Source of the DNA: Chromatiaceae bacterium
GTDB lineage: Bacteria > Pseudomonadota > Gammaproteobacteria > Chromatiales > Chromatiaceae
Direction: 5' to 3'
Assembly (NCBI GenBank): GCA_027078745.1
Contig: JALWWO010000019.1
Span: 219,972 to 283,971 of the forward strand
Length of the DNA stretch: 64,000 bases
Shown here: one piece after another, positions 1 to 64,000 of the stretch
Numbering within the stretch: position 1 is the first letter of the stretch
How the letters are laid out: each line of letters begins with the position of its first letter
Position numbers and translations under genes: made by a program
The notes under the pieces: model-generated
Seen by the model: the letters and a program-made list of their open reading frames with translations, nothing else
What the model was told of the DNA's origin: nothing
Databases searched by the model: none

Positions 1-655
1 AGCTCAAGCGGCTGCTCCACACCCTCAAGGGGAGTGCCCGCCTCTCGGGATTGACCTCTATCGGGGATCTCTGCCATGCCTTCGAATCCCTGTTGATCGA
101 GGTGGACAAAGGCAATGCCCAGATCAATGAGATGGCCTTGGATCTCGCTCAGCAGACCTTGGACACCTTGGCGGAGCAGGTGGACTCTGTGGAACAGCAG
201 CAGCCCGTCCGACATGCCAACAGCCTCATCCGCGCCCTCTCCGCTGCGCTCACTGAAGTTCCGGAAGCGCCGGCTCCATCGAAAACGGAGGCTGCAGAGG
301 CAGATGTTGCACCCGACGAATGGGAATCCCTGCCAGAAGATCGGGAAATGCTGGGACTGTTCTTGGAAGAGGCCCATGATCTTCTGGAAAAGCTGGACCA
401 GGCGTTTCGGGAATTCTTGCTAGATCCTGCTGCCAAGGAGCCCATAAAAGAGCTCAAGCGGCTGCTCCACACCCTCAAGGGGAGTGCCCGCCTCTCGGGA
501 TTGACCTCTATCGGGGATCTCTGCCATGCCTTCGAATCCCTGTTGATCGAGGTGGACAAAGGCAATGCCCAGATCAACGAGGTGGCCTTGGATCTCGCTC
601 AGCAGACCTTGGACACCTTGGCGGAGCAGGTGGACTCTGTGGAACAGCAGCAGCC
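1..655. repeat. 450-bp tandem direct repeat covering an HPt domain
   Basis: Bases 1-205 recur at 451-655 with only two differences that I can see (near 128 and 132). Divergence starts after 206/656 and grows quickly. The period of 450 bp is exactly 150 codons, so the kinase frame is kept. The copy may extend further upstream, outside the window. It is an internal gene duplication, not a mobile element. Confidence 0.9.
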
Positions 656-2687
656 TGTCCGACGGGCTAACAGTCTCATCCGCGCCCTGTCCGTCGCTCT
701 AGAAGCACCACCCGAAGGGGCTGCCGAAACCGCCGCAGTCAAGGTACCGGAGACCACATCTCCCACACCTGCCCAAGCGCAGAAGCCCAAACAGGTAGCC
801 AAGACAGCGGAATTGGCCCCTCAAATCCGAGTCCGCGCGGATCTGATCAATCGCCTCATCAACCATGCGGGTGAGATCAGTATTTACGGCTCTCGGCTCA
901 CCCAGCAAAACAACAAGCTGGGCTTTCGGTTAGGAGATCTGGACCAAACCGTTCGTCGGTTGCGGGAAAAGCTGCGTCAGCTTGAAATCGAGATCGAGGC
1001 ACAGATCAAACATCGGATTGAGCATGGTTCGGAAAAGGAGGATGAGGAAGAAGCCCCTACAGAAGAATCGGATATCCAGAAGGAGTTCGATACGCTCGAA
1101 TTAGACCGTTTTTCTAAAATGCAGCAATTTTCCCGAAGCCTCGCAGAGACGGTGGATGACTTGGTCAGCATTCGTACCATTCTCAGCGACATGCAGGGAG
1201 AATCGGAAACGCTCCTGCTACAGCAGGATCGCATTTCCAACGACCTTCAGGACGGTCTGTTGCGCACCCGCATGGTGCCCTTCTCCCAGGTAGTACCTCG
1301 CTTGCAGCGGCTCGTTCGCCAGACTGCTCAACAGCTCGGCAAACGCGCGGGCCTGGAGGTCGTTGGGGCGCAGGTAGAGCTGGACCGGAGTATTCAGGAA
1401 CGGATCGTCGCCCCGCTGGAGCATTTGCTGCGCAATGCCATCGCGCATGGGATCGAGACGCCGGAGCAGCGTGTTCAGGCGGGTAAGAACCCAGTGGGGC
1501 TCATTCAGCTGAGCCTTCGCCGAGAGGGAAACGATGCAGTCATCATCGTCGCTGATGATGGGGCGGGATTAAATATTCCTGCGGTGCGGGCAAAGGCCAT
1601 CGAACGCGGTTTGATCAAACCGGATGCCAAGATGACCGATGATGAGATAGCGCAGTTGATCATGGAATCCGGTTTTTCCACCGCTAAATCGGTCTCGCAG
1701 ATCGCAGGCCGCGGCGTAGGCATGGATGTGGTCAACACAGAGATTAAACAGCTGAGCGGCACCATCAGCCTGGAGAGCAGGACGGGTAAGGGTATGACCT
1801 TTACCATCCGGTTGCCTCTTACCCTGGCTATTATCGAAGCCATGCTGGTACAAGTGGGAGAAGAGACCTATGCAGTACCTCATACCACCATGGAGGCAGT
1901 AGCTCGCATCTCTCGGGAAGATCTGCAACAAAACCTTTCCGGCAATCGCAAAGATTTTCGCTATGCGGGTAACGATTATCGAGTGGTCTATCTGGGGGCT
2001 GTGCTGAAAACAGGCAGTGTACCGGTGGCCTCAGATCGGGCTTGGCTTCCCATTCTGTTGGCCAAGGCAGGCGACCAGCGGGTCGCTTTCCATGTAGATG
2101 CGTTGATCGGCAATCAAAAAGTCGTCGTGAAACCTTTGGGTACTGCGCTGAGCAGTATTCGATGGCTCGCAGGGGGCACTATCTTGCCAGACGGTCGCGT
2201 GGCGATGATTCTGGACTTGCTGGGCCTCATCCGCTCCGGGCGCATACAGGCACAGGAGGCAGCCGCCGCTGCAGCCGCTGAAGAAACCTTGATCGGTGAG
2301 GAAGAAAAACGCCGTCCCCTGATCATGGTCGTGGATGATTCCCTGACCGTAAGACGGGTGACCACCCGTCTCTTAAAACGCCAAGGCATGGATGCTATCA
2401 CAGCGCGGGATGGGGTGGATGCCCTCTCTCAGCTCGAAGAGCAAATTCCCGACCTGATCTTGCTCGATATCGAGATGCCGCGCATGGATGGCTATGAACT
2501 GACTCGCCACATCCGTCGGTCCCCTAGGTTGAGACATATCCCAATCATCATGATCACCTCTCGGACCGGCAAGAAACATCAGGAATATGCAGAGAACCTC
2601 GGGGTAAATCGCTATCTGGGTAAGCCCTATCAGGAGGCGGAGCTCATGGACGAGATCAGTTCCCTGCTCTTGGAGTCCTATTCGTGA
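3..2687 (+). CDS. chpA: ChpA/PilL-type hybrid chemotaxis histidine kinase, 5' end outside window
   Basis: This is the C-terminal 894 codons of a CheA-like kinase; the frame is open to the window edge, so the true start lies upstream. Visible domains in order are two HPt domains (phospho-His codons at 18-20 and 468-470, both in HTLKGSAR), a low-complexity linker, a dimerisation segment, and the kinase core (N-box LRNAIAHGIE near 1430, G-boxes DDGAGLN near 1555 and GRGVGMDVV near 1706). A CheW-like domain (about 1840-2260) and a C-terminal receiver domain follow (acceptor Asp at 2466-2468 in LLDIEMP). Multiple HPt domains plus CheW and REC are the hallmark of ChpA/PilL, which controls type IV pili and cAMP in Pseudomonas. 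The pil genes at 23-30 kb give it a plausible target. The HPt units are a recent tandem duplication. Confidence 0.9.
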   Translation, partial: LKRLLHTLKGSARLSGLTSIGDLCHAFESLLIEVDKGNAQINEMALDLAQQTLDTLAEQVDSVEQQQPVRHANSLIRALSAALTEVPEAPAPSKTEAAEADVAPDEWESLPEDREMLGLFLEEAHDLLEKLDQAFREFLLDPAAKEPIKELKRLLHTLKGSARLSGLTSIGDLCHAFESLLIEVDKGNAQINEVALDLAQQTLDTLAEQVDSVEQQQPVRRANSLIRALSVALEAPPEGAAETAAVKVPETTSPTPAQAQKPKQVAKTAELAPQIRVRADLINRLINHAGEISIYGSRLTQQNNKLGFRLGDLDQTVRRLREKLRQLEIEIEAQIKHRIEHGSEKEDEEEAPTEESDIQKEFDTLELDRFSKMQQFSRSLAETVDDLVSIRTILSDMQGESETLLLQQDRISNDLQDGLLRTRMVPFSQVVPRLQRLVRQTAQQLGKRAGLEVVGAQVELDRSIQERIVAPLEHLLRNAIAHGIETPEQRVQAGKNPVGLIQLSLRREGNDAVIIVADDGAGLNIPAVRAKAIERGLIKPDAKMTDDEIAQLIMESGFSTAKSVSQIAGRGVGMDVVNTEIKQLSGTISLESRTGKGMTFTIRLPLTLAIIEAMLVQVGEETYAVPHTTMEAVARISREDLQQNLSGNRKDFRYAGNDYRVVYLGAVLKTGSVPVASDRAWLPILLAKAGDQRVAFHVDALIGNQKVVVKPLGTALSSIRWLAGGTILPDGRVAMILDLLGLIRSGRIQAQEAAAAAAAEETLIGEEEKRRPLIMVVDDSLTVRRVTTRLLKRQGMDAITARDGVDALSQLEEQIPDLILLDIEMPRMDGYELTRHIRRSPRLRHIPIIMITSRTGKKHQEYAENLGVNRYLGKPYQEAELMDEISSLLLESYS

Positions 2688-3145
2688 TCCAGAATTCGGC
2701 TTCGCTAAGCGCGCTGCTCTTTCCCTGCAGGGGGCCGAATTTTCTGCTGCCCAACTCCGCCGTTGGGGAAATCATTCCCTATCACCAACCAGAGCCGGTG
2801 CGGAGCGATGCGGCCTGGCTGCTGGGCAACCTGGATTGGCGGGAACGGCTGGTACCTGCCGTCGTTCTGTCCAGCGCTGCCACGGGGTTGCCGGTCAAAA
2901 ACATTCCTAAACAGGCTTGCTTTGGCATCTGCTTCTCGCCTAACGGAAACCCCGATCTTCCTTACTTTGCCTTGTTCACCATCGCAGTGCCGCGCTTGAT
3001 GAACCTGGAACCCTCTTCCATGCAGAGTGCACCCGCGCCCGCTAAGTACAATCCCTTCGCCCTGCACTATCTCACCGATGGTACCCAGCTCATCATGATC
3101 CCCAATCTGGATGCGATCGAGCAAGCGCTGCTCGGCGTGCAATGA
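2684..3145 (+). CDS. CheW-like chemotaxis scaffold protein (ChpC-like)
   Basis: This 153-aa protein starts with GTG, which overlaps the TGA of the kinase gene by 4 nt, so the two are probably translationally coupled. The sequence looks like a single divergent CheW fold: an N-terminal strand (ALLFPCRGPNFLLPN), the conserved region around LLGNLDWRERLVPAVVL, and a C-terminal Ile-rich segment. In Pseudomonas, CheW-like ChpC lies next to ChpA, and CheW proteins couple chemoreceptors to the kinase. No enzymatic motif is present. Its 3' end meets rsmE with a 3-nt gap. Confidence 0.72.
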   Translation: MIQNSASLSALLFPCRGPNFLLPNSAVGEIIPYHQPEPVRSDAAWLLGNLDWRERLVPAVVLSSAATGLPVKNIPKQACFGICFSPNGNPDLPYFALFTIAVPRLMNLEPSSMQSAPAPAKYNPFALHYLTDGTQLIMIPNLDAIEQALLGVQ

Positions 3146-3148
3146 CGC

Positions 3149-3880
3149 TCAGCGATCGAGATCGCCCCACAGAAACTGCACTAAGGTCAGTGCGGCCAAA
3201 GGTGCAGTCTCCGCCCGTAGGATGCGAGGACCCAGACGAACCGGAACAAATCGCGCCTGCTTCGCTTGATGCTGTTCTTCAGGGGACAATCCACCCTCCG
3301 GCCCCGAGAGCAGGGTGAGTTCGCCATCGGGTTCGCCCAGGGCAGAAAGGGGCTTTTCTCCTCGGGGATCCAACATCAAGGGAAAAGGATGGGGGATTCG
3401 CAACCAATCCCGGAGCGATTGGCAGGGATGCAATACCGGCAGCAGACGCCGCCCGCTCTGTTCGCAGGCAGCGATGAGGATCTCTCGCCAGCGGGCCATG
3501 CGATGCTGCAAGCGTTTTCCCGATAACCGAACCATCGTTCGCGCTGTGAAGAGCGGTGTGATTTGGGAAACCCCGAGTTCCACGGATTTTTGCAGGCTGT
3601 ACTCCATCCGCTCCCCCCGCGTGATCCCCAAGCCCAGATGCACGACGAGTGGGGGCGGAGGTTCTGGCTCTCCTGGCGCTTCCAGCCGAACGCCGAGTTC
3701 ATCCCTTTCCATCTCGATCAGGGTGCCAGGAAAATCCCGTCCAGAACCATCGAACAGTGCCACCCGATGACCGGCTCGCAAGCGCAGCACCTGATGGAGA
3801 TGGCGGCGGGCACCCTCCGGCAGGCGGACGCACCGACCTGCTGTCAGGGGATGGGCGATGAAAATGCGAGGGATGCGCAC
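3149..3880 (-). CDS. rsmE: 16S rRNA (uracil(1498)-N(3))-methyltransferase RsmE
   Basis: This 243-aa SPOUT-family methyltransferase matches the usual RsmE length. The N-terminal PUA-like region begins RIFIAHPLTAGR and includes HLHQVLRLRAGH. The C-terminal knotted SAM-binding region shows LLSGPEGGLSPEE and LGPRILRAETAPLAAL, both diagnostic of the family. The enzyme methylates U1498 of 16S rRNA in the cytoplasm. The start codon is GTG. It is transcribed divergently from aprBA and converges on the CheW-like gene. Confidence 0.95.
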   Translation of the reverse strand: MRIPRIFIAHPLTAGRCVRLPEGARRHLHQVLRLRAGHRVALFDGSGRDFPGTLIEMERDELGVRLEAPGEPEPPPPLVVHLGLGITRGERMEYSLQKSVELGVSQITPLFTARTMVRLSGKRLQHRMARWREILIAACEQSGRRLLPVLHPCQSLRDWLRIPHPFPLMLDPRGEKPLSALGEPDGELTLLSGPEGGLSPEEQHQAKQARFVPVRLGPRILRAETAPLAALTLVQFLWGDLDR

Positions 3881-4205
3881 GTAAAGGCTCTATCAGAATT
3901 ATCTAATAAGGCGATTTTATGATCTCGTTCTGAAAACTATTTTGACACCGCCCGAGCAGAATCTCTATCTTTGGGCGGTCTTATCACCGGCTAACGATGG
4001 AAGAGCCGTTTTCTTGCCAGCTATGCCCTGGCTTCGGCAAAGGATGCTGAATAAGCGCATGGGGAGTCTGGTAGAAGCGTTTGCATCAGACGGTTCCCCA
4101 GGGAGCGCGCAGCCTAAACTTCCGGTTTGCCCGCTAGGGAAGGCAAGCGAGGCGGAGAGAGGGCGATTCCAACACTGCAGTGAAACATTTAGGAGAAGAA
4201 GCACC
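3881..4205. other. Intergenic region between rsmE and aprB
   Basis: This 325-bp divergent region has an AT-rich half next to rsmE and a GC-richer half next to aprB. It holds a candidate sigma-70 promoter for aprBA at 3942-3971. A reading frame runs through it into aprB, but its residues resemble no protein I know, and the AprB family start fits the ATG at 4206. If the promoter is right, the aprBA mRNA has a leader of roughly 230 nt. I see no convincing riboswitch or terminator in it. Confidence 0.6.
3942..3971 (+). promoter_or_regulatory. Candidate sigma-70 promoter for aprBA
   Basis: TTGACA (3942-3947, full match to the -35 consensus) is followed after 18 bp by TATCTT (3966-3971, 4 of 6 matches to the -10 consensus). 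It lies in the AT-rich half of the rsmE-aprB gap and points at aprB. Promoter matches by eye are weak evidence. Confidence 0.4.
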
Positions 4206-4673
4206 ATGCCAACTTTTGTGCGTACTGAGAAGTGCGATGGCTGTAAGGGTCAGGACAAGACCGCTTGCATGTACATTTGCCCCCATGACCTTATGAAGCT
4301 CGACAAGGACGGTTCCTTGACCGGCCATGCCATGAAGTCCTTCAATCAGGAGCCGGATCAGTGCTGGGAATGCTATAGCTGCATCAAGATCTGCCCGCAG
4401 CAGGCCATCGAAGCCCGTCCCTATGCGGATATCGTTCCCCTAGGTGCTTCCGTACAGCCGCTGCGCGGTACCGACTCCATCATGTGGACCATCAAATTCC
4501 GCAACGGCAACATGAAGCGCTTCAAGTTCCCGATTCGGACGACACCAGAAGGTTCCATCGATCCCTATGGGGGCAAGCCTGAGGCAGACATCTCCAAGAT
4601 CTCCGAGCCGGGTTTCTTCGTGCAGGTCAACGGCTACCGCGCCGGCGATCCCTCCGAACTGATCCGCAAATAA
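4206..4673 (+). CDS. aprB: Adenylylsulfate reductase, beta subunit AprB
   Basis: This 155-aa iron-sulfur subunit of dissimilatory APS reductase carries electrons between the AprA FAD and an external partner. The N-terminal ferredoxin domain holds two [4Fe-4S] sites: CDGC...ACMYICP (about residues 10-25) and CWECYSCIKICP (about 57-68). The C-terminal tail, with VQPLRGTDSIMWTIKFRNG, wraps around AprA in known structures. The start was chosen at ATG 4206 because AGGAG lies at 4191-4195 and the product then has family length and the typical N-terminus MPTFVRTEKCDGCKG. aprA follows 57 bp downstream. In a sulfur oxidiser the complex works from sulfite plus AMP towards APS. Confidence 0.97.
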   Translation: MPTFVRTEKCDGCKGQDKTACMYICPHDLMKLDKDGSLTGHAMKSFNQEPDQCWECYSCIKICPQQAIEARPYADIVPLGASVQPLRGTDSIMWTIKFRNGNMKRFKFPIRTTPEGSIDPYGGKPEADISKISEPGFFVQVNGYRAGDPSELIRK

Positions 4674-4730
4674 GCGGCCCTCTGGAACCGAACTGCAAAA
4701 CGAGAAGTTGATTAGCTAAGGTATCTGATT

Positions 4731-6737
4731 ATGGCAGGTGAATTTGGAAATCCTGAAGTCATCGAAGAAGAGGTTGATATCCTCATCATCGGAGGCGGCA
4801 TGGGTGCCTGTGGTGCAGCCTATGAGATCGGCCCCTGGGTGGAGGCAGCCAAGAAAGAAGGGGTGGATATCAAGGTGAAGCTGGTGGACAAGGCTGCGAT
4901 GGACCGCTCCGGCGCCGTGGCCCAAGGTCTTTCCGCCATCAACACCTACATCGGTCCGGAGCAGGACCCTGCGGACTATGCCCGCATGGTCTCCAACGAC
5001 CTCATGGGCATCACCCGCGATGATCTGGCCTATGATCTAGGCCGTCATGTGGATGAGTCCGTGCATCTGTTCGAAGAATGGGGGCTCCCCATCTGGAAGA
5101 CCGATGAGAACGGCGAGCGCCACGACGGTTCCAAGGGATTACCCGCGCTGAAGGACGGCGGCAAGCCTGTGCGCTCCGGCAAGTGGCAGATCATGATCAA
5201 CGGCGAGTCCTACAAGTGGATCGTCGCAGAGGCAGCTAAGAAGGCGCTGGGCACGGATCGCATCCAAGAGCGCGTCTTCATTGTCAAGCTGGTGAACGAC
5301 AAGAACGACAGCAACCGAGTTGCCGGTGCCGTCGGGTTCTCCGTCCGCGAGCACAAGCTTTATGTGTACAAGTTCAAGGCCTGCCTGTTGGTCGCGGGCG
5401 GTTGCGTGAACATCTTCCGGCCCCGCTCCGTGGGTGAAGGTCAGGGGCGCGCCTGGTATCCCGTCTGGAACGCTGGCTCCACCTATGCCATGGCTGCCGA
5501 GGCCGGCGCCGAGATGACCATGATGGAGAACCGTTTCGTACCCACCCGTTTCAAGGATGGTTACGGCCCGGTAGGCGCCTGGTTCCTGCTGTTCAAGGCC
5601 AAGGCTACCAATGCCTTCGGTGAGATCTACATGGAGCGGAACAAGGAGTTGTTGAACGACTACCCGCCCTATGGACAGGCTGCCGTTCCCGCTTCCTGCC
5701 TGCGGAACCATCTCATGCTCAAGGAGATGAAGGAAGGCCGCGGGCCCATCTGGATGGATACAGTCACCGCTCTGGCCAAGCTGCGGGAAACGCTGTCTCC
5801 CCGCGAGGTGAAGCATCTGGAAGCAGAAGCCTGGGAAGACTTCCTGGACATGTGCATCGGTCAGTGCGGCATCTGGGCCGGTGAGAATATCGAACCAGAG
5901 AAGAAAAATTCCGAGCTCATGCCCACAGAACCCTATCTCTTGGGTTCCCACTCCGGTTGCTGCGGCATCTGGGTTTCTGGTCCCGAAGATTTGGGTGCGC
6001 CCACCACTGAGGAACATCCCGAGAAGGACAAGATCCCCAGCCACCTGCCCGAAGGTTGGCATTGGGGCTATCGGGGGATGACCACTGTCAAAGGCCTGTT
6101 CACGGCGGCAGACGGTGTGGGTGCCTCCGGTCATAAGTTCTCTTCCGGCTCCCATGCGGAAGGTCGGATTGCGGCTAAGGGCATGGTCAAGTTCGTCATG
6201 GACAACAGGGACTGGAAGCCAGAGCTGGATACCAGCGTGGACGAGCTGATCGAGGAGATCTACCGGCCTGTGCGGAACTTCATGGAGCACAAGGACTACA
6301 CCACAGCGATCGATGTAAACCCCAATTACATCACGCCGCGGATGCTTCAGTTCCGCCTCCAGAAGATCATGGATGAATATGTGGCTGGCGTGGCGACCTA
6401 TTACACCACCAATGCCCACATGCTGGAGCTGGCCGAGCAGAAGTTGGAGATGCTTAAGGAAGATGCCCTGAAGATGCGGGCGAAGGATCTCCACGAGCTG
6501 CTGCGGGCCTGGGAGAACTATCACCGTATCCTCACGGCGGAGGCCCACATGAAGCACATCCAGTTCCGGGAGGAATCCCGTTATCCGGGCTTCTACTACC
6601 GTTCCGACAAGAACTTCATCGATGAGGAGAACTGGCACTGCTTCGTGAACTCCGTCTATGACCGGAAGACCAAGACCTGGACTTGCTTCAAACGGGCGCA
6701 TGTGGATTTGGTCGACAAGTCCAAGCTCTTCAAGTAA
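4731..6737 (+). CDS. aprA: Adenylylsulfate reductase, alpha subunit AprA
   Basis: This is the 668-aa FAD-containing catalytic subunit, in the usual length range. The N-terminal Rossmann motif is IIGGGMGACGAAYE (about residues 18-32). The segment KDGYGPVGAWFLLFKAKATN and the Cys-rich HSGCCGIWVSGPED are strongly conserved in AprA. It belongs to the succinate dehydrogenase/fumarate reductase flavoprotein superfamily and forms a cytoplasmic heterodimer with AprB. No aprM lies next to the pair on either side, and no qmo genes are present, so the electron partner is not encoded here. A strong terminator follows 25 bp after the stop. Confidence 0.98.
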   Translation: MAGEFGNPEVIEEEVDILIIGGGMGACGAAYEIGPWVEAAKKEGVDIKVKLVDKAAMDRSGAVAQGLSAINTYIGPEQDPADYARMVSNDLMGITRDDLAYDLGRHVDESVHLFEEWGLPIWKTDENGERHDGSKGLPALKDGGKPVRSGKWQIMINGESYKWIVAEAAKKALGTDRIQERVFIVKLVNDKNDSNRVAGAVGFSVREHKLYVYKFKACLLVAGGCVNIFRPRSVGEGQGRAWYPVWNAGSTYAMAAEAGAEMTMMENRFVPTRFKDGYGPVGAWFLLFKAKATNAFGEIYMERNKELLNDYPPYGQAAVPASCLRNHLMLKEMKEGRGPIWMDTVTALAKLRETLSPREVKHLEAEAWEDFLDMCIGQCGIWAGENIEPEKKNSELMPTEPYLLGSHSGCCGIWVSGPEDLGAPTTEEHPEKDKIPSHLPEGWHWGYRGMTTVKGLFTAADGVGASGHKFSSGSHAEGRIAAKGMVKFVMDNRDWKPELDTSVDELIEEIYRPVRNFMEHKDYTTAIDVNPNYITPRMLQFRLQKIMDEYVAGVATYYTTNAHMLELAEQKLEMLKEDALKMRAKDLHELLRAWENYHRILTAEAHMKHIQFREESRYPGFYYRSDKNFIDEENWHCFVNSVYDRKTKTWTCFKRAHVDLVDKSKLFK

Positions 6738-6761
6738 GCCCTAGGCGACTTCCAAAGAAAG

Positions 6762-6794
6762 GCTGGGCACCGGAAGGTGCCTAGCTTTTTTTTT
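6762..6794 (+). terminator. Rho-independent terminator of aprBA
   Basis: A 10-bp stem (6762-6771 with 6776-6785, one G-T pair) closes a GGAA tetraloop and is followed by nine T (6786-6794). It lies just after the aprA stop. Confidence 0.92.
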
Positions 6795-6878
6795 GCCCGG
6801 ATGAACAGCGGGCGGCAGGGGAGAATTTGCTAAGATGGTTTGCAAGAATCTCCTCGTTGATTATCGGAAACCCTAACC

Positions 6879-7772
6879 ATGTCAGATTTGAGCGAACACA
6901 TGCCCTTCAAGAGCCCGGTCATGCCCAAGGCATTGCCCGCATCGGCAGAGATTCAATTCCACTGTTACCCGGGTATTTCTTGTTTTAATGCCTGCTGCAA
7001 GCAAGCGGATGTGACCCTAGGCCCCTATGACATCATCCGCTTGAAGGATGCTCTGGGCATGGGCTCCAGGGAGTTTCTCGCCAAGCATACCGTGCCCTTC
7101 CAGATGGACGCAGACGGCACCCCGGGCGTGAAGCTCAAGACCACGGATGAGGGGGTTTGCCTTCTGTTGGACGAGGAAAAAGGCTGCAAAGTCTATGCGG
7201 ATCGGCCCACGGTCTGCCGTTACTATCCGGTCGCCCTGCTTAACATCAAACAGACGGGACAGCCGGAGCCCGTGCAGCAGTATTCCTTGGTGCAGGAAGA
7301 CCATTGCAAAGGCCATGAGGAAAATCGCAAGCTCCGCATCGAGGATTACCGAATCGAGCAGGGTTGCCAAGAGTACGATGAGTACAACCGAGACTGGTAT
7401 CAGCTCATCCTGAAGAAAAAGTCCAGCGGCCCCACTGTGGGCAAGCCGCCGCAGACAAGCCTCAACCTCTTCTTCATGGCATCCTATGATCTGGATAGCT
7501 TCCGCCGCTTCGTCCTCAGCGATAAGTTTCAGAACACCTATGATCTGCCCCAATCCCTCTATAAAGAGCTAGAACAAGAAGATCTAGCATTGCTGCAGTT
7601 CGCCTATCGGTTCCTACGGCAAGTCCTGTTCGGCGAGCGATCCATTCCAGAAAGGGAGGGCGCTTGGGAAAAACGGGTTGCCCAACGCCAAGAGATCTGG
7701 GAGCTGAGGCGAGAAGCAGAACGAGCACGCCGCCTTCGGGAAGAGGATGAAAAATATCAAGGGGACCTCTGA
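6879..7772 (+). CDS. YkgJ-family cysteine-cluster (Zn/Fe-chelating) protein
   Basis: This 297-aa protein has the YkgJ/CxxCxxCC-type signature: HCYPGISCFNACCKQADVTL near residue 28, then CLLLDEEKGCKVYADRP and VCRYYPVAL near residues 95-120. The clustered cysteines are thought to bind a metal in this poorly characterised family. The C-terminal half is extended and ends in a charged helix rich in Arg and Glu (about 260-297). It lies after the aprBA terminator, so it is probably transcribed separately. Its biochemical role is unknown. Proximity to aprBA is suggestive only. Confidence 0.8.
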   Translation: MSDLSEHMPFKSPVMPKALPASAEIQFHCYPGISCFNACCKQADVTLGPYDIIRLKDALGMGSREFLAKHTVPFQMDADGTPGVKLKTTDEGVCLLLDEEKGCKVYADRPTVCRYYPVALLNIKQTGQPEPVQQYSLVQEDHCKGHEENRKLRIEDYRIEQGCQEYDEYNRDWYQLILKKKSSGPTVGKPPQTSLNLFFMASYDLDSFRRFVLSDKFQNTYDLPQSLYKELEQEDLALLQFAYRFLRQVLFGERSIPEREGAWEKRVAQRQEIWELRREAERARRLREEDEKYQGDL

Positions 7773-7833
7773 TCACTTCCCCCCGCAATGCCTGTTCAGG
7801 GGGCTTTCCCTAAGTTTTCACACGAAGTTACCG

Positions 7834-8817
7834 ATGCCCAACCTCCTGAAGCCCATCGATGGGCGCTATGCCTTTTCTCCGGAAGAGATCCAGGCGATCT
7901 TCGATGCGGGGAAGGAGGCGCATTATCCCGCTGGCAGGGTCATCATCGAAAAGGGTGAACCCGGAGACAGCATGTTCATCCTCTTGGAAGGGGTGGTGCA
8001 GATCAATCTGGGATTCGAGGCGATTTCCACCCTGCGGGAGCGGGGAGATTATTTCGGAGAACTGGCCTTCCTCCATCCCGGCCATGCGCGGGCAGCGACG
8101 GTCCGCGCGATTGAGGACACCAAGCTGTGCGTGCTCGGGCAGGAAGTCATCGAACCCCTGTATGAGCAATATCCGAAAGCCCTGCTCAACCTCTTCCGCC
8201 GCACCTGTGCCTTCCTCATCGACAGCGAGGAAACCTTGCTTGCCGAGCTGAGCGCGAAACACGAAGCCCTCACCCGCAGCTATGACCATTTGCGGCGGAC
8301 CAAGAAAGAGCTCAGCGATCAAGAGATTCGCGCCCAGACCGATGAACTCACGGGGCTTTACAATCGACGCTGCCTCATGGAACAGCTCGCGCGGGGCATC
8401 GAGAGTAGTAAAGCGGGAGAAGGGCGCATCGGTCTGATGATGCTCGATCTGGATAAATTCAAACCTATCAACGATAACTTCGGTCATCCGGTGGGAGATG
8501 AACTGCTCCGCCAGGTGGCTGAGGTGCTCAAGCGCTTCATTCGTTCTGATGATCTGCCCTGCCGCTATGGGGGGGATGAATTCGCCCTGCTCTTTCGGGG
8601 CGTCGAGAAGATGCCAGTGGAAAAGCGCGCGAACGACATCCGCGCCGCCATCGAAGCGCTGCCGCCGATTCGTCCGGGCGCGAATCGGATCAGCGTTAGC
8701 ATTGGCGGCAGTGCCTACCGTCCGGGGGATACGCCAGAGAGCCTGTTAAAACGGGCGGATAGCCTGCTGTATCAGGCCAAATCCAAGGGTAGAAATCGGG
8801 TGCACTGGGAACCTTGA
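7834..8817 (+). CDS. Diguanylate cyclase with N-terminal cyclic-nucleotide-binding domain
   Basis: Residues about 5-130 form a cNMP-binding/Crp-type sensory domain, with FGELAFLHPGHARAATV resembling the phosphate-binding cassette. A short helix, KHEALTRSYDHLRRTKKEL, links it to a GGDEF domain (about 165-325). The GGDEF motif is intact (RYGGDEFALLF) and is preceded at the right distance by RSDD, an RxxD inhibitory site, so an active, product-inhibited c-di-GMP synthase is expected. I chose ATG 7834 because the earlier in-frame ATG at 7747 lies inside the ykgJ-like gene and adds an unrelated-looking leader. No clear Shine-Dalgarno sequence supports either start. Confidence 0.88.
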   Translation: MPNLLKPIDGRYAFSPEEIQAIFDAGKEAHYPAGRVIIEKGEPGDSMFILLEGVVQINLGFEAISTLRERGDYFGELAFLHPGHARAATVRAIEDTKLCVLGQEVIEPLYEQYPKALLNLFRRTCAFLIDSEETLLAELSAKHEALTRSYDHLRRTKKELSDQEIRAQTDELTGLYNRRCLMEQLARGIESSKAGEGRIGLMMLDLDKFKPINDNFGHPVGDELLRQVAEVLKRFIRSDDLPCRYGGDEFALLFRGVEKMPVEKRANDIRAAIEALPPIRPGANRISVSIGGSAYRPGDTPESLLKRADSLLYQAKSKGRNRVHWEP

Positions 8818-8846
8818 TGCCCTGCGAACCGGCGTATCTTCCTCTG

Positions 8847-8926
8847 GAAATGGATTCCTGCCCCCGGCTCCTGCAGGGGCAAACCTTTCGCAGGTATGTC
8901 CCTGCTTTCGCAGGCAGGACAAGAAA
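8847..8926. repeat. Degenerate palindromic intergenic repeat before murJ
   Basis: The stretch begins AATGGATTCCTGC and contains CCTGCTTTCGCAGG (8901-8914), a 5-bp hairpin with a TTTC loop, plus a half copy TTTCGCAGG at 8886-8894. It resembles the short repeats of the type GGATTCCYGC-loop-GCRGGAAT that are dispersed in many proteobacteria. Only one copy is visible in this window, so the assignment rests on form. Confidence 0.45.
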
Positions 8927-8938
8927 AGTCCGGTTTCC

Positions 8939-10459
8939 ATGCCGCCGCGCTCCGATGCCCTGAAGATCGGGGGCAATGCGCTGCTCTCCCGCCTGCTGGG
9001 CTTCGCGCGGGATCTGGTCATCGCCCGACTATTTGGGGTCAGCGAAGGCACGGATGCCTTTTTCATCGCCCTGCGCATTCCCAATCTCCTGCGCCGCCTC
9101 TTCGTGGAAGGGGTGTTCGCGGCGGCCTGTGTGCCCGTGCTGGAACGACAGCGCCGCACAGTCCCCCCCGCAGCCCTGCGCCGCGCCGTGGATTGCTTAT
9201 TCGGGACCTTTGGTCTCTACCTCTTCGGGCTGAGCCTAGCGGGCAGCTGGGCAGCGCCCCTGTTCGTCCTGTTCTTCGCGCCGGGCTTCGGTCTCGAAAG
9301 TCCCCAAGGTGTGCTAGCTGCGGAGATGCTGCGGATCACAATTCCCTATCTGTTCTTCATCGCCCTGACCGCGCTAGCGGGTTCTCTCCTTCATCTGCAC
9401 GAGCGCTTTGGCATTCCCGCCTTCACACCGGTGCTCCTGAACCTCAGCATTGTGGGCTGCGCCTTTTTCCTTGCACCCCAACTGGACCCTCCCATTCTAG
9501 CCCTGGCTTGGGGGATCTTTCTGGGCGGACTGGTCCAGTTCCTCATTCAGTTGCCGGCATTGAAAAGTATCGAACTGCTGCCCAAACCCAGATTCTGCCC
9601 CCGACATCCCGCTGTGCGGGACATCTTGCGGGGATTGGGGCCGACCTTGCTCAGCCTGTCTGCAACCCAGGTCAACCTGCTGTTGGATAGTCTCTTAGCC
9701 TCCTTTCTCCTGAGCGGCAGCCTCTCTTGGCTCTATTATTCGGAACGGCTCCTAGAATTCCCCTTGGGCATCTTAGGATCTGCCCTGGGCATCTTGATTT
9801 TGCCCCGATTGTCCCGCATTCCCCATTCTGCGCCCGCCTTCTCCCAGCCCATCGACTGGGGGTTGCGCTGGGCGCTGGTGCTCGGGCTTCCCGCCGCGCT
9901 GGGTCTGTTCGTGCTCGCGGAACCCATCGTGAGCACCCTCTTCCATTCTCCCGCCTTCGGTGCGGCAGATATAGAGAAGACGGCTCAGAGCCTGCGGGCC
10001 TATGCCTTGGGCCTGGTGCCAGTCCTGTTCGTGAAAATCTTGGTTCCCGCCTTCCTCAGCCAATCGGAACTGCACCCGCCCGCCCGCGCTGCGCGCTTGG
10101 CCCTGGTCGTCAAGCTATCCCTAAGCCTCGCTTGCCTACCGCTGGGCCATGTAGGGCTTGCCCTGGCCACCAGCTTCGCCGCCATGAGCAATGCCACCTG
10201 GCTGTTGCTGAAGCTGAAGCAGTCCGGTTTCTATCAGCCGCGCCCGGGCTGGGTGCTCCTGGCCAGCCGCGTGCTGGGCGCGAGTGCGATTCTGGGTTTG
10301 GTACTGTATTGGATAGGTCCAGGGGAAAATCCGTCCGATCGATTCGGGGCGCTCATCGCCTGGATTCTGTTCGGCGTCCTGCTCTACGGGATCAGCTTCC
10401 TGCTGCTCGGCGGGCGACCTGGAGATCTGCGGGGACCTGAGCGAGAAGAAGACCAGTGA
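8939..10459 (+). CDS. murJ: Lipid II flippase MurJ
   Basis: This 506-aa polytopic membrane protein of the MOP exporter superfamily has about 14 predicted membrane segments, as expected for MurJ. The N-terminal NALLSRLLGFARDLVIARLFG and IPNLLRRLFVEGVF are characteristic. It moves lipid-linked peptidoglycan precursor across the inner membrane. No clear Shine-Dalgarno sequence precedes the ATG, but the N-terminus aligns with the family. Its stop overlaps the GTG of ribF by 4 nt, a common gammaproteobacterial gene order. Confidence 0.95.
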   Translation: MPPRSDALKIGGNALLSRLLGFARDLVIARLFGVSEGTDAFFIALRIPNLLRRLFVEGVFAAACVPVLERQRRTVPPAALRRAVDCLFGTFGLYLFGLSLAGSWAAPLFVLFFAPGFGLESPQGVLAAEMLRITIPYLFFIALTALAGSLLHLHERFGIPAFTPVLLNLSIVGCAFFLAPQLDPPILALAWGIFLGGLVQFLIQLPALKSIELLPKPRFCPRHPAVRDILRGLGPTLLSLSATQVNLLLDSLLASFLLSGSLSWLYYSERLLEFPLGILGSALGILILPRLSRIPHSAPAFSQPIDWGLRWALVLGLPAALGLFVLAEPIVSTLFHSPAFGAADIEKTAQSLRAYALGLVPVLFVKILVPAFLSQSELHPPARAARLALVVKLSLSLACLPLGHVGLALATSFAAMSNATWLLLKLKQSGFYQPRPGWVLLASRVLGASAILGLVLYWIGPGENPSDRFGALIAWILFGVLLYGISFLLLGGRPGDLRGPEREEDQ

Positions 10460-11412
10460 AACTCATCCGAGGATTGCATAATCTGCGCCCAATGCAAGGG
10501 GGATGCGTGGCCACCATCGGCAATTTCGATGGGGTGCATTTAGGACATCGGGCGGTTTTTCAAAAACTGCTGGCAGAAGGTAAGAAGCGCCAGCAGCCGG
10601 CTACTGTCATCACCTTTGAACCCCAAGCCTTAGAGTACTTCGCGCCCCAATCGGCACCGGCTCGTTTGACCCGACTGCGGGAAAAGCTGGCAGCCATTCA
10701 GGACTGCGGCATTCAACAGGTGGTGTTGCTGGAGTTCGGGCCGAAGCTGGCGGCGATGGAAGCCCAAACCTTCGTGCGCGATCTCCTGGTGGAAGGGCTG
10801 CGGGTCCGCTATCTGCTCGTGGGGGATGATTTCCGCTTCGGGCGCCATCGGGCGGGGGATTTTCGGCTGCTCCAGGAGATGGGCCGACAGGCGGGTTTCC
10901 AGGTAGAGAACCTCCACACTATCACCTTGGGTGAAGAACGCATCAGCAGCACCCGCATTCGGGAAGCCCTGGCCCGGGGCGATCTGGAACTCGCGCGCCA
11001 CCTCCTGGGCCGTCCCTATCGCATCTGCGGGCGGGTGGTGCACGGGGACAAGCGGGGGCGCACCATCGGCTTTCCCACGGCGAACATCAATCTGCACCGC
11101 CGCATCAGTCCTTTGCGAGGGGTCTATGCAGTTCGGGTGGCGGGGGTCTCCTCAAAACTGCAAGCTGGCGTCGCCAACATCGGCACGCGACCGACCGTTG
11201 CGGGAGAACCCCAGCATCTTCTAGAAGTTCATCTGTTCGACTTTTCCGCGGAGATTTATGGCCGCCATGCGGAGGTGGAATTCTGCCTCAAGATTCGGGA
11301 TGAACAGCGGTTCCCCTCCTTCGAAGCCCTGCGCCTTCAGATCCAACGGGATGTGCAGGCAGCTAGAAACTATCTGTTGGGCTCGGTTTCCGATTCGGGA
11401 TCAAGCGCTTGA
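10456..11412 (+). CDS. ribF: Bifunctional riboflavin kinase/FAD synthetase RibF
   Basis: This 318-aa cytoplasmic enzyme converts riboflavin to FMN and then to FAD. The N-terminal nucleotidyltransferase half shows TIGNFDGVHLGHRAVF and ISSTRIREAL. The C-terminal flavokinase half shows GRTIGFPTANI and GVYAVRV. The GTG start overlaps the murJ stop (GTGA). The last 50 bp overlap the 3' end of the convergent penicillin-acylase-family gene. FAD and FMN supply is relevant to AprA and to the FMN-binding protein at 43 kb. Confidence 0.96.
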   Translation: MKLIRGLHNLRPMQGGCVATIGNFDGVHLGHRAVFQKLLAEGKKRQQPATVITFEPQALEYFAPQSAPARLTRLREKLAAIQDCGIQQVVLLEFGPKLAAMEAQTFVRDLLVEGLRVRYLLVGDDFRFGRHRAGDFRLLQEMGRQAGFQVENLHTITLGEERISSTRIREALARGDLELARHLLGRPYRICGRVVHGDKRGRTIGFPTANINLHRRISPLRGVYAVRVAGVSSKLQAGVANIGTRPTVAGEPQHLLEVHLFDFSAEIYGRHAEVEFCLKIRDEQRFPSFEALRLQIQRDVQAARNYLLGSVSDSGSSA

Positions 11413-13807
11413 TCCCGATGGCCTCCGAGGGTTCGGGGCCCTGCCATTGCAAGGGATGATCCCTGCCCTGCAACCAATCGGAAAGCTGGTCTGCCCGATA
11501 GGGGGAAAAGCGATGGCCCGATTGACCTAAAGGCAAACTGATGCGGCTCTGTTCCCAATGGGTGGGGGAGAACCGCACCCGCAGGGTGGGGATGAAGCGC
11601 ACCTGCTGGGGATTGTTGAGCAAGGTTTTGAAGGCCTTGATGCTGTGGGTATCGCCTGCTGCGGGCAAGGGGCCTAGGCTGAAGAAATCCCCGATCAATG
11701 GAATGCGATCAAAGGCATGGGGAAAGCGCAGGGAGAGCAGGGCATCTAATCGCGGTGCTTCCCCGGCTGGAATCTGAGCATCGAGCTGTTCCTTCGCCAT
11801 TTTCAAAGCACGCGCCCAGACCCGCACGGGCCCCTTCTCGCTTTCGAAGCGCTGATCATTCCAAAAGCTGGATTTCCCCGAGTAGAGCACTTCCTCCAAT
11901 GCGTTGTACTGATTATTGGCGATGGAGAGCAGCAGATCCACATCTTCCCTCAAGGCATAGCCGTAGAGAGTGCGAAACAGGGCGGGGCGCAGGAATAAAA
12001 AGAACGCAGCCCCGCGGGAATCCTTCCGAAAGCGCCCATCCCAGGGCACCAGATATTCATCTGCGATGCGCCAGGCTTCCTGATCCTGCGCCCGCAATTC
12101 CGGCAACACCCGCTGCAAGGCTTTTTGAAATACGCGGGCTTCCTCGCTCAGGTCATCCATCTGCATGGCGGCGAGCGCTTCCACGCTGAGCGGCTGATGT
12201 TCCTGGAGCAAGGCTTCGATGCGGCGTGCCCGATAGGGGGCCACCCAGCTGTGGCTGACCGGAATGGGATAGTTCCGAGGGATGGGCCGTTGATTGGCGG
12301 TGACCAGCGCATAGCCCGGGGGATTAGTCAGCCCGGGATTCTTGCGGAAGTTTTCATAGCCTTGCCAATCGAACTCCGCTTTCCAGCCCGGGAGAGGATA
12401 TTTCCCAGAACCCTGTCCGCGGCGGGGCAGCAAGCCGCTCATCTGCCAGGCGATATCCCCATTTCGATGGGCTACCAAGAGATTCATGGGCGCGTGGCGC
12501 AGATCTTCCATGGCAGCGCAAGCTTCCTGAACCGTTTGGGCGCGGTTGAGGCGGTAAAAGGCGATGAGGCTGCGATCCGGTTCCTCCAGCACTGTCCGCA
12601 GGGCCAGGCGGTGTTCGGTATTCACCTGGGGCAGATCCAGCGGCGTGCCCGTGTTGGGCCCCAAGATCCCATCGATCAGCACTCCCCGGCTCGTGCTGTA
12701 CACTGCCAGGCGTTCGGGTTGGGTGCGCCCGCGCACCACAATGCTTTCCAAACGCACCTGAATAGGCTCTGTATCCCCCTCCGACCGCACGACGGAACGG
12801 CCATCTTCCCCCAGGCGTTCCACGAAGAGATCCTGCACATCCGCCATAGCGGCGGTGAATCCCCAGGCCAGATCTTCGTTATGGCCGATAGCCACAAAAG
12901 GCACCCCGGGAATGGCTACGCCCGTAGCGTGTAGCTCCGGCGATTGCAGTTCCAGTTCATACCAGATGACGGGCAGGGAAGCGGCCAGATGGGGATCATT
13001 GGCGAGCAGGGCTTGACCGTCCTGGGTGCGCTTGCCGTTGATGGCCCAAGCATTGCTCGCGGGGCCGGGCGCCGGCAACCCCAACTGCGCCAGCAGCGAG
13101 AACAGGGACGCAATGCGGGGAATCTCTCCGGCATATTGGGGGATATCCGCTGCATCCGGTGCTTTGGGAATACCTTCCTCCACGGGGAACAGTTCCAGGG
13201 CGCGCTGGGTGCCCAGCCGACGGGCGAGGCGCAGAAAGACCAGTTCTTCCCGCAGGTTGAAGGAGAGCATCCAAGCCATGTATTCCCCGATGGCCAAGCT
13301 ATCTTCGGGTGCCCAAGGCTGGGGTCGCGTGCCTGTGAGCAGATATTCCAAGGGCAGATAGCCTGGGGTCTGGGCGATATAGGCATTGACCCCCGCCGCA
13401 TAGGCTCGAAGACCGGCTTGTTCCTCCGGTGTCAGGGCGTCGAAGCTCTTTTCCGCCGCCCGCCGGAGTCCGATGGTTCGGAAAAACCGATCTGCCGGCA
13501 GCACGCGGGCGCCGAACAGCTCGGCGAGCCGTCCCGAAGCCAGGCGGCGCAATAGATCCATTTGCCACAACCGTTCCGAAGCGACGATATAGCCTTGCGC
13601 GAAGAGCAGATCGTGCAGACTCTCCGCCTCGATGCTGGGCACCGCGTGGGGACCATAGCGAACGGTAACGCCCTGTTCGAGCCCCGGCAGCACCACTTCC
13701 CCCCCGTAGCGGGGTTCCGCGCGCTTGGCGCTCCAGTAGAGATAAGCCCCCCCTGCCAGAACGAGGAGTAAGAGAAGGAAAATCAAGAGCAACAGACGGC
13801 GAAGCAT
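11363..13807 (-). CDS. Penicillin acylase family (Ntn-hydrolase) protein, exported
   Basis: This 814-aa protein begins with one hydrophobic segment (residues 3-25), a signal anchor or signal peptide. The Ntn-hydrolase processing site is GPASNAWAINGKR near residue 250; the Ser after Ala would become the N-terminal nucleophile of the beta chain after autocleavage. The length and the alpha-spacer-beta layout fit periplasmic penicillin G acylase and acyl-homoserine-lactone acylases. The substrate is an amide but cannot be told from sequence. It is the last gene of the glycan operon, 6 nt after the SGNH-like gene, and its 3' end overlaps ribF by 50 bp. Confidence 0.9.
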   Translation of the reverse strand: MLRRLLLLIFLLLLLVLAGGAYLYWSAKRAEPRYGGEVVLPGLEQGVTVRYGPHAVPSIEAESLHDLLFAQGYIVASERLWQMDLLRRLASGRLAELFGARVLPADRFFRTIGLRRAAEKSFDALTPEEQAGLRAYAAGVNAYIAQTPGYLPLEYLLTGTRPQPWAPEDSLAIGEYMAWMLSFNLREELVFLRLARRLGTQRALELFPVEEGIPKAPDAADIPQYAGEIPRIASLFSLLAQLGLPAPGPASNAWAINGKRTQDGQALLANDPHLAASLPVIWYELELQSPELHATGVAIPGVPFVAIGHNEDLAWGFTAAMADVQDLFVERLGEDGRSVVRSEGDTEPIQVRLESIVVRGRTQPERLAVYSTSRGVLIDGILGPNTGTPLDLPQVNTEHRLALRTVLEEPDRSLIAFYRLNRAQTVQEACAAMEDLRHAPMNLLVAHRNGDIAWQMSGLLPRRGQGSGKYPLPGWKAEFDWQGYENFRKNPGLTNPPGYALVTANQRPIPRNYPIPVSHSWVAPYRARRIEALLQEHQPLSVEALAAMQMDDLSEEARVFQKALQRVLPELRAQDQEAWRIADEYLVPWDGRFRKDSRGAAFFLFLRPALFRTLYGYALREDVDLLLSIANNQYNALEEVLYSGKSSFWNDQRFESEKGPVRVWARALKMAKEQLDAQIPAGEAPRLDALLSLRFPHAFDRIPLIGDFFSLGPLPAAGDTHSIKAFKTLLNNPQQVRFIPTLRVRFSPTHWEQSRISLPLGQSGHRFSPYRADQLSDWLQGRDHPLQWQGPEPSEAIGIKRLIPNRKPSPTDSF

Positions 13808-13813
13808 GAGGTA

Positions 13814-14857
13814 CTAGTGCAACACACGGTATTCCAGCGCGGTTCTTTCGGGCTGTTCGGCACCAGCATACAGGAGATCCACCAGACGGGCAGCCACGGC
13901 GGTGATGTGGTGCTGTCCGTCGATATAGTTGGCATCCTCCCGCGTGATGGGAGAGGGAATCAGGAAGTCCAGCACATGAGTTCGGGGCAGTTCGCCCAGC
14001 ACGTGAGCGGTCTTCTCCTTGCAGGCTTGCCAGAGCGCCGCTTGCTCCGTGCCGGGCGCGGGCTGATGGTGGGCATGAAAGGGCACGAAATAGGCGATTT
14101 TCTCGGTTTCCTGCGGAAATTGGGCGAGCACTTGGCCTAAAGCGTCGATCTCCGGGAAGCGGGGCGGCGTTTGGGTCTGGGTCCATTCCAGCAACCAGGG
14201 CGCTTCCCCGTAGATGCGCTTGCGCACCGCTGCCAAACTCTTATCCCCCCGATAGGTCTGAGTGAAATCCCGATAGCCATCCGGCCGTTTGGGATAGCGG
14301 ATGCGCCAGCCGATGAGGGCCTTGAGCTGGGAACGGGCGTGTTGCAGGGTCTGTTGGTTCAAGGGAGGAAAATTGTTCCAAGGGTTTTCATCGTAGAGCC
14401 AATCGAAGAGATTGTAGCCCACCAGGGGGGGCAGCCGCTTCGGGGCACCGTCTGGGGCACACCAGAAAGGCCCCAAGCCGATGATGAGCGTGCCCCCATA
14501 TGCTTTTGTGCGGGCGAGCACCCGCAGCAAGCGCAATTGTTCATAGGGAGAAGCCCCCACCATGGCTAGGTTCGCAAAGCGACCGCCGAAACGCCGGTTG
14601 AGCTGCTGGGGCTTGAGCAACATGGCGGTGGAATCTCCCACCACAGCGCTATCGAAGCGACCGCTGCGGGCGAGCTTCACCGTATAGGGTCGGGCCTGAC
14701 TGGTCACCGGATAGCGATCCCAGTTCGGGGAGAAGGGCACGGAATCATAGGGATCGATGATCAGGACGAGGGCATAGAGAAAAGCCCCCCCGCCCAGCGC
14801 TGTGCCCAGCAACCAGCGCCCGAAACTGCGCCAAGCCTGTTCCGAATCCGTCTGCAT
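13814..14857 (-). CDS. Membrane-anchored SGNH-hydrolase-like protein, copy A
   Basis: This 347-aa protein has an N-terminal membrane segment (about residues 13-35) followed by IIDPYDSVPFSPNWDRYPV. The block SAVVGDSTAMLL (near residue 70) looks like the SGNH/GDSL block I with its catalytic Ser. The C-terminal DGQHHIT could supply the Asp-x-x-His of block V. Together these suggest a periplasmic acyl-transfer or acyl-hydrolase domain of the AlgJ/AlgX/DltD type. It is clearly paralogous to the next upstream gene. The ATG at 14857 lies 5 nt after that gene's stop. The substrate is unknown, probably the glycan made by this operon. Confidence 0.65.
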   Translation of the reverse strand: MQTDSEQAWRSFGRWLLGTALGGGAFLYALVLIIDPYDSVPFSPNWDRYPVTSQARPYTVKLARSGRFDSAVVGDSTAMLLKPQQLNRRFGGRFANLAMVGASPYEQLRLLRVLARTKAYGGTLIIGLGPFWCAPDGAPKRLPPLVGYNLFDWLYDENPWNNFPPLNQQTLQHARSQLKALIGWRIRYPKRPDGYRDFTQTYRGDKSLAAVRKRIYGEAPWLLEWTQTQTPPRFPEIDALGQVLAQFPQETEKIAYFVPFHAHHQPAPGTEQAALWQACKEKTAHVLGELPRTHVLDFLIPSPITREDANYIDGQHHITAVAARLVDLLYAGAEQPERTALEYRVLH

Positions 14858-14862
14858 GATCG

Positions 14863-15912
14863 TCAAGATCGGCCGAGCACCCGCCAGACTTCCCCTGCAT
14901 CCTTCCCCGCCCAAGCCTGGGCCAGGTATTGAATCAGTTGCAGGGCAACCGAGCGCACATAGTGTTGATCGTCGATGAAATTCGCATCCGTTCGGGTGAG
15001 AGAAGAAATCCGGTGGAAGTCTACCACCAGGGCATGAGACAGCCCATCCGCTAACGCGCCCGCTCGGGCCTTGCACTGCTGCCAAGCCTGCCCTTGCTCC
15101 GTGTCCGCCGCCGGAATCTGGAGGTAATGGGCGGGGGCGAAGAACAGGATCTTCCGCGTCTGCTTGGGCGCTCGATGGAGCAGAGTTTCCAAGGCATTCA
15201 GATCGGGAAATCTTGGGGGCGCACCGTCCGGGCCGAGTTTCAGCAATCTCCTGTGCCCGCTGTAGAGTCGTTCATGGACCGCTTGGGGATCGTTGCGCTC
15301 ATAGAGGGCATCCGTGAAATCCCAATAGCCGTCCGGCTTATGCGGGTAGCGGATGCGCCAGCCGATGAGGGCCTGGAACTGGCGGCGGGCGACCTTGAAG
15401 GTCTGCACATTCAGGGGGGGCAGATCGTTCCAGGGATTTTCATCATAGAGCCAATCGGGAAAGGGATGATCCCGCATCAGCCCCTGAAAGCGGGGCGCGC
15501 CCTGGGCATGGCACCAGCTCGCATCCAGGCCGATGAGCAGGGTGCTGGGGGCGGCATGATGGCGCAGGAAGAGCGCCAGCAGCAACCGCTGTTCATAGGG
15601 TGAGGCGGCAGGCATGGCGAGCATGACGAAGCGACCACCCAGGGCGCGGTTCAATGCTCGCGGGGGCAGGAGCATGGCGGTGGAATTGCCGATGACCGCG
15701 CTATCGTATTGGGGCCGGCGGGCGAGGACCGCATTGTAATCCCGCGCATGGCGGGACACGGGGAAGCGCTGCCAGTTCGGGGAAAAGGGCAGGACATCAT
15801 AGGGATCGATGATCAGAATCGCCCCGTAGAGCATCGCCAGCCCCCCGACGAAGCTTCCCAACAAGCTGAGGGCGAAGCGGCGCCAGGTCGTTGCGGGCTT
15901 CGAGGATCTCAT
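14863..15912 (-). CDS. Membrane-anchored SGNH-hydrolase-like protein, copy B
   Basis: This 349-aa paralog of the downstream gene shares the layout: an N-terminal membrane helix (about 12-35), then IIDPYDVLPFSPNWQRFPV, SAVIGNSTAMLLPP, FPDWLYDENPWNDLPPLN and a terminal DDQHYV motif. Block I reads GNS where copy A has GDS, so the two copies may differ in activity. The start ATG overlaps the stop of the upstream glycosyltransferase gene by 4 nt. A role in modifying or handling the surface glycan is inferred from the operon. Confidence 0.65.
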   Translation of the reverse strand: MRSSKPATTWRRFALSLLGSFVGGLAMLYGAILIIDPYDVLPFSPNWQRFPVSRHARDYNAVLARRPQYDSAVIGNSTAMLLPPRALNRALGGRFVMLAMPAASPYEQRLLLALFLRHHAAPSTLLIGLDASWCHAQGAPRFQGLMRDHPFPDWLYDENPWNDLPPLNVQTFKVARRQFQALIGWRIRYPHKPDGYWDFTDALYERNDPQAVHERLYSGHRRLLKLGPDGAPPRFPDLNALETLLHRAPKQTRKILFFAPAHYLQIPAADTEQGQAWQQCKARAGALADGLSHALVVDFHRISSLTRTDANFIDDQHYVRSVALQLIQYLAQAWAGKDAGEVWRVLGRS

Positions 15913-16877
15913 GCTTGCTGGCTGATCTTGTGCAACAGGGCTTCCGGGGATAATAGGGGTTGCGCGGCGGCGAGCCGTCGGCGTTCCGCCCGAATCCGAG
16001 GATACATCTTCATGCCTTGGATCAGGGCGAGGAGCAAGGTTGCATCCCCTCGGAGCAATCGGGTCAGAGCGCGCAACAGATTCCAAGGGAGATAGGACAT
16101 GAAAATGCGCCGAGGTTCCCCGTAGAGCAGCAGAAAGACGAATCGATTTCGCAGGCGGATTCGGTGCACCAAGCGCGGCGCAAACAACCGTCCGATGGTG
16201 CCCTGGGACCGATGGATGACGCGGCTTTCCGGCACACAGCGAATCTTCCAACCCCGCATCCAAGCCCGGGCGCAGAGATCCAGGTCTTCGCTGTAGAAGG
16301 GTCGATAGAGGGGGAGAAATCCGCCCAGCGCCAGAAACCTTTCCTTGGCAAAGAGCATGGAGCCGCCCGAAGCATAGAGCCCGTAGAGCGGTTGACCGGC
16401 TGCCTGCCGCGCTTGGATTGTTTCCCGCGTCCAGGGCTGGGGGCGCAGCTTGCCCCGAATCAGCCGGTAGCGCGGCCAGGATACGAACTGAGGTCGCCCC
16501 CGTTCATCTTCCACCAGGGGACTGACTGCGAACAATGCTTCGTCCTCGCGGAGCGCCTGCACCAAGGGTGCGATGCAGTTCGGCGAAAGGGACACATCTG
16601 AGTTCAGCAGGAAAATATATGCATGGGCGGCGGCCTGCAAACCGCTGTGCACCGCTTCCGCAAAGCCTCGGTTCTGGGCGTGGCGAAGGATGCGGATCGG
16701 GCCTGCGATCGGTTCCACAACAGCCAAGCTCCCATCGGTGGATGCATCGTCCACCAGGATCAATTCCCAATCCCCCGGATACTGTTCCCCCGCTTGCACC
16801 AGGCTTTCCAGAGAAGTTTTCAGGAGGGCAGCGCCGTTGTAATTGGGCACGATCAGACTGAGGGCGGGCCAGTGCAT
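15909..16877 (-). CDS. Glycosyltransferase family 2
   Basis: This 322-aa GT-A fold enzyme begins LSLIVPNYNGAALLKTSLES. It has the nucleotide-sugar DD motif (ELILVDDASTDGSL) and the second acidic site in FLLNSDVSL, and the later motif SEDLDLCARAWMRG is typical of rhamnosyl- and related transferases. The ATG at 16877 is preceded by AAAGGAA. Its start lies inside the 3' end of the ligase gene (25-bp overlap). It probably adds a sugar to a lipid-linked intermediate at the cytoplasmic face. Confidence 0.88.
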   Translation of the reverse strand: MHWPALSLIVPNYNGAALLKTSLESLVQAGEQYPGDWELILVDDASTDGSLAVVEPIAGPIRILRHAQNRGFAEAVHSGLQAAAHAYIFLLNSDVSLSPNCIAPLVQALREDEALFAVSPLVEDERGRPQFVSWPRYRLIRGKLRPQPWTRETIQARQAAGQPLYGLYASGGSMLFAKERFLALGGFLPLYRPFYSEDLDLCARAWMRGWKIRCVPESRVIHRSQGTIGRLFAPRLVHRIRLRNRFVFLLLYGEPRRIFMSYLPWNLLRALTRLLRGDATLLLALIQGMKMYPRIRAERRRLAAAQPLLSPEALLHKISQQA

Positions 16878-18040
16878 GGAACTTCCTTTGCGATTTCCCA
16901 CAATCGGGCGTGCAAGCCCAGGATCAGGGCGAGAGGATATAGGGTATAGCTGGAATAGGCGGAAAAGCTGAAGAAGCTGAAGAGCCACCAAATGATCAGG
17001 GTCGCCAGATTGATTAAAGCAACCCAGCGCCAAGGCTCGGGCAATCGGTGCAAGAGTCGAATGCTCTGCCAGCCTAGAGCGATCAGCGCAGCCATGACCA
17101 GCACAAGCCCGAGGGCACCGCTTTCATAGAGCAGTTCCAAAACATGATTATGGGGGAAGGAGAAGATCCCAAAATCGGCTCGGCTGACGACCTGGGGGAA
17201 ATGGGCGGGGAAACTGCCCAACCCCCAGCCCGTGAGCCAGTGCATTCCATCGTTCGCAGCGAGGAGCCGCAAACTATCCCGCCAGATCAATGCCCGTTCA
17301 TCCGATTGCAGAAAGGCCAGGGCTTCCGGCGTGAGGATCGAGACCAGGAGCGCACAGAGCGCCAGCCAAGCCCAGGCGAGGGCAGGGCGGCGGAAGTACA
17401 GCAGGAAGAACAGAGCGATAGCACCGGCAGTGCTGCCGGCGAGCAGGGGGATCAGGGGTTTGTGCCCGTCGTTGTAGAGCAGATCCAGCGCCAGCGGGAG
17501 GAGCAGCACCAGCCCGAAGCGCCAGCGTCCCCTGGATCGGTACAGCAACCCCACCCAGGCAGGCAGCCAGAGCAGCGTGAAATAGGCGAGATAATGGGAA
17601 CTGCGAAATACGCCATAGGGCTGTTGGCTGAGATGGCGCAAGCTGAACTGCCAGAGCAGCATCCCGGCGAAGAGCACGGCCAGCCAGCGAATCGCCAGGT
17701 TCTCCGGCATCTGAGCGCTCAGGCAGTACAGGCCCCCGGCGAGGATCAGGAATTTGACGAGCCGCAAGCTGCGATGAACATCCGTGAGCGCCGGAGAAAA
17801 AAACCAGCTCATGCCCAGCAGGATCGTCACCAGCGCCGCAGCGAGCACCAGGGTTTTGGGAACCGGCACCAGCACGCAAGGACCGCGCATTCCCTGTAGG
17901 ATTAGGAACGCGCCAAGGAGCCAGACGGCCGCTGCCCGCCCGCCGCTGTGATTCAGGGCGAATTGAAAAAAGACTAGGGCGCTCAGACTGAGGGCTAAGC
18001 TCGGCCAGCCGAGAAAATCCTTCAAGGTTTTTTCCTGCAC
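16853..18040 (-). CDS. O-antigen ligase/polymerase family membrane protein
   Basis: This is a very hydrophobic protein of about 395 aa with 10 or more membrane segments. The large loop ends with FSFPHNHVLELLYESGALGL, the Wzy/WaaL-type motif with a conserved His and Glu before a Gly-rich turn. Such proteins polymerise repeat units or ligate them to lipid A core in the periplasm. The start is uncertain. I used GTG 18040, which overlaps the upstream gene by 19 bp; the frame runs further upstream but without family-like sequence. It sits between two family 2 transferases. Confidence 0.8.
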   Translation of the reverse strand: MQEKTLKDFLGWPSLALSLSALVFFQFALNHSGGRAAAVWLLGAFLILQGMRGPCVLVPVPKTLVLAAALVTILLGMSWFFSPALTDVHRSLRLVKFLILAGGLYCLSAQMPENLAIRWLAVLFAGMLLWQFSLRHLSQQPYGVFRSSHYLAYFTLLWLPAWVGLLYRSRGRWRFGLVLLLPLALDLLYNDGHKPLIPLLAGSTAGAIALFFLLYFRRPALAWAWLALCALLVSILTPEALAFLQSDERALIWRDSLRLLAANDGMHWLTGWGLGSFPAHFPQVVSRADFGIFSFPHNHVLELLYESGALGLVLVMAALIALGWQSIRLLHRLPEPWRWVALINLATLIIWWLFSFFSFSAYSSYTLYPLALILGLHARLWEIAKEVPCTGPPSV

Positions 18041-18951
18041 AGTCGCAGCCAGCGGCGGACCTGATCCCCGAGCCAACCGCCCAGCCCGGCGGGGCAGGCT
18101 GCCAACCAAAGCCCATGATGCTTGACTTCCTGGTATTGCCGGAACAGGCCGATGCCGCTGTGCAGGGCGAAGCGCACGTAGCGGGCGTGGAGGCGGCGGA
18201 GCTGGGCGCGATCCGTATAGGCATCATGCAGGGTGATTTCTTCCAGAAAGGCCAGATGCAAACCCCGCGGGTTGCGCAGCCGCACGCACCGGCGGTTGTG
18301 GCTGATGCCATCCGGTTCCCGCCGTCCGATCACCAGGGGCACATTGATGAAGCGGGTTTTATAGTGATGGGCGAGGCGGCGCAGGATCAGATCTGGCCGC
18401 ACATAGGTTTCCCCGGGGAACTGGGGGTAGGGAAACTTGCGCAAGACCTCCGTGCGGAGGGCTTCCCGCTTGTCGCCGTGCACCCGTCCGAAGGTGCGGA
18501 TGGCTAAATAATCGGAATCGATCACATCCCTAGCATAGGGCGTGCCCGAGATGGTGCCGTCTTCCTCCAGCAGCAGCCCGCCGATGCCCGCGAACTGGGG
18601 CCGCTGTTCCGGCGGGAGGGCTTCCCAATGGGCGAAGATCTGTTCCAAGGCATCCGGCAGCAGGGAATCATCGGAATCCAAAGTCAGGAAGAAAAAGCCC
18701 CGGGCCTCTCGCACGGCTCGATTGTGGGCCGCTGCCTTGCCCTGATTCTCCTGATAGAAATAGCGCAGGGGAAAGCGCTGCTCGGCTTGCCAGCGCTGGA
18801 CCAATGCCTTAGTGCCATCGGTGGAACCGTCATCGATCAGCACCACTTCAAGATCCTGCCAGCGGGAATCCGCCACGCTCTGCAACGCCCGATCCAAGCA
18901 ATAGGCGCGGTTGTAGGTGGGAATGAAAATGGTGAAGGTCGGGGCGTTCAT
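18022..18951 (-). CDS. Glycosyltransferase family 2
   Basis: This 309-aa enzyme begins FTIFIPTYNRAYCLDRALQS. It has the diphosphate-sugar binding motif LEVVLIDDGSTDGTK and FLTLDSDD as the metal-binding acidic site. The C-terminal region (about 200-309) has no motif I can name. ATG 18951 overlaps the stop of the upstream family 4 transferase by 4 nt, so the genes are probably co-translated. Confidence 0.88.
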   Translation of the reverse strand: MNAPTFTIFIPTYNRAYCLDRALQSVADSRWQDLEVVLIDDGSTDGTKALVQRWQAEQRFPLRYFYQENQGKAAAHNRAVREARGFFFLTLDSDDSLLPDALEQIFAHWEALPPEQRPQFAGIGGLLLEEDGTISGTPYARDVIDSDYLAIRTFGRVHGDKREALRTEVLRKFPYPQFPGETYVRPDLILRRLAHHYKTRFINVPLVIGRREPDGISHNRRCVRLRNPRGLHLAFLEEITLHDAYTDRAQLRRLHARYVRFALHSGIGLFRQYQEVKHHGLWLAACPAGLGGWLGDQVRRWLRLCRKKP

Positions 18952-20072
18952 GGTATGGCCTCCGCCCGCAGGGGCAAGCCGAACACCCGCAGATAGGCAT
19001 CGGTCGCCGCTTCGATGGTGAAGGGCCGGGCGGCTTCCTGTAGGGTCGTTTTGGGCAAGGGCCGGGCGAGGGTTTGCAAGATGCCCTGGGCGAGGGCCTG
19101 GGCATCGCCCACGGGCACCAAGAGGCCGTAGCGCCCCCCGTCCAACACCTCTCGGGGACCGCTGGGGCAGTCCGTGGCCAGGACAGGCGTGCCCACCGCC
19201 AGAGCTTCCGGCAGCACGAAGGGATTGCCCTCCCAACGGGAGGTCAGGACGAAGAGGGCGCTGTGGGCCATGTAATCGTAGGGATTGGGCTGGAAGCCGG
19301 GCAGATCCACCGCCGATGCCACGCCCAGTTTCTGGGCGAGCGCCCGCAGCCGCCCCCGCTGGCTACCTTCCCCCAGGATGACGAGCCGACAGGGGCGCAC
19401 GGCCCGCACCCGAGCGAAGGCCCGGATGAGGGTAGCGAAATCCTTGCGGGCGCAGAGTTCTCCCACCCCCAGAATCACCGGCGGTTCATCGGGACCAAAC
19501 CAGGGATGATCCGGCACAGGGCGTTGCTGATGGAACAGGGATTCAGGCACTGCCGGGTTGGGTACCACCTGAATTCGATCTCGGGGCAAGCCGGTGAAAT
19601 CCGCCATATCCTCCGCTACCTGTCGGGCGTTGACGATCACCGCATCGGCGAAGGGATAGAGCTTGCCCATGGAATTTCGCTGGATCCAGCGTTCCAAGGG
19701 ACCGCGGGTGCTCAGGTCGATGGAAATCGTGGTGCCCGAGCTGAGGACTAACCGCGTGGGCACCCGAGCCAGGAAGCGGCCGAGCAGGGCTGTGCGGTTC
19801 ACCCGATCCTTGTCGGATAGCAGGACGGCGGGCCGCACCCGCTTCAGATAGCGCACCAGCCCTGGCAATGCGCCGTAGGTGTGCGCGGAACCCAGATCGA
19901 TGACGGACACCCGCGGGGGAATCTGAGGCAGTTCCGGCCCGTGGCGGCGCACCCGCAGCAGATCCACCGCATAGCCTCGAGCGGCTAGGGCGGGGATGAG
20001 ATGGCGCGCCGCCCGATCTACACCGCTGTGACCCGAGGTGGAGAAAAAGCAAGCGATGCGGGGCACAGCCAT
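18948..20072 (-). CDS. Glycosyltransferase family 4 (GT-B)
   Basis: This 374-aa retaining-type transferase has an N-terminal half with FFSTSGHSGVDRAARHLI and a C-terminal donor-binding half with ILGVGELCARKDF and EALAVGTPVLATDCPSG. The Glu-x7-Glu region reads PFVLPEALAVG. It probably transfers one sugar of the glycan repeat or core on the cytoplasmic side. The ATG at 20072 overlaps the stop of the amidotransferase gene by 1 nt (TGATG). Confidence 0.9.
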   Translation of the reverse strand: MAVPRIACFFSTSGHSGVDRAARHLIPALAARGYAVDLLRVRRHGPELPQIPPRVSVIDLGSAHTYGALPGLVRYLKRVRPAVLLSDKDRVNRTALLGRFLARVPTRLVLSSGTTISIDLSTRGPLERWIQRNSMGKLYPFADAVIVNARQVAEDMADFTGLPRDRIQVVPNPAVPESLFHQQRPVPDHPWFGPDEPPVILGVGELCARKDFATLIRAFARVRAVRPCRLVILGEGSQRGRLRALAQKLGVASAVDLPGFQPNPYDYMAHSALFVLTSRWEGNPFVLPEALAVGTPVLATDCPSGPREVLDGGRYGLLVPVGDAQALAQGILQTLARPLPKTTLQEAARPFTIEAATDAYLRVFGLPLRAEAIP

Positions 20073-21889
20073 CAGGCGATCCAATCCAAGGGATCTTCCT
20101 GGGGGCTGGGCCGGCGGCTGGGCTGCTCGATGAAAAGGCGGTGCCAGATGGCGAACTGCATCAATCCCCAGATCAGGCGGGAAACCTTCCGCCCTCGGTG
20201 GCGGGCGGCGATCAGTGCGGGAATCGCCTCGGGCTGAAACCAGCGGCGGATGCCCTCGTTCCGCAAGAGCTGGGCCCCGATCTGATCCAATCGCTTCCCC
20301 CGCAGCCAGTCCCCCACGGGCACATGAAAACCCCGCTTCGACCCTGTGCGCAGTTCCGGCGGCAGCCGATCTCTCGCCCAGCGGCGCAGCAGCCATTTGC
20401 CCTGATGGGCGCGCACCTTCAGAGAATCCGGCAGCATGAGCCCGAATTCCACCAAGCGATGATCCAAGAAGGGCACCCGACCTTCCAAGCCAAATCCCAT
20501 GAGCATTCGATCCGTCTTGACCAACAGATTATCCGGCAGGGCGGTGATGAGATCCGTGTACTGACGGCGCTGTAGATCAGTCCAATGGGGAGGTGTTTCT
20601 CTCCAAGCGCGGCGGAAAGGCGCATATTCTACCCCAGCCACTTCTTGTAGTTCGGGGCCCAGAAGGCGCTTTGACCAATGGGCATTCCACTGCCCGCGGG
20701 TGCGGAAGCCTCCGGAGCCCGGGCGCAGCCAGGCCTTGAACCAGCGTTCCAGAGGATGGGGTCGATAGCGCCCATAGCCGCCGAACACCTCATCGCCCCC
20801 CTCTCCGGAAAAGACCACCTTCACTTGCCGGGCGGCGCTCTCCGCCAAGGCCAAGGTGGGCAAGCTGGCATAGTCCCGCATGAGTTCGTCCGCCGCCCAA
20901 ATGCTATGGGGAATGCGCTGGAATAGGGATTCCAGATGCAAGCGCAAGGGCTGATAATCCAGGCCCAGGGCGCGGGCGATGCGGGCCGCTCGATCCAATT
21001 CATCCGGTGCGCTGCCCTGGTAGCCGACGGACCAAGCTTGAACTCGCCCGCTGCCCAGATCCGCCAGCAGTGCGGCCAAGGTGCCGGAGTCCAGCCCGCC
21101 GGAGAGGAACAGCCCGAAGGGCACTTCCGAACGCCGATGCTCCGCTAGGACCGAGTGCAGCAGGGCATCCAGGGCTTCCAAGGCTTCGCCCGACCTGCGG
21201 ATCTGGGTTTTCTGGGACAGCAGAGACCAATAGCGGCGATGACTGCGCTTCCGCTGCCGGTCGATCACCAGCATTTCCCCGGGCAACAGGCGCTCGATGC
21301 CTTGAAAGGGGGTCTCCCGTCCGGTGCTGAATTGATTTTGCAGGAACTGCCGTAACCCGCGGGGATTCAGGGCCGGTGCCTCGGGTAGCAGGGGAAGCAG
21401 GGCTTTGATCTCCGAGGCGAAGCAGAATCGACCGCGGTTCTCCAGGTAGAATAGGGGTTTGATGCCCAATCGATCCCGCGCCAGAATCAAGCGCTCTTCC
21501 CGTTGATCCCAGAGGGCAAAGGCGTACATGCCCCGCAGATGGTGGACAAAGTCCAGCCCATAGACCCGATAGGCCTGCAGGATGGTTTCGGAATCCGAAT
21601 CCGTCTGAAACTGGCAGCCCCGAGCTGCTAAGGCAGGCCGGAGTTCTAGATCGTTGTAGATCTCCCCGTTGGCCACCAGGGTCAGATGACCTTCTGCAGA
21701 ACGCAGGGGTTGATGGCCGGTGCGCAAGCCGATGATGGCGAGCCGCGTTTGGGCGAGCCCTAGGGAATCGTGCTGATAGATGCCCCGATCATCCGGCCCC
21801 CGATGGGCGAGGATAGCCGCCATCTGCCAGAGGGTTTCCGCCTGTACGCGACGATCCGGTTTTTCCAGAATGCCTGCAATACCGCACAT
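20072..21889 (-). CDS. Asparagine synthetase (glutamine-hydrolysing) family amidotransferase
   Basis: This 605-aa protein starts MCGIAG, so Cys2 is the glutaminase nucleophile after Met removal. The class II glutaminase domain includes LAHRGPDDRG and VANGEIYND. The synthetase domain has the PP-loop LFLSGGLDSG and SGEGGDEVFGGYGRY. The family makes asparagine, but members in polysaccharide loci are thought to amidate sugar acids. As first gene of this glycan operon the second role is likely here, though AsnB activity cannot be excluded. The start is set by the conserved MCGIAG; it is 31 bp from the divergent protease gene. Confidence 0.92.
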   Translation of the reverse strand: MCGIAGILEKPDRRVQAETLWQMAAILAHRGPDDRGIYQHDSLGLAQTRLAIIGLRTGHQPLRSAEGHLTLVANGEIYNDLELRPALAARGCQFQTDSDSETILQAYRVYGLDFVHHLRGMYAFALWDQREERLILARDRLGIKPLFYLENRGRFCFASEIKALLPLLPEAPALNPRGLRQFLQNQFSTGRETPFQGIERLLPGEMLVIDRQRKRSHRRYWSLLSQKTQIRRSGEALEALDALLHSVLAEHRRSEVPFGLFLSGGLDSGTLAALLADLGSGRVQAWSVGYQGSAPDELDRAARIARALGLDYQPLRLHLESLFQRIPHSIWAADELMRDYASLPTLALAESAARQVKVVFSGEGGDEVFGGYGRYRPHPLERWFKAWLRPGSGGFRTRGQWNAHWSKRLLGPELQEVAGVEYAPFRRAWRETPPHWTDLQRRQYTDLITALPDNLLVKTDRMLMGFGLEGRVPFLDHRLVEFGLMLPDSLKVRAHQGKWLLRRWARDRLPPELRTGSKRGFHVPVGDWLRGKRLDQIGAQLLRNEGIRRWFQPEAIPALIAARHRGRKVSRLIWGLMQFAIWHRLFIEQPSRRPSPQEDPLDWIA

Positions 21890-21920
21890 GCTGCCCTGTC
21901 CCGCAATGTAGGAGTGTGTT

Positions 21921-23048
21921 ATGAAATCCCTTTTTGCCCTGCGCTTCACCCTTTGGTTCCTGATCTTTTTGGTGCTCGCCATGATGCTCCGCCCCTGGCT
22001 GGTGGGCTGGTGGATTCATCTGCAAGCGGAACCTCGGGTAGTCACGCCTCGGGGGGATCTAGCAGAGGATGAAAAGACGACCATCGAGATCTTCAAATCC
22101 GTCACCCCCTCGGTGGTCTACATCACCACCACCAGCCAGATGCTGGATCTCTGGACCAGGAACCTCATGGAGATTCCCAATGGCACGGGCACCGGATTCA
22201 TCTGGGATGATCGGGGCCATGTGGTCACCAACTATCATGTGGTCAAAGGGGCGCGCAGTGCGATAGTGCGCCTTTGGGATCAACGCAGCTTCCCTGCCGC
22301 ACTGGTGGGCGCCAGTCCCGCCCATGATGTGGCGGTGTTGCGCATCGATGTGCCCTTTCCCGCCCCCCGTCCGGTGCTCATCGGCAGCAGTCAGGATCTA
22401 CAGGTAGGCCAGAAGGTGTTAGCCATCGGCAATCCCTTTGGCTTGGATTATAGCCTGACCACCGGCGTGATCTCCGCCTTGAACCGGAGCATCCGGACGG
22501 AAGATCGGCATGAGATCGAGCATTTGATTCAGACGGATGCCGCCATCAATCCGGGCAATTCTGGCGGTCCCTTGATCGACAGTGCAGGGCGGGTGATCGG
22601 GATGAACACAGCGATCTTCAGCCCTTCCGGCGCCTTTGTGGGTATCGGTTTCGCAGTGCCCATCGACACCATTAACCGAGTGGTCCCGGATCTCATCGCC
22701 TATGGCTATTATCGGCGGCCTTCTCTGGGCATTCGGGCAGATGATGCCCTCAGTGCTCCCCTGCTTGCGAAACTCGGCGTGCAGGGGGTGTTGGTGCTCA
22801 GGGTTATCCCGGGTTCTGCGGCGGATCTGGCGGGGCTTCGGGGTACCGAGGTCACCAGAAACGGAGATCTCCTCTTAGGAGATGTCATCCTCGCCATCGA
22901 CGATCAGCCCGTGGACAGCGTCGCCGCGCTGGTGGATGCGTTGGAAAAGTATCAGATCGGAGATCAGGTGGTGTTGCGCATCTACCGCGCGGGGCGCATT
23001 CAGCAGGTTCCCGCCGTGCTGACTGCAAGCCGCGCAAAAAAGCATTGA
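21921..23048 (+). CDS. Membrane-anchored HtrA-family serine protease, DegS-like
   Basis: This 375-aa protein has an N-terminal membrane anchor (about residues 9-35). The trypsin-like domain has catalytic His in VVTNYHVV, Asp in AHDVAVL and Ser in NPGNSGGPL. One C-terminal PDZ domain follows (about 260-365, PSLGIRADDALSA). Single-PDZ anchored proteases of this size include DegS, which starts cleavage of the anti-sigma factor RseA. That pathway is encoded at 31-36 kb. However, the core motif TGFIWDDRGHVVTNYHV recalls broader Deg/Hho proteins, so DegS function is an inference. AGGAG precedes the ATG. Confidence 0.88.
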   Translation: MKSLFALRFTLWFLIFLVLAMMLRPWLVGWWIHLQAEPRVVTPRGDLAEDEKTTIEIFKSVTPSVVYITTTSQMLDLWTRNLMEIPNGTGTGFIWDDRGHVVTNYHVVKGARSAIVRLWDQRSFPAALVGASPAHDVAVLRIDVPFPAPRPVLIGSSQDLQVGQKVLAIGNPFGLDYSLTTGVISALNRSIRTEDRHEIEHLIQTDAAINPGNSGGPLIDSAGRVIGMNTAIFSPSGAFVGIGFAVPIDTINRVVPDLIAYGYYRRPSLGIRADDALSAPLLAKLGVQGVLVLRVIPGSAADLAGLRGTEVTRNGDLLLGDVILAIDDQPVDSVAALVDALEKYQIGDQVVLRIYRAGRIQQVPAVLTASRAKKH

Positions 23049-23080
23049 TGCCCCCCTAGGGTCTGCTCGCCACGACTTGA

Positions 23081-23503
23081 TCAATGGTGGGTCCAACCGT
23101 TGGTCCAAGTACCATTGATCTTAGCTTCTTTCTTTCCTGTGGCATCGACTCGAAATCCCTGGATGAGGTCATCTGCCTGATCTCCCTGGGGGGTGGCTTC
23201 TATCGTGTAATTGGTGCTGTCCGCCGCGGTGATGGACACCTGATAATGGCCGTTTTCCGTGGGCAAATTGCTAGCAACGCTGTAATTGAGTACGGTTAGA
23301 TCGTTGGTATAGGTTGCGTTCTGGGCATAGTAGCGCTCTTCTCGCTGGGCGATTTCCATCAGCAGGTTTTGCGCTTCTGCACGGCGGCTCTTGCGCACCT
23401 GATCCACGTAGGAAGGATAGGCGATGGCAGCGAGGATACCCACGATGGCTACGGCAACCAACAGCTCGATGAGGCTGAATCCCTTGAATTTTCGTGCGTT
23501 CAT
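23081..23503 (-). CDS. pilE: Type IV minor pilin PilE-like
   Basis: This 140-aa class III prepilin has a short basic leader (MNARKFKG) and the cleavage/methylation site G-FSLIELLVAVAIVGILAA with Glu at mature position 5. The alpha1 helix continues to SYVDQVRKSRRAEAQ, a PilE-family feature. The mature C-terminus has no cysteine pair. It is downstream of pilY1 but separated from it by a strong terminator, so it should have its own promoter within 23504-23597. It converges on the DegS-like gene with a 32-bp gap. Confidence 0.9.
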   Translation of the reverse strand: MNARKFKGFSLIELLVAVAIVGILAAIAYPSYVDQVRKSRRAEAQNLLMEIAQREERYYAQNATYTNDLTVLNYSVASNLPTENGHYQVSITAADSTNYTIEATPQGDQADDLIQGFRVDATGKKEAKINGTWTNGWTHH

Positions 23504-23540
23504 CTTGCGTCACCTCTCAGGCAAACGATCCAGTTGTTAG

Positions 23541-23577
23541 AAAAAACGCCCCGCAATCAGTTCGAATGCGGGGCGTT
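23541..23577 (-). terminator. Rho-independent terminator after pilY1
   Basis: On the minus strand, AACGCCCCGC pairs perfectly with GCGGGGCGTT across a 13-nt loop and runs into six T. It sits 20 bp after the pilY1 stop and before pilE. Confidence 0.92.
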
Positions 23578-23597
23578 CCGTGCCTAGCTAAGGCCAG

Positions 23598-26500
23598 TTA
23601 TTGGGGTAACACCTCCTCCCAGTAAAGGGCGCGGAAGCGGTCCGGCCAGGTAACGATCTTCTCCAACCCGCCGATGGCGACCACTACACCGCTGGGAGTG
23701 CTACCCGTTCCATTATTACCCGAATCCGCACCTCCATTATTAGAGTCTCCATTATTGCCATCATTAGCCGTGCCCGGGTAGATCACCACGGGTTCCGGCG
23801 GCAGTCCGGGCACATTGAGAGTCCGCGCCCGATCGTTCACATCCAGCGCATCCGCATTGCCGTCCATGGTGGCGAACAGGGCGGTGGCATCCAACAGGCT
23901 GACGGCATAGATGCTGCCATAGCCATCGATGGAACCCACCTTGCAAATGTCGCTGGGGGTGGTGGCATTGGTCACCGTATAGGTGGAGAAGAGGACTACA
24001 TAATCGTAGACGCCTGCCTTGGAGAACACTTTTTCCTTGGGATCCATATCGATATACCAGCCTTGCTTGGCATTCAACTCGGCTCGCGCCCGCTCTGCCT
24101 GTTCGATCAGAGCCGGCGGTGCGTCGTCGGCAACTTGGATCTCATTGCCGGTAGCATCGTAGAGATCACTTTCCGTCAAGGTCGTGTAAACGATATTCCC
24201 ATGGTCGTCCTCAGGCGGCCCGAAGACGGCATAGTCCTTGATCATGTAGAACCGATCCTGAACGGTAGAATCCGCCGGTTCTGGGATGAAACCGGAACCG
24301 ATGACGATGGCGAGATAGCGATTGCCCCCGATGGACACATAGGCCACAACCGGTGCATTGAAGAACCGCCGATTGTCTTCCGCACTGGTGCCCCCGTTGA
24401 GATCGGCGATGACTCCACCGGTGAGCGTGTCTTCTAGATCGATGCGCAGGATCCGGCCGCCCACATCCGCAGCATAGATCCGGTCGCTGATGCCGTCCGC
24501 ATTCACATCGATCACCGTGACGCTGGCGGGGATGGCATTGGTCATGCCGCTGATATTGAGATCGGCACCTGTATTAGAAATCCATTTCAGCCGTTGACCT
24601 GTATCCACGTTCACGATGTAGATAGCATTGCCCAGGGTGTCCGCCGTGCGCGCGCCGGTCACATCATCTTGCTGGAGATCATAGCCGCCCCCGAAGATCA
24701 GCACATCGGTTTCTATCCCGTTCACCTTGATCCGACCGATCTGGGGTGCGGACCAGGTTTGTCCCAGACGGGCGAAATCTCCGGTGCCTCCTTTGATCTC
24801 CCAGAGCAGTTTGGGTGCTGTGCGATCAGAGATGTCTAAAGCGTAGTAATTGTTGCCTCCTCGGCGCATCCCGAAGATGTAGTAAGCCTTTTCGCCCGTA
24901 TCGATGCGCCCGTTGTTTGCATTGCTGATGGTGCCGGCCCCATCGTCCCGATGGAAGAGCACGGCTGGGCCATCGATGCCATAGATGGGCGGGCCTGTCC
25001 AACTCTTATCTTCTCGGATCCGCTGCAGGTTGGGCAGCAGTTCCACCGGCATATAGCCCCAGAGTTCATGGCCCGTCTCCGCATCAAAGGCATGGACCAC
25101 GCCTTCGCTGGTGGGCAACAGAACGAGCTGCTCCTCATTCTCGTAGGTGGCTACCAAGGGCTTGGTGTGCAGGGGACCTCCCATTTCTTCTCGACCTGTG
25201 GAAACCCAGTTCAGCAGGTCAGTACGGGTGGTGTTGTCGCTGACGCCTAGCATAGCGGCCGTGATCTCGTTGTTGCTGGCGATCAAACGGTTGTCGGCGG
25301 CCGTGAGATCTCTGCTACTGCTGGTGCTGTGATAGGTATAGAGATTGCGCGTTCCCGTGAGCTGAGAGGCGGCACCCCCCTTCAGGGGATCCGCACCATC
25401 CACGATGGGGCTCCAGAGATCCTGGGCGGTATCCAGGAATTGATAGTCGCTATCCAACACGGGCACGCCCCCTGCTCCCTGGAGGACAACATTGTTATCC
25501 GCATCGAGCACGATGGTGTATTTCTTCAGGTTTCCGTTCCAGTACTCGCTGACCTGGGGTTGAAAGATGGGCACATAGATCTTGTCAGCGCTCACCACCG
25601 CATTGCTGGCATCCATGGGGATGGTAGGCGTGGTGTAGCTATAGTTCACCGTAGCGCCCGCCTCTGCCAGGATCGCGCTGAAGACATCGACAAGATCTTG
25701 GGCAGAATTTGCCGTATAGAAGCTTCCCCCGCCCTCTCTGGCAACGCTGTTCAAGAAGAGTTCTGGACCGCTGGTCGTATGGAAACCGATGGTATGGGTG
25801 ACGATGTTTTGAGTCCCTTGCCAGTCGTGGCCACCGGAATCCGTGCCATCGTCCGGGGTTGTGCGCAGGTCAGCATTGTAAGCCCAGCCAGAAATCTCTC
25901 GGGCGCACCGACCATCACTCCAACGGCTCTCACTGTCCCTTGCGCAAGTTTGCCCCCGATAGCTGGTCTGATCGTTCGTGTTGGGCCGCCCGTCGGAGAG
26001 CAACACGATGTGGTTGGGCTGGCACCAAAGCGAGATGGGGGATTGATAGGTTCGGTTACTGGCATCTGTGACGGAATCTTCAAACCAAGCCACCGCATCC
26101 TTCAATGCGTATACGGTAGGCGTCCAGCCGATGGGCTTAAGGGTATCCACCACATCCAGAAGCGCCTGGCGGGACGTGTCCGAGACGCTCACGAAGTCCG
26201 AATGGATCATGTTGACATAGTTTTTACTGCCAATCGGCGTCAGATTCGTGATCGTGGTGGTTTCTGTATGGCAGACATCTACGTCCTGACACACCTGATC
26301 GCAAGAATAGGTGCAGTTTGTATCGGTGTAATACCAGCAATAGTGGGACTCCCGCCACCAATCCGGGCATTGGTCCCCATTGTAGCAATCACCTGTGCAG
26401 GCGGTTTCATAGCCACAATCATGGGCATTTTTCCAATCATCTGGGCATTGGTCGTTGCTATCGCAATCCCCGATGCATTGTGTTACGGTTATTTCCTCAT

Positions 26501-27299
26501 AGTCGCAATCATGCTTCTTTTTCCAGCCACTGGGGCATTGATTGTTGGGATCGCAGTCCCCTACGCAAACCTTCTCTCGTTCATACCAACAATCATGGCC
26601 TTGCCTTCTCCACCAGGATGGACAGGTGTACCGGTCATTGTCGCTATCATAGTAGCAATCTCCCTTACATACCTTCTTTTTCTTGTATTTGCACTTATGC
26701 TTCTCCTTCCACCAATCCGGGCATTGATCCCCATTGTAGCAATCGCCTACGCATCGCGTGATAGTCTGGGTTTCTTCGTAACAATCGTGCGCATTTTTCC
26801 AATCATCCGGACATTGATTGTTGCTGTCACAATCGCCTACACAAACATCCTCATATTGGCAATCATGGCTGTTCTTCCAATCCTCTGGACACTGATTGTT
26901 GCTATCGCAATCCCCTCGGCATTCTGTCGTATCCACGCAGGTGGGATCACAGGGATAGGAACATTGAGTTTCCGTAGTGCAGACTACTCGGGTGAAGGTC
27001 TTGTTCGCATACCAAGTTGTGAAGCCCTGTATGGCCACGTTGACCCCATCGAGATCCGGATCACTTAAGATGGTAGTCATGGCTTCTTTGAGCTGGTCCA
27101 TGCGGTTGGTCGGCTGACCATCATAGTTGCTCATACTCCCGGATTCATCGAGGATGAACAGCACGTTGGGATTGACGGACTCCGTGCCTGGAGTCACATA
27201 AATCTCCATATCATCCGCCCAGATAGGTGGGCTAATAAATACAGCTAGCAACAGACCGAGCAGGATGCTCGGATAGGGTTTTCGGGTTCGCTTAAGCAT
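23598..27299 (-). CDS. pilY1: PilY1-like type IV pilus tip/assembly protein with Cys-repeat insertion
   Basis: This 1233-aa exported protein has a signal peptide (about residues 1-28, ending PPIWA). A VWA domain starts near residue 43 with the MIDAS motif LDESGSM; a second acidic site follows in LLSDGRPNT. Between the two lies an insertion of about 240 residues with seven cysteine-rich repeats. The C-terminal half is the PilY1/PilC beta-propeller with a calcium loop DVNADGISD. PilY1 proteins sit at the pilus tip and act in adhesion, retraction control and surface sensing. ATG 27299 is preceded by GGAGG; an upstream in-frame TTG (27314) lies inside that site. It is the last gene of fimT-pilVWX-pilY1. 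Confidence 0.94.
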   Translation of the reverse strand: MLKRTRKPYPSILLGLLLAVFISPPIWADDMEIYVTPGTESVNPNVLFILDESGSMSNYDGQPTNRMDQLKEAMTTILSDPDLDGVNVAIQGFTTWYANKTFTRVVCTTETQCSYPCDPTCVDTTECRGDCDSNNQCPEDWKNSHDCQYEDVCVGDCDSNNQCPDDWKNAHDCYEETQTITRCVGDCYNGDQCPDWWKEKHKCKYKKKKVCKGDCYYDSDNDRYTCPSWWRRQGHDCWYEREKVCVGDCDPNNQCPSGWKKKHDCDYEEITVTQCIGDCDSNDQCPDDWKNAHDCGYETACTGDCYNGDQCPDWWRESHYCWYYTDTNCTYSCDQVCQDVDVCHTETTTITNLTPIGSKNYVNMIHSDFVSVSDTSRQALLDVVDTLKPIGWTPTVYALKDAVAWFEDSVTDASNRTYQSPISLWCQPNHIVLLSDGRPNTNDQTSYRGQTCARDSESRWSDGRCAREISGWAYNADLRTTPDDGTDSGGHDWQGTQNIVTHTIGFHTTSGPELFLNSVAREGGGSFYTANSAQDLVDVFSAILAEAGATVNYSYTTPTIPMDASNAVVSADKIYVPIFQPQVSEYWNGNLKKYTIVLDADNNVVLQGAGGVPVLDSDYQFLDTAQDLWSPIVDGADPLKGGAASQLTGTRNLYTYHSTSSSRDLTAADNRLIASNNEITAAMLGVSDNTTRTDLLNWVSTGREEMGGPLHTKPLVATYENEEQLVLLPTSEGVVHAFDAETGHELWGYMPVELLPNLQRIREDKSWTGPPIYGIDGPAVLFHRDDGAGTISNANNGRIDTGEKAYYIFGMRRGGNNYYALDISDRTAPKLLWEIKGGTGDFARLGQTWSAPQIGRIKVNGIETDVLIFGGGYDLQQDDVTGARTADTLGNAIYIVNVDTGQRLKWISNTGADLNISGMTNAIPASVTVIDVNADGISDRIYAADVGGRILRIDLEDTLTGGVIADLNGGTSAEDNRRFFNAPVVAYVSIGGNRYLAIVIGSGFIPEPADSTVQDRFYMIKDYAVFGPPEDDHGNIVYTTLTESDLYDATGNEIQVADDAPPALIEQAERARAELNAKQGWYIDMDPKEKVFSKAGVYDYVVLFSTYTVTNATTPSDICKVGSIDGYGSIYAVSLLDATALFATMDGNADALDVNDRARTLNVPGLPPEPVVIYPGTANDGNNGDSNNGGADSGNNGTGSTPSGVVVAIGGLEKIVTWPDRFRALYWEEVLPQ
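26337..26921 (-). repeat. Seven tandem Cys-rich repeats encoded within pilY1
   Basis: Seven units of about 24-34 residues follow the pattern C-x-G-D-C-x(3-9)-C-P-x-x-W-[KR]-x-x(1-2)-H-x-C, as in CVGDCDSNNQCPDDWKNAHD. Each has four cysteines and one invariant Trp. Spacers vary (for example YEETQTITR and KYKKKKV). Cys-rich flanks on both sides (CSYPCDPTC and CTYSCDQVC) extend the insertion to about 26268-26981. The repeats are not identical in sequence, so they are not a very recent expansion. Confidence 0.95.
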
Positions 27300-27310
27300 T
27301 TCAGCCTCCT

Positions 27311-27844
27311 TCAACGGATTAACGCAATCCCCATGCGGTTGGTGGTTCGAGCAGTAGGCATCGGTTGCCCATTACTGACTTTGCAATTGTCATCAGCGGT
27401 GTCTGCAGTTTTCGTACGTACGCAACCCGTGGCATCTGCCTGATAGACATAGCTAGTCGAATTGAGCTGGAAGCCGGAAATGAGCAAATTATTGCTCGTC
27501 CCCAGATATTCCACTTTTAGATCCGAAAAGACATCCGGTTGATCTGTACCACCTGACGCTTGGAAATAACCGGCATGTTCCCGCACAGCTCCTGGCGCCA
27601 GGGCAGCGGGTGCCACATCACTAGGAGATGCATTCATCATCTCCATCAAGGCGCTTTCCGCCGCCTGGAAACTCTGCTGCTTATGCTGGTAATTAGCGGC
27701 CATGCGAGTGCCCTGGCTGCTGCTGCGCATGGCAGTGACGCCGAGCAGGGTCATGACCACCAACAGGATCATGCCCGTAATCAGGGCGATGCCCCTTTGG
27801 GCAGCTGGCCTGGATCGGGATCGGTCAGGGAAAAGGGTATTCAT
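27311..27844 (-). CDS. pilX: Type IV minor pilin PilX-like
   Basis: This 177-aa protein has a prepilin leader ending QRG followed by IALITGMILLVVMTLLGVTA. Mature position 5 is Thr, not Glu, as in many PilX proteins. The soluble part begins NYQHKQQSFQAAESALMEM, the typical PilX helix. It is thought to be part of the initiating tip complex with PilV, PilW and PilY1. The ATG at 27844 lies 4 nt after the pilW stop, and pilY1 starts 11 nt after its own stop. Confidence 0.9.
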   Translation of the reverse strand: MNTLFPDRSRSRPAAQRGIALITGMILLVVMTLLGVTAMRSSSQGTRMAANYQHKQQSFQAAESALMEMMNASPSDVAPAALAPGAVREHAGYFQASGGTDQPDVFSDLKVEYLGTSNNLLISGFQLNSTSYVYQADATGCVRTKTADTADDNCKVSNGQPMPTARTTNRMGIALIR

Positions 27845-27848
27845 TTTT

Positions 27849-28589
27849 CTACCGCTCTGTAATGGTGAGATTCCGCAACGGAATGGTTGTAGTGATCGTC
27901 CGGTATAATCGGCTGTCATCAGCAATCGTGAAGGTTTGATCTAAGACGGGCAATTGGGTACCCGTAGGCATGAGCTTGCGGGCGGATTGAGGGATCTTGA
28001 ATTCTCCCGAACTGACGACTAAACCGATGCGCAGGGAAACCACCTTATCCCACACGCCCTCCGCATTCACTTGGTCAGCAGAAATATAGCGGTTTGCATA
28101 GTCATCACTGTCATCATTTACCCCGTAAAGCACCTGCATCGCTTCGATACCGGAAACCAAGGGCTCTTTTGTGGAACTGTTCCCATCAATCATACATTTC
28201 AGTGCCCGATTGCCCTGGCTATCGTTTTCGACGAAGAAAGTCTGTTGGCTTTTGCTAGTGACTGGATTACCTTGGCAATCATAACCCCCTGCATAGACAA
28301 CGGTAATGATGTCTCCACCCGCGCTACAGTCATTGCAGAGCACATTGTTTCCATAGGTGCCAAAGGGAGATTCGTTGGCCAGCAGTCCCCGGCCCGTCAT
28401 GAAGAGGGCACGGCGCAAATCATCGATCGCGAATCGCGCGTTCTCCGATGCGGCGGCCAGAGCGGTTTGATAATTAAAGGTGTCCTTGCTGCTGAGATAG
28501 ACGCTGAGCACGCCCGCGAGCAGGAAAAGGGAAATAGCCAGAGCCACCAGGATACTGACGATGGTATAACCTCGATGTTTTCGGACCAT
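27849..28589 (-). CDS. pilW: Type IV minor pilin PilW-like
   Basis: This 246-aa prepilin has the leader MVRKHRG and a hydrophobic helix YTIVSILVALAISLFLLAGV. Mature position 5 is Ser where most PilW proteins have Glu. The region NARFAIDDLRRALFMTGRG is typical of PilW. Four cysteines in the soluble domain could form disulfides. The gene is third in the pilin operon. Confidence 0.88.
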   Translation of the reverse strand: MVRKHRGYTIVSILVALAISLFLLAGVLSVYLSSKDTFNYQTALAAASENARFAIDDLRRALFMTGRGLLANESPFGTYGNNVLCNDCSAGGDIITVVYAGGYDCQGNPVTSKSQQTFFVENDSQGNRALKCMIDGNSSTKEPLVSGIEAMQVLYGVNDDSDDYANRYISADQVNAEGVWDKVVSLRIGLVVSSGEFKIPQSARKLMPTGTQLPVLDQTFTIADDSRLYRTITTTIPLRNLTITER

Positions 28590-28602
28590 GTTCCTGTGCT
28601 CC

Positions 28603-29145
28603 CTAGTTTTCGGAAAAACCCAGCACCACAGGCATGACTAACTGGGATCTCTGATTGGTGCTCTGCTGCGCATCCGCATTGGTCTGCCAGCTGATCGTGA
28701 TGATGGTTTCAGAACCCACGGAACAGGGATCGCTATCCCCGGTATCTGCATCCGTGCAAGTGATCGAAAGAGTACCGTTGGGCAATAAGTCTGTGATCCC
28801 ATTGACACAACTCGCTTGATAGAGATCGAAAGCAGCCATTTGTGCCGTGGTGCAGCTGAAACTCGATGAAACGCCCATACAGGAAGTCGGCGGCGCGCTG
28901 CAATCCCAAGTGGCATTGGTAAGGTAATTCCCCTCATAAACTCCCCCGAGATTGGCTCGCATTCGATCTGCCAATTCCGAGGCTTTGATACTGGCAATGG
29001 CCCGATAGTTGGCACTGTTCGAGGCTTTGAGCGCGCTGAGCTGCATCCCAGCGATGCCCAGCAGACCTACCGAAAGCACCACCAGGGCAATCATGCTCTC
29101 CATGAGGGAAAGGCCTTTTTGGTTAGGAAATTGGATGGGTTTCAT
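28603..29145 (-). CDS. pilV: Type IV minor pilin PilV-like
   Basis: This 180-aa prepilin has the leader MKPIQFPNQKG, then LSLMESMIALVVLSVGLLG with Glu at position 5, and the PilV-type helix GMQLSALKASNSANYRA. Several cysteines lie in the soluble domain. Its ATG overlaps the fimT stop by 4 nt. It is a minor pilin of the priming complex. Confidence 0.92.
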   Translation of the reverse strand: MKPIQFPNQKGLSLMESMIALVVLSVGLLGIAGMQLSALKASNSANYRAIASIKASELADRMRANLGGVYEGNYLTNATWDCSAPPTSCMGVSSSFSCTTAQMAAFDLYQASCVNGITDLLPNGTLSITCTDADTGDSDPCSVGSETIITISWQTNADAQQSTNQRSQLVMPVVLGFSEN

Positions 29146-29657
29146 GATTGAATCCTGGGTCTGCCCGTGCTAGAGATGATGAGCTGATGGGTTTTATCTG
29201 CTGCGGTGATAGTTAGAGTACCGTTCTGTAGTGAACCATCGATCTTCCGAGAACGGCCTGTAGAGACATAGGAAATATAGTCCGCTACTGGCCTATTACC
29301 CGTGATGGTAACACCTTGCAAGGCCTCGTGTACCGAGAAGATGGGCTCTCCCGTATCCACTTGAGCATTGTTGTTCGGATCCAAAAAGACAATCCAACCC
29401 TGTTCCCAACCGCCGCTCGTAGTGCAGCGGCTCAGGTCTTGAGACTTGCAGAGCACGACCCGCGCTTCCCGCTTCACCGCCTCGCTTCGGGCTAGGAGCA
29501 CATCGGCGAGGAGATCATTGCCCGCAGTAGCGACCCGATTGTCGTTGATCAGGTCCTGGAAACTAGGTACAGCGATGCTCAGGGCGATGGCTGCCACGGC
29601 GATGGTGATCAGCAACTCCAACAGGGTGAACCCTCGGTGCTGTGTACAGGATCTCAC
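29142..29657 (-). CDS. fimT: Type IV minor pilin FimT/GspH-like
   Basis: This 171-aa prepilin has the leader MRSCTQHRG and FTLLELLITIAVAAIALSIA with Glu at position 5. The GspH/FimT domain follows, with LARSEAVKREARVVLCKS and GWEQGWIVFLDPN. The start is GTG, supported by GGAGGAAG upstream. In naturally competent bacteria FimT can bind DNA at the pilus tip, but this is not shown for this protein. It is the first gene of the minor pilin operon. Confidence 0.92.
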   Translation of the reverse strand: MRSCTQHRGFTLLELLITIAVAAIALSIAVPSFQDLINDNRVATAGNDLLADVLLARSEAVKREARVVLCKSQDLSRCTTSGGWEQGWIVFLDPNNNAQVDTGEPIFSVHEALQGVTITGNRPVADYISYVSTGRSRKIDGSLQNGTLTITAADKTHQLIISSTGRPRIQS

Positions 29658-29750
29658 AGGAACTTCCTCCTCGTTTTGCTTAGAGTGTAAAGGTCAAAAC
29701 GGTTGGCAGAGCACCGCAGATCAGGCAAAGATTGCCGCTGATCCTTTGGA

Positions 29751-31364
29751 TCAAGAACGAGGGCGATAGCTATCTGGAATCAGGATGGTGGGAAACTGCT
29801 GATCGGGATCTTCCCAGGGGAAATCCAGGGTGTAATGCAGCCCTCGGCTCTCGCAGCGGCGCTGGGCGGATCGCACGATGAGATCCGCCACTTCTACCAA
29901 ATTGCGCAGCTCTAATAGGTCGTTGTGCACTTGGAAGTTGCCGTAGTATTCGATGATCTCATGGCGCAACAGATCGATGCGCCGCTTGGCCCGCTGCAAT
30001 CGCTTGTTGGTGCGCACAATGCCCACGTAATCCCACATGAAGCGGCGCAGCTCCTCCCAGTTGTGGGAGACGACCACCGCTTCATCCGGCTCATGGACGC
30101 GGCTTGCATCCCAGTCGGGCACCGCAGGCGGGGGGGCCTGATCAGGTAGGTTCTGCTCGATGTGGGCAGCGGCTTGGAAAGCGAAGACCAGACATTCCAA
30201 CAGGGAATTGCTCGCCATCCGGTTGGCCCCGTGCAACCCTGTATAAGCCGCTTCCCCGATGGCATAGAGGCCAGGAATATCCGTGCGGGCCTGGGCATCG
30301 GTCAGAATGCCCCCGCAGGTGTAATGGGCGGCGGGCACCACGGGAATGGGTTCTCGGGTGATATCGATGCCCAGCTCCAAGCAGCGGTGGTAGATGGTGG
30401 GGAAATGTTCCCGCACAAACGCTGCCGGCCGGTGGGAGATGTCCAGATAGACGCACTCCGCCCCCAAACGTTTCATTTCATGATCGATGGCTCGGGCCAC
30501 AATGTCCCGAGGGGCCAGCTCCGCCCGTTCATCGAAGCGGGGCATGAAGCGCTCCCCATCGGGTAGCAGTAGGCGCCCGCCTTCTCCCCGCAGGGCTTCG
30601 CTGATGAGGAAGTTCCGCGCCTCGGGATGATAGAGGCAGGTGGGATGGAACTGCATGAATTCCATGTTCGCCACTCGACAGCCTGCCCGCCAGGCCATGG
30701 CGATGCCATCGCCGGTGGCGATATCGGGATTGCTCGTGTAGAGATAAACCTTGCTAGCACCGCCGGTGGCGATGACCACGAAGCGCGCCCGGAAGGTTTT
30801 TACCTGTCCGCGCTTCAGATCCAGTACATAAGCCCCGAAGCAGCGATCTGGTTCCACGCCCAGCTTGCGGCCGGTGATGAGATCGATGGCGATATGGTGT
30901 TCGAATAAGCTCCGATTCGCTCGGGCGCGGACTTGGGTTTCCAAGGTGGTTTCTACCGCTTTTCCCGTAGCGTCAGCAGCGTGAATGACCCGCCGATGGC
31001 TGTGCCCCCCCTCTCTGGTGAGGTGATAGCCATCGCTGGTAGATGCCTGCCCATTTCGGGTGAAGCGAACGCCCTGTTCCAGGAGCCAATGGATACACCG
31101 AGGGCCTTGCTCCACTACTAGGCGCACCTGATCCGGATCGCATAACCCTGCGCCGGCGGTCAAGGTGTCCTGCACATGGGCTTCGGTGGAATCATTGGCG
31201 TCCAGCACTGCGGAGATACCCCCCTGGGCGTAATAGGTACTGCCCTCGCGCAGTTCCCGCTTGGAGAGGATAGCCACGGAAACCCAATCGGGTAACCGCA
31301 GGGCAAGGGTCAGCCCCGCCGCACCGCTGCCGAGAATAAGTACATCGTATAGGGGCTTGGGCAT
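29751..31364 (-). CDS. nadB: L-aspartate oxidase NadB
   Basis: This 537-aa FAD enzyme oxidises L-aspartate to iminoaspartate, the first step of NAD synthesis. The Rossmann motif [14 protein letters not shown] is at the N-terminus. Family motifs include [43 protein letters not shown] and YTCGGI. The ATG at 31364 fits the family N-terminus; an in-frame upstream extension does not. Divergence from rpoE is the usual order in gammaproteobacteria. Confidence 0.97.
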
Positions 31365-31750
31365 GTTGGGATTCTCTGCAAGAACTGGCGGTCGTTCAAG
31401 CACCAGCGGTCGTTTTCAGGTAGCGCACGAAAGCCTGTCCTAGGGGTAGGAACAAAGAGGTATGATAATCTTTTTCTCATACCGGCGGGCACTCGGGAAT
31501 TCACGCCGTGGACATCGACCTGGGGTGCGGAGGATCTTCTTCCGTAAAAAATATCCCGCAGGGGAATCCAGCGATATTCTACGGCCAGAATTAAGAAATT
31601 CCTCTCCGCGAGGCGGCCGAACTCCCGCCTGGGGGCAACGATTGAAGCCCCTCGTCCTGATCTCGTGCAATGAAAACGTAAAGAACTTTCCCCAAAGGGG
31701 GTTGTCCATGGCATTGGAATCGCGCAGCTTCACCGCACAGGTCTTTCAAG
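31365..31750. other. Intergenic region between nadB and rpoE
   Basis: This 386-bp divergent promoter region holds an inverted repeat GGTATGA...TCATACC (31459-31483, 11-nt loop) and a GC-rich AGGCGG...CCGCCT hairpin near 31612-31630. It also holds a sigma-E-like promoter at 31683-31709. Short frames cross it but none resembles a protein I recognise. Confidence 0.55.
31683..31709 (+). promoter_or_regulatory. Candidate sigma-E autoregulatory promoter of rpoE
   Basis: GAACTT (31683-31688) and GTCCAT (31704-31709) are 15 bp apart, close to the sigma-E consensus GGAACTT-N15/16-GTCTAA. The site is about 40 bp upstream of the rpoE start, as for self-activated rpoE promoters. Confidence 0.5.
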
Positions 31751-32332
31751 ATGTCTGAAGGCCGCCGTGCGGACCGGGCGCTAGTCCGTCGCGCGCAGGC
31801 GGGGGATCGGCGGGCGTTCGATCTGCTCGTGCTGAAATACCAGCAGAAGATCGCCGGTTTGGTCGGCCGGTATCTGCGGGATACCAACGAGGTGCTCGAC
31901 CTCACCCAGGAAGTTTTCATCAAGGCCTATCGGGCTTTACCCGGGTTCCGAGGGGAGAGCGCTTTTTACACTTGGCTCTACCGCATCGCGGTCAACATGG
32001 TGAAGAACCACCTGGTAGCCCAGGGCCGCAGACCCCCGAAGAGCGATATCGATGCGGAGATGGCGGAACAGATGGACCTGGGTGGGCGGCTTCGAGAGAT
32101 CGAGACGCCGGAAGGCCAGCTGCTGCGAGATGAGATCGCGAATACGGTGCAACAAGCCCTGGACGCCTTGCCAGAAGATCTGCGCACAGCGATCCTACTG
32201 CGAGAATTCGAAGGGTTGAGCTATGAGGAAATTGCTCAAACCATGCAATGTCCCATCGGAACCGTGCGATCTCGCATTTTTCGGGCAAGGGAAGCTATCG
32301 ACAAACGATTGAGACCCCTGCTCAATCCTTAG
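31751..32332 (+). CDS. rpoE: Sigma factor RpoE/AlgU (sigma-E)
   Basis: This 193-aa group 4 sigma factor directs the envelope stress response. Region 2 is marked by VLDLTQEVFIKAYRALPGF and FYTWLYRIAVN. Region 4 is marked by LPEDLRTAILLREFEGLSYE and the helix-turn-helix CPIGTVRSRIFRARE. It heads a compact operon with the anti-sigma factor, RseB, RseC and DegP-like genes, identical in order to algU-mucABCD of Pseudomonas. The Shine-Dalgarno sequence before ATG 31751 is weak. Confidence 0.97.
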   Translation: MSEGRRADRALVRRAQAGDRRAFDLLVLKYQQKIAGLVGRYLRDTNEVLDLTQEVFIKAYRALPGFRGESAFYTWLYRIAVNMVKNHLVAQGRRPPKSDIDAEMAEQMDLGGRLREIETPEGQLLRDEIANTVQQALDALPEDLRTAILLREFEGLSYEEIAQTMQCPIGTVRSRIFRAREAIDKRLRPLLNP

Positions 32333-32340
32333 GCAAGCGG

Positions 32341-32901
32341 ATGAACGAACAGCAACGAGAACAGCTCTCTGCCCTGTTGGACGGGGAATTGCCCCAAGAA
32401 CTAGTGGAACCCAACCTGCGTGCGATCGGGGCAGACCCTGAGATGCGGGCGGTTTGGGAACGCTATCATCTGATCGGCAGCATCCTGCGGGAAGAACCCG
32501 TGCATCCCGAATATCGCTGTGTGGCAGCCCGCGTGCACGCACAGCTCCAAAGGGAGAAGATCGCGTTTCTCCCAAAGCGAGTCGGTGGGGATCCATCGAG
32601 CCGATGGCGGGCTTGGGGGGGCATTGGCCTAGCCGCCGTCGCCGCCTTCTTCATGGTGTTTGTAGTGCCTCAGTTCTTTTCTTCCAGCCCCTGGGAACCC
32701 TCCCAGAGGGCAGCGAGTTCGAACCTACCTCCAGCGCGGCCCTCCCTTGCCGAAGGCTACCCCAGGTGGCTCTTAGATCAGCCTGAATTAGTGCAAAAGC
32801 TCGATCGCTTTCTGGTCCATCATCAGTTGCACTCTCCCGCAACACACCTTCAAGGCTTTCTCCCTTACGCAACGGTCGTAGGCTATGAAGCAGGCTATTG
32901 A
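32341..32901 (+). CDS. rseA: Anti-sigma-E factor RseA/MucA
   Basis: This 186-aa protein has a cytoplasmic N-terminal sigma-binding domain (QREQLSALLDGELPQ and WERYHLIGSILREE), one membrane segment (about residues 97-117) and a short periplasmic tail. It holds sigma-E at the inner membrane until cleaved by a DegS-type protease and RseP. The ATG at 32341 was chosen because the family motif follows at once. It starts 8 bp after the rpoE stop and overlaps rseB by 17 bp. Confidence 0.93.
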   Translation: MNEQQREQLSALLDGELPQELVEPNLRAIGADPEMRAVWERYHLIGSILREEPVHPEYRCVAARVHAQLQREKIAFLPKRVGGDPSSRWRAWGGIGLAAVAAFFMVFVVPQFFSSSPWEPSQRAASSNLPPARPSLAEGYPRWLLDQPELVQKLDRFLVHHQLHSPATHLQGFLPYATVVGYEAGY

Positions 32902-33835
32902 GGAGCAACTCCGCGCTGCGTGGGTGCTGCTGTGGGCAGCCCTGTTGTTTTTCAGTGGATCCGCTCAGGGAAAGGAAAACTCTGCAGAGACCTGGTTGCG
33001 CCGCATGGCAACTGCGCTCCGCACTCTGGACTATGAGGGAATTCTAGTCTACGCCCAGGGCACCCGATTGAAAACGCTGCACGTCGTGCACCGCCTGGAA
33101 GACGGGCGTATTCAGGAACGGCTGGAATCCCTCAGCGCACCCGCGCGGACCGTTGTTCGGGAACAGGGTCGGATCACCTGCCATCTTCAGGGAGACCAGT
33201 CCATTTCCATCGATGGCAGAAGTCTCTACACTTCCTTATTCTTCCCGCAAAATCCAGATCTTCAGACGCTCGCGCCCTATTACTTTTTCCACATGCAGGG
33301 CCAAACCCGAGTAGCGGGTCGTCTAGCACAGGTGGTGGGGATCATTCCCCGAGATGATTTTCGATATGGCTATCGCTTTTTTATCGATCAGGAGAGCAGC
33401 TTACCCCTGAAATTCGATCTCCTAGACACCCAGGCGAAACCCATCGAACAGATGCTGTTCGCCACCATTGCCTTTAAAAAGGTTTCCTCGGCGCCACCTC
33501 CCTCCCCTGCGCCTGCTCCACCGCCGCCCCCCGTCGATCCCCGACCTTGGCAATTTTCCAAGATGCCCCCGGGGTTCCAGCTCGTGATGATAGATCGAAG
33601 CTCAAGTCTACAAGCGCAAAAGCTCGTGCATTTCCTTTTGTCCGATGGCTTGGCGGCGGTTTCCGTCTACATCGAACCCGGGGAGGAAAAGGGGCTGATC
33701 GGAGAATCCCGATTGGGCGCGATCCACGCTGCGGGAAAACGGATACAAGGCCATCAAGTCACTGTGGTGGGAGAAGTGCCCAGAAAAACTGTGCGGGCGG
33801 TGCTCGCTGGTCTCATCTATGAGGAGACACCATGA
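32885..33835 (+). CDS. rseB: Periplasmic sigma-E regulator RseB/MucB
   Basis: This 316-aa protein has a signal peptide (about residues 1-29, ending SGSAQG). The MucB/RseB N-terminal lobe is recognisable (AETWLRRMATALRTLDYEGI and VVHRLEDGRIQERL). A Pro-rich linker (PPPSPAPAPPPPP) joins it to the C-terminal domain. RseB protects RseA from cleavage and senses lipoproteins or LPS. The start overlaps rseA by 17 bp, and its end overlaps rseC by 4 bp. Confidence 0.94.
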   Translation: MKQAIEEQLRAAWVLLWAALLFFSGSAQGKENSAETWLRRMATALRTLDYEGILVYAQGTRLKTLHVVHRLEDGRIQERLESLSAPARTVVREQGRITCHLQGDQSISIDGRSLYTSLFFPQNPDLQTLAPYYFFHMQGQTRVAGRLAQVVGIIPRDDFRYGYRFFIDQESSLPLKFDLLDTQAKPIEQMLFATIAFKKVSSAPPPSPAPAPPPPPVDPRPWQFSKMPPGFQLVMIDRSSSLQAQKLVHFLLSDGLAAVSVYIEPGEEKGLIGESRLGAIHAAGKRIQGHQVTVVGEVPRKTVRAVLAGLIYEETP

Positions 33836-34308
33836 TCGAAGAATCAGGGCAGGTGATCCACGTGAATGCGGGCATGGCAGAAGTTCAAATCAGTCCTGCC
33901 AGCAACTGTGGCCGCTGCGCTGCCCGAGGTAGCTGCAGCACTTCCCTACTAGAACATTGGCTGGGCAGAAAGCCCAATGTCCTGCGCGTGTCGAATTCCC
34001 TGGGTCTTCAACCGGGTGATTCGGTCATCCTCGGTATTCCAGAAGGGGACTTGCTGCGCGCGGCCTTACAAGCCTATCTGGTGCCCCTGCTGACCCTGTT
34101 GTTTGGCGCGATGGGATTTGCCGAACTCGCAACCCATTTGGGCACATCGGAGATGCAGCCCGTCGCGAGCCTGCTTGGTGCTGGGCTGGGCTTTGGACTC
34201 GGTCTCTGGTGGTTTAGCCGCTGGAGCAGAAAGCACCGCTTGCAGCCGAAGATGCTCCGCCGTACTGACCCAAACGGGCAAGTTCAGCTTATTCCATGGA
34301 ATCGTTGA
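33832..34308 (+). CDS. rseC: SoxR-reducing/RseC-MucC family membrane protein
   Basis: This 158-aa inner-membrane protein has a cytoplasmic Cys cluster NCGRCAARGSC (about residues 24-34) followed by two membrane segments (about 80-97 and 106-124), the standard RseC/MucC layout. The family modulates sigma-E activity, and the Cys motif is shared with RsxC-associated redox proteins. ATG overlaps the rseB stop (ATGA). Confidence 0.93.
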   Translation: MIEESGQVIHVNAGMAEVQISPASNCGRCAARGSCSTSLLEHWLGRKPNVLRVSNSLGLQPGDSVILGIPEGDLLRAALQAYLVPLLTLLFGAMGFAELATHLGTSEMQPVASLLGAGLGFGLGLWWFSRWSRKHRLQPKMLRRTDPNGQVQLIPWNR

Positions 34309-34310
34309 GC

Positions 34311-35720
34311 ATGAGCTGGATAAAAGTCCTGCGGATGTTCTCCGCATTTGTTCTGCTCACTTTTCTTGGATCCGGTTTCGCCCGAAGTCTGCCCGAATTC
34401 ACGAAATTGGTGGAAACCTATGGTCCCGCTGTGGTGAACATCAGCGTTCACCAAAGCCATCAGGAAAGGGTTGACCCTTCGGCGAACCCGCCCGAACTGC
34501 CGGAAGACAGTCCCTTATATGATTTCTTCCGCCACTTCTTCGGGGAGGATCTGGAAGGTTTGCCCGGGGAAGAATTGCCCTCCCGTTCCCTGGGTTCCGG
34601 GTTCATCGTCTCCGACGATGGCTTCGTGCTGACCAATGCCCATGTGGTGGAAGGGGCGGATGAGGTGATCGTGCGCACCAGCGACCGCCGAGAATTTCAT
34701 GCGGAAGTGGTGGGGGCAGATGAGCGCAGCGACATCGCCGTGCTCAAGGTGGACGCGACGGACTTGCCCACGGTGAAAATCGGTTCCGCCAAGGATCTTA
34801 AAGTAGGGGAATGGGTGCTGGCCATCGGCTCCCCCTTCGGGTTCGAGTATTCCGCCACCGCAGGCATTGTCAGCGCCAAGGGTCGCAACCTGCCCACGGA
34901 AAACTATGTGCCCTTCATTCAAACCGATGTGGCCATCAATCCGGGCAATTCCGGCGGCCCCTTGTTCAACTTGGATGGAGAGGTCATCGGGGTCAACGCC
35001 CAGATCTACAGCCGCACCGGTGGATTCATGGGCCTATCCTTTGCAATTCCCATCGATGTGGCCATGGATGTGGCGGAGCAGCTGAAGACCTACGGCCATG
35101 TGACCCGCGGTTGGCTCGGGGTGCTGGTGCAGGATGTGAGCCGAAATCTCGCAGAAGCTTTCCAACTGTCTCAACCCATGGGCGCACTCATCACCCAGAT
35201 CATTCCAGAGAGTCCGGCGGCGAACGCAGCCCTACAGGTGGGGGATGTGATCTTGGCATTTAACGGTACGCCTGTTCCAACGAGCGCCTCCCTCCCGCCC
35301 TTGGTGGGGGTCAGCCCTGTAGGAGAAGCGGCGAAGGTCACTGTGCTCAGAAAGGGAGAAACCCGGGTCTTGGATGTGGTCATCGGCGAACTGCCCGAGG
35401 AAGATCCCCTGTTGCTGGGGAAGGGTGTGGAACCGGTGCAGCCCAATCGCTTGGGACTGGTGGTGGAGGATCTCACCGCTGAAGATCGGCAGCAATTAGG
35501 TCTTGAAGAAGGGGGCGTTTTTGTCAATTCCGTTCGGACGGGCACCGCGAAGCGGGCCGGCGTGCGGGCGGGGGATATTCTACTAATGCTCGATGGGGAA
35601 AAGATCCCCAATGCGGCTGCTTTTGAAGCACAGCTCGGGGCCCTGTCCTCGGGTCACGCCGTGGCCGTGCTGGTGCAGCGGAACGGAACCCGCCTGTTCT
35701 TGGCCGTCAGGATTCCCTAG
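34311..35720 (+). CDS. degP: Periplasmic serine endoprotease DegP/MucD
   Basis: This 469-aa protease has a signal peptide (cleavage near SGFA-RS), the catalytic triad His (VLTNAHVV), Asp (RSDIAVLKV) and Ser (NPGNSGGPLF), and two C-terminal PDZ domains (about 255-345 and 365-465). It degrades misfolded envelope proteins and is normally a sigma-E target. I chose ATG 34311. An in-frame ATG at 34296 would add five residues including a Glu ahead of the basic signal region; neither has a strong ribosome site. The last 14 bp overlap the convergent hpt gene. Confidence 0.95.
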   Translation: MSWIKVLRMFSAFVLLTFLGSGFARSLPEFTKLVETYGPAVVNISVHQSHQERVDPSANPPELPEDSPLYDFFRHFFGEDLEGLPGEELPSRSLGSGFIVSDDGFVLTNAHVVEGADEVIVRTSDRREFHAEVVGADERSDIAVLKVDATDLPTVKIGSAKDLKVGEWVLAIGSPFGFEYSATAGIVSAKGRNLPTENYVPFIQTDVAINPGNSGGPLFNLDGEVIGVNAQIYSRTGGFMGLSFAIPIDVAMDVAEQLKTYGHVTRGWLGVLVQDVSRNLAEAFQLSQPMGALITQIIPESPAANAALQVGDVILAFNGTPVPTSASLPPLVGVSPVGEAAKVTVLRKGETRVLDVVIGELPEEDPLLLGKGVEPVQPNRLGLVVEDLTAEDRQQLGLEEGGVFVNSVRTGTAKRAGVRAGDILLMLDGEKIPNAAAFEAQLGALSSGHAVAVLVQRNGTRLFLAVRIP

Positions 35721-36258
35721 CTTCAGGAATCGCATAGATGCCCGCTGCATTGCGGAAATAGCCCTCATAATCCAAGCCATAGCCGAAGACATAGCGGTCG
35801 GGGATGCGCAGGCCCACATAGTCGGCGAGGACAGGGGCTTTCCGTTCCCGTTCCTTTTCCACCAACACAGCGCTGTAGACTCGGGCGGCGCCGTCTGCCC
35901 GGCAGGCTTCCACCGCTGCCCACAACGTGATGCCCTCGTCCAGGATGTCATCTAAGAGCAGCACTTGACGACCGCGCACCGCCTCGGTCGGGCGATGTTC
36001 CCAGCGCAGGGTTCCCCCGCGAGTGCCCCGATAGCGGGTGGCATGGAGATAATCCAGCTGCAAGGGAAAGTCCAGACGGGGCAGGAGCAGGCCCGCAGGC
36101 ACCAGGGCACCGGTCATGATGCAGAGCACCAGGGGATTCCGATGGGCGAGATCGCGGCGGATAGCCTGGGCCATGCGATCCAGGGCAGCTTCCACTTCCT
36201 CTGCCGTGGCTAATTGCTGGGATTGGGCCAGGATTTGCCGATAGGTTTCCGGTTTCAT
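35707..36258 (-). CDS. hpt: Hypoxanthine-guanine phosphoribosyltransferase
   Basis: This 183-aa purine-salvage enzyme has the PRPP-binding loop VLLLDDILDEGITL and the motif LVLCIMTGALVPAG. It converts hypoxanthine or guanine to the nucleotide using PRPP. YVGLRIPDRYVFGYGLDYEG near the C-terminus is typical of the HGPRT branch. It begins directly after the nagZ stop, the usual gammaproteobacterial pairing with nagZ. Confidence 0.93.
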   Translation of the reverse strand: MKPETYRQILAQSQQLATAEEVEAALDRMAQAIRRDLAHRNPLVLCIMTGALVPAGLLLPRLDFPLQLDYLHATRYRGTRGGTLRWEHRPTEAVRGRQVLLLDDILDEGITLWAAVEACRADGAARVYSAVLVEKERERKAPVLADYVGLRIPDRYVFGYGLDYEGYFRNAAGIYAIPEARES

Positions 36259-37305
36259 TCAAAAATCCAGCTCGGGCAGTTCGACAGCTTCCAACTGGGC
36301 GGCGATGCGCACCGCGCTTTGCCAGCGGGGATCCAGATGGAGCTGAGCGCGGTTCAAGGTACCGCGCCCATGCATCCGCAAGCAACGCAACTGTCTCGTG
36401 GGATTCTCTTCCGCGCCCAGGGCTTCCACCACCTGAACGGCAGCGGATCGCTGGTTGCAGACCAATAGCATATCGCAACCCGCGCTCAGGGCGGCCCGAG
36501 CACGCTCTGCATAGGTGCCCCCGACCGCCGCAGCCGCCATGCTCAGATCGTCGCTGAAGATCGCCCCCTGAAATTCCAGCTCCTGACGCAGGATCTCCCC
36601 CAGCCAGCGGGCGGAGAATCCGGCGGGCTTGGCATCCACCTGATCGTAGATCACATGGGCGGGCATGATGGCTTCTAACCCCCGCTGAATCAGACGGGCA
36701 AAGGGAATCAGATCCGCCCATTCCAAATCCACCAGGGGACGATGATCCACGGGCAAATCCTTGTGGGAATCCGCTCGCACGCCTCCATGCCCGGGAAAAT
36801 GCTTGCCCACGGAGGCCATGCCCGCCGATCGCGCACCCCGACACCAAGCAGCCGCAAGCTCGGTTACCAGCTCCGGTTGAGAAGCAAAGGCCCGATCTCC
36901 GATCACCTCGCTGATGCCCTGATCCAGATCCAACACCGGCGCGAAACTGAAATCCACGCCTAACGCCCGCAATTCCGCTGCCATGAGCCAGCCCAGGGCT
37001 TGGGCAGCTTGTTGCGCCTGCTTGGGATGGTGCTCTGCCAACTGTCCCAAGCGGCGGGGCGGCGGCAGGCGCGTGAAATCCTGGCGGAATCGCTGGACGC
37101 GCCCCCCCTCCTGATCCACGGCGATCAACAGAGGCGGGGTGCGCAGGGCGTGGATCTGGGTGCAGAGTTGGGCGAGCTGTTCCGCGTGTTCAAAATTTCT
37201 GCGAAACAAAATGACCCCGCCCACCGCAGGATGACGCAAGAGTTCCCGATCTTCTTCGCTGAGCGCCGTGCCCGCCAGATCGAGCATCACAGGCCCTAAG
37301 GACAT
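36259..37305 (-). CDS. nagZ: Beta-N-acetylhexosaminidase NagZ
   Basis: This 348-aa glycoside hydrolase family 3 enzyme removes GlcNAc from anhydromuropeptides during cell-wall recycling. It shows LLIAVDQEGGRVQRF, GKHFPGHGGVRADSHKDLP (catalytic loop with His) and the nucleophile region IFSDDLSMAAA. The ATG at 37305 is set by the family start MSLGPVMLDLAG. It overlaps the transpeptidase-like gene by 10 bp, forming a small cell-wall cluster. Confidence 0.95.
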   Translation of the reverse strand: MSLGPVMLDLAGTALSEEDRELLRHPAVGGVILFRRNFEHAEQLAQLCTQIHALRTPPLLIAVDQEGGRVQRFRQDFTRLPPPRRLGQLAEHHPKQAQQAAQALGWLMAAELRALGVDFSFAPVLDLDQGISEVIGDRAFASQPELVTELAAAWCRGARSAGMASVGKHFPGHGGVRADSHKDLPVDHRPLVDLEWADLIPFARLIQRGLEAIMPAHVIYDQVDAKPAGFSARWLGEILRQELEFQGAIFSDDLSMAAAAVGGTYAERARAALSAGCDMLLVCNQRSAAVQVVEALGAEENPTRQLRCLRMHGRGTLNRAQLHLDPRWQSAVRIAAQLEAVELPELDF

Positions 37306-37805
37306 GGGGGATGGTCTCCTGATTCGCGGATTTCCACCAGGATGCCCGAAGGGATCCGGTCGAACAACGCTACGATCGCCTCGTTGCGCATCCGAATGCA
37401 ACCGTGGGAACGGGGGATGCCCATAGGTTCTGTATCCGGGCAGCCATGGATATAGATATAGCGCCGCAGGGTGTCCACTTCCCCCCCGCGGTTTCGTCCG
37501 GGCTCTAAACCGCTGAGCCAAAGGATGCGGGAGAGGATCCAATCCCGTTGGGGGAATTTCTCGGCGAGCGCAGGGCTATACAACTCTCCCGTAGGTCGCC
37601 GCCCTACGAAGACCGTGCCCACCGGACAGCCAGCACCGATCTTCAGGCGCACCCGAAACCGACCGCGGGGTGTACAACCGCTGCCCTGCCGCTCTCCTGG
37701 GCCGTTGGCAGCGGTGGATACGGGGGCTTGAAAGCAGATGCGGCCTGATTCCCACAGGCTCAGCAACTGTCGGTCAAGCTGGATCAGAAGGCATGCGGAG
37801 GTCAC
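37296..37805 (-). CDS. L,D-transpeptidase (YkuD) family protein
   Basis: This 169-aa single-domain YkuD protein has the signature YIHGCPDTEPMGIPRSHGCIRM, with the catalytic His-Gly-Cys in SHGCIRM. It lacks a recognisable signal peptide, so either it acts in the cytoplasm or the start is mis-set. Short signal-less homologs are known next to nagZ in gammaproteobacteria, and some cytoplasmic members trim muropeptides. The start is GTG 37805. Confidence 0.88.
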   Translation of the reverse strand: MTSACLLIQLDRQLLSLWESGRICFQAPVSTAANGPGERQGSGCTPRGRFRVRLKIGAGCPVGTVFVGRRPTGELYSPALAEKFPQRDWILSRILWLSGLEPGRNRGGEVDTLRRYIYIHGCPDTEPMGIPRSHGCIRMRNEAIVALFDRIPSGILVEIRESGDHPPCP

Positions 37806-38089
37806 TTTTGCGCGTTCATGCTAAACGATTGAATTCTGCTTAAACTTAAAAATGCTTTGCTGAACTCACATCGAGATAAAAATTATCCTTCGTACCGTCC
37901 GAACATGGTAACCGCGCCCTTAATCACAGCTCTAGCCGGACTTCGAATTAAAAGGGAAGGGCTCCGATTGCTCGGAACGGATCTGATTGCCTACGTGAAC
38001 TATAAGACGCATTGCCCCCCCGATTTGATGCGGGGAAATGCTGCTCTGCACGGATGGGTTCCCGCCCCGCTCAGAAGCGGAGATGTTTA

Positions 38090-38380
38090 TTATTCTGGTG
38101 GGCGAATTTCCGCCGCCTGGGGTTCGTGCTCTACCGGAGGCAGAATAACTACTGTATTAGTTCTGTGATAGGGATAGGCATAAGGACCCCCCCAGCCATA
38201 GGGCCCATACCAGTCGTAAGGCCCATAGCCATACCAGTGGTCCCAGTCGTCATCATCGTCGAAGCACCACTCAAAAGGATTCATTATATGAAAAAGTCCC
38301 CTCGCCTGTGCGGGAGTATTCGCCGCCAGTCCGCCGAGTGCGAGCATTCCGCTCAGAATCGGAATGAGAAAATTTTTCAT
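38090..38380 (-). CDS. Small secreted Gly/Tyr/Pro-rich protein, sulfur-globule-protein-like
   Basis: This 96-aa protein has a signal peptide (cleavage near NTPAQA-RG). The mature part begins GLFHIMNPFEW, has one Cys and an acidic run (CFDDDDDWD), then repeats of Tyr-Gly-Pro-Tyr type (WYGYGPYDWYGPYGWGG). Such sequences are typical of the structural envelope proteins of periplasmic sulfur globules in purple sulfur bacteria. A promoter with a perfect TATAAT lies upstream, and GAGGA precedes the ATG. It differs from the second globule-type protein at 53.4 kb in its acidic block. Homology by composition alone is weak. Confidence 0.68.
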   Translation of the reverse strand: MKNFLIPILSGMLALGGLAANTPAQARGLFHIMNPFEWCFDDDDDWDHWYGYGPYDWYGPYGWGGPYAYPYHRTNTVVILPPVEHEPQAAEIRPPE

Positions 38381-38415
38381 GGCTGCGATCCTCAAGATCA
38401 ATGGTTTATTGAAAT

Positions 38416-38443
38416 ATTATAAATTCCTAATCCAGTTCTTCAA
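38416..38443 (-). promoter_or_regulatory. Candidate sigma-70 promoter of the first globule-type protein
   Basis: On the minus strand TTGAAG (plus 38438-38443) is followed by a 16-bp spacer and TATAAT (plus 38416-38421, full consensus). The start codon is about 36 bp downstream of the -10. The same AT-rich gap must also serve the divergent kinase gene. Confidence 0.6.
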
Positions 38444-38514
38444 CCGATCCCCCAAGCGCGATCTCCAGGAGGAGAATGCTTTATGCTTGAGGATACAAGC
38501 ATCATCGACCCACT

Positions 38515-41370
38515 ATGGCTATGGACGCGTTGGAATCTGGACTGCAAGCCTTTTTGCGCAAAGAATGGAATTTAGCAACCCTGTTAGCCCAGATCGACCG
38601 AGAACTGAGGGAAGATCCCAGCAAGGCTCTGGCATTGCACGATCGCATCCGCGCGCTTCACCAACAGGAAAAACTAGATCCCCAAGCAGTCGCCGCCCTC
38701 AAGGCGCAGATCGACCGCGCCCTTTCCCTGAAAGAAAGTTCCTCCGAAGGTCTGGAAACCTTCCGAATTGCCCCGTCCGAGGGGGAAGCCTTGGGAAAAA
38801 CCCAGCTCGCACCGCCACCCCCAGGAACTTTCGGGGCCAATGCCAGCGGCCCATCTATTGAATCGGTGCCGAGTGCCCAGGCCTTTTGGTCTCACCCGCA
38901 GAATTCCGCCGGCCACTCATTCTATCCGCCCGATCCCAGCGAACCGCAGGTGGGTCAGTGCATCAAGGATCGCTTTGAGCTCTTGGAAGTGCTGGGACGA
39001 GGGGGCATGAGCGTGGTCTTTCGGGCCTTGGATCGGCGCAAGGTGGAGGCTTCTGACCGCAATCCCTATGTAGCCCTCAAGCTGCTGAATGCCCAGTTCA
39101 GACACCATCCCGAGTCCCTCAAAACCCTGCAACGAGAAGCCCGCAAAGTCCAACAGCTCCGTCATCCCAACATCATCAGCATCTACGATTTCGACAAGGA
39201 CGAGCGGGGAAACTATTTCCTCACCATGGAAGTGCTGTCCGGTCTTCCCTTGGATGAGGTCATCCGGCGGCGGCGAAAGCAGGGGGGCATGGCACCGGAA
39301 GAAGCCTATGGGCTCATCGAACAGATGGGCAGCGCCCTGGCCGCTGCTCACCGCCAACAGATCGTCCATTCGGATTTCAAGCCGAGCAATGTGTTTCTCA
39401 CCCAGGACGGCACCATCAAAGTCTTCGACTTTGGCATCGCACGGGCAGCCCGTCCGGCGCCTGGCGAAGCACAGGAAATCACCCAGTTCGATGCAGGCAT
39501 ACTGGGTGCCTTGACCCCCCTGTATGCCAGTCCGGAGATGCTCACGGGCTTAGAACCCGATCCACGGGACGATGTGTATGCGCTGGCGGTGGTCGCCTAT
39601 GAACTGCTCACCGGCCGCCGGCCTTTCGGCAAGCGCAACGCCTTGCAGGCTTTTTCAGAAGGCGTCCAGCCCGAACGCATCCAGGCGCTCAGCCACCGGC
39701 AATGGAAAGGGCTAAAACGAGCACTGCACTTTGAGCGAAGACGGCGCACCCCGCGCGTGGAAGATCTGTTGGACGATCTGCGGATACGCCGCACGGCCTT
39801 GCCGAAATATGGGATAGCTGCCGCCCTATTTTTGTTGGTGCTGCTCGGGCTTTGGCAATGGGCATTGCATCCTTTCCTCGATCAACGAAGAGGGGAACAG
39901 CTTTTCCAGGAGGCGGCAGTGGTTCCCCTGTCGCAGCTGCCCCTTTTGGTAGAGGCGATGGAATCCGTCCCCCAGGCCTTTCATCAGCCCATCCAAGCGC
40001 GGATCACGGGCCGCCTGTTGGAGAGCCTCCACGAGGGTACGCCCGTACAAGTCCAACAGGCCTTACAAACCCTGCAGGCCCTGCCGCAGCCGGTACAAGC
40101 TCCCGTCTACGCGGGTTTGCAAGCGATCCTGATCAAAGATCTTCTCGATCCAGAGAAACCCCCACCCACTACCTTGCTCGAACAACTGCCCACATCGGTG
40201 AGCACTACGGTCTTTTCCCAGGTACAAACTCAACTCCTAGCCGGGGTCCAGAGAGCAGAACCCGCGGAAGTGAGAAAATTCATCGCGCTCGCCGATCGGT
40301 TACCCCCTGAACAACAGCGCGCTTTCTTTCAGCAGGCCCAGGAAGCGATCTTGAACGCCTGGGATGAAGATATCCGACAGGCCTTTTCCCCGGAAGCCGC
40401 GCACTATGATTTCCCCAAAGCCCTGGCGATCCTAGCGCAAGCCCAACAACGCTATCCAGAGAACCAACGCTTGAAAGCGCAACGGATCACCCTGGAAAAG
40501 CGCCGGAGCGCTGCTTGGCAGCGCTTGAACGAGGCCTTAAATCGGCTGCTGTTCACTGATTTGCAGGGGAAAGCCGGGGATTTGCGCGTCGCCCAGGTTC
40601 TCAGTCAGTTGCAGCAATTAGATCCTCAGGCCTTTCCCAAACTCGCCCCCCAGGTCGTACCCTGGTATCTGGCCCAGATTGCGCGACGCCACCGCCAGGG
40701 ACAGGAGGCAGAAGCGCAGGTCCTGCGGAAAAGTCTAGCGAGATTCTTTCCAGATACGACATCAATGCCCCTGCCCATCACATCCATGCCCCCCCTGTCC
40801 CATGAAGCGGGGGGCATGAGCCGTTGGATGTCGATGCCTGGTATAGAAGCACCGCCCGGACTAGCTGAACCCTATTCACAGCAAGGGACCCAGACAGCCG
40901 AGGAGCTGTCTGCTCCTGGGGGGGAACCAGAATTGCCGCGTTTTCCTGGTGCATTTGGCCTGCTGGCAAAGGCTCGAGAAACGGCCCGCCGTATGCAGGA
41001 ACAGACCACAAAGCCTGAAGAATCCCCAGCGCCCGCCCCAGAAAATCATGCCCCCGCTCAGTCCTTCGCCGATCTCGCTTGGGCCCGCATCCGAAACACG
41101 GTGGATCCGGTTGCACTGCAAACCTTTGTGCAGCAATTTCCTGATCTAGCTCTTCGGGAGCGGGCGGAAAAACGGCTGGCTCTGTTGCAGCGATGGGCCC
41201 GCATTCGGGATTCCGAAGATCCAGAAATCCTAGAAGCCTTTATTCAGGCACATCCGGAAGAATCCGCGCTCATCGCTTTGGCAAGGAAGCGCTTGGAAGC
41301 CCTTCGAAGCGCCCCGATGGCTGAAACCGCAGCCCCTGCAGCTGCCGAGGATGGCCCAGAAACTCCCTGA
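38515..41370 (+). CDS. Membrane-anchored Hanks-type Ser/Thr protein kinase
   Basis: This 951-aa protein has an N-terminal helical region (1-70), a linker, a kinase domain (about 150-425), a membrane segment (about 431-452) and a long C-terminal region. Kinase motifs are the Gly loop GRGGMSVVF, VALKLL (ATP Lys), HSDFKPSNVFL (catalytic loop with Asp; the HRD Arg is Ser), DFGIARA and YASPEML. Near the C-terminus are two copies (about 848-885 and 886-925) of a W-x-x-I-x-x-x-x-D-P repeat (WARIRNTVDP, WARIRDSEDP). A strong GGAGGAG at 38469-38475 precedes a different short frame (ATG 38483), so the kinase start is not well supported; ATG 38515 or 38521 is used. Confidence 0.9.
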   Translation: MAMDALESGLQAFLRKEWNLATLLAQIDRELREDPSKALALHDRIRALHQQEKLDPQAVAALKAQIDRALSLKESSSEGLETFRIAPSEGEALGKTQLAPPPPGTFGANASGPSIESVPSAQAFWSHPQNSAGHSFYPPDPSEPQVGQCIKDRFELLEVLGRGGMSVVFRALDRRKVEASDRNPYVALKLLNAQFRHHPESLKTLQREARKVQQLRHPNIISIYDFDKDERGNYFLTMEVLSGLPLDEVIRRRRKQGGMAPEEAYGLIEQMGSALAAAHRQQIVHSDFKPSNVFLTQDGTIKVFDFGIARAARPAPGEAQEITQFDAGILGALTPLYASPEMLTGLEPDPRDDVYALAVVAYELLTGRRPFGKRNALQAFSEGVQPERIQALSHRQWKGLKRALHFERRRRTPRVEDLLDDLRIRRTALPKYGIAAALFLLVLLGLWQWALHPFLDQRRGEQLFQEAAVVPLSQLPLLVEAMESVPQAFHQPIQARITGRLLESLHEGTPVQVQQALQTLQALPQPVQAPVYAGLQAILIKDLLDPEKPPPTTLLEQLPTSVSTTVFSQVQTQLLAGVQRAEPAEVRKFIALADRLPPEQQRAFFQQAQEAILNAWDEDIRQAFSPEAAHYDFPKALAILAQAQQRYPENQRLKAQRITLEKRRSAAWQRLNEALNRLLFTDLQGKAGDLRVAQVLSQLQQLDPQAFPKLAPQVVPWYLAQIARRHRQGQEAEAQVLRKSLARFFPDTTSMPLPITSMPPLSHEAGGMSRWMSMPGIEAPPGLAEPYSQQGTQTAEELSAPGGEPELPRFPGAFGLLAKARETARRMQEQTTKPEESPAPAPENHAPAQSFADLAWARIRNTVDPVALQTFVQQFPDLALRERAEKRLALLQRWARIRDSEDPEILEAFIQAHPEESALIALARKRLEALRSAPMAETAAPAAAEDGPETP

Positions 41371-41385
41371 GCAGGAACAATTTTC

Positions 41386-41806
41386 TTGTCCATGGTCCAA
41401 CGGGCCCTCAAGGAATTGGGCTATCACCCGGGTGCAGTGGATAGAAAATCAAGGCCAGCTACCCGCCGCGCCATCAAGGCTTTTCAGAAAGCCCAGGGAG
41501 CGGAGGAGACCGGGACACTGTCCGACCGCCAACGGGTCGCCTTGATTCAACAGGCAGCGGAGGCAGGTTTTCCCAAAAGTCAGAACCGCTTGGGCCAACT
41601 GTTCGCCGAAGGCATCAGTCTGCCCAAGGATGGGCAGCAAGCCCTGTATTGGTTCCAGTCAGATTGGAGCAGGGGAACCCCGATGCAGCCTATCGGGGGG
41701 GCTGTATCAAGGCCGAGGCGTGGAGAAATCTTTGGAGAAGGCCCGTCAGTATTTCCAGCTGGCCCAAGAGGTTGGTCATCTTCAAGCTAAGCGTTCGCTG
41801 ATCTGA
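41386..41806 (+). pseudogene. Peptidoglycan-binding/Sel1-repeat protein gene with two frameshifts
   Basis: The frame from TTG 41386 (or ATG 41392) encodes a PG_binding_1-like domain (VQRALKELGYHPGAVDRKS, then TRRAIKAFQKAQG) and a Sel1 repeat (NRLGQLFAEGISL...GQQALYWFQ). After about 41658 the family-like sequence moves to another frame (LEQGNPDAAYR, about 41667-41696). After a run of seven G (41695-41701) it moves again (LYQGRGVEKSLEKARQYFQ, about 41702-41758) and ends at TGA 41804-41806. Without the shifts it would be a protein of about 140 aa. Sequencing error is as likely as decay. It follows the kinase by 15 bp, probably in one operon. Confidence 0.75.
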
Positions 41807-41877
41807 AGGGGTCCTGAGATCGCTTTTTCTTTTGTGGCAGCGGGCCAAACGAAAATGTTTGTGCTTGAATCTATGTA

Positions 41878-41896
41878 TGAGAATCATTATCATTCG
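41878..41896 (+). promoter_or_regulatory. Fur box
   Basis: TGAGAATCATTATCATTCG matches the 19-bp Fur consensus GATAATGATAATCATTATC in its inverted-repeat form, with the core AATCATTATCATT intact. It lies 27 bp upstream of the porin start, so iron-loaded Fur should repress this operon. Confidence 0.88.
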
Positions 41897-41922
41897 CACT
41901 CCGTTTTGTGTTGGAGGTGTAG

Positions 41923-43149
41923 ATGTTACCGCGTTCGATGGTTCTTTCCGTTCTGTTCCTGATGCCTGCGCTGGCCACCGCCGAGCCTTCTACGGAAGCG
42001 CTTTGGGCTTTGGTAAAAAAACAGCAGGCCCAGATCGAAGCCTTGCAAAAACGCCTGGCAGCTACGGAAAAACGGCTGGAACAGACCGATCAACAGGTAG
42101 CTGAAGCGGATGAAAAGATCGAAGCGACGGTTGCCAGCTTAGAGGAACAGGACGCGGGCGCTTCCCCCGGCTTGGGAAAATTCCATTTCGGCAGCTATGG
42201 TTCCCTGCACTATAACCATCTCGATGACAAGCAGGAGATCGACCTACACCGCTTTGTGCTGAACTTTGGCTACGACTTCACGGAAGAAATCCGCTTTTAC
42301 TCTGAATTGGAACTGGAACACGCTTTTGCAGCCGATGGGGAGAACGGCGAAGTAGAACTCGAACAAGCGTACATCGACTTTGATCTCAGTCCCCAGCACA
42401 CGGCTCGGGGCGGCCTGTTCCTGATGCCCGTCGGCATCCTGAATCCCACCCACGAACCCACCACCTTCTTCGGCGTCGAGCGCAACCAGGTGGAAACCCA
42501 ACTCATCCCCACCACCTGGTGGGAAGGGGGTGCCGCGCTCTACGGAGACTTCGGGGAGGGATGGCATTATGAAATCGATCTGCACAGCGGATTCGAGATG
42601 CCCACCCAAGGACCCAATGCCTATCTCCCCCGCAAGGGTCGCCAAAACGTTTCGGAAGCAAATGCAAAACGCCCTGCGTTTACGGGTTCTCTCATTTGGC
42701 GGGGCTATCCTGGCCTGGAAATCGGAGGGGCGCTTCAATATCAAACCGATGTCACCCAGGGGCAGGAAGAGAATCAGGCTTTTCTGGGAGAAGTCCATGC
42801 CGTGCTGCGCCGCGGGCCCATCGGTCTGAAGGCCCTTTTTGCCCAGTGGAATATCAATGGTGATCGACCTAAGGCTATCGGCCGCGATCGGCAATACGGC
42901 TGGTATGTGGAACCCGCTTGGTATCTGTTCGATGACAAAGTCGGTTTATTCGCCCGCTATGAGGCCTGGGACAACCGAGCCGGCAGCACCCGAGATCCGG
43001 ACTATCCCGGGCTGAAGAAACAATGGACGGCTGGCATCAATTATTGGCCCATTCCCGAAGTCGTTCTCAAGGCGGATTATCAGTGGCAAAGCGGAGATGC
43101 AGACCAAAATGGCTTCAATCTGGGGATCGGTTACAGCTTTTCATTCTAG
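41923..43149 (+). CDS. Outer-membrane porin-like beta-barrel protein, Fur-controlled
   Basis: This 408-aa protein has a signal peptide (ending ALATA), a coiled coil (about 25-75, KKQQAQIEALQKRLAATEKR) and a beta-barrel of alternating aromatic strands ending GIGYSFSF with a terminal Phe. The layout resembles OprO/OprP-type or short-coil porins. There is no TonB box or plug domain, so it is not a TonB-dependent receptor. GGAGG precedes the ATG. It is the first of three genes under a Fur box, suggesting a role in iron supply. The substrate is unknown. Confidence 0.85.
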   Translation: MLPRSMVLSVLFLMPALATAEPSTEALWALVKKQQAQIEALQKRLAATEKRLEQTDQQVAEADEKIEATVASLEEQDAGASPGLGKFHFGSYGSLHYNHLDDKQEIDLHRFVLNFGYDFTEEIRFYSELELEHAFAADGENGEVELEQAYIDFDLSPQHTARGGLFLMPVGILNPTHEPTTFFGVERNQVETQLIPTTWWEGGAALYGDFGEGWHYEIDLHSGFEMPTQGPNAYLPRKGRQNVSEANAKRPAFTGSLIWRGYPGLEIGGALQYQTDVTQGQEENQAFLGEVHAVLRRGPIGLKALFAQWNINGDRPKAIGRDRQYGWYVEPAWYLFDDKVGLFARYEAWDNRAGSTRDPDYPGLKKQWTAGINYWPIPEVVLKADYQWQSGDADQNGFNLGIGYSFSF

Positions 43150-43156
43150 AACGGAG

Positions 43157-43693
43157 ATGCGGCGATGCGGGCTCCTCTGCCTGACGCTCGCAGCGGTCGC
43201 TGCGATCAGTGTTCAGGCGCGGGCCGATAGCACTTCGGAAAGCAGCCAAGCTTTTTTGACAGCCGCCTTTCCGAACGGTGTGCCAAAACCCAAGGTGATC
43301 TGGTACAGCGGTGCCCTGGGGAAGGAAGCCGCGTCGATCCTCGGACACCGGCCCAGGGCCTTGCGGCAGCGCTATTGGCTGGACGCCTCCACAGGGCGCA
43401 GCGCTTGGATCCTGGACGAGGTGGGCAAGGAACGGCCCATCACCTTCGGCATTCTCATCGAGCACAACCGCATCGCACGGTTGCGGGTGTTGCGCTTTCG
43501 GGAATCCCGTGGGGGCGAGATCCAATTCCCCTTCTTCACCGCCCAATTCCATCAAGCCCGCTTGCAGGGGAAACAGCTCGACCGAACCATCGATGGAATC
43601 TCCGGCGCCACTCTGTCGGTGCGCGCTGCGAAGAAGGTCGCTCGCTTGGCCCTCTTTTTACATCGAGCCGTGATTGATCATGAAGATCCGTAA
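43157..43693 (+). CDS. Periplasmic FMN-binding domain protein
   Basis: This 178-aa protein has a signal peptide (ending QARA). Its single FMN-binding domain carries the flavinylation motif DGISGATLS; Thr152 would carry FMN through a phosphoester bond made by ApbE. Related domains occur in RnfG/NqrC and in periplasmic electron-transfer proteins. No apbE is in the window. The gene lies 7 bp after the porin and overlaps the PepSY gene by 14 bp. A redox role, perhaps reduction of ferric iron or chelates, is inferred. Confidence 0.82.
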   Translation: MRRCGLLCLTLAAVAAISVQARADSTSESSQAFLTAAFPNGVPKPKVIWYSGALGKEAASILGHRPRALRQRYWLDASTGRSAWILDEVGKERPITFGILIEHNRIARLRVLRFRESRGGEIQFPFFTAQFHQARLQGKQLDRTIDGISGATLSVRAAKKVARLALFLHRAVIDHEDP

Positions 43694-44435
43694 AGCACAC
43701 CGGTTCGCAGGACTCATCGGGCTGTTCCTATTCGCCGGGCTCGCCTTGACTGGCATTCTGTTGAACCACAGCGACCGGCTCGGCTTAGCCCATAGGCATG
43801 TGCAACAACCCTGGCTGCTGCGACTGTATGGAATACAGTCATCGCCCATTCGTCAGGGATTCCGAGCGGGCGATCACTGGCTTGTGGAAGCGGATGCGCA
43901 ATGGTATCTGGATGGGAAAGCGCTGGAGGGAACTGAGGCGCTGGTCGGCGCCGTGGCCGTGCAAGGGATGATCCTAGCGGCCACAACAGAGCAATTGCGG
44001 CTTTTTCTACCGGATGGAACCCTGGTGGAACAGTTCGAAGCGCCCATGCAACCCCTGGAAAAGATCGGTATCACCCCAGCGGGTCAAGCGGTGGTGCGCG
44101 GCGCTTCTGGCGATCGGATCGCAGATGAGAACCTGATGGGCTGGCAGTCCTACGCAGGCAACGCCGTTTGGAGCCGTTTGCAAGCCCTGCCCGTCGAACT
44201 CGCTGAGGAACTGAGCGAACGTCATCAGGGTTTAGGCCCCACTTGGGAACGGGTCCTGCTCGATCTGCACAGCGGTCGGCTGTTCGGCCGCTATGGATGG
44301 TTGCTCAGCGACCTGGCAGCGATCTTGATGCTCGTGCTGGTAGCCTCTGGTCTCTGGAGCTTCCGCCAGAGACGCCGAGATCCAGAGACGCCGAGATCGC
44401 CCTATCCCCCATCTGGGGGATGGCTCAGGCCTTGA
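43680..44435 (+). CDS. PepSY-type inner-membrane protein
   Basis: This 251-aa protein has membrane segments near residues 10-31 and 211-233, joined by a periplasmic region of about 180 residues. Histidines flank the membrane parts ([35 protein letters not shown]) as in PepSY-TM proteins, some of which are heme-dependent ferric or flavin reductases. ATG 43680 is preferred over an upstream TTG. It overlaps the FMN-binding gene by 14 bp and gatB by 11 bp at its 3' end. Electron delivery to the periplasmic flavoprotein is the likely role. Confidence 0.78.
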
Positions 44436-45861
44436 GTTTCTCCCGCAACAGGGCGTTCACCTGCTGGGGGTTAGCTTTGCCTCGGCTCGCCTTCATCACC
44501 TGGCCCACGAGGAAACCCAGCACCTTTTCTTTGCCCGCTCGGTACTGGGCCACTTGGGCGGGATGCTGGGCGATCACCGCATCGACCAACGCGCTGATGG
44601 CGTCGCGGTCCGTGATCTGCTTGAGTCCCTGGGCTTCGATGATAGCATCCGCCGTGGGCCCTTCTCCTCGCCAGAGGGCTTCGAACACCTGTTTGGCGAT
44701 CTTGTTAGAAATGGTCCCGTCTTCGATGCGCTGCAATAGACCCGCTAGCTGTTCCGCTGAGATCGGCGCCTGTTCCAGGTCCAGATCTGCCTTGTTCAGG
44801 GCGGCGGAAACTTCCCCCAGCAGCCAGTTGGCCGCCAGCTTAGGATTGTCACAGGCTTGGGCGACGGCTTCGAAATAGTCCGCCATGGCCAAGCTGCTGG
44901 TGAGCAGATTGGCATCATAATCGGAAAGCCCGTATTGATCGCGGAACCGCGCTGCCTTCACATCCGGCAGTTCCGGTAGATCTGCAGTGGCCCGAGCGAT
45001 CTGTTCTTCCTCCAAGACCAAGGGCAAAAGGTCGGGATCGGGGAAATAGCGGTAGTCGTTGGCCTCTTCCTTGGTGCGCATGGGGCGGGTCTGATCCCGA
45101 TCCACATCATAGAGGCGGGTTTCCTGAACGACCTGACCGCCCCGTTCCAGCACGTCGATTTGGCGATCCACTTCGAAGCGAAGGGCCCGTTCGAGGAACC
45201 GGAAGGAGTTGAGGTTTTTGATCTCGGTGCGGGTGCCGAAGGTTTCCGCACCTTGGGGGCGCACGGAAACATTGGCATCCATTCGGAAGGAACCTTCCTG
45301 CATGTTGCCGTCGCTGATGCCGATCCAGCGCACAATCTGATGGATCTTGCGGGCATAGGCCACCGCCTCTTCCGGGGAACGCAGATCCGGTTCGGAAACG
45401 ATCTCTAACAAGGGCGTGCCTGCCCGATTGAGATCGATGCCCGTGTAACCGTGAAAATCTTCGTGCAGGGATTTGCCCGCATCCTCTTCCAGATGGGCTC
45501 GGGTGATGCCAATCCGCTTTCGGGTACCATCCGCCAACAGAATGTGCACCTGTCCCTTGCCCACGATGGGCAGTTCGTACTGGCTGATCTGATAGCCCTT
45601 GGGCAGATCGGGATAGAAGTAATTCTTGCGGGCGAAGATGGAGCGAGGAGCGATCTCTGCCTGGATGGCGCGCCCGAAGCGGATGGCGCAGCGCACCGCC
45701 TGTTCGTTGAGCACGGGCAGCACCCCGGGCAATCCTAGATCCACCGCGCAAGCCTGGGTGTTCGGTGGGGCACCGAAGGCGGTGGAAGCGCCGGAAAAGA
45801 TCTTAGATTGGGTGGCGAGCTGGGCGTGGATCTCCAGTCCGATCACAATTTCCCACGGCAT
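44425..45861 (-). CDS. gatB: Asp-tRNA(Asn)/Glu-tRNA(Gln) amidotransferase subunit B
   Basis: This 478-aa subunit has the N-terminal kinase-like domain ([46 protein letters not shown]) and the C-terminal YqeY-like tRNA-binding tail ([20 protein letters not shown]). With GatA and GatC it amidates mischarged Asp-tRNA(Asn) or Glu-tRNA(Gln). gatC and gatA are not adjacent downstream, and upstream is a divergent gene, so they must lie elsewhere. AGGAGG precedes the start. Confidence 0.97.
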
Positions 45862-45960
45862 GGTTTCCTCCTCAAGCGATTCGACCCAGAGTCGATTGAA
45901 TCAAAAATTTTGCAAGTTTAGCATGGTGTTCTTTTCCATCTCCTCGATTCAGGAAATCCC

Positions 45961-48156
45961 ATGCGCTGGATGTTTGTGCTCTTTCTGCTGTTGGTCGGTC
46001 CTCTGGGATCGCGGGCGCAAGAAGCGTCCTATCCCCGCATCGGCTTGGTGCTCAGCGGCGGCGGCGCGCGGGGAGCTGCCCATGTGGGGGTGCTCAAGGT
46101 GCTGGAAGAAATGCGCATCCCCATCGCGGCCATCGCAGGCACTAGCATGGGAGCTTTGGTGGGGGGCGCCTACGCCAGCGGGGTGCCTGTGAAACGCTTG
46201 GAAAAGGTGCTGCAAGCGGCGGATTGGGACGATCTCTTCGTGGATGATCCCCCCCGCGCGAATTGGCCCATGCGTCGGAAGGATCCGGTGGGACAACCCG
46301 CTTGGGATTTCACCATCGGTATGCAGCAGGACTGGAATTTCTCTCTGCCCAGCGGGGTTCTCGTCGGCCAGAAGATCGAGCTTTTCCTCAGCGACCTCGT
46401 GGAAGGCGGCGAACTGAATACGGATTTCGACCGCTTGCCCATTCCCTTCCGGGCAGTGGCCACGGATCTGGAAGATGGTTCTCTGAAGGTCTTTTCTCGG
46501 GGTGCCCTGCCGGAGGTCATGCGGGCGAGCATGTCCGTGCCCGGCGTCTTCGCCCCCGTGGAGATCGACGATCACCTCTATGTAGATGGGGGGTTGGTCC
46601 GCAATCTGCCGGTGGATATCGCCCGCCGCATGGGGGTCGATCTCATCATCGCCATCAACCTGGGCAGTTCCTATCTGCCTCGGGAAAAGATCCAAAATGT
46701 GCTGGGCGTCATGGAGCAGATGATCGCCATTCTCACAGAACAGAATGTGCAACGTTCTCTCCAGCAACTGCGGCCTGGGGATATCCTCATCGAACCAGAA
46801 TTGGGGGATTTCAGCGCCTCGGATTTTAAGAACGCCGCCAAGGCTATCGCCATCGGGGAGGCCGCAGTCCGAGAAGCTGCCCCCCGTTTGGCCCATCTGA
46901 GCCTCAGCCCCGCCGCCTATGCCGCTTGGAAAGCCTCGCTTTCTAAATCGCCGACGGAAAATCTCCGCATTCAGCAGGCTCGGGTGAAGGGTTCCCAGCG
47001 GGTGAACCCGAAGATCTTCCAACCCCTGATCGCTCATCAGGCGGGAAAACCCTTAGACACCGAACAACTGCATCGAGATATTCAACGGCTCTATGGTCGG
47101 GGGGATTTTCAGCGCATCAACTACCGAATCGAGTCCTCGGGCAAACACGAAGGGACCCTCATCCTCGATGCCCAGGAAAAACCCTGGGGGCCTGGATATC
47201 TCAGCTTTGGACTCGGCTTTCACAGCGATTTCAGCGGGGACAACCGCTTCGGACTGCGCAGCACTTACCAGCGCACTTGGCTCAACCGCTTGGGAGGGGA
47301 ATGGCTCACGTCTGCCCAGCTCGGGAATGAACTGGACTTCTACACGGAGTTCTATCAACCCCTGAGTCTGGATCCTCCTTTCTTCGTCTCGCCCTATTTC
47401 CAGTTCTCAGACCGGACGTTGAGCGTCTTCGCTGGTCCCCAGCGAATCGCCCGCTACGATATCGCCCGCACGCGATTTGGGTTGGATGTCGGGAGCACGC
47501 TGTTCGATGAGCGGGCGGAGATCCGCTTGGGTCCCCTGTTCCAGAAGGTGAGCACGGACTTGGATACGGGGATGCCCTCCTTGGGCAATCGGAGCGATCA
47601 GCTGTCTGGATTCCGCGCCCATTTCCTCTGGGATACTCTGGATGATCGCTATATTCCTCGAGAGGGGATGCGCTTGGCAGCGGATTTCTTTTCTCCCCAG
47701 TCCGCCTTCGGCGCTGATGCGCACTACAACCGCTTGTTTCTCCATTGGATGGGGGCCAAGCGCCTTGGCAAGCACACGATCCTAGGTCGATTGCGATTGG
47801 GCAGCAGTTTCGGCGAATACATGCCCTATTACGATCAGTTTCCCCTGGGTGGATTCTTCAACCTGTCCGGCTATTCCCGGGATCAGTTCCGCGGCAATCG
47901 CATGGCGTTCGGGGCCTTGGTCTACTATCAAAAGATTGCCGATCTCACCCCCCCCCTAGGTCGAGGGATCTATGCCGGTGCTTCCCTGGAGCTGGGCACA
48001 CTTCGGGATACAGTGGATTTTTTGTCGGAAGGCAAGACTCGCTTCGGCAGCAGTCTCTTTCTGGGCGCGGATACCTGGCTCGGGCCAGTCTTCTTCGGCT
48101 TGGGTTTTGGCGAGTCGGGCGATGCCACCGCCTATTTCCAGCTGGGGAATCCCTAG
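45961..48156 (+). CDS. Patatin-like phospholipase with POTRA and outer-membrane barrel (PlpD-type)
   Basis: This 731-aa protein has a signal peptide (ending GSRA). The patatin domain (about 25-300) has the oxyanion loop SGGGARGAAHVG, the nucleophile elbow AGTSMGALVGG and the catalytic Asp in YVDGGLVRNLP. A POTRA-like segment (about 335-400) and a C-terminal BamA/TpsB-like barrel (about 410-731) follow. This is the type Vd autotransporter layout known from Pseudomonas PlpD, a phospholipase A1 class enzyme. Length and order match. It is transcribed divergently from gatB. Confidence 0.92.
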   Translation: MRWMFVLFLLLVGPLGSRAQEASYPRIGLVLSGGGARGAAHVGVLKVLEEMRIPIAAIAGTSMGALVGGAYASGVPVKRLEKVLQAADWDDLFVDDPPRANWPMRRKDPVGQPAWDFTIGMQQDWNFSLPSGVLVGQKIELFLSDLVEGGELNTDFDRLPIPFRAVATDLEDGSLKVFSRGALPEVMRASMSVPGVFAPVEIDDHLYVDGGLVRNLPVDIARRMGVDLIIAINLGSSYLPREKIQNVLGVMEQMIAILTEQNVQRSLQQLRPGDILIEPELGDFSASDFKNAAKAIAIGEAAVREAAPRLAHLSLSPAAYAAWKASLSKSPTENLRIQQARVKGSQRVNPKIFQPLIAHQAGKPLDTEQLHRDIQRLYGRGDFQRINYRIESSGKHEGTLILDAQEKPWGPGYLSFGLGFHSDFSGDNRFGLRSTYQRTWLNRLGGEWLTSAQLGNELDFYTEFYQPLSLDPPFFVSPYFQFSDRTLSVFAGPQRIARYDIARTRFGLDVGSTLFDERAEIRLGPLFQKVSTDLDTGMPSLGNRSDQLSGFRAHFLWDTLDDRYIPREGMRLAADFFSPQSAFGADAHYNRLFLHWMGAKRLGKHTILGRLRLGSSFGEYMPYYDQFPLGGFFNLSGYSRDQFRGNRMAFGALVYYQKIADLTPPLGRGIYAGASLELGTLRDTVDFLSEGKTRFGSSLFLGADTWLGPVFFGLGFGESGDATAYFQLGNP

Positions 48157-48159
48157 CCG

Positions 48160-48885
48160 ATGACAGTGCAAGCGATTCACTGCGCCCCCATCGGGTTCAT
48201 TCGGTCTTGCTATAAGGAGAAGTTCGGCATTCCTCGCCAGGCGGGGCTGGTCAATGCCGTCCCCGCGACTCTGGTGCTCTCACCGTCCTTCTCCCAAGAA
48301 ACGGTCGATGGGTTGGCAGATTTCAGCCATCTCTGGCTGCTCTTTCTCTTCCATGCCCATCTGGGCGCAGGATGGCAACCCAAGGTCCGACCGCCCCGCT
48401 TGGGGGGAAACCGGCGGGTGGGGGTCTTCGCCAGCCGCGCTCCCTTCCGACCCAATCCCATCGGCCTTTCTGCGGTGGAATTGCTGGGCATCGAGCGCCA
48501 GGGAAGTGCTATGGTACTCCGACTCGGCGGTGTGGATCTGCTAGACGGCACCCCCGTGCTGGACATCAAACCCTATATTCCTTATGCGGATGCCCATCCT
48601 CAGGCGCGGGCCGGGTTCGCGAGCACGGCGCCACGGGAACGACCGGTAACATTCAGCGAGGTGGCGGAACTCCAGGTGCGACGGCAGGATCCCGACGGGA
48701 AGCGGCAGCTCCGCAGGCTGATTCAGCAGGTGCTAGCCCAGGATCCCCGGCCCGCCTATCTGGATCGCCGGCCCGCGCGGGATCGGTTTGGGTTGCGGCT
48801 CTTCGATCTGGAAATCCGCTGGCAGGTGCGGGGGGAGGGCTTTCTCGTGGTCTCTGTGGAACCAATCGGTGAGTCGACGAGCTGA
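48160..48885 (+). CDS. trmO: tRNA (N6-threonylcarbamoyl-A37) methyltransferase TrmO
   Basis: This 241-aa TsaA-like enzyme begins [19 protein letters not shown] and contains [19 protein letters not shown] and [11 protein letters not shown], all typical of TrmO. It adds a methyl group to t6A37 of threonine tRNAs. It starts 3 bp after the patatin gene. Its last 130 bp are shared on the opposite strand with the end of rluB. Confidence 0.94.
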
Positions 48886-49628
48886 TACAAGGCTTGCTGT
48901 TCCGCTTCCGTCAATTCCCGCCAGCGGCCCCGAGGGGTGCGGGCATCCAGTAGAATCGGCCCGTAGCGCACCCGCTTCAACCGGCTGACTCGCAGGCCCA
49001 CCGCTGCCCAGAGCCGCCGCACCTCCCGATTGCGTCCTTCGCAGAGCACCAGATGATACCAATGGTTCTGTCCTCGCCCGCCCGCATCCACGATTTCCTC
49101 AAAGCGGGCCGGGCCGTCTTCTAACTGGACTCCATGAGTCAGCTGGCGCAGATGGGCTTCGGAAACCAAGCCCTGCACCCGCACCGCATATTCCCGTTCG
49201 ATCTGTCGGCTCGGATGCATCAGCCGGTTGGCCAGTTCCCCATCATTCGTGAAGAGCAGCAAGCCCGAGGTATTGAGGTCTAATCGGCCGATGGCGATCC
49301 AACGCCCCCGCTTCAGCGGGGGCAGGCGGTCGAACACTGTCGGCCTGCCCTGGGGATCTCTTCGGCTCACCAACTCCCCTTCCGGCTTGTTGTAGAGGAG
49401 AACGCGCCTTTCTCTCCGGGGATCGGAGCGCCAGCGCAGGGGGTGGCCGTCCAGCTGAACGCGATCTTCCGGCCGCACCCGCTGACCCAGCTGGGCCGGC
49501 TGTCCGTTGACTCGTAGGCGACCCGATCGAATCCAGCCTTCGATTTCCCGACGGGAGCCCAGCCCCGCATCCGCCAGGGCTTTCTGCAGGCGCACCGCTT
49601 CGGTTGGAGCATTAGGCTTGGCGTTCAT
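48756..49628 (-). CDS. rluB: 23S rRNA pseudouridine synthase RluB-like
   Basis: This 290-aa RsuA/RluB-family enzyme has an N-terminal S4 domain ([20 protein letters not shown]) and a catalytic domain with the motif [19 protein letters not shown], where the Asp is catalytic. The basic C-terminal tail ([16 protein letters not shown]) resembles E. coli RluB tails and lies entirely antisense to trmO. RluB modifies U2605 of 23S rRNA. Its start overlaps the upstream START-like gene by 17 bp. Confidence 0.92.
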
Positions 49629-50211
49629 GGACGAAAATAGCGAACACCAAGAGGAAGATCAGGAACTCCGCCAGCGCGATCCAGAGAATCCAGCGGGTGA
49701 TTCGACGGGCCAGTGGCTTCATGGGCAGCCAGACCCGCCGCATAAACCAGCGCCAGGGGGGAAACCAGTGCCAGCGATGCCAGGCCCGAAAGAATGCGTA
49801 GAGATCCCGCCCCCACTGGGGCAAACTGCGGTCCACTTCCTCCAGGCGGGCTTTCCGTTCCGTCTCCGGAATGCCGGAGTAATCATCGGTGATGCGAAGC
49901 AGACTACCCCCCGCAGCTCTGGGTTCGATCCGAAATTCCGTGCGCTGTTTGAGCAATCCCGCATAGTGCACCACCAACCCATCCGATTTGGGGAAAAACC
50001 GCAACTGCGTGTCCCAGCATTGCCCATTGCTCAGATTGCGGGCCTGCAGCCGCACTTGATCCGAAGACAAATGTTCCCAGGCTTGAATCTCCAACAAGGA
50101 ATTGATGCGATAGAGGGTTTCGGGGTCTGCTAAGAAGGGAGCGAGGGCTTGAGGGGATAGGGGGGTTTCGAGGGCCACCCAGGCGACATCCCGATCCGAT
50201 GGCTCACTCAT
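49612..50211 (-). CDS. SRPBCC/START-like protein with C-terminal membrane helix
   Basis: This 199-aa protein has a hydrophilic N-terminal domain with a pattern fitting the SRPBCC fold ([20 protein letters not shown] and [13 protein letters not shown]). An aromatic, basic region follows ([15 protein letters not shown]), then one C-terminal membrane helix (about 174-195). It may bind a hydrophobic ligand at the inner membrane. I cannot name a function. It overlaps usp by 4 bp and rluB by 17 bp. Confidence 0.6.
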
Positions 50212-50669
50212 GATGCGGGATGCGGCACGATGAGCAGGGGAACGGTTAATCGGGGGATCAGGTCGTTCAGGACCATGCGAGCGCGCAGACCAGGAACGCC
50301 CTTGGGTCGAGGCGCACCCATCACCACCAGATCAAAGGGTTCTCGACGGCTGGCAGCCAGCAGGCAATCTGCAGGCTTGCCCAGCTTGATTTCAGACCGG
50401 AAGCGCAGGTTTCGCGCTTCCGCCCGCGCTTTCAAACTCTCAACCACCTGGGCGGCCTCCTCGCTGAGCTGGTTTTCCAAATAGCGACCATAGCGATCCC
50501 GCGTAACTCCGTTGTTGAGCCAATCGTCTCCCATCATGCTCTTCCAGAAGTCCGGCACCACAAAGAGATGATAGAGCAGCCCATCGGCTTCACAGAGGTG
50601 CAAAGCCTGGTCTTCCGCCGCCTGGGCGCCCGGGGTGCCGTGGCTGGCACAGAGGATTCGTCGATACAT
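50208..50669 (-). CDS. Universal stress protein (UspA family)
   Basis: This 153-aa single-domain Usp protein begins RRILCASHGTPGAQAAEDQA and ends with the region DLVVMGAPRPKG...LNDLIPRLTVPLLIVPHP, the usual position of the nucleotide-binding loop. The classic ATP loop G-x2-G-x9-G-S/T is not clean (GAPRPKGVPGLRARMVL), so nucleotide binding is uncertain. It is the third gene after the exporter and the 53-aa protein. A perfect hairpin covers its upstream region. Confidence 0.85.
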   Translation of the reverse strand: MYRRILCASHGTPGAQAAEDQALHLCEADGLLYHLFVVPDFWKSMMGDDWLNNGVTRDRYGRYLENQLSEEAAQVVESLKARAEARNLRFRSEIKLGKPADCLLAASRREPFDLVVMGAPRPKGVPGLRARMVLNDLIPRLTVPLLIVPHPAS

Positions 50670-50677
50670 GGGGAAGA

Positions 50678-50700
50678 CCTCGGCGCAGGTTGCGCCGAGG
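50678..50700 (-). promoter_or_regulatory. Perfect hairpin covering the usp ribosome-binding site
   Basis: CCTCGGCGCA and TGCGCCGAGG form a 10-bp perfect stem with a 3-nt loop. On the minus strand the right arm ends in CGAGG only 8 nt before the usp ATG, so the stem hides the likely Shine-Dalgarno sequence. There is no T-run, so it is not a normal terminator. Confidence 0.6.
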
Positions 50701-50708
50701 GGACAGGG

Positions 50709-50870
50709 TCAAACGAAGAAGTACACGCCTAGGGCGATGAGCATGGCCAGCAACAAGGCGACGAAGTCTTCCTGTCGGTCGCTGGCGAAGATGGAGAGGG
50801 CGGAACCCCGATGGAACTTTGCGCCAGCCTCCTCCTGGAGATCGATGTCCTGGCTCTTTTTGTCAGTCAT
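50709..50870 (-). CDS. 53-aa single-span membrane microprotein
   Basis: This short frame encodes 53 residues, from ATG 50870 to TGA 50709-50711. It is supported by AGGAGG at the end of the exporter gene. The N-terminal half is polar and charged (MTDKKSQDIDLQEEAGAK). The C-terminal half is one hydrophobic helix (FVALLLAMLIALGVYFFV). It starts 12 nt after the exporter stop and precedes usp, so it is probably co-transcribed. It may be a small accessory subunit of the exporter, by analogy with other transporter microproteins. No family is recognised. Confidence 0.8.
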   Translation of the reverse strand: MTDKKSQDIDLQEEAGAKFHRGSALSIFASDRQEDFVALLLAMLIALGVYFFV

Positions 50871-50882
50871 GGCAGCTACCTC

Positions 50883-52439
50883 CTAGATGGTTTCATGGAC
50901 GAACAGCAAGATCACGATCAGGGACAAGACCGCCTTTGCAGTGCCCACCACACCGCCGATGATCAGGGGCTGTCCCCCCGCCTGCTTGATGGAAGCCATG
51001 GTGATCTGCATCCCCAAACCTGTGAGTCCGAAAGCGAACAACAGAGTGATCCACTGGCGGAATTTCTTGATCTTCTTCGCCGTGTGGCGCACTGCCTTAT
51101 GAGCTTTCTTGAGGAGCTGATTTGCCTCTTTGGAAAGGATCTTAGCATTGACCAAGCCCCGCAAAGTGGCATCGTCATCAATGCTCATGACTTTCCGGTT
51201 TTCGATCAACCGTTGTAGGGCCTCCCGCCGGTCCTGGCGCTGTACCTTGTGGAACTCGGATTGCAATCGGTTCACTTCTTCAGCGGTCAGCAGCTTGCTT
51301 TCGGGGATGTTGTTGTCGAAGTATTTGCCCTTGTAATGATTGGCAGGCGCAAAGATGCCGGTAGAAGAAAGGGCGAACATGAGGATGAAGCCAATGACGA
51401 ACATGGGGAACTTTTCAAAGACCACCGTACCCACATTCACGGCTTCCGCTCCTTCTTCCCGACGTACATACCAGACCGCCAGCCACAGGACGATGATGGG
51501 CAGGAAAAGCACTCGCGTGATGTTGAAGATCTCCGCAACCTTCAAGGTCTCGATGCCATCGGGCTGATAGGCGAGGGCAGCGCCGGCTACCTGGGCGGAA
51601 TTAAGGATGCCCGTACCGGCCCAAGCGCCGAACTGCACATAGCCGAGTTCCAAGATCTGACCGATCACCGGGAACAGGAACATGCAGCCTACCCCCCAGA
51701 GCAGGATGGTGCCGATGGTGTAGGCGATTTCCACGGATTTCGCTTGTACCACAGGTGCAGCGGCCACGGTGGCGGAGACTCCGCACACCCCCATGCCGGC
51801 GGACAACACACCGCCCATCGAGTTAGGCACATTCCGGCGGCGCGCCATCCAAAGCACCAAGCCCACGGAACCGAGGACGAAAAAGCCGATGAGCACCACC
51901 GATAAGCGACCCAGCTGAGAGAGTTCCGCCAGGCTGTAGAGGGTACCTAGGAGAATGACCCCGGTTTTCAAACCCAGACGGGAGAGGCGGATGCCGTTCT
52001 CCGCCCAGTCGGGAATCTTAAACACATTGACGGTGATGATGCCGGCGAGGATGCCCAACACCACATAGTTGAGCCCCAATACCTGATGGAGATACTTCGC
52101 TCCCATCACCGGCCCCATGCTCTTGCTCAGGACCGCCACGAAGGGAGCCAAGTACCAGCGGACCACCAAAGCGATGATGAGGATGAACAGGGCACCCGCC
52201 ACAGTGGAAAGGTAATAGTCCAGATGGCCTTCCCGATGAGTGCCGAACAGGTGCCACAGCCCCACTGCGATGCCGATGACACCTGCGGTGAGGGAAATGC
52301 CGATCATCTCCCCCACATATTTTTTCAGATGTAAGTACTGGATGAGTCCGTCCTGCATCCCAAACTGGGTGGTCAAGCCGATGACGAGGAACAAGATCCC
52401 GATCACCAGCAGGGCAGGGCTTTTCTTGGTATAGACCAT
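50883..52439 (-). CDS. YeiH-family putative sulfate exporter, long form
   Basis: This 518-aa protein has about 11-12 membrane segments and the YeiH/PF03601-type motifs SAGMGVCGVSATVAAAPVV and GTGILNSAQVAGAALAY. The family is annotated as putative sulfate exporters, with limited experimental support. The protein is longer than the usual 330-350 aa because of an extra N-terminal region and a charged soluble insert (about 365-460, HKVQRQDRREALQRLIENRK) before the last two helices. In a cell making sulfate from APS, sulfate export is a sensible role. It lies 19 bp after the fnr-like gene. GGAGGAG precedes the ATG. Confidence 0.85.
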   Translation of the reverse strand: MVYTKKSPALLVIGILFLVIGLTTQFGMQDGLIQYLHLKKYVGEMIGISLTAGVIGIAVGLWHLFGTHREGHLDYYLSTVAGALFILIIALVVRWYLAPFVAVLSKSMGPVMGAKYLHQVLGLNYVVLGILAGIITVNVFKIPDWAENGIRLSRLGLKTGVILLGTLYSLAELSQLGRLSVVLIGFFVLGSVGLVLWMARRRNVPNSMGGVLSAGMGVCGVSATVAAAPVVQAKSVEIAYTIGTILLWGVGCMFLFPVIGQILELGYVQFGAWAGTGILNSAQVAGAALAYQPDGIETLKVAEIFNITRVLFLPIIVLWLAVWYVRREEGAEAVNVGTVVFEKFPMFVIGFILMFALSSTGIFAPANHYKGKYFDNNIPESKLLTAEEVNRLQSEFHKVQRQDRREALQRLIENRKVMSIDDDATLRGLVNAKILSKEANQLLKKAHKAVRHTAKKIKKFRQWITLLFAFGLTGLGMQITMASIKQAGGQPLIIGGVVGTAKAVLSLIVILLFVHETI

Positions 52440-52458
52440 GATAGCTCCTCCTCTCTCT

Positions 52459-53226
52459 TCAAGGCTGTGCCGGTTTAGAACCCGGGTGATGGTCCATCAT
52501 CGCTTTGGCGACGATAGATTCCAGCGCGGTTAAATCACGCAACTGAATGTGCTTTCGCTCTACTTCTAGAAACCCTTCTTCATGAAATCGGGAGAAGACA
52601 CGGCTGACCGTCTCCACCGCTAAGCCCAGATAGCTCGCGATCTCATGGCGCGACATGCTGAGATAGAAATCCGTGGCGCTGAGCCCTCGTTGCCGCAGCC
52701 GCCGGGACAGACTTACGAGGAAACCCGCTAACCGTTCCTCCGCACTCTTCTTACCGAGGAGCAAGAGCATCTCCGCATCTTGCCCGATCTCCTTGCTGAG
52801 CAATCGATAGAGCTGATGTTGCAACGAGGGTATGCGATTGCTTAAAGATTCCAGCTGGGCAAAGGGAATTTCACAGATCGCGGAAGTTTCCAGCACTGTG
52901 GCGGAGCAAGCGTGGACCCCTTTTTCGATGGCATCCAGCCCGATGAGCTCGCCAGGTAAGTGAAAACCCAGCACCTGCTCCCCCCCTTCCGGACCGGTCG
53001 CATAGGTCTTGATGGAACCGGTTTTAACCACGAACAGGGAACGGAAAGGATCTCCTTGGCAGAACAGAGAGTCACCCCGATGCAGGGGTTTGCTGCGTTT
53101 GACGATGCCGTCAAGCTGTTCCACATCCTCGGGGGTCAAACCTCTAGGCAAACAGAGCGCTGCCAAGGTGCAGTTCTTACAGGCAACCCGGATAGTATCG
53201 AAGGAGATGACCTTGCGTGCTCTCAA
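52459..53226 (-). CDS. fnr: FNR-type oxygen-responsive Crp-family regulator
   Basis: This 255-aa regulator has the four cluster ligands expected of FNR: Cys16, Cys19 and Cys25 (ACKNCTLAALC) and Cys119 (SAICEIPF). The sensory beta-roll contains LFCQGDPFRSLFVVKTGSIK. The helix-turn-helix region ISMSRHEIASYLGLAVETVSR-like has Glu-x2-Ser-Arg, the residues that read TTGAT half-sites (visible as ETVSR). The start is TTG 53226, with GGAG 9 nt upstream. A perfect FNR palindrome lies 47 bp upstream, so autoregulation is likely. It heads the exporter operon. Confidence 0.94.
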   Translation of the reverse strand: MRARKVISFDTIRVACKNCTLAALCLPRGLTPEDVEQLDGIVKRSKPLHRGDSLFCQGDPFRSLFVVKTGSIKTYATGPEGGEQVLGFHLPGELIGLDAIEKGVHACSATVLETSAICEIPFAQLESLSNRIPSLQHQLYRLLSKEIGQDAEMLLLLGKKSAEERLAGFLVSLSRRLRQRGLSATDFYLSMSRHEIASYLGLAVETVSRVFSRFHEEGFLEVERKHIQLRDLTALESIVAKAMMDHHPGSKPAQP

Positions 53227-53268
53227 TGCCCGAGGCTCCAGGGAAAATCAGGTACTCATTTTGCGCTT

Positions 53269-53290
53269 TCCCTTGATCCCGATCAAGGGA
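53269..53290 (-). promoter_or_regulatory. Perfect FNR-binding palindrome upstream of fnr
   Basis: TTGATCCCGATCAA (53273-53286) is an exact TTGAT-N4-ATCAA site. The symmetry extends to a 22-bp palindrome, TCCCTTGATC-CC-GATCAAGGGA. It lies between the terminator of the globule-protein gene and the fnr start. Confidence 0.85.
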
Positions 53291-53305
53291 TTGGAATAGG
53301 CCCAT

Positions 53306-53330
53306 AAAAAAACCGCGCCGAAGCGCGGTT
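53306..53330 (-). terminator. Rho-independent terminator of the second globule-protein gene
   Basis: On the minus strand AACCGCGC pairs with GCGCGGTT around a TTCG tetraloop and runs into seven T. It is 25 bp after the stop of the small secreted protein gene, separating it from fnr. Confidence 0.93.
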
Positions 53331-53355
53331 CGTGGTGAGCAAGTACTCTAGCCTT

Positions 53356-53721
53356 TTACTTGGTTTCAGCGGCGGGCGCTGCGGGCACGGCAGGTGCTGC
53401 ATAGGGCACTGCGGGCACGCCGTACCAGCCGGGATAACCCCAGGGACCACCCCACCAATAGGGCCCGTAGCCGTACCAATCCCGATAGCGGTTATAGCCG
53501 CGACCCCAACCACGACCGCCGCCGGACATATTCAGGTTGAAATCGCCCCAGCCATCGCCGAAAAAGTCGTCCCACCAATCGTTGCCGCCCCAGCCATAAC
53601 CCGGCCAGCCCCCCCAGGGACCCCCCCAGGGACCACCCCACCAGGCTTGAGCAGAAGTCATGGAAAAGGAAGCCGCCGCCGCGATGCCGACGACTCCCAG
53701 AATCTTGGTAACCTTACGCAT
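53356..53721 (-). CDS. Sulfur globule protein-like secreted Gly/Trp/Tyr-rich protein
   Basis: This 121-aa protein has a signal peptide (ending TSAQA). The mature part begins [18 protein letters not shown], then [20 protein letters not shown], a Tyr/Arg-rich stretch and a Pro/Ala tail. The GDFNxNMSG...GRGYxR region is what I recall from the sulfur globule protein family of purple sulfur bacteria. Such proteins coat periplasmic sulfur globules. Three start codons lie in a row (GTG 53727, ATG 53724, ATG 53721); AAAGGAG is best spaced for 53721. It is monocistronic, with its own strong terminator. Confidence 0.85.
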
Positions 53722-53872
53722 CATCACGCTCCTTTGAGTGTTTGATCGGGGATCGATCGCTCATTATTATGGGCCCCCTCTCGGCGGGCCTCTCACCTAC
53801 CGGCAGTTATCGCTGTCCACCGGTATGTTTCCAGAGCCTACCCCCCCTTTCGGGAGCTGTCAATCACATTGA

Positions 53873-55587
<1,715 letters not shown>

Positions 55588-55588
<1 letters not shown>

Positions 55589-56427
55589 TGCAGTTGCTCG
55601 GGCGAGCGGTAGGACTGCAACAGCCCCTCTTTCTCATCGCGGGGCCCTGCGTACTAGAGAGCCGAGCCCTAGCGGAAGAGGTGGCGGGCACCCTCAAAGC
55701 CCTGGCCGAGCGCCTGGGGATGCTGTACATCTTCAAGGCTTCCTTCGACAAGGCGAATCGTTCTTCCCTTTCCAGCTTCCGCGGTTTGGGCATGGAGCAG
55801 GGATTGGCGATCTTGGAAGGCGTGCGGCGGGAAATCGGGGTACCGGTACTCACCGATGTCCACGAGAACACACCTTTAGAAGAAGTGGCCAGCGTGGTGG
55901 ACGTGCTGCAGACGCCTGCTTTTCTCTGCCGCCAGACCGATTTCATCCAGCGGGTGGCGCGCCAAGGGCTGCCCGTCCATCTCAAGAAAGGACAGTTTCT
56001 CGCGCCCTGGGAGATGAAACTCGTGGTGGAAAAGGCCCGGGCCACGGGCAATCAACAGCTTCTCGTCTGTGAACGCGGTGTAAGCTTCGGCTATAACCAT
56101 CTGATCTCCGACATGCGCGCCCTGCACGTCCTGCGGGAAACCGGCTGTCCGGTGGTCTTCGATGCCACCCATTCGGTGCAGCTACCCGGCGGACAGGGGG
56201 ATCGCTCCGGCGGGGAACGCGTCTATGTGCCCCTGTTAGCGCGGGCAGCGGTGGCTGCAGGCATTTCCGGCCTCTTTCTGGAAACTCATCCGGATCCGGA
56301 CAATGCCAAGAGCGATGGGCCGAATTCCTGGCCCCTGCAAGAGATGGGCGCTTTACTGGAAAACCTGATGGCCTTGGATCAGCTCGTCAAAGCACAGGGC
56401 TTTCTAGAAATCAAACCATGTTCCTAA
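55588..56427 (+). CDS. kdsA: 3-deoxy-8-phosphooctulonate synthase KdsA
   Basis: This 279-aa enzyme condenses arabinose 5-phosphate and PEP into KDO 8-phosphate for lipid A core. Family motifs are [22 protein letters not shown] and [15 protein letters not shown]. The ATG overlaps the pyrG stop. Its presence shows that the cell makes LPS with KDO. Confidence 0.97.
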
Positions 56428-56436
56428 ATTTCATGA

Positions 56437-57741
<1,305 letters not shown>

Positions 57742-57744
57742 GCC

Positions 57745-58047
57745 ATGCGTTGGCTGGCGCTGGTCCTGCTCGGTCTGCTGATTGGGCTGCAAGTCCGGCT
57801 CTGGATGGGGGAAGGAAGTCTGGCAGAGCTGCAATCCCTCCGGCACGAGATCCAGCACCAACAGGCCGCCATTCAACGCTTCACCGCGCGCAATCGGACG
57901 CTGCAAGCTGCAGTGGAAGATCTGCGGGCAGGGCAGGAAGCCTTGGAAGAACGGGCCCGCAGTGAACTCGGCATGATTCAAGAGGGAGAGCTCTTCATTC
58001 AGGTGCTCGAATCCCCGAGGACCGGCGAGGCGCGGGGTGCGCACTGA
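57745..58047 (+). CDS. ftsB: Cell division protein FtsB
   Basis: This 100-aa protein has one N-terminal membrane segment (about 3-21) followed by a coiled coil (LAELQSLRHEIQHQQAAIQR) and the conserved end EERARSELGMIQEGE. It forms the FtsQBL complex at the division septum. It lies between eno and ispD, the standard order. Its 3' end overlaps ispD by 11 bp. Confidence 0.94.
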   Translation: MRWLALVLLGLLIGLQVRLWMGEGSLAELQSLRHEIQHQQAAIQRFTARNRTLQAAVEDLRAGQEALEERARSELGMIQEGELFIQVLESPRTGEARGAH

Positions 58048-58750
58048 TCCTTCCGATCACTGGGTGGTGATTCCCGCTGCGGGGATCGGTCGTCGCATGG
58101 GGGCCAACTTGCCCAAGCAATATTTGGATCTGGCGGGCTTGCCGGTGATCGAGTACAGCTTGCGCCTCTTTCTGAACCATCCCCGTATCACGGGCATTCT
58201 GGTGGTCCTGCATCCCGAAGATGCCCATTGGGATCAAGTGCCCTCCGCACGGCACAAATCCATCATGCGGGTAGCGGGGGGAAAGGAGCGCTGTTATTCC
58301 GTGCTCAACGGATTGAATCACCTCATCTCCTGGGCACGAGCGGAAGATTGGGTACTGGTCCATGACGCAGCCCGCCCCTGCTTACGGCGGGAAGATCTGG
58401 ATCAATTGGTCGACCGATTGGCAGGCCATCCCCTGGGCGGGCTGTTGGGCAAGCCTGTGCAAGACACTATGAAGCTTGCGGACGATACGCAGCGAGTCTT
58501 GCACACCGTCCCTCGGGAAAGGCTCTGGCACGCCTACACCCCCCAGATGTTCCGCTTGGGCATTCTACATCGCTGCCTGCAAGCAGCCCTGGCGGCGGGC
58601 GAGCTGGTCACCGACGAAGCCAGCGCGTTGGAATGGTGCGGGAAGCAGCCCCTGCTGGTGGAAGGGCACGGGGATAACATCAAGATCACCAGACCGGAAG
58701 ATCTGGCGCTTGCAAAGCTCTATCTACAGGGGCAAGGGCGATGTTCTTGA
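58037..58750 (+). CDS. ispD: 2-C-methyl-D-erythritol 4-phosphate cytidylyltransferase IspD
   Basis: This 237-aa MEP-pathway enzyme couples CTP to methylerythritol phosphate. It has the nucleotide-binding motif VIPAAGIGRRMGANLPKQY and the family signature VLVHDAARPCL. The GTG start lies inside the end of ftsB. It overlaps ispF by 10 bp. Confidence 0.96.
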   Translation: MRTDPSDHWVVIPAAGIGRRMGANLPKQYLDLAGLPVIEYSLRLFLNHPRITGILVVLHPEDAHWDQVPSARHKSIMRVAGGKERCYSVLNGLNHLISWARAEDWVLVHDAARPCLRREDLDQLVDRLAGHPLGGLLGKPVQDTMKLADDTQRVLHTVPRERLWHAYTPQMFRLGILHRCLQAALAAGELVTDEASALEWCGKQPLLVEGHGDNIKITRPEDLALAKLYLQGQGRCS

Positions 58751-59235
58751 TCGGACAGGGGATGGATGCCCACCGTTTTGCGCCGGATCGCCCCTTGGTG
58801 CTCGGCGGCGTGCGGATTCCCGATGAACCGGGCTTACGGGCCCATTCCGATGGGGATGTGGTCATCCATGCCCTCTGCGATGCTCTGTTGGGCGCGGCTA
58901 CCCTGGGGGACATCGGCAGGCATTTTCCGGACAGCGACGCCCGATACCGGCACATCGACAGCCGCGTTCTGCTGCGCCAGACGATGGAGAAGCTGCGGGC
59001 GCGTAAACTTCGGGTACAGAATGCAGATCTCACGATCATCGCCCAGAAGCCCAAGCTTTCCCCCTATTTCGAGGCGATGCGGTCAATCCTCGCCCAGGAT
59101 CTGAGCTGCCCGCCGAATCGGGTCAATCTCAAGGCCACGACCACCGAGGGCATGGGCTTCACCGGCCGGAAAGAGGGCATCGCTGCCCTCGCGGTGGTGC
59201 TGCTGCGGGAAGTTTCTCAGAACGATTTTCCCTGA
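58741..59235 (+). CDS. ispF: 2-C-methyl-D-erythritol 2,4-cyclodiphosphate synthase IspF
   Basis: This 164-aa trimeric enzyme closes the cyclodiphosphate in the MEP pathway. It has the zinc-binding start GQGMDAHRFAPD, the signature AHSDGDVVIHALCDALLGA, and KATTTEGMGFTGRKEGI. Its last 19 bp overlap the convergent wzt-like gene. Confidence 0.97.
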   Translation: MFLIGQGMDAHRFAPDRPLVLGGVRIPDEPGLRAHSDGDVVIHALCDALLGAATLGDIGRHFPDSDARYRHIDSRVLLRQTMEKLRARKLRVQNADLTIIAQKPKLSPYFEAMRSILAQDLSCPPNRVNLKATTTEGMGFTGRKEGIAALAVVLLREVSQNDFP

Positions 59236-59930
59236 TGATCGGTGAGGAAGGCCCGATAGGCTTCGATGACCGGGCCCACCTCCCCCTCCAGACGACTCAC
59301 CCCTTGTTCGATCCAAACCGCTCGATTGCACAACTTTCGCACCTGCTGGGGATTGTGGGAAACCAAGATGACGGTCTGGTCGGACCGAATCTTTTCCCGC
59401 AGGGCCTGGGCGGATTTCTTCTGAAATTCCAGGTCCCCCACCCCCAGCACCTCATCGATCAGGAGCACATCCGGCTGCATCTGAATGGCTACGGAAAAGC
59501 CCAACCGAGCCCGCATGCCGGTGGAATAGGTCTTCATGGGCTCGTGGATCCAATCGCCCAGTTCAGAAAAGGCGATGATCGCCTCCATGCGATCCAAGAC
59601 CTGACGGCGGGAAAACCCCAGCAACATGCCGCTCAGCAGGGCATTGGTCCAGCCGCTGAGCTGGGGATCGAAGCCGGCTTGTAACGCCAGCAGAGAGGTG
59701 CGTGCCCCTCGGTTGATGAGCCGTCCCCGATCCGGCTGAATGATGCCCGCGATGACACGGAGCAAGGTGCTCTTGCCCACTCCATTGCGCCCCAGCACCC
59801 CCAGGGAGTCGCCTGGGTAGAGGCGGAAGGAAACGGCTCGCAATGCCTCGAAATAGCGATGCCGAAAGAACGCGCGCCGAGAACGGTAGCGCACGCCCAC
59901 CCTTTGCAGCTCGATCAGGGGCACACTCAT
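59217..59930 (-). CDS. Polysaccharide ABC exporter ATPase (Wzt/KpsT-like)
   Basis: This 237-aa ATPase has Walker A GRNGVGKST, the ABC signature YSTGMRARLGF, Walker B DVLLIDEVLGVGD and the switch His in VSHNPQQ. The signature and length fit ABC-2 polysaccharide or teichoic-acid exporters. It lacks the C-terminal carbohydrate-binding domain of O-antigen Wzt proteins, so it resembles KpsT or short Wzt. It is coupled by a 4-bp overlap to the permease gene and may export the glycan made at 13-22 kb. Confidence 0.92.
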   Translation of the reverse strand: MSVPLIELQRVGVRYRSRRAFFRHRYFEALRAVSFRLYPGDSLGVLGRNGVGKSTLLRVIAGIIQPDRGRLINRGARTSLLALQAGFDPQLSGWTNALLSGMLLGFSRRQVLDRMEAIIAFSELGDWIHEPMKTYSTGMRARLGFSVAIQMQPDVLLIDEVLGVGDLEFQKKSAQALREKIRSDQTVILVSHNPQQVRKLCNRAVWIEQGVSRLEGEVGPVIEAYRAFLTDHQGKSF

Positions 59931-60706
59931 TCTGTCAGCACCCGAGGATAGAGGGCGTCGAACCGACGGAGCAGGAAATAGGCGAGAGCACAGAAAAAAG
60001 CGCCATAGCTCGCCAGCACGGCCATTTTTCCCAGAGCGGGCAAATTGCCATACAGCAAGATTTCTCGGTACAGATGGAGGAGGGTTGCGACGGGGTTAGC
60101 GAGAAAGAGGCTCTGCAGGGCTTCGGGAATTGCGCTCAGCTGGTAGAACACGCCGGAGCCGAACAGAAGCAGTTGCAGGCCGGTGGCGACCACAAAGCGC
60201 AGATCCGGCAGAAAGGGCACCAAAGCGGCTACTACCCCCGCAACGCCTGTCACCAAGATCAGTTGCAGCAGGACGACCAGGGGAAAGGCCAACCAGCTCA
60301 TCTGGAGATAACCCGCTCCCAGCAGATAGCAGAGCAAGAGGAAGAAAACAAAGCCTTGCTTCACCAGATCTTGCAGAACGGTGGCCAGCGGCAGCAGGAT
60401 CTTGGGAAAATAGACCTGTAACATCAATCCTTTGCCGGAACTGATGCTCTGGGTTGCATTGGAGACGGTGCGCTGGAACCAGTTCCAAGCCACCACCCCC
60501 ACCAGGAGAAAATCTACAAAATTCGCGGTACCCCGCTGCAGTAGCACTCCGAAGACCAGATAAAACACACTGAGGCTGAGCAGGGGTTCTAGGAACCACC
60601 AGAGCACATGGAGGTATTGTTTTGAGGCTTCTGAGGCCAATCGAGCGCGCACCAGCACCCAGAGCAATTCATCATATCTTTGTTCTGAATGTGCTCTCTC
60701 GTCCAT
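59927..60706 (-). CDS. Polysaccharide ABC exporter permease (Wzm/KpsM-like)
   Basis: This 259-aa ABC-2 membrane protein has about six membrane segments and the motif FVDFLLVGVVAWNWFQRTV, followed by YFPKILLPLATVLQDL, both typical of polysaccharide export permeases. The ATG at 60706 gives the family N-terminus; the frame extends further upstream without support. It precedes the ATPase gene with a 4-bp overlap. Confidence 0.92.
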   Translation of the reverse strand: MDERAHSEQRYDELLWVLVRARLASEASKQYLHVLWWFLEPLLSLSVFYLVFGVLLQRGTANFVDFLLVGVVAWNWFQRTVSNATQSISSGKGLMLQVYFPKILLPLATVLQDLVKQGFVFFLLLCYLLGAGYLQMSWLAFPLVVLLQLILVTGVAGVVAALVPFLPDLRFVVATGLQLLLFGSGVFYQLSAIPEALQSLFLANPVATLLHLYREILLYGNLPALGKMAVLASYGAFFCALAYFLLRRFDALYPRVLTE

Positions 60707-60846
60707 GGGAACCGCGTTTCTAAACAGCTTCTGTGAGAGAATAGAATTATGAATACAAGGCAATGCTACCTCCACCGCTGGGAAGGGGAGGGAACAGTGC
60801 TGTACCATGGGTGGATCACGCCGTTCAAGCACTTTTGGAGAGATTG

Positions 60847-61329
60847 ATGAAGACTGCGATTTTCCATCGGTTCCTCGCCGCTGCGATCAGCCTGGGCACA
60901 GCTACCGGCGTCGCCGCACCGATGACCACCGCCGATATCAAGCCCACGGATCAGGGGGTGTTGTTCGTGAACTATCTGGGGGTGCCCATCGTCGATGCGT
61001 TCGCCCAGCCTCGGGAGCAATGCGAGGTATACCTCTGTGACCAATGGAAGTCATTGGATCCCAAGGGTTGGGTGCTGGAAAACGGGAAGGCCGCTGCCAT
61101 GGGCATGATCTTCTCCTCGCCGGAAGGACAACCCAAAATCTGCCAATGGGCTTTGAAGATCGTCACCGAGGATGCCCACAGCTATGCATTCGGACCGATG
61201 AATATCTGTGTGCCCGAGCTGCGCAATCGCATCGATTTCATCCGGTCGGACGATGGCACCGTCAAAGCTGTGCAGAACTGGAAGGATGAAAAGGGCCTGC
61301 CTCAATCCTCCGCTTTCGTCGCCCAGTGA
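60847..61329 (+). CDS. Small secreted protein of unknown function
   Basis: This 160-aa protein has a signal peptide (about 1-24, ending TGVAA). The mature part has three cysteines (EQCEVYLCDQW, KICQWALK and NICVPEL give four in total) and no motif I recognise. GGAGAG precedes ATG 60847. It is followed 69 bp later by a YgiW-like gene, so the two may be co-expressed in the periplasm. I cannot assign a function. Confidence 0.7.
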   Translation: MKTAIFHRFLAAAISLGTATGVAAPMTTADIKPTDQGVLFVNYLGVPIVDAFAQPREQCEVYLCDQWKSLDPKGWVLENGKAAAMGMIFSSPEGQPKICQWALKIVTEDAHSYAFGPMNICVPELRNRIDFIRSDDGTVKAVQNWKDEKGLPQSSAFVAQ

Positions 61330-61341
61330 TCCCCCTATTCT

Positions 61342-61369
61342 CCCCCTGCGGGGGGCGGCAAAACCGCCC
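61342..61369 (+). other. Two competing GC-rich hairpins before the YgiW-like gene
   Basis: CCCCC-TGC-GGGGG (61342-61355) and GGGCGG-CAAAA-CCGCCC (61353-61369) share bases, so only one can form at a time. No T-run follows, so neither is a standard terminator. They may stabilise or attenuate the upstream mRNA. Confidence 0.4.
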
Positions 61370-61398
61370 AACTGCTACCTAAAACAGAGGAAACCAAG

Positions 61399-61740
61399 AT
61401 GCATCGGTTATCCGCGCTATTATTCGCACTCGCTTTCTCCGCATCAGCTTCAGCAGAGTTTGTTGGTCCAGGCACAACCCCAAACTTGACGACGGTACAA
61501 GCCGTCGCTGCGGCGGGGGATGATCTGCCCGTCGTCCTGGAGGGCTATCTCGTCAGAGAACTCAGACCGGAGCACTATGTTTTCAAGGATGCCACCGGCG
61601 AGATCGAGGTCGAGATCGATCAAGAAGATTTCGGCGGGATCGCGATCACACCGGAGATAAAAGTCCGGATCAGGGGGGAAGTGGATCGGAACTTTGGTTC
61701 GACCACCATTGACGTGGACCACATTCAGCCGGTCCAATAA
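61399..61740 (+). CDS. YgiW/YdeI-family (BOF domain) periplasmic protein
   Basis: This 113-aa protein has a signal peptide (ending SASASA) and an OB-fold domain of the BOF type: VLEGYLVRELRPEHYVFKDA followed by EIEVEIDQEDFGG and KVRIRGEVDRNFGSTTIDVD. E. coli YgiW and YdeI belong to this family and are linked to stress and cation or antimicrobial tolerance. The ligand is unknown. Confidence 0.88.
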   Translation: MHRLSALLFALAFSASASAEFVGPGTTPNLTTVQAVAAAGDDLPVVLEGYLVRELRPEHYVFKDATGEIEVEIDQEDFGGIAITPEIKVRIRGEVDRNFGSTTIDVDHIQPVQ

Positions 61741-61782
61741 CGGATCTCATCCAGCCCCCCATCGGGGCAGGAAGACAGCAAG

Positions 61783-61983
61783 ATGCGCATTCTTCTCAAC
61801 GGTACCCCGAAGGAGATCCCAGAAGGGATCGACCTGGCTGCTTTGATCGAACAACTCGATCTCGGCAATCGCCGCTTAGCAATCGAAGTCAATGAAGAAC
61901 TGGTACCCCGCAGCCAGTTTGCGGAATACCAGCTTTCCCCGGAAGATCGGGTAGAGATCATCCAGGCGGTCGGCGGCGGCTGA
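61783..61983 (+). CDS. thiS: Sulfur carrier protein ThiS
   Basis: This 66-aa ubiquitin-fold protein begins MRILLNGTPKEIP and ends VEIIQAVGGG. The C-terminal Gly-Gly is adenylated and thiocarboxylated to deliver sulfur to thiazole for thiamine. thiG, its usual neighbour, does not follow; priA converges 4 bp after the stop. Length and end are normal. Confidence 0.93.
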   Translation: MRILLNGTPKEIPEGIDLAALIEQLDLGNRRLAIEVNEELVPRSQFAEYQLSPEDRVEIIQAVGGG

Positions 61984-61987
61984 ACCT

Positions 61988-64000
61988 TCAATCCATCTCC
62001 AACGGGTCCACATCCAAGGACCAGCGCACCCGCATCTGGATGCTATAGAGCGCAGGCACCCAGGCCCGAAGAAATGCCTGCAACTGCGGACGGTGCTGAG
62101 CCTGAAGCAATAATTGGGCGCGATAGCGACCGGCGCGCCGTTCTCTGGGGGCGGGCACCGGACCCAGTACGAGAATGCCTGCCGCATCCAGGTTTTCCAT
62201 GCGCTGCATCGCTTGTTCTAAATAGGCTTGGGCAGTCTCGGGCTTTCGAGCCTCCGCAGACAGCAGGGCTTGGAAGCTGTAGGGGGGCAAGCCCGCTTCC
62301 CTGCGCTCCGCCAAGGCCTTTTCCGCAAACTCGGCATAACTTCCTCGCTGCAAGATCTGCAACAGGGGGTGATCGGGATGACGGGTCTGCAGCAGCACCT
62401 TACCCGGGCGCTGGGCACGGCCCGCCCGACCTGCCATCTGAAGGATGAGCTGCGCCATGCGCTCCGGCGCCCGGAAATCCAGACTGTACAAGCTGTTATC
62501 CACCCCCAGAATGCCCACCAAAGTGACTTGGGGGAAATGGTGCCCCTTCGCCAACATCTGGGTGCCCAGGAGCAAGGGATAGCGCCCCGCGCGGGCGTCC
62601 GCCAAGAGCTGATGCAAGTGCCCTTTCCGCTGGGTGCTGTCCCGATCCACGCGCGCCATGGGCAGATCGGGAAACAGGACGCGGAGATTCTCTTCCAAGC
62701 GTTCCGTGCCCTGGCCCAAAGGTCGCAGATCCAAGCCCCCGCAGTTCGAACAGCGTTTGGGCAAGGGCTGAGAAAAGCTGCAATGGTGACAGCGAAGCCG
62801 ATGATCGGACCGATGCACCACCAGCTGGACCCCACAATGGGGGCAAGTGTGGATCCAACCGCACTGATGGCAGCAGAACGCCGGCGCATAGCCCCGTCGG
62901 TTGAGCAACAGGAGTACCTGGCCGCCCTGAGCGAACTGCTGCCGCATTGCCTCGATCAGTGCGGGAGAAAGCCCCCCGCAGAGGGGTTGATTCCGAATGT
63001 CGATCAGGTGCATCGGAGGGATTTGCGCGTTGCCCGCCCGTCGAGGCAGGCGCAACCAGCGGTAGCGCCCTTGCTGCGCATTGTGCAAGGTCTCTAGGGC
63101 AGGGGTTGCAGAGCCTAGGACCACGGGGCAGCCGGTTCGCCGGGCGCGAAGCACGGCCAGGTCTCGGGCGGAATAGGGAAAGCCCTCCCGCTGTTTAAAG
63201 GAAAGATCCTGTTCTTCGTCCACCAGGATCAAGCCCAGACGGGGCAGGGGAGTGAAAACGGCAGAGCGTGTGCCCAACACCACATCTGCTTCCCCGCGCG
63301 CCGCCTGTTGCCAGGCGCGCAGCCGCGCCCCCGAGGACAATCCCGAGTGCAGCACCGCCAAGCGCCCGCCGATGCGCTCGGTCAACCGCCGTTCCAACTG
63401 GGGGGTCAGGCCGATTTCTGGCACCAGCAGCAAGGCTTGCTTGCCGGCGGCGATCAGGGAAATCAAGAGGCGAATATAGACCTCGGTCTTGCCGCTGCCC
63501 GTAACTCCTTCCAGCAGAAAAGCTTGAAAGCGGCCGAAACTCGCCTGCACGGCTTGGATAGCCCGCTGCTGATCGGGATGCAGGGAAAAGGGCGCCTCCT
63601 TGGTCGGACGGGCAGGGAAGGGGGCTGAAATCCGGCAGGATTCGACCCAACCCCGCTGCTTCAGGTTTCGCAAACTGGCGTCGCAAGAACCCAGCGCCGC
63701 CTGCAGGGCTGCCCTAGATACCCCTTGGGGAGATCGCTGCAAGTAGATCAGGATTTCCCGCTGTTTCTTCGCCCGACCCAACTGAGCAGGATCCGCCTGT
63801 TTGCCCAGATCGGTGAGCCGGAACCCCGGGAGATCCAAGGGCGGCAGGGGTTTGGGTTGTCGAAAAGGGGGAGGCAAGGCGCTGAACAGGGCTTGTCCCA
63901 GGGGATAGCCATAGTAATCCGCTGCCCAGCGGATGAAATCCAGATCTTGCGCCCGCAGTATAGGTTGGTCGTCGATCCGGCCAAGGATGGACTTGATGCG
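61988..64000 (-). CDS. priA: Primosomal protein N' (replication restart helicase PriA), 5' end outside window
   Basis: The 671 codons visible lack roughly the first 60 residues; the frame is open to the window edge and the last bases encode ILGRIDDQPILRAQDLDF, part of the DNA-binding domain. Helicase motifs include EGVTGSGKTEVY (Walker A), LVDEEQD (DEAH-type box), LGSATPALET and QMAGRAGRAQRPG. Paired zinc-binding cysteines sit at CCHQCGWIHTCPHCG and CHHCSF...CSNCGG. PriA restarts stalled forks. It converges on thiS with a 4-bp gap. Confidence 0.97.
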   Translation of the reverse strand, partial: RIKSILGRIDDQPILRAQDLDFIRWAADYYGYPLGQALFSALPPPFRQPKPLPPLDLPGFRLTDLGKQADPAQLGRAKKQREILIYLQRSPQGVSRAALQAALGSCDASLRNLKQRGWVESCRISAPFPARPTKEAPFSLHPDQQRAIQAVQASFGRFQAFLLEGVTGSGKTEVYIRLLISLIAAGKQALLLVPEIGLTPQLERRLTERIGGRLAVLHSGLSSGARLRAWQQAARGEADVVLGTRSAVFTPLPRLGLILVDEEQDLSFKQREGFPYSARDLAVLRARRTGCPVVLGSATPALETLHNAQQGRYRWLRLPRRAGNAQIPPMHLIDIRNQPLCGGLSPALIEAMRQQFAQGGQVLLLLNRRGYAPAFCCHQCGWIHTCPHCGVQLVVHRSDHRLRCHHCSFSQPLPKRCSNCGGLDLRPLGQGTERLEENLRVLFPDLPMARVDRDSTQRKGHLHQLLADARAGRYPLLLGTQMLAKGHHFPQVTLVGILGVDNSLYSLDFRAPERMAQLILQMAGRAGRAQRPGKVLLQTRHPDHPLLQILQRGSYAEFAEKALAERREAGLPPYSFQALLSAEARKPETAQAYLEQAMQRMENLDAAGILVLGPVPAPRERRAGRYRAQLLLQAQHRPQLQAFLRAWVPALYSIQMRVRWSLDVDPLEMD

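Follow-up and report, generated by a model that had tools for sequence, protein, structure and literature searches.

The window analyzed here is a stretch of 64,000 nucleotides from a Chromatiaceae bacterium, and its reverse strand carries an intact minor pilin operon in the order fimT-pilV-pilW-pilX-pilY1-pilE (Table 1), a gene order identical to that in Ca. Thiodiazotropha. The product of the open reading frame at 23598 to 27299 is predicted to be PilY1, a putative type IV pilus tip adhesin, as it matches PF05567 (T4P_PilY1, the C-terminal propeller) with 39.2 bits, above the curated cutoff of 28.1, and Pseudomonas aeruginosa PilY1 (PDB 3hx6) with an E value of 5.7e-9. The open reading frame list places the start of pilY1 at a TTG codon (27314), with the ATG at 27299 as the alternative, and an AGGAGG ribosome-binding site that can be read in the sequence precedes this ATG. 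The host genome encodes DsrA (655 bits), by which the bacterium can be judged a sulfur oxidizer, in line with the initial annotation.

Table 1. Features of the pilY1 operon, the PilY1 domains, and the Cys-rich insert, in positions of the window
Feature	Position	Strand	Sequence or description	Basis
fimT/gspH-like minor pilin	29142..29657	(-)		PF12019, E 5.8e-22
pilV	28603..29145	(-)		TIGR02523, E 2.1e-23, above cutoff
pilW	27849..28589	(-)		PF16074, E 1.7e-26
pilX	27311..27925	(-)		PF14341, E 1.7e-16
pilY1 CDS	23598..27299	(-)	1233 aa from ATG at 27299	ORF, PF05567, PDB 3hx6, AGGAGG
Signal-peptide-like N terminus	27216..27299	(-)	MLKRTRKPYPSILLGLLLAVFISPPIWA	Translation read by eye, without a predictor
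MIDAS motif, VWA domain	27135..27149	(-)	DESGS	VWA_2, E 9.3e-6
VWA strand beta2	27021..27044	(-)	VNVAIQGF; last conserved element ahead of the insert	
Cys-rich insert	26271..26981	(-)	237 residues, protein residues 107-343; 36 Cys, 12 Trp, 7 His	
Left border	26922..26981	(-)	CTTETQCSYPCDPTCVDTTE; 4 Cys	
Unit 1	26859..26921	(-)	CRGDCDSNNQCPEDWKNSHDC	
Unit 2	26781..26843	(-)	CVGDCDSNNQCPDDWKNAHDC	
Unit 3	26691..26753	(-)	CVGDCYNGDQCPDWWKEKHKC	
Unit 4	26589..26669	(-)	CKGDCYYDSDNDRYTCPSWWRRQGHDC; longer loop	
Unit 5	26505..26567	(-)	CVGDCDPNNQCPSGWKKKHDC	
Unit 6	26415..26477	(-)	CIGDCDSNDQCPDDWKNAHDC	
Unit 7	26337..26399	(-)	CTGDCYNGDQCPDWWRESHYC	
Right border	26271..26336	(-)	Ends in CTYSCDQVCQDVDVC; 4 Cys	
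VWA strand beta3	26178..26195	(-)	FVSVSD; first conserved element past the insert	Pairs with EFKLID of Ca. Thiodiazotropha (L032) in the alignment
MIDAS threonine segment	26106..26123	(-)	TPTVYA	Motif and alignment
MIDAS aspartate segment	25980..25997	(-)	SDGRPN	Motif and alignment
PilY1 beta-propeller core	24432..25124	(-)	Contains Ca-loop-like DVNADGISD	Matches 3hx6
pilE/ComP-like minor pilin, downstream of pilY1	23081..23503	(-)		PF16732, E 3.2e-24

The VWA domain of this PilY1 has a complete MIDAS pattern (DxSxS...T...D), with DESGS, TPT, and SDG in order, and its VWA_2 match reaches 26.7 bits against a cutoff of 27, a score weakened by the splitting of the domain. The flanks of the split are 49% identical to the insert-free PilY1 of Ca. 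Thiodiazotropha, and the insert falls between beta2 and beta3. A profile of six insert-poor relatives breaks at the same beta2-beta3 point (model positions 68 to 75 of 275), and the insert is absent from relatives that align on both its sides. In canonical VWA topology, the beta2-beta3 hairpin belongs to the MIDAS side, and a position of the insert on the MIDAS side of the domain is suggested by the alignment together with this topology. The insert contains 36 of the 40 PilY1 cysteines, with 4 elsewhere (hypergeometric P = 7e-23), and carries seven units of about 21 residues with the pattern CxGDC..CPxxW..HxC, in which C1, G3, D4, C5, C11, P12, W15, H19, and C21 are invariant in 7/7 units. The units hold 28 Cys and seven invariant Trp, and the borders add four Cys per side. 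The initial annotation had described a PilY1 whose VWA domain is split at 26268 to 26981 by about 240 residues with these same counts and Cys-rich borders, and the extent found here, 237 residues at 26271 to 26981, agrees with it. Most of the variable positions in the units hold polar residues. A border symmetry of the form C[ST]YxCDxxCxDxxxC on both sides was matched equally well by 1665 of 5000 composition shuffles and is not significant.

A search with a profile of the unit, as proposed in the initial annotation, identified this genome as the sole bearer among 210 family genomes (the order search covered the same 210), and no other bearer was found among 369 class and 398 phylum genomes; the three samples overlap and together make up roughly 950 Pseudomonadota genomes. 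Weak profile matches in G073, G094, G097, and G731 were fragments of unrelated or spurious frames. A second unit array was not found elsewhere in the genome itself. No described family was matched, either in Pfam (best E value, 0.2, not significant), in NCBIfam, or among PDB sequences (best E value, 0.64, not significant), where the match of a transferrin receptor fragment to CPSDWK...C is attributed to chance. Plasmid, phage, and viral-contig searches with the unit also gave no match, and a scan of 84,980 species genomes with short peptides, of which two came from the units, returned only Thiodiazotropha PilY1. The unit thus appears to be an undescribed repeat, so far restricted to one lineage, and is a new repeat module inside an already known kind of modular pilus-tip adhesin.

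Pooled over 21 unit pairs, pS is 0.91, which indicates saturated synonymous sites, and pN is 0.25; units 2 and 6 show a pN of only 0.04 with pS saturated. Codons of the invariant residues are varied, except for the single-codon Trp, and Tandem Repeats Finder reported no DNA-level repeat over the insert because synonymous sites are saturated. The combination of saturated pS and low pN shows that the peptide motif of the unit is under long-standing purifying selection, and recent slippage or an assembly error can be ruled out as its source. Although the unit is carried by a single genome only, which is what an assembly or frameshift artifact would produce, the reading frame is continuous, the seven copies are spelt with different synonymous codons, and the flanks of the insert align to orthologues, which makes such an artifact extremely improbable.

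For comparison, 147 other PilY1 open frames, some of them partial, were gathered within the family and the class of the host, and 0/147 contain the CxGDC/CPxxW/HxC unit. Cysteines between the MIDAS and DG motifs were counted in the 47 proteins with measurable spacing, the window included, with motif distances that are approximate, being derived from simple motif patterns. In 43 of the 47 proteins, there are at most 11 Cys in this interval, and the remaining four, with 33 to 69, are the window, L088 (33), L092 (39), and L090 (69). In L088, L090, and L092, the Cys-rich stretch lies at the alpha3-beta4 loop, a different site from the window insert, and contains no CxGDC/CPxxW/HxC unit. Homology to the units was rejected for the Trp/Cys-rich insert of L088 (BLASTP E value, 4.3) and for the L090 insert (E value, 0.94); the L088 insert is enriched in Trp (odds ratio, 5.0), which may be convergent. 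Canonical PilY1 proteins, with an NFANWY-type alpha1 helix, have a beta1-alpha1 loop enlarged by 124 to 210 residues with 0 to 6 Cys, whereas in the window this loop is short and the Cys array is at beta2-beta3. In myxobacterial PilY1 clades, the median Cys count per protein is as high as 41 (PMC13190605), and 7 of the 11 Cys of P. aeruginosa PA14 PilY1 are within the VWA domain (PMC8806160). Sixty-eight PilC/PilY1 architectures have been counted, and a modular design has been proposed for these proteins (PMC8179133). Inserts with cysteines thus recur in PilY1 VWA domains, and the window is one extreme, distinct in both its repeat and its place of insertion. The view that no such array was known in PilY1 thus holds for the unit, which is absent from the 147 proteins, but not for Cys-rich VWA inserts as a kind, which are not unique to the window.

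The beta2-beta3 hairpin is also occupied in other PilY1 proteins. There, L075, from another genus of the family, and L076, from a different family, have inserts of about 560 residues, which consist of repeats of about 140 residues unrelated to the CxGDC units. These repeats match no Pfam or PDB family, and the label of lectins was therefore withheld. With unrelated inserts at one hairpin in the window and in L075 and L076, beta2-beta3 behaves as a module port of the PilY1 VWA domain.

Structure prediction, which the initial annotation had also proposed, succeeded for two units and failed for the insert within the VWA domain. The two-unit model, built with an alignment of the six overlapping pairs of units in the array, has a pLDDT of 88.5 and a pTM of 0.45, the latter meaning that the relative placing of both units is uncertain. 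In this model, PxxW forms a one-turn helix, residues 27 to 33 and 51 to 57 form strands, and the strand at 27 to 33 bridges the units, from the tail of the first to the CxG of the next. Each unit probably folds into a short hairpin that has a one-turn helix at CPxxW and is closed by two disulfides, in a presumed pairing. A Foldseek search with this model found nothing similar in the PDB or among viral models (best E value, 8.7), and no metal-site fold was recognized among the Foldseek searches. AF2 prediction of the full VWA domain with its insert from a two-row alignment was unusable (pLDDT, 32), and the geometry of the arm relative to the MIDAS rests for this reason on topology.

DsbB (PF02600) and VKOR (PF07884) had no match in the 97%-complete genome, in searches that were positive in control genomes. 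A motif scan over 53% of the genome found no CPHC-type DsbA and showed TlpA/thioredoxin-like frames. Disulfide formation is therefore not assured, and the DsbB/VKOR gap would reflect either a divergent oxidase, or a gene in the missing 3%, or cysteines that are not conventional disulfides. The absence of both oxidases keeps a metal or thiol reading alive at a low probability, and there is only a slight chance that the units are a new mini-domain family with an array of thiols or metal thiolates at the tip, which would bind sulfur species, metals, or minerals and would not be simple disulfide knots.

We propose that the VWA domain of the putative tip adhesin received a seven-unit arm in its beta2-beta3 hairpin, in which each mini-domain of about 21 residues would be clamped by two disulfides and the linker strands would continue into the following unit. 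The array would then be a stiff, acidic, Trp/His-studded rod projecting from the pilus tip and, beside the MIDAS, could serve as a multivalent module for ligand binding or specificity. The chances that the array is a rigid binding arm of this kind, multivalent and located next to the MIDAS, with its presumed rod shape and role in adhesion, are about even, and the exchange of unrelated modules at one loop favors adhesion or ligand specificity. Disulfide-rich tandem repeats are typical spacers, however, and the nonhomologous inserts of differing length at this loop could all be spacers. The array would in that case extend the tip protein as a passive rigid spacer or a protease-resistant shield, with no ligand of its own. 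The polar character of most variable positions would suit this reading. The invariance of W15, H19, G3, D4, and P12 besides the Cys exceeds the needs of disulfide scaffolding alone, and the insert by topology adjoins the MIDAS instead of lying between domains, so that we consider a spacer unlikely.

Secreted Cys-rich repeats are usually oxidized, which speaks against an array of bound metal or free thiols, with four Cys and one His in each unit, that makes contact with sulfur, metals, or minerals. The four Cys and the His are invariant in every unit, the host encodes DsrA, and oxidized cysteines are less certain with DsbB and VKOR undetected; but no metal-site fold was recognized, and the other family genomes among the 210 searched lack the unit. 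These include Thiodiazotropha, a genus of sulfur oxidizers, so that the array cannot be explained by sulfur metabolism alone, and we regard this reading as very doubtful. Cysteines of the PilY1 VWA domain have been linked to surface signaling in P. aeruginosa PA14, where Cys152 and Cys147 affect c-di-GMP and biofilm and Cys152 additionally affects adhesion force (PMC8806160). With this precedent and the stepwise extension expected from tandem units, the array could be a force-responsive element, with surface sensing tuned by its disulfides or by the unfolding of units as the pilus retracts. This is quite unlikely, as the insert forms a side loop, returns to the same hairpin at both ends, and need not bear load, and the PA14 VWA domain has only 7 Cys and no such units.

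A binding arm beside the MIDAS would have parallels in other adhesins. In integrin beta I domains, the loops SDL1 and SDL2 are the beta1-alpha1 and beta2-beta3 loops, respectively. These specificity-determining loops shape ligand binding (PMC6889490), and the corresponding loops of PilY1 can be likened to SDL1 and the disulfide-bonded SDL2 by analogy only. SDL2, which is disulfide bonded, lies beside the MIDAS in contact with the ligand, at a position equivalent to that of the window insert, but it is a short loop rather than a repeat array. RrgA, GBS104, and Streptococcus sanguinis PilB have arms inserted into a VWA domain that flank the MIDAS and are thought to set ligand specificity (PMC7893114, PMC8179133), as is proposed here for the window insert; these arms are hairpins, sheets, and loops without tandem Cys repeats and belong to other protein families. 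Those PilY1/PilC tip adhesins that bear a VWA domain at the N terminus (PA14 and Legionella) have the propeller, the MIDAS-bearing VWA domain, the minor pilin operon, and VWA cysteines in common with the window protein. L088, L090, and L092 and the myxobacterial clades 1.5 to 1.7 (PMC13190605), compared here by their published description only, are likewise VWA bearing with tens of Cys; the three family proteins differ in the site and sequence of the insert, as described above.

PilY1 sets what type IV pili grip and how cells sense surfaces, and its N-terminal diversity is poorly mapped. To this diversity the present case contributes an undescribed repeat, and it points to the beta2-beta3 hairpin as a port for the exchange of unrelated modules. 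The resulting testable rule is that specificity would be carried by loops around the MIDAS, as in integrins. The array would bring a new kind of chemistry to the pilus tip if its cysteines are not disulfide bonded.

The youngest duplicates in the array are units 3 and 7, with a dS of 0.59, and the resemblance of units 2-3 to units 6-7 suggests a block duplication. The signs for a foreign origin of the insert are mixed. Its GC content (0.48 versus 0.57) and GC3 (0.53 versus 0.68) are lower, and all 12 TGT codons of pilY1 are located in the insert. The GC deficit is partly an amino acid effect, and most codon preferences are similar.

The beta2-beta3 hairpin of the VWA domain that holds the repeat array in the window's PilY1 is also the site of inserts of about 560 residues in two PilY1 proteins from other genomes (L075 and L076), whose unannotated repeats follow the pattern xxLRFxNVxIPxGAxI.... 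Cys-rich stretches are inserted at alpha3-beta4 in the VWA domains of three other PilY1 proteins (L090, L092, and L088), and Trp is also abundant in that of L088. Two further PilY1 proteins, L106 and L091, carry dense Cys patches; no DxSxS-type VWA motif was seen at the N-terminus of either, and no VWA domain was found in L106 by Pfam.

Features of PilY1 proteins and of the window
Feature	Position	Strand	Description
L075 (G012) insert	protein residues about 100-666		~140-residue repeats
L076 (G034) insert	protein residues about 124-694		~140-residue repeats
L090 (G176) VWA			MIDAS-to-DG segment contains 69 Cys
L092 (G055) VWA			MIDAS-to-DG segment contains 39 Cys
L088 (G094) VWA			MIDAS-to-DG segment contains 33 Cys
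L106	protein 742-823		dense CxxxC-spaced Cys patch
L091	protein about 648-715		dense CxxxC-spaced Cys patch
Repeat unit 1	26859-26921		CRGDC
Repeat unit 4	26589-26669		loop YYDSDNDRYT
579-aa open frame	25329-27068	+	antisense to the array and most of the pilY1 VWA

Genome-wide searches of G000, the genome of the window, returned no match to DsbB or VKOR, and no CPHC-type DsbA was present within the 1.16 Mb inspected; this genome encodes a secreted PilY1 insert with 36 Cys.

Unit 1 of the array contains an RGD flanked by cysteines, which may be coincidental because its R is replaced by V, K, I, or T in the remaining six units. The loop of unit 4 is longer than in the other units and Asp/Asn-rich, a composition resembling a calcium loop. 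The 579-aa frame lies opposite the whole array and most of the VWA domain and is probably a by-product of opposite-strand codon usage.
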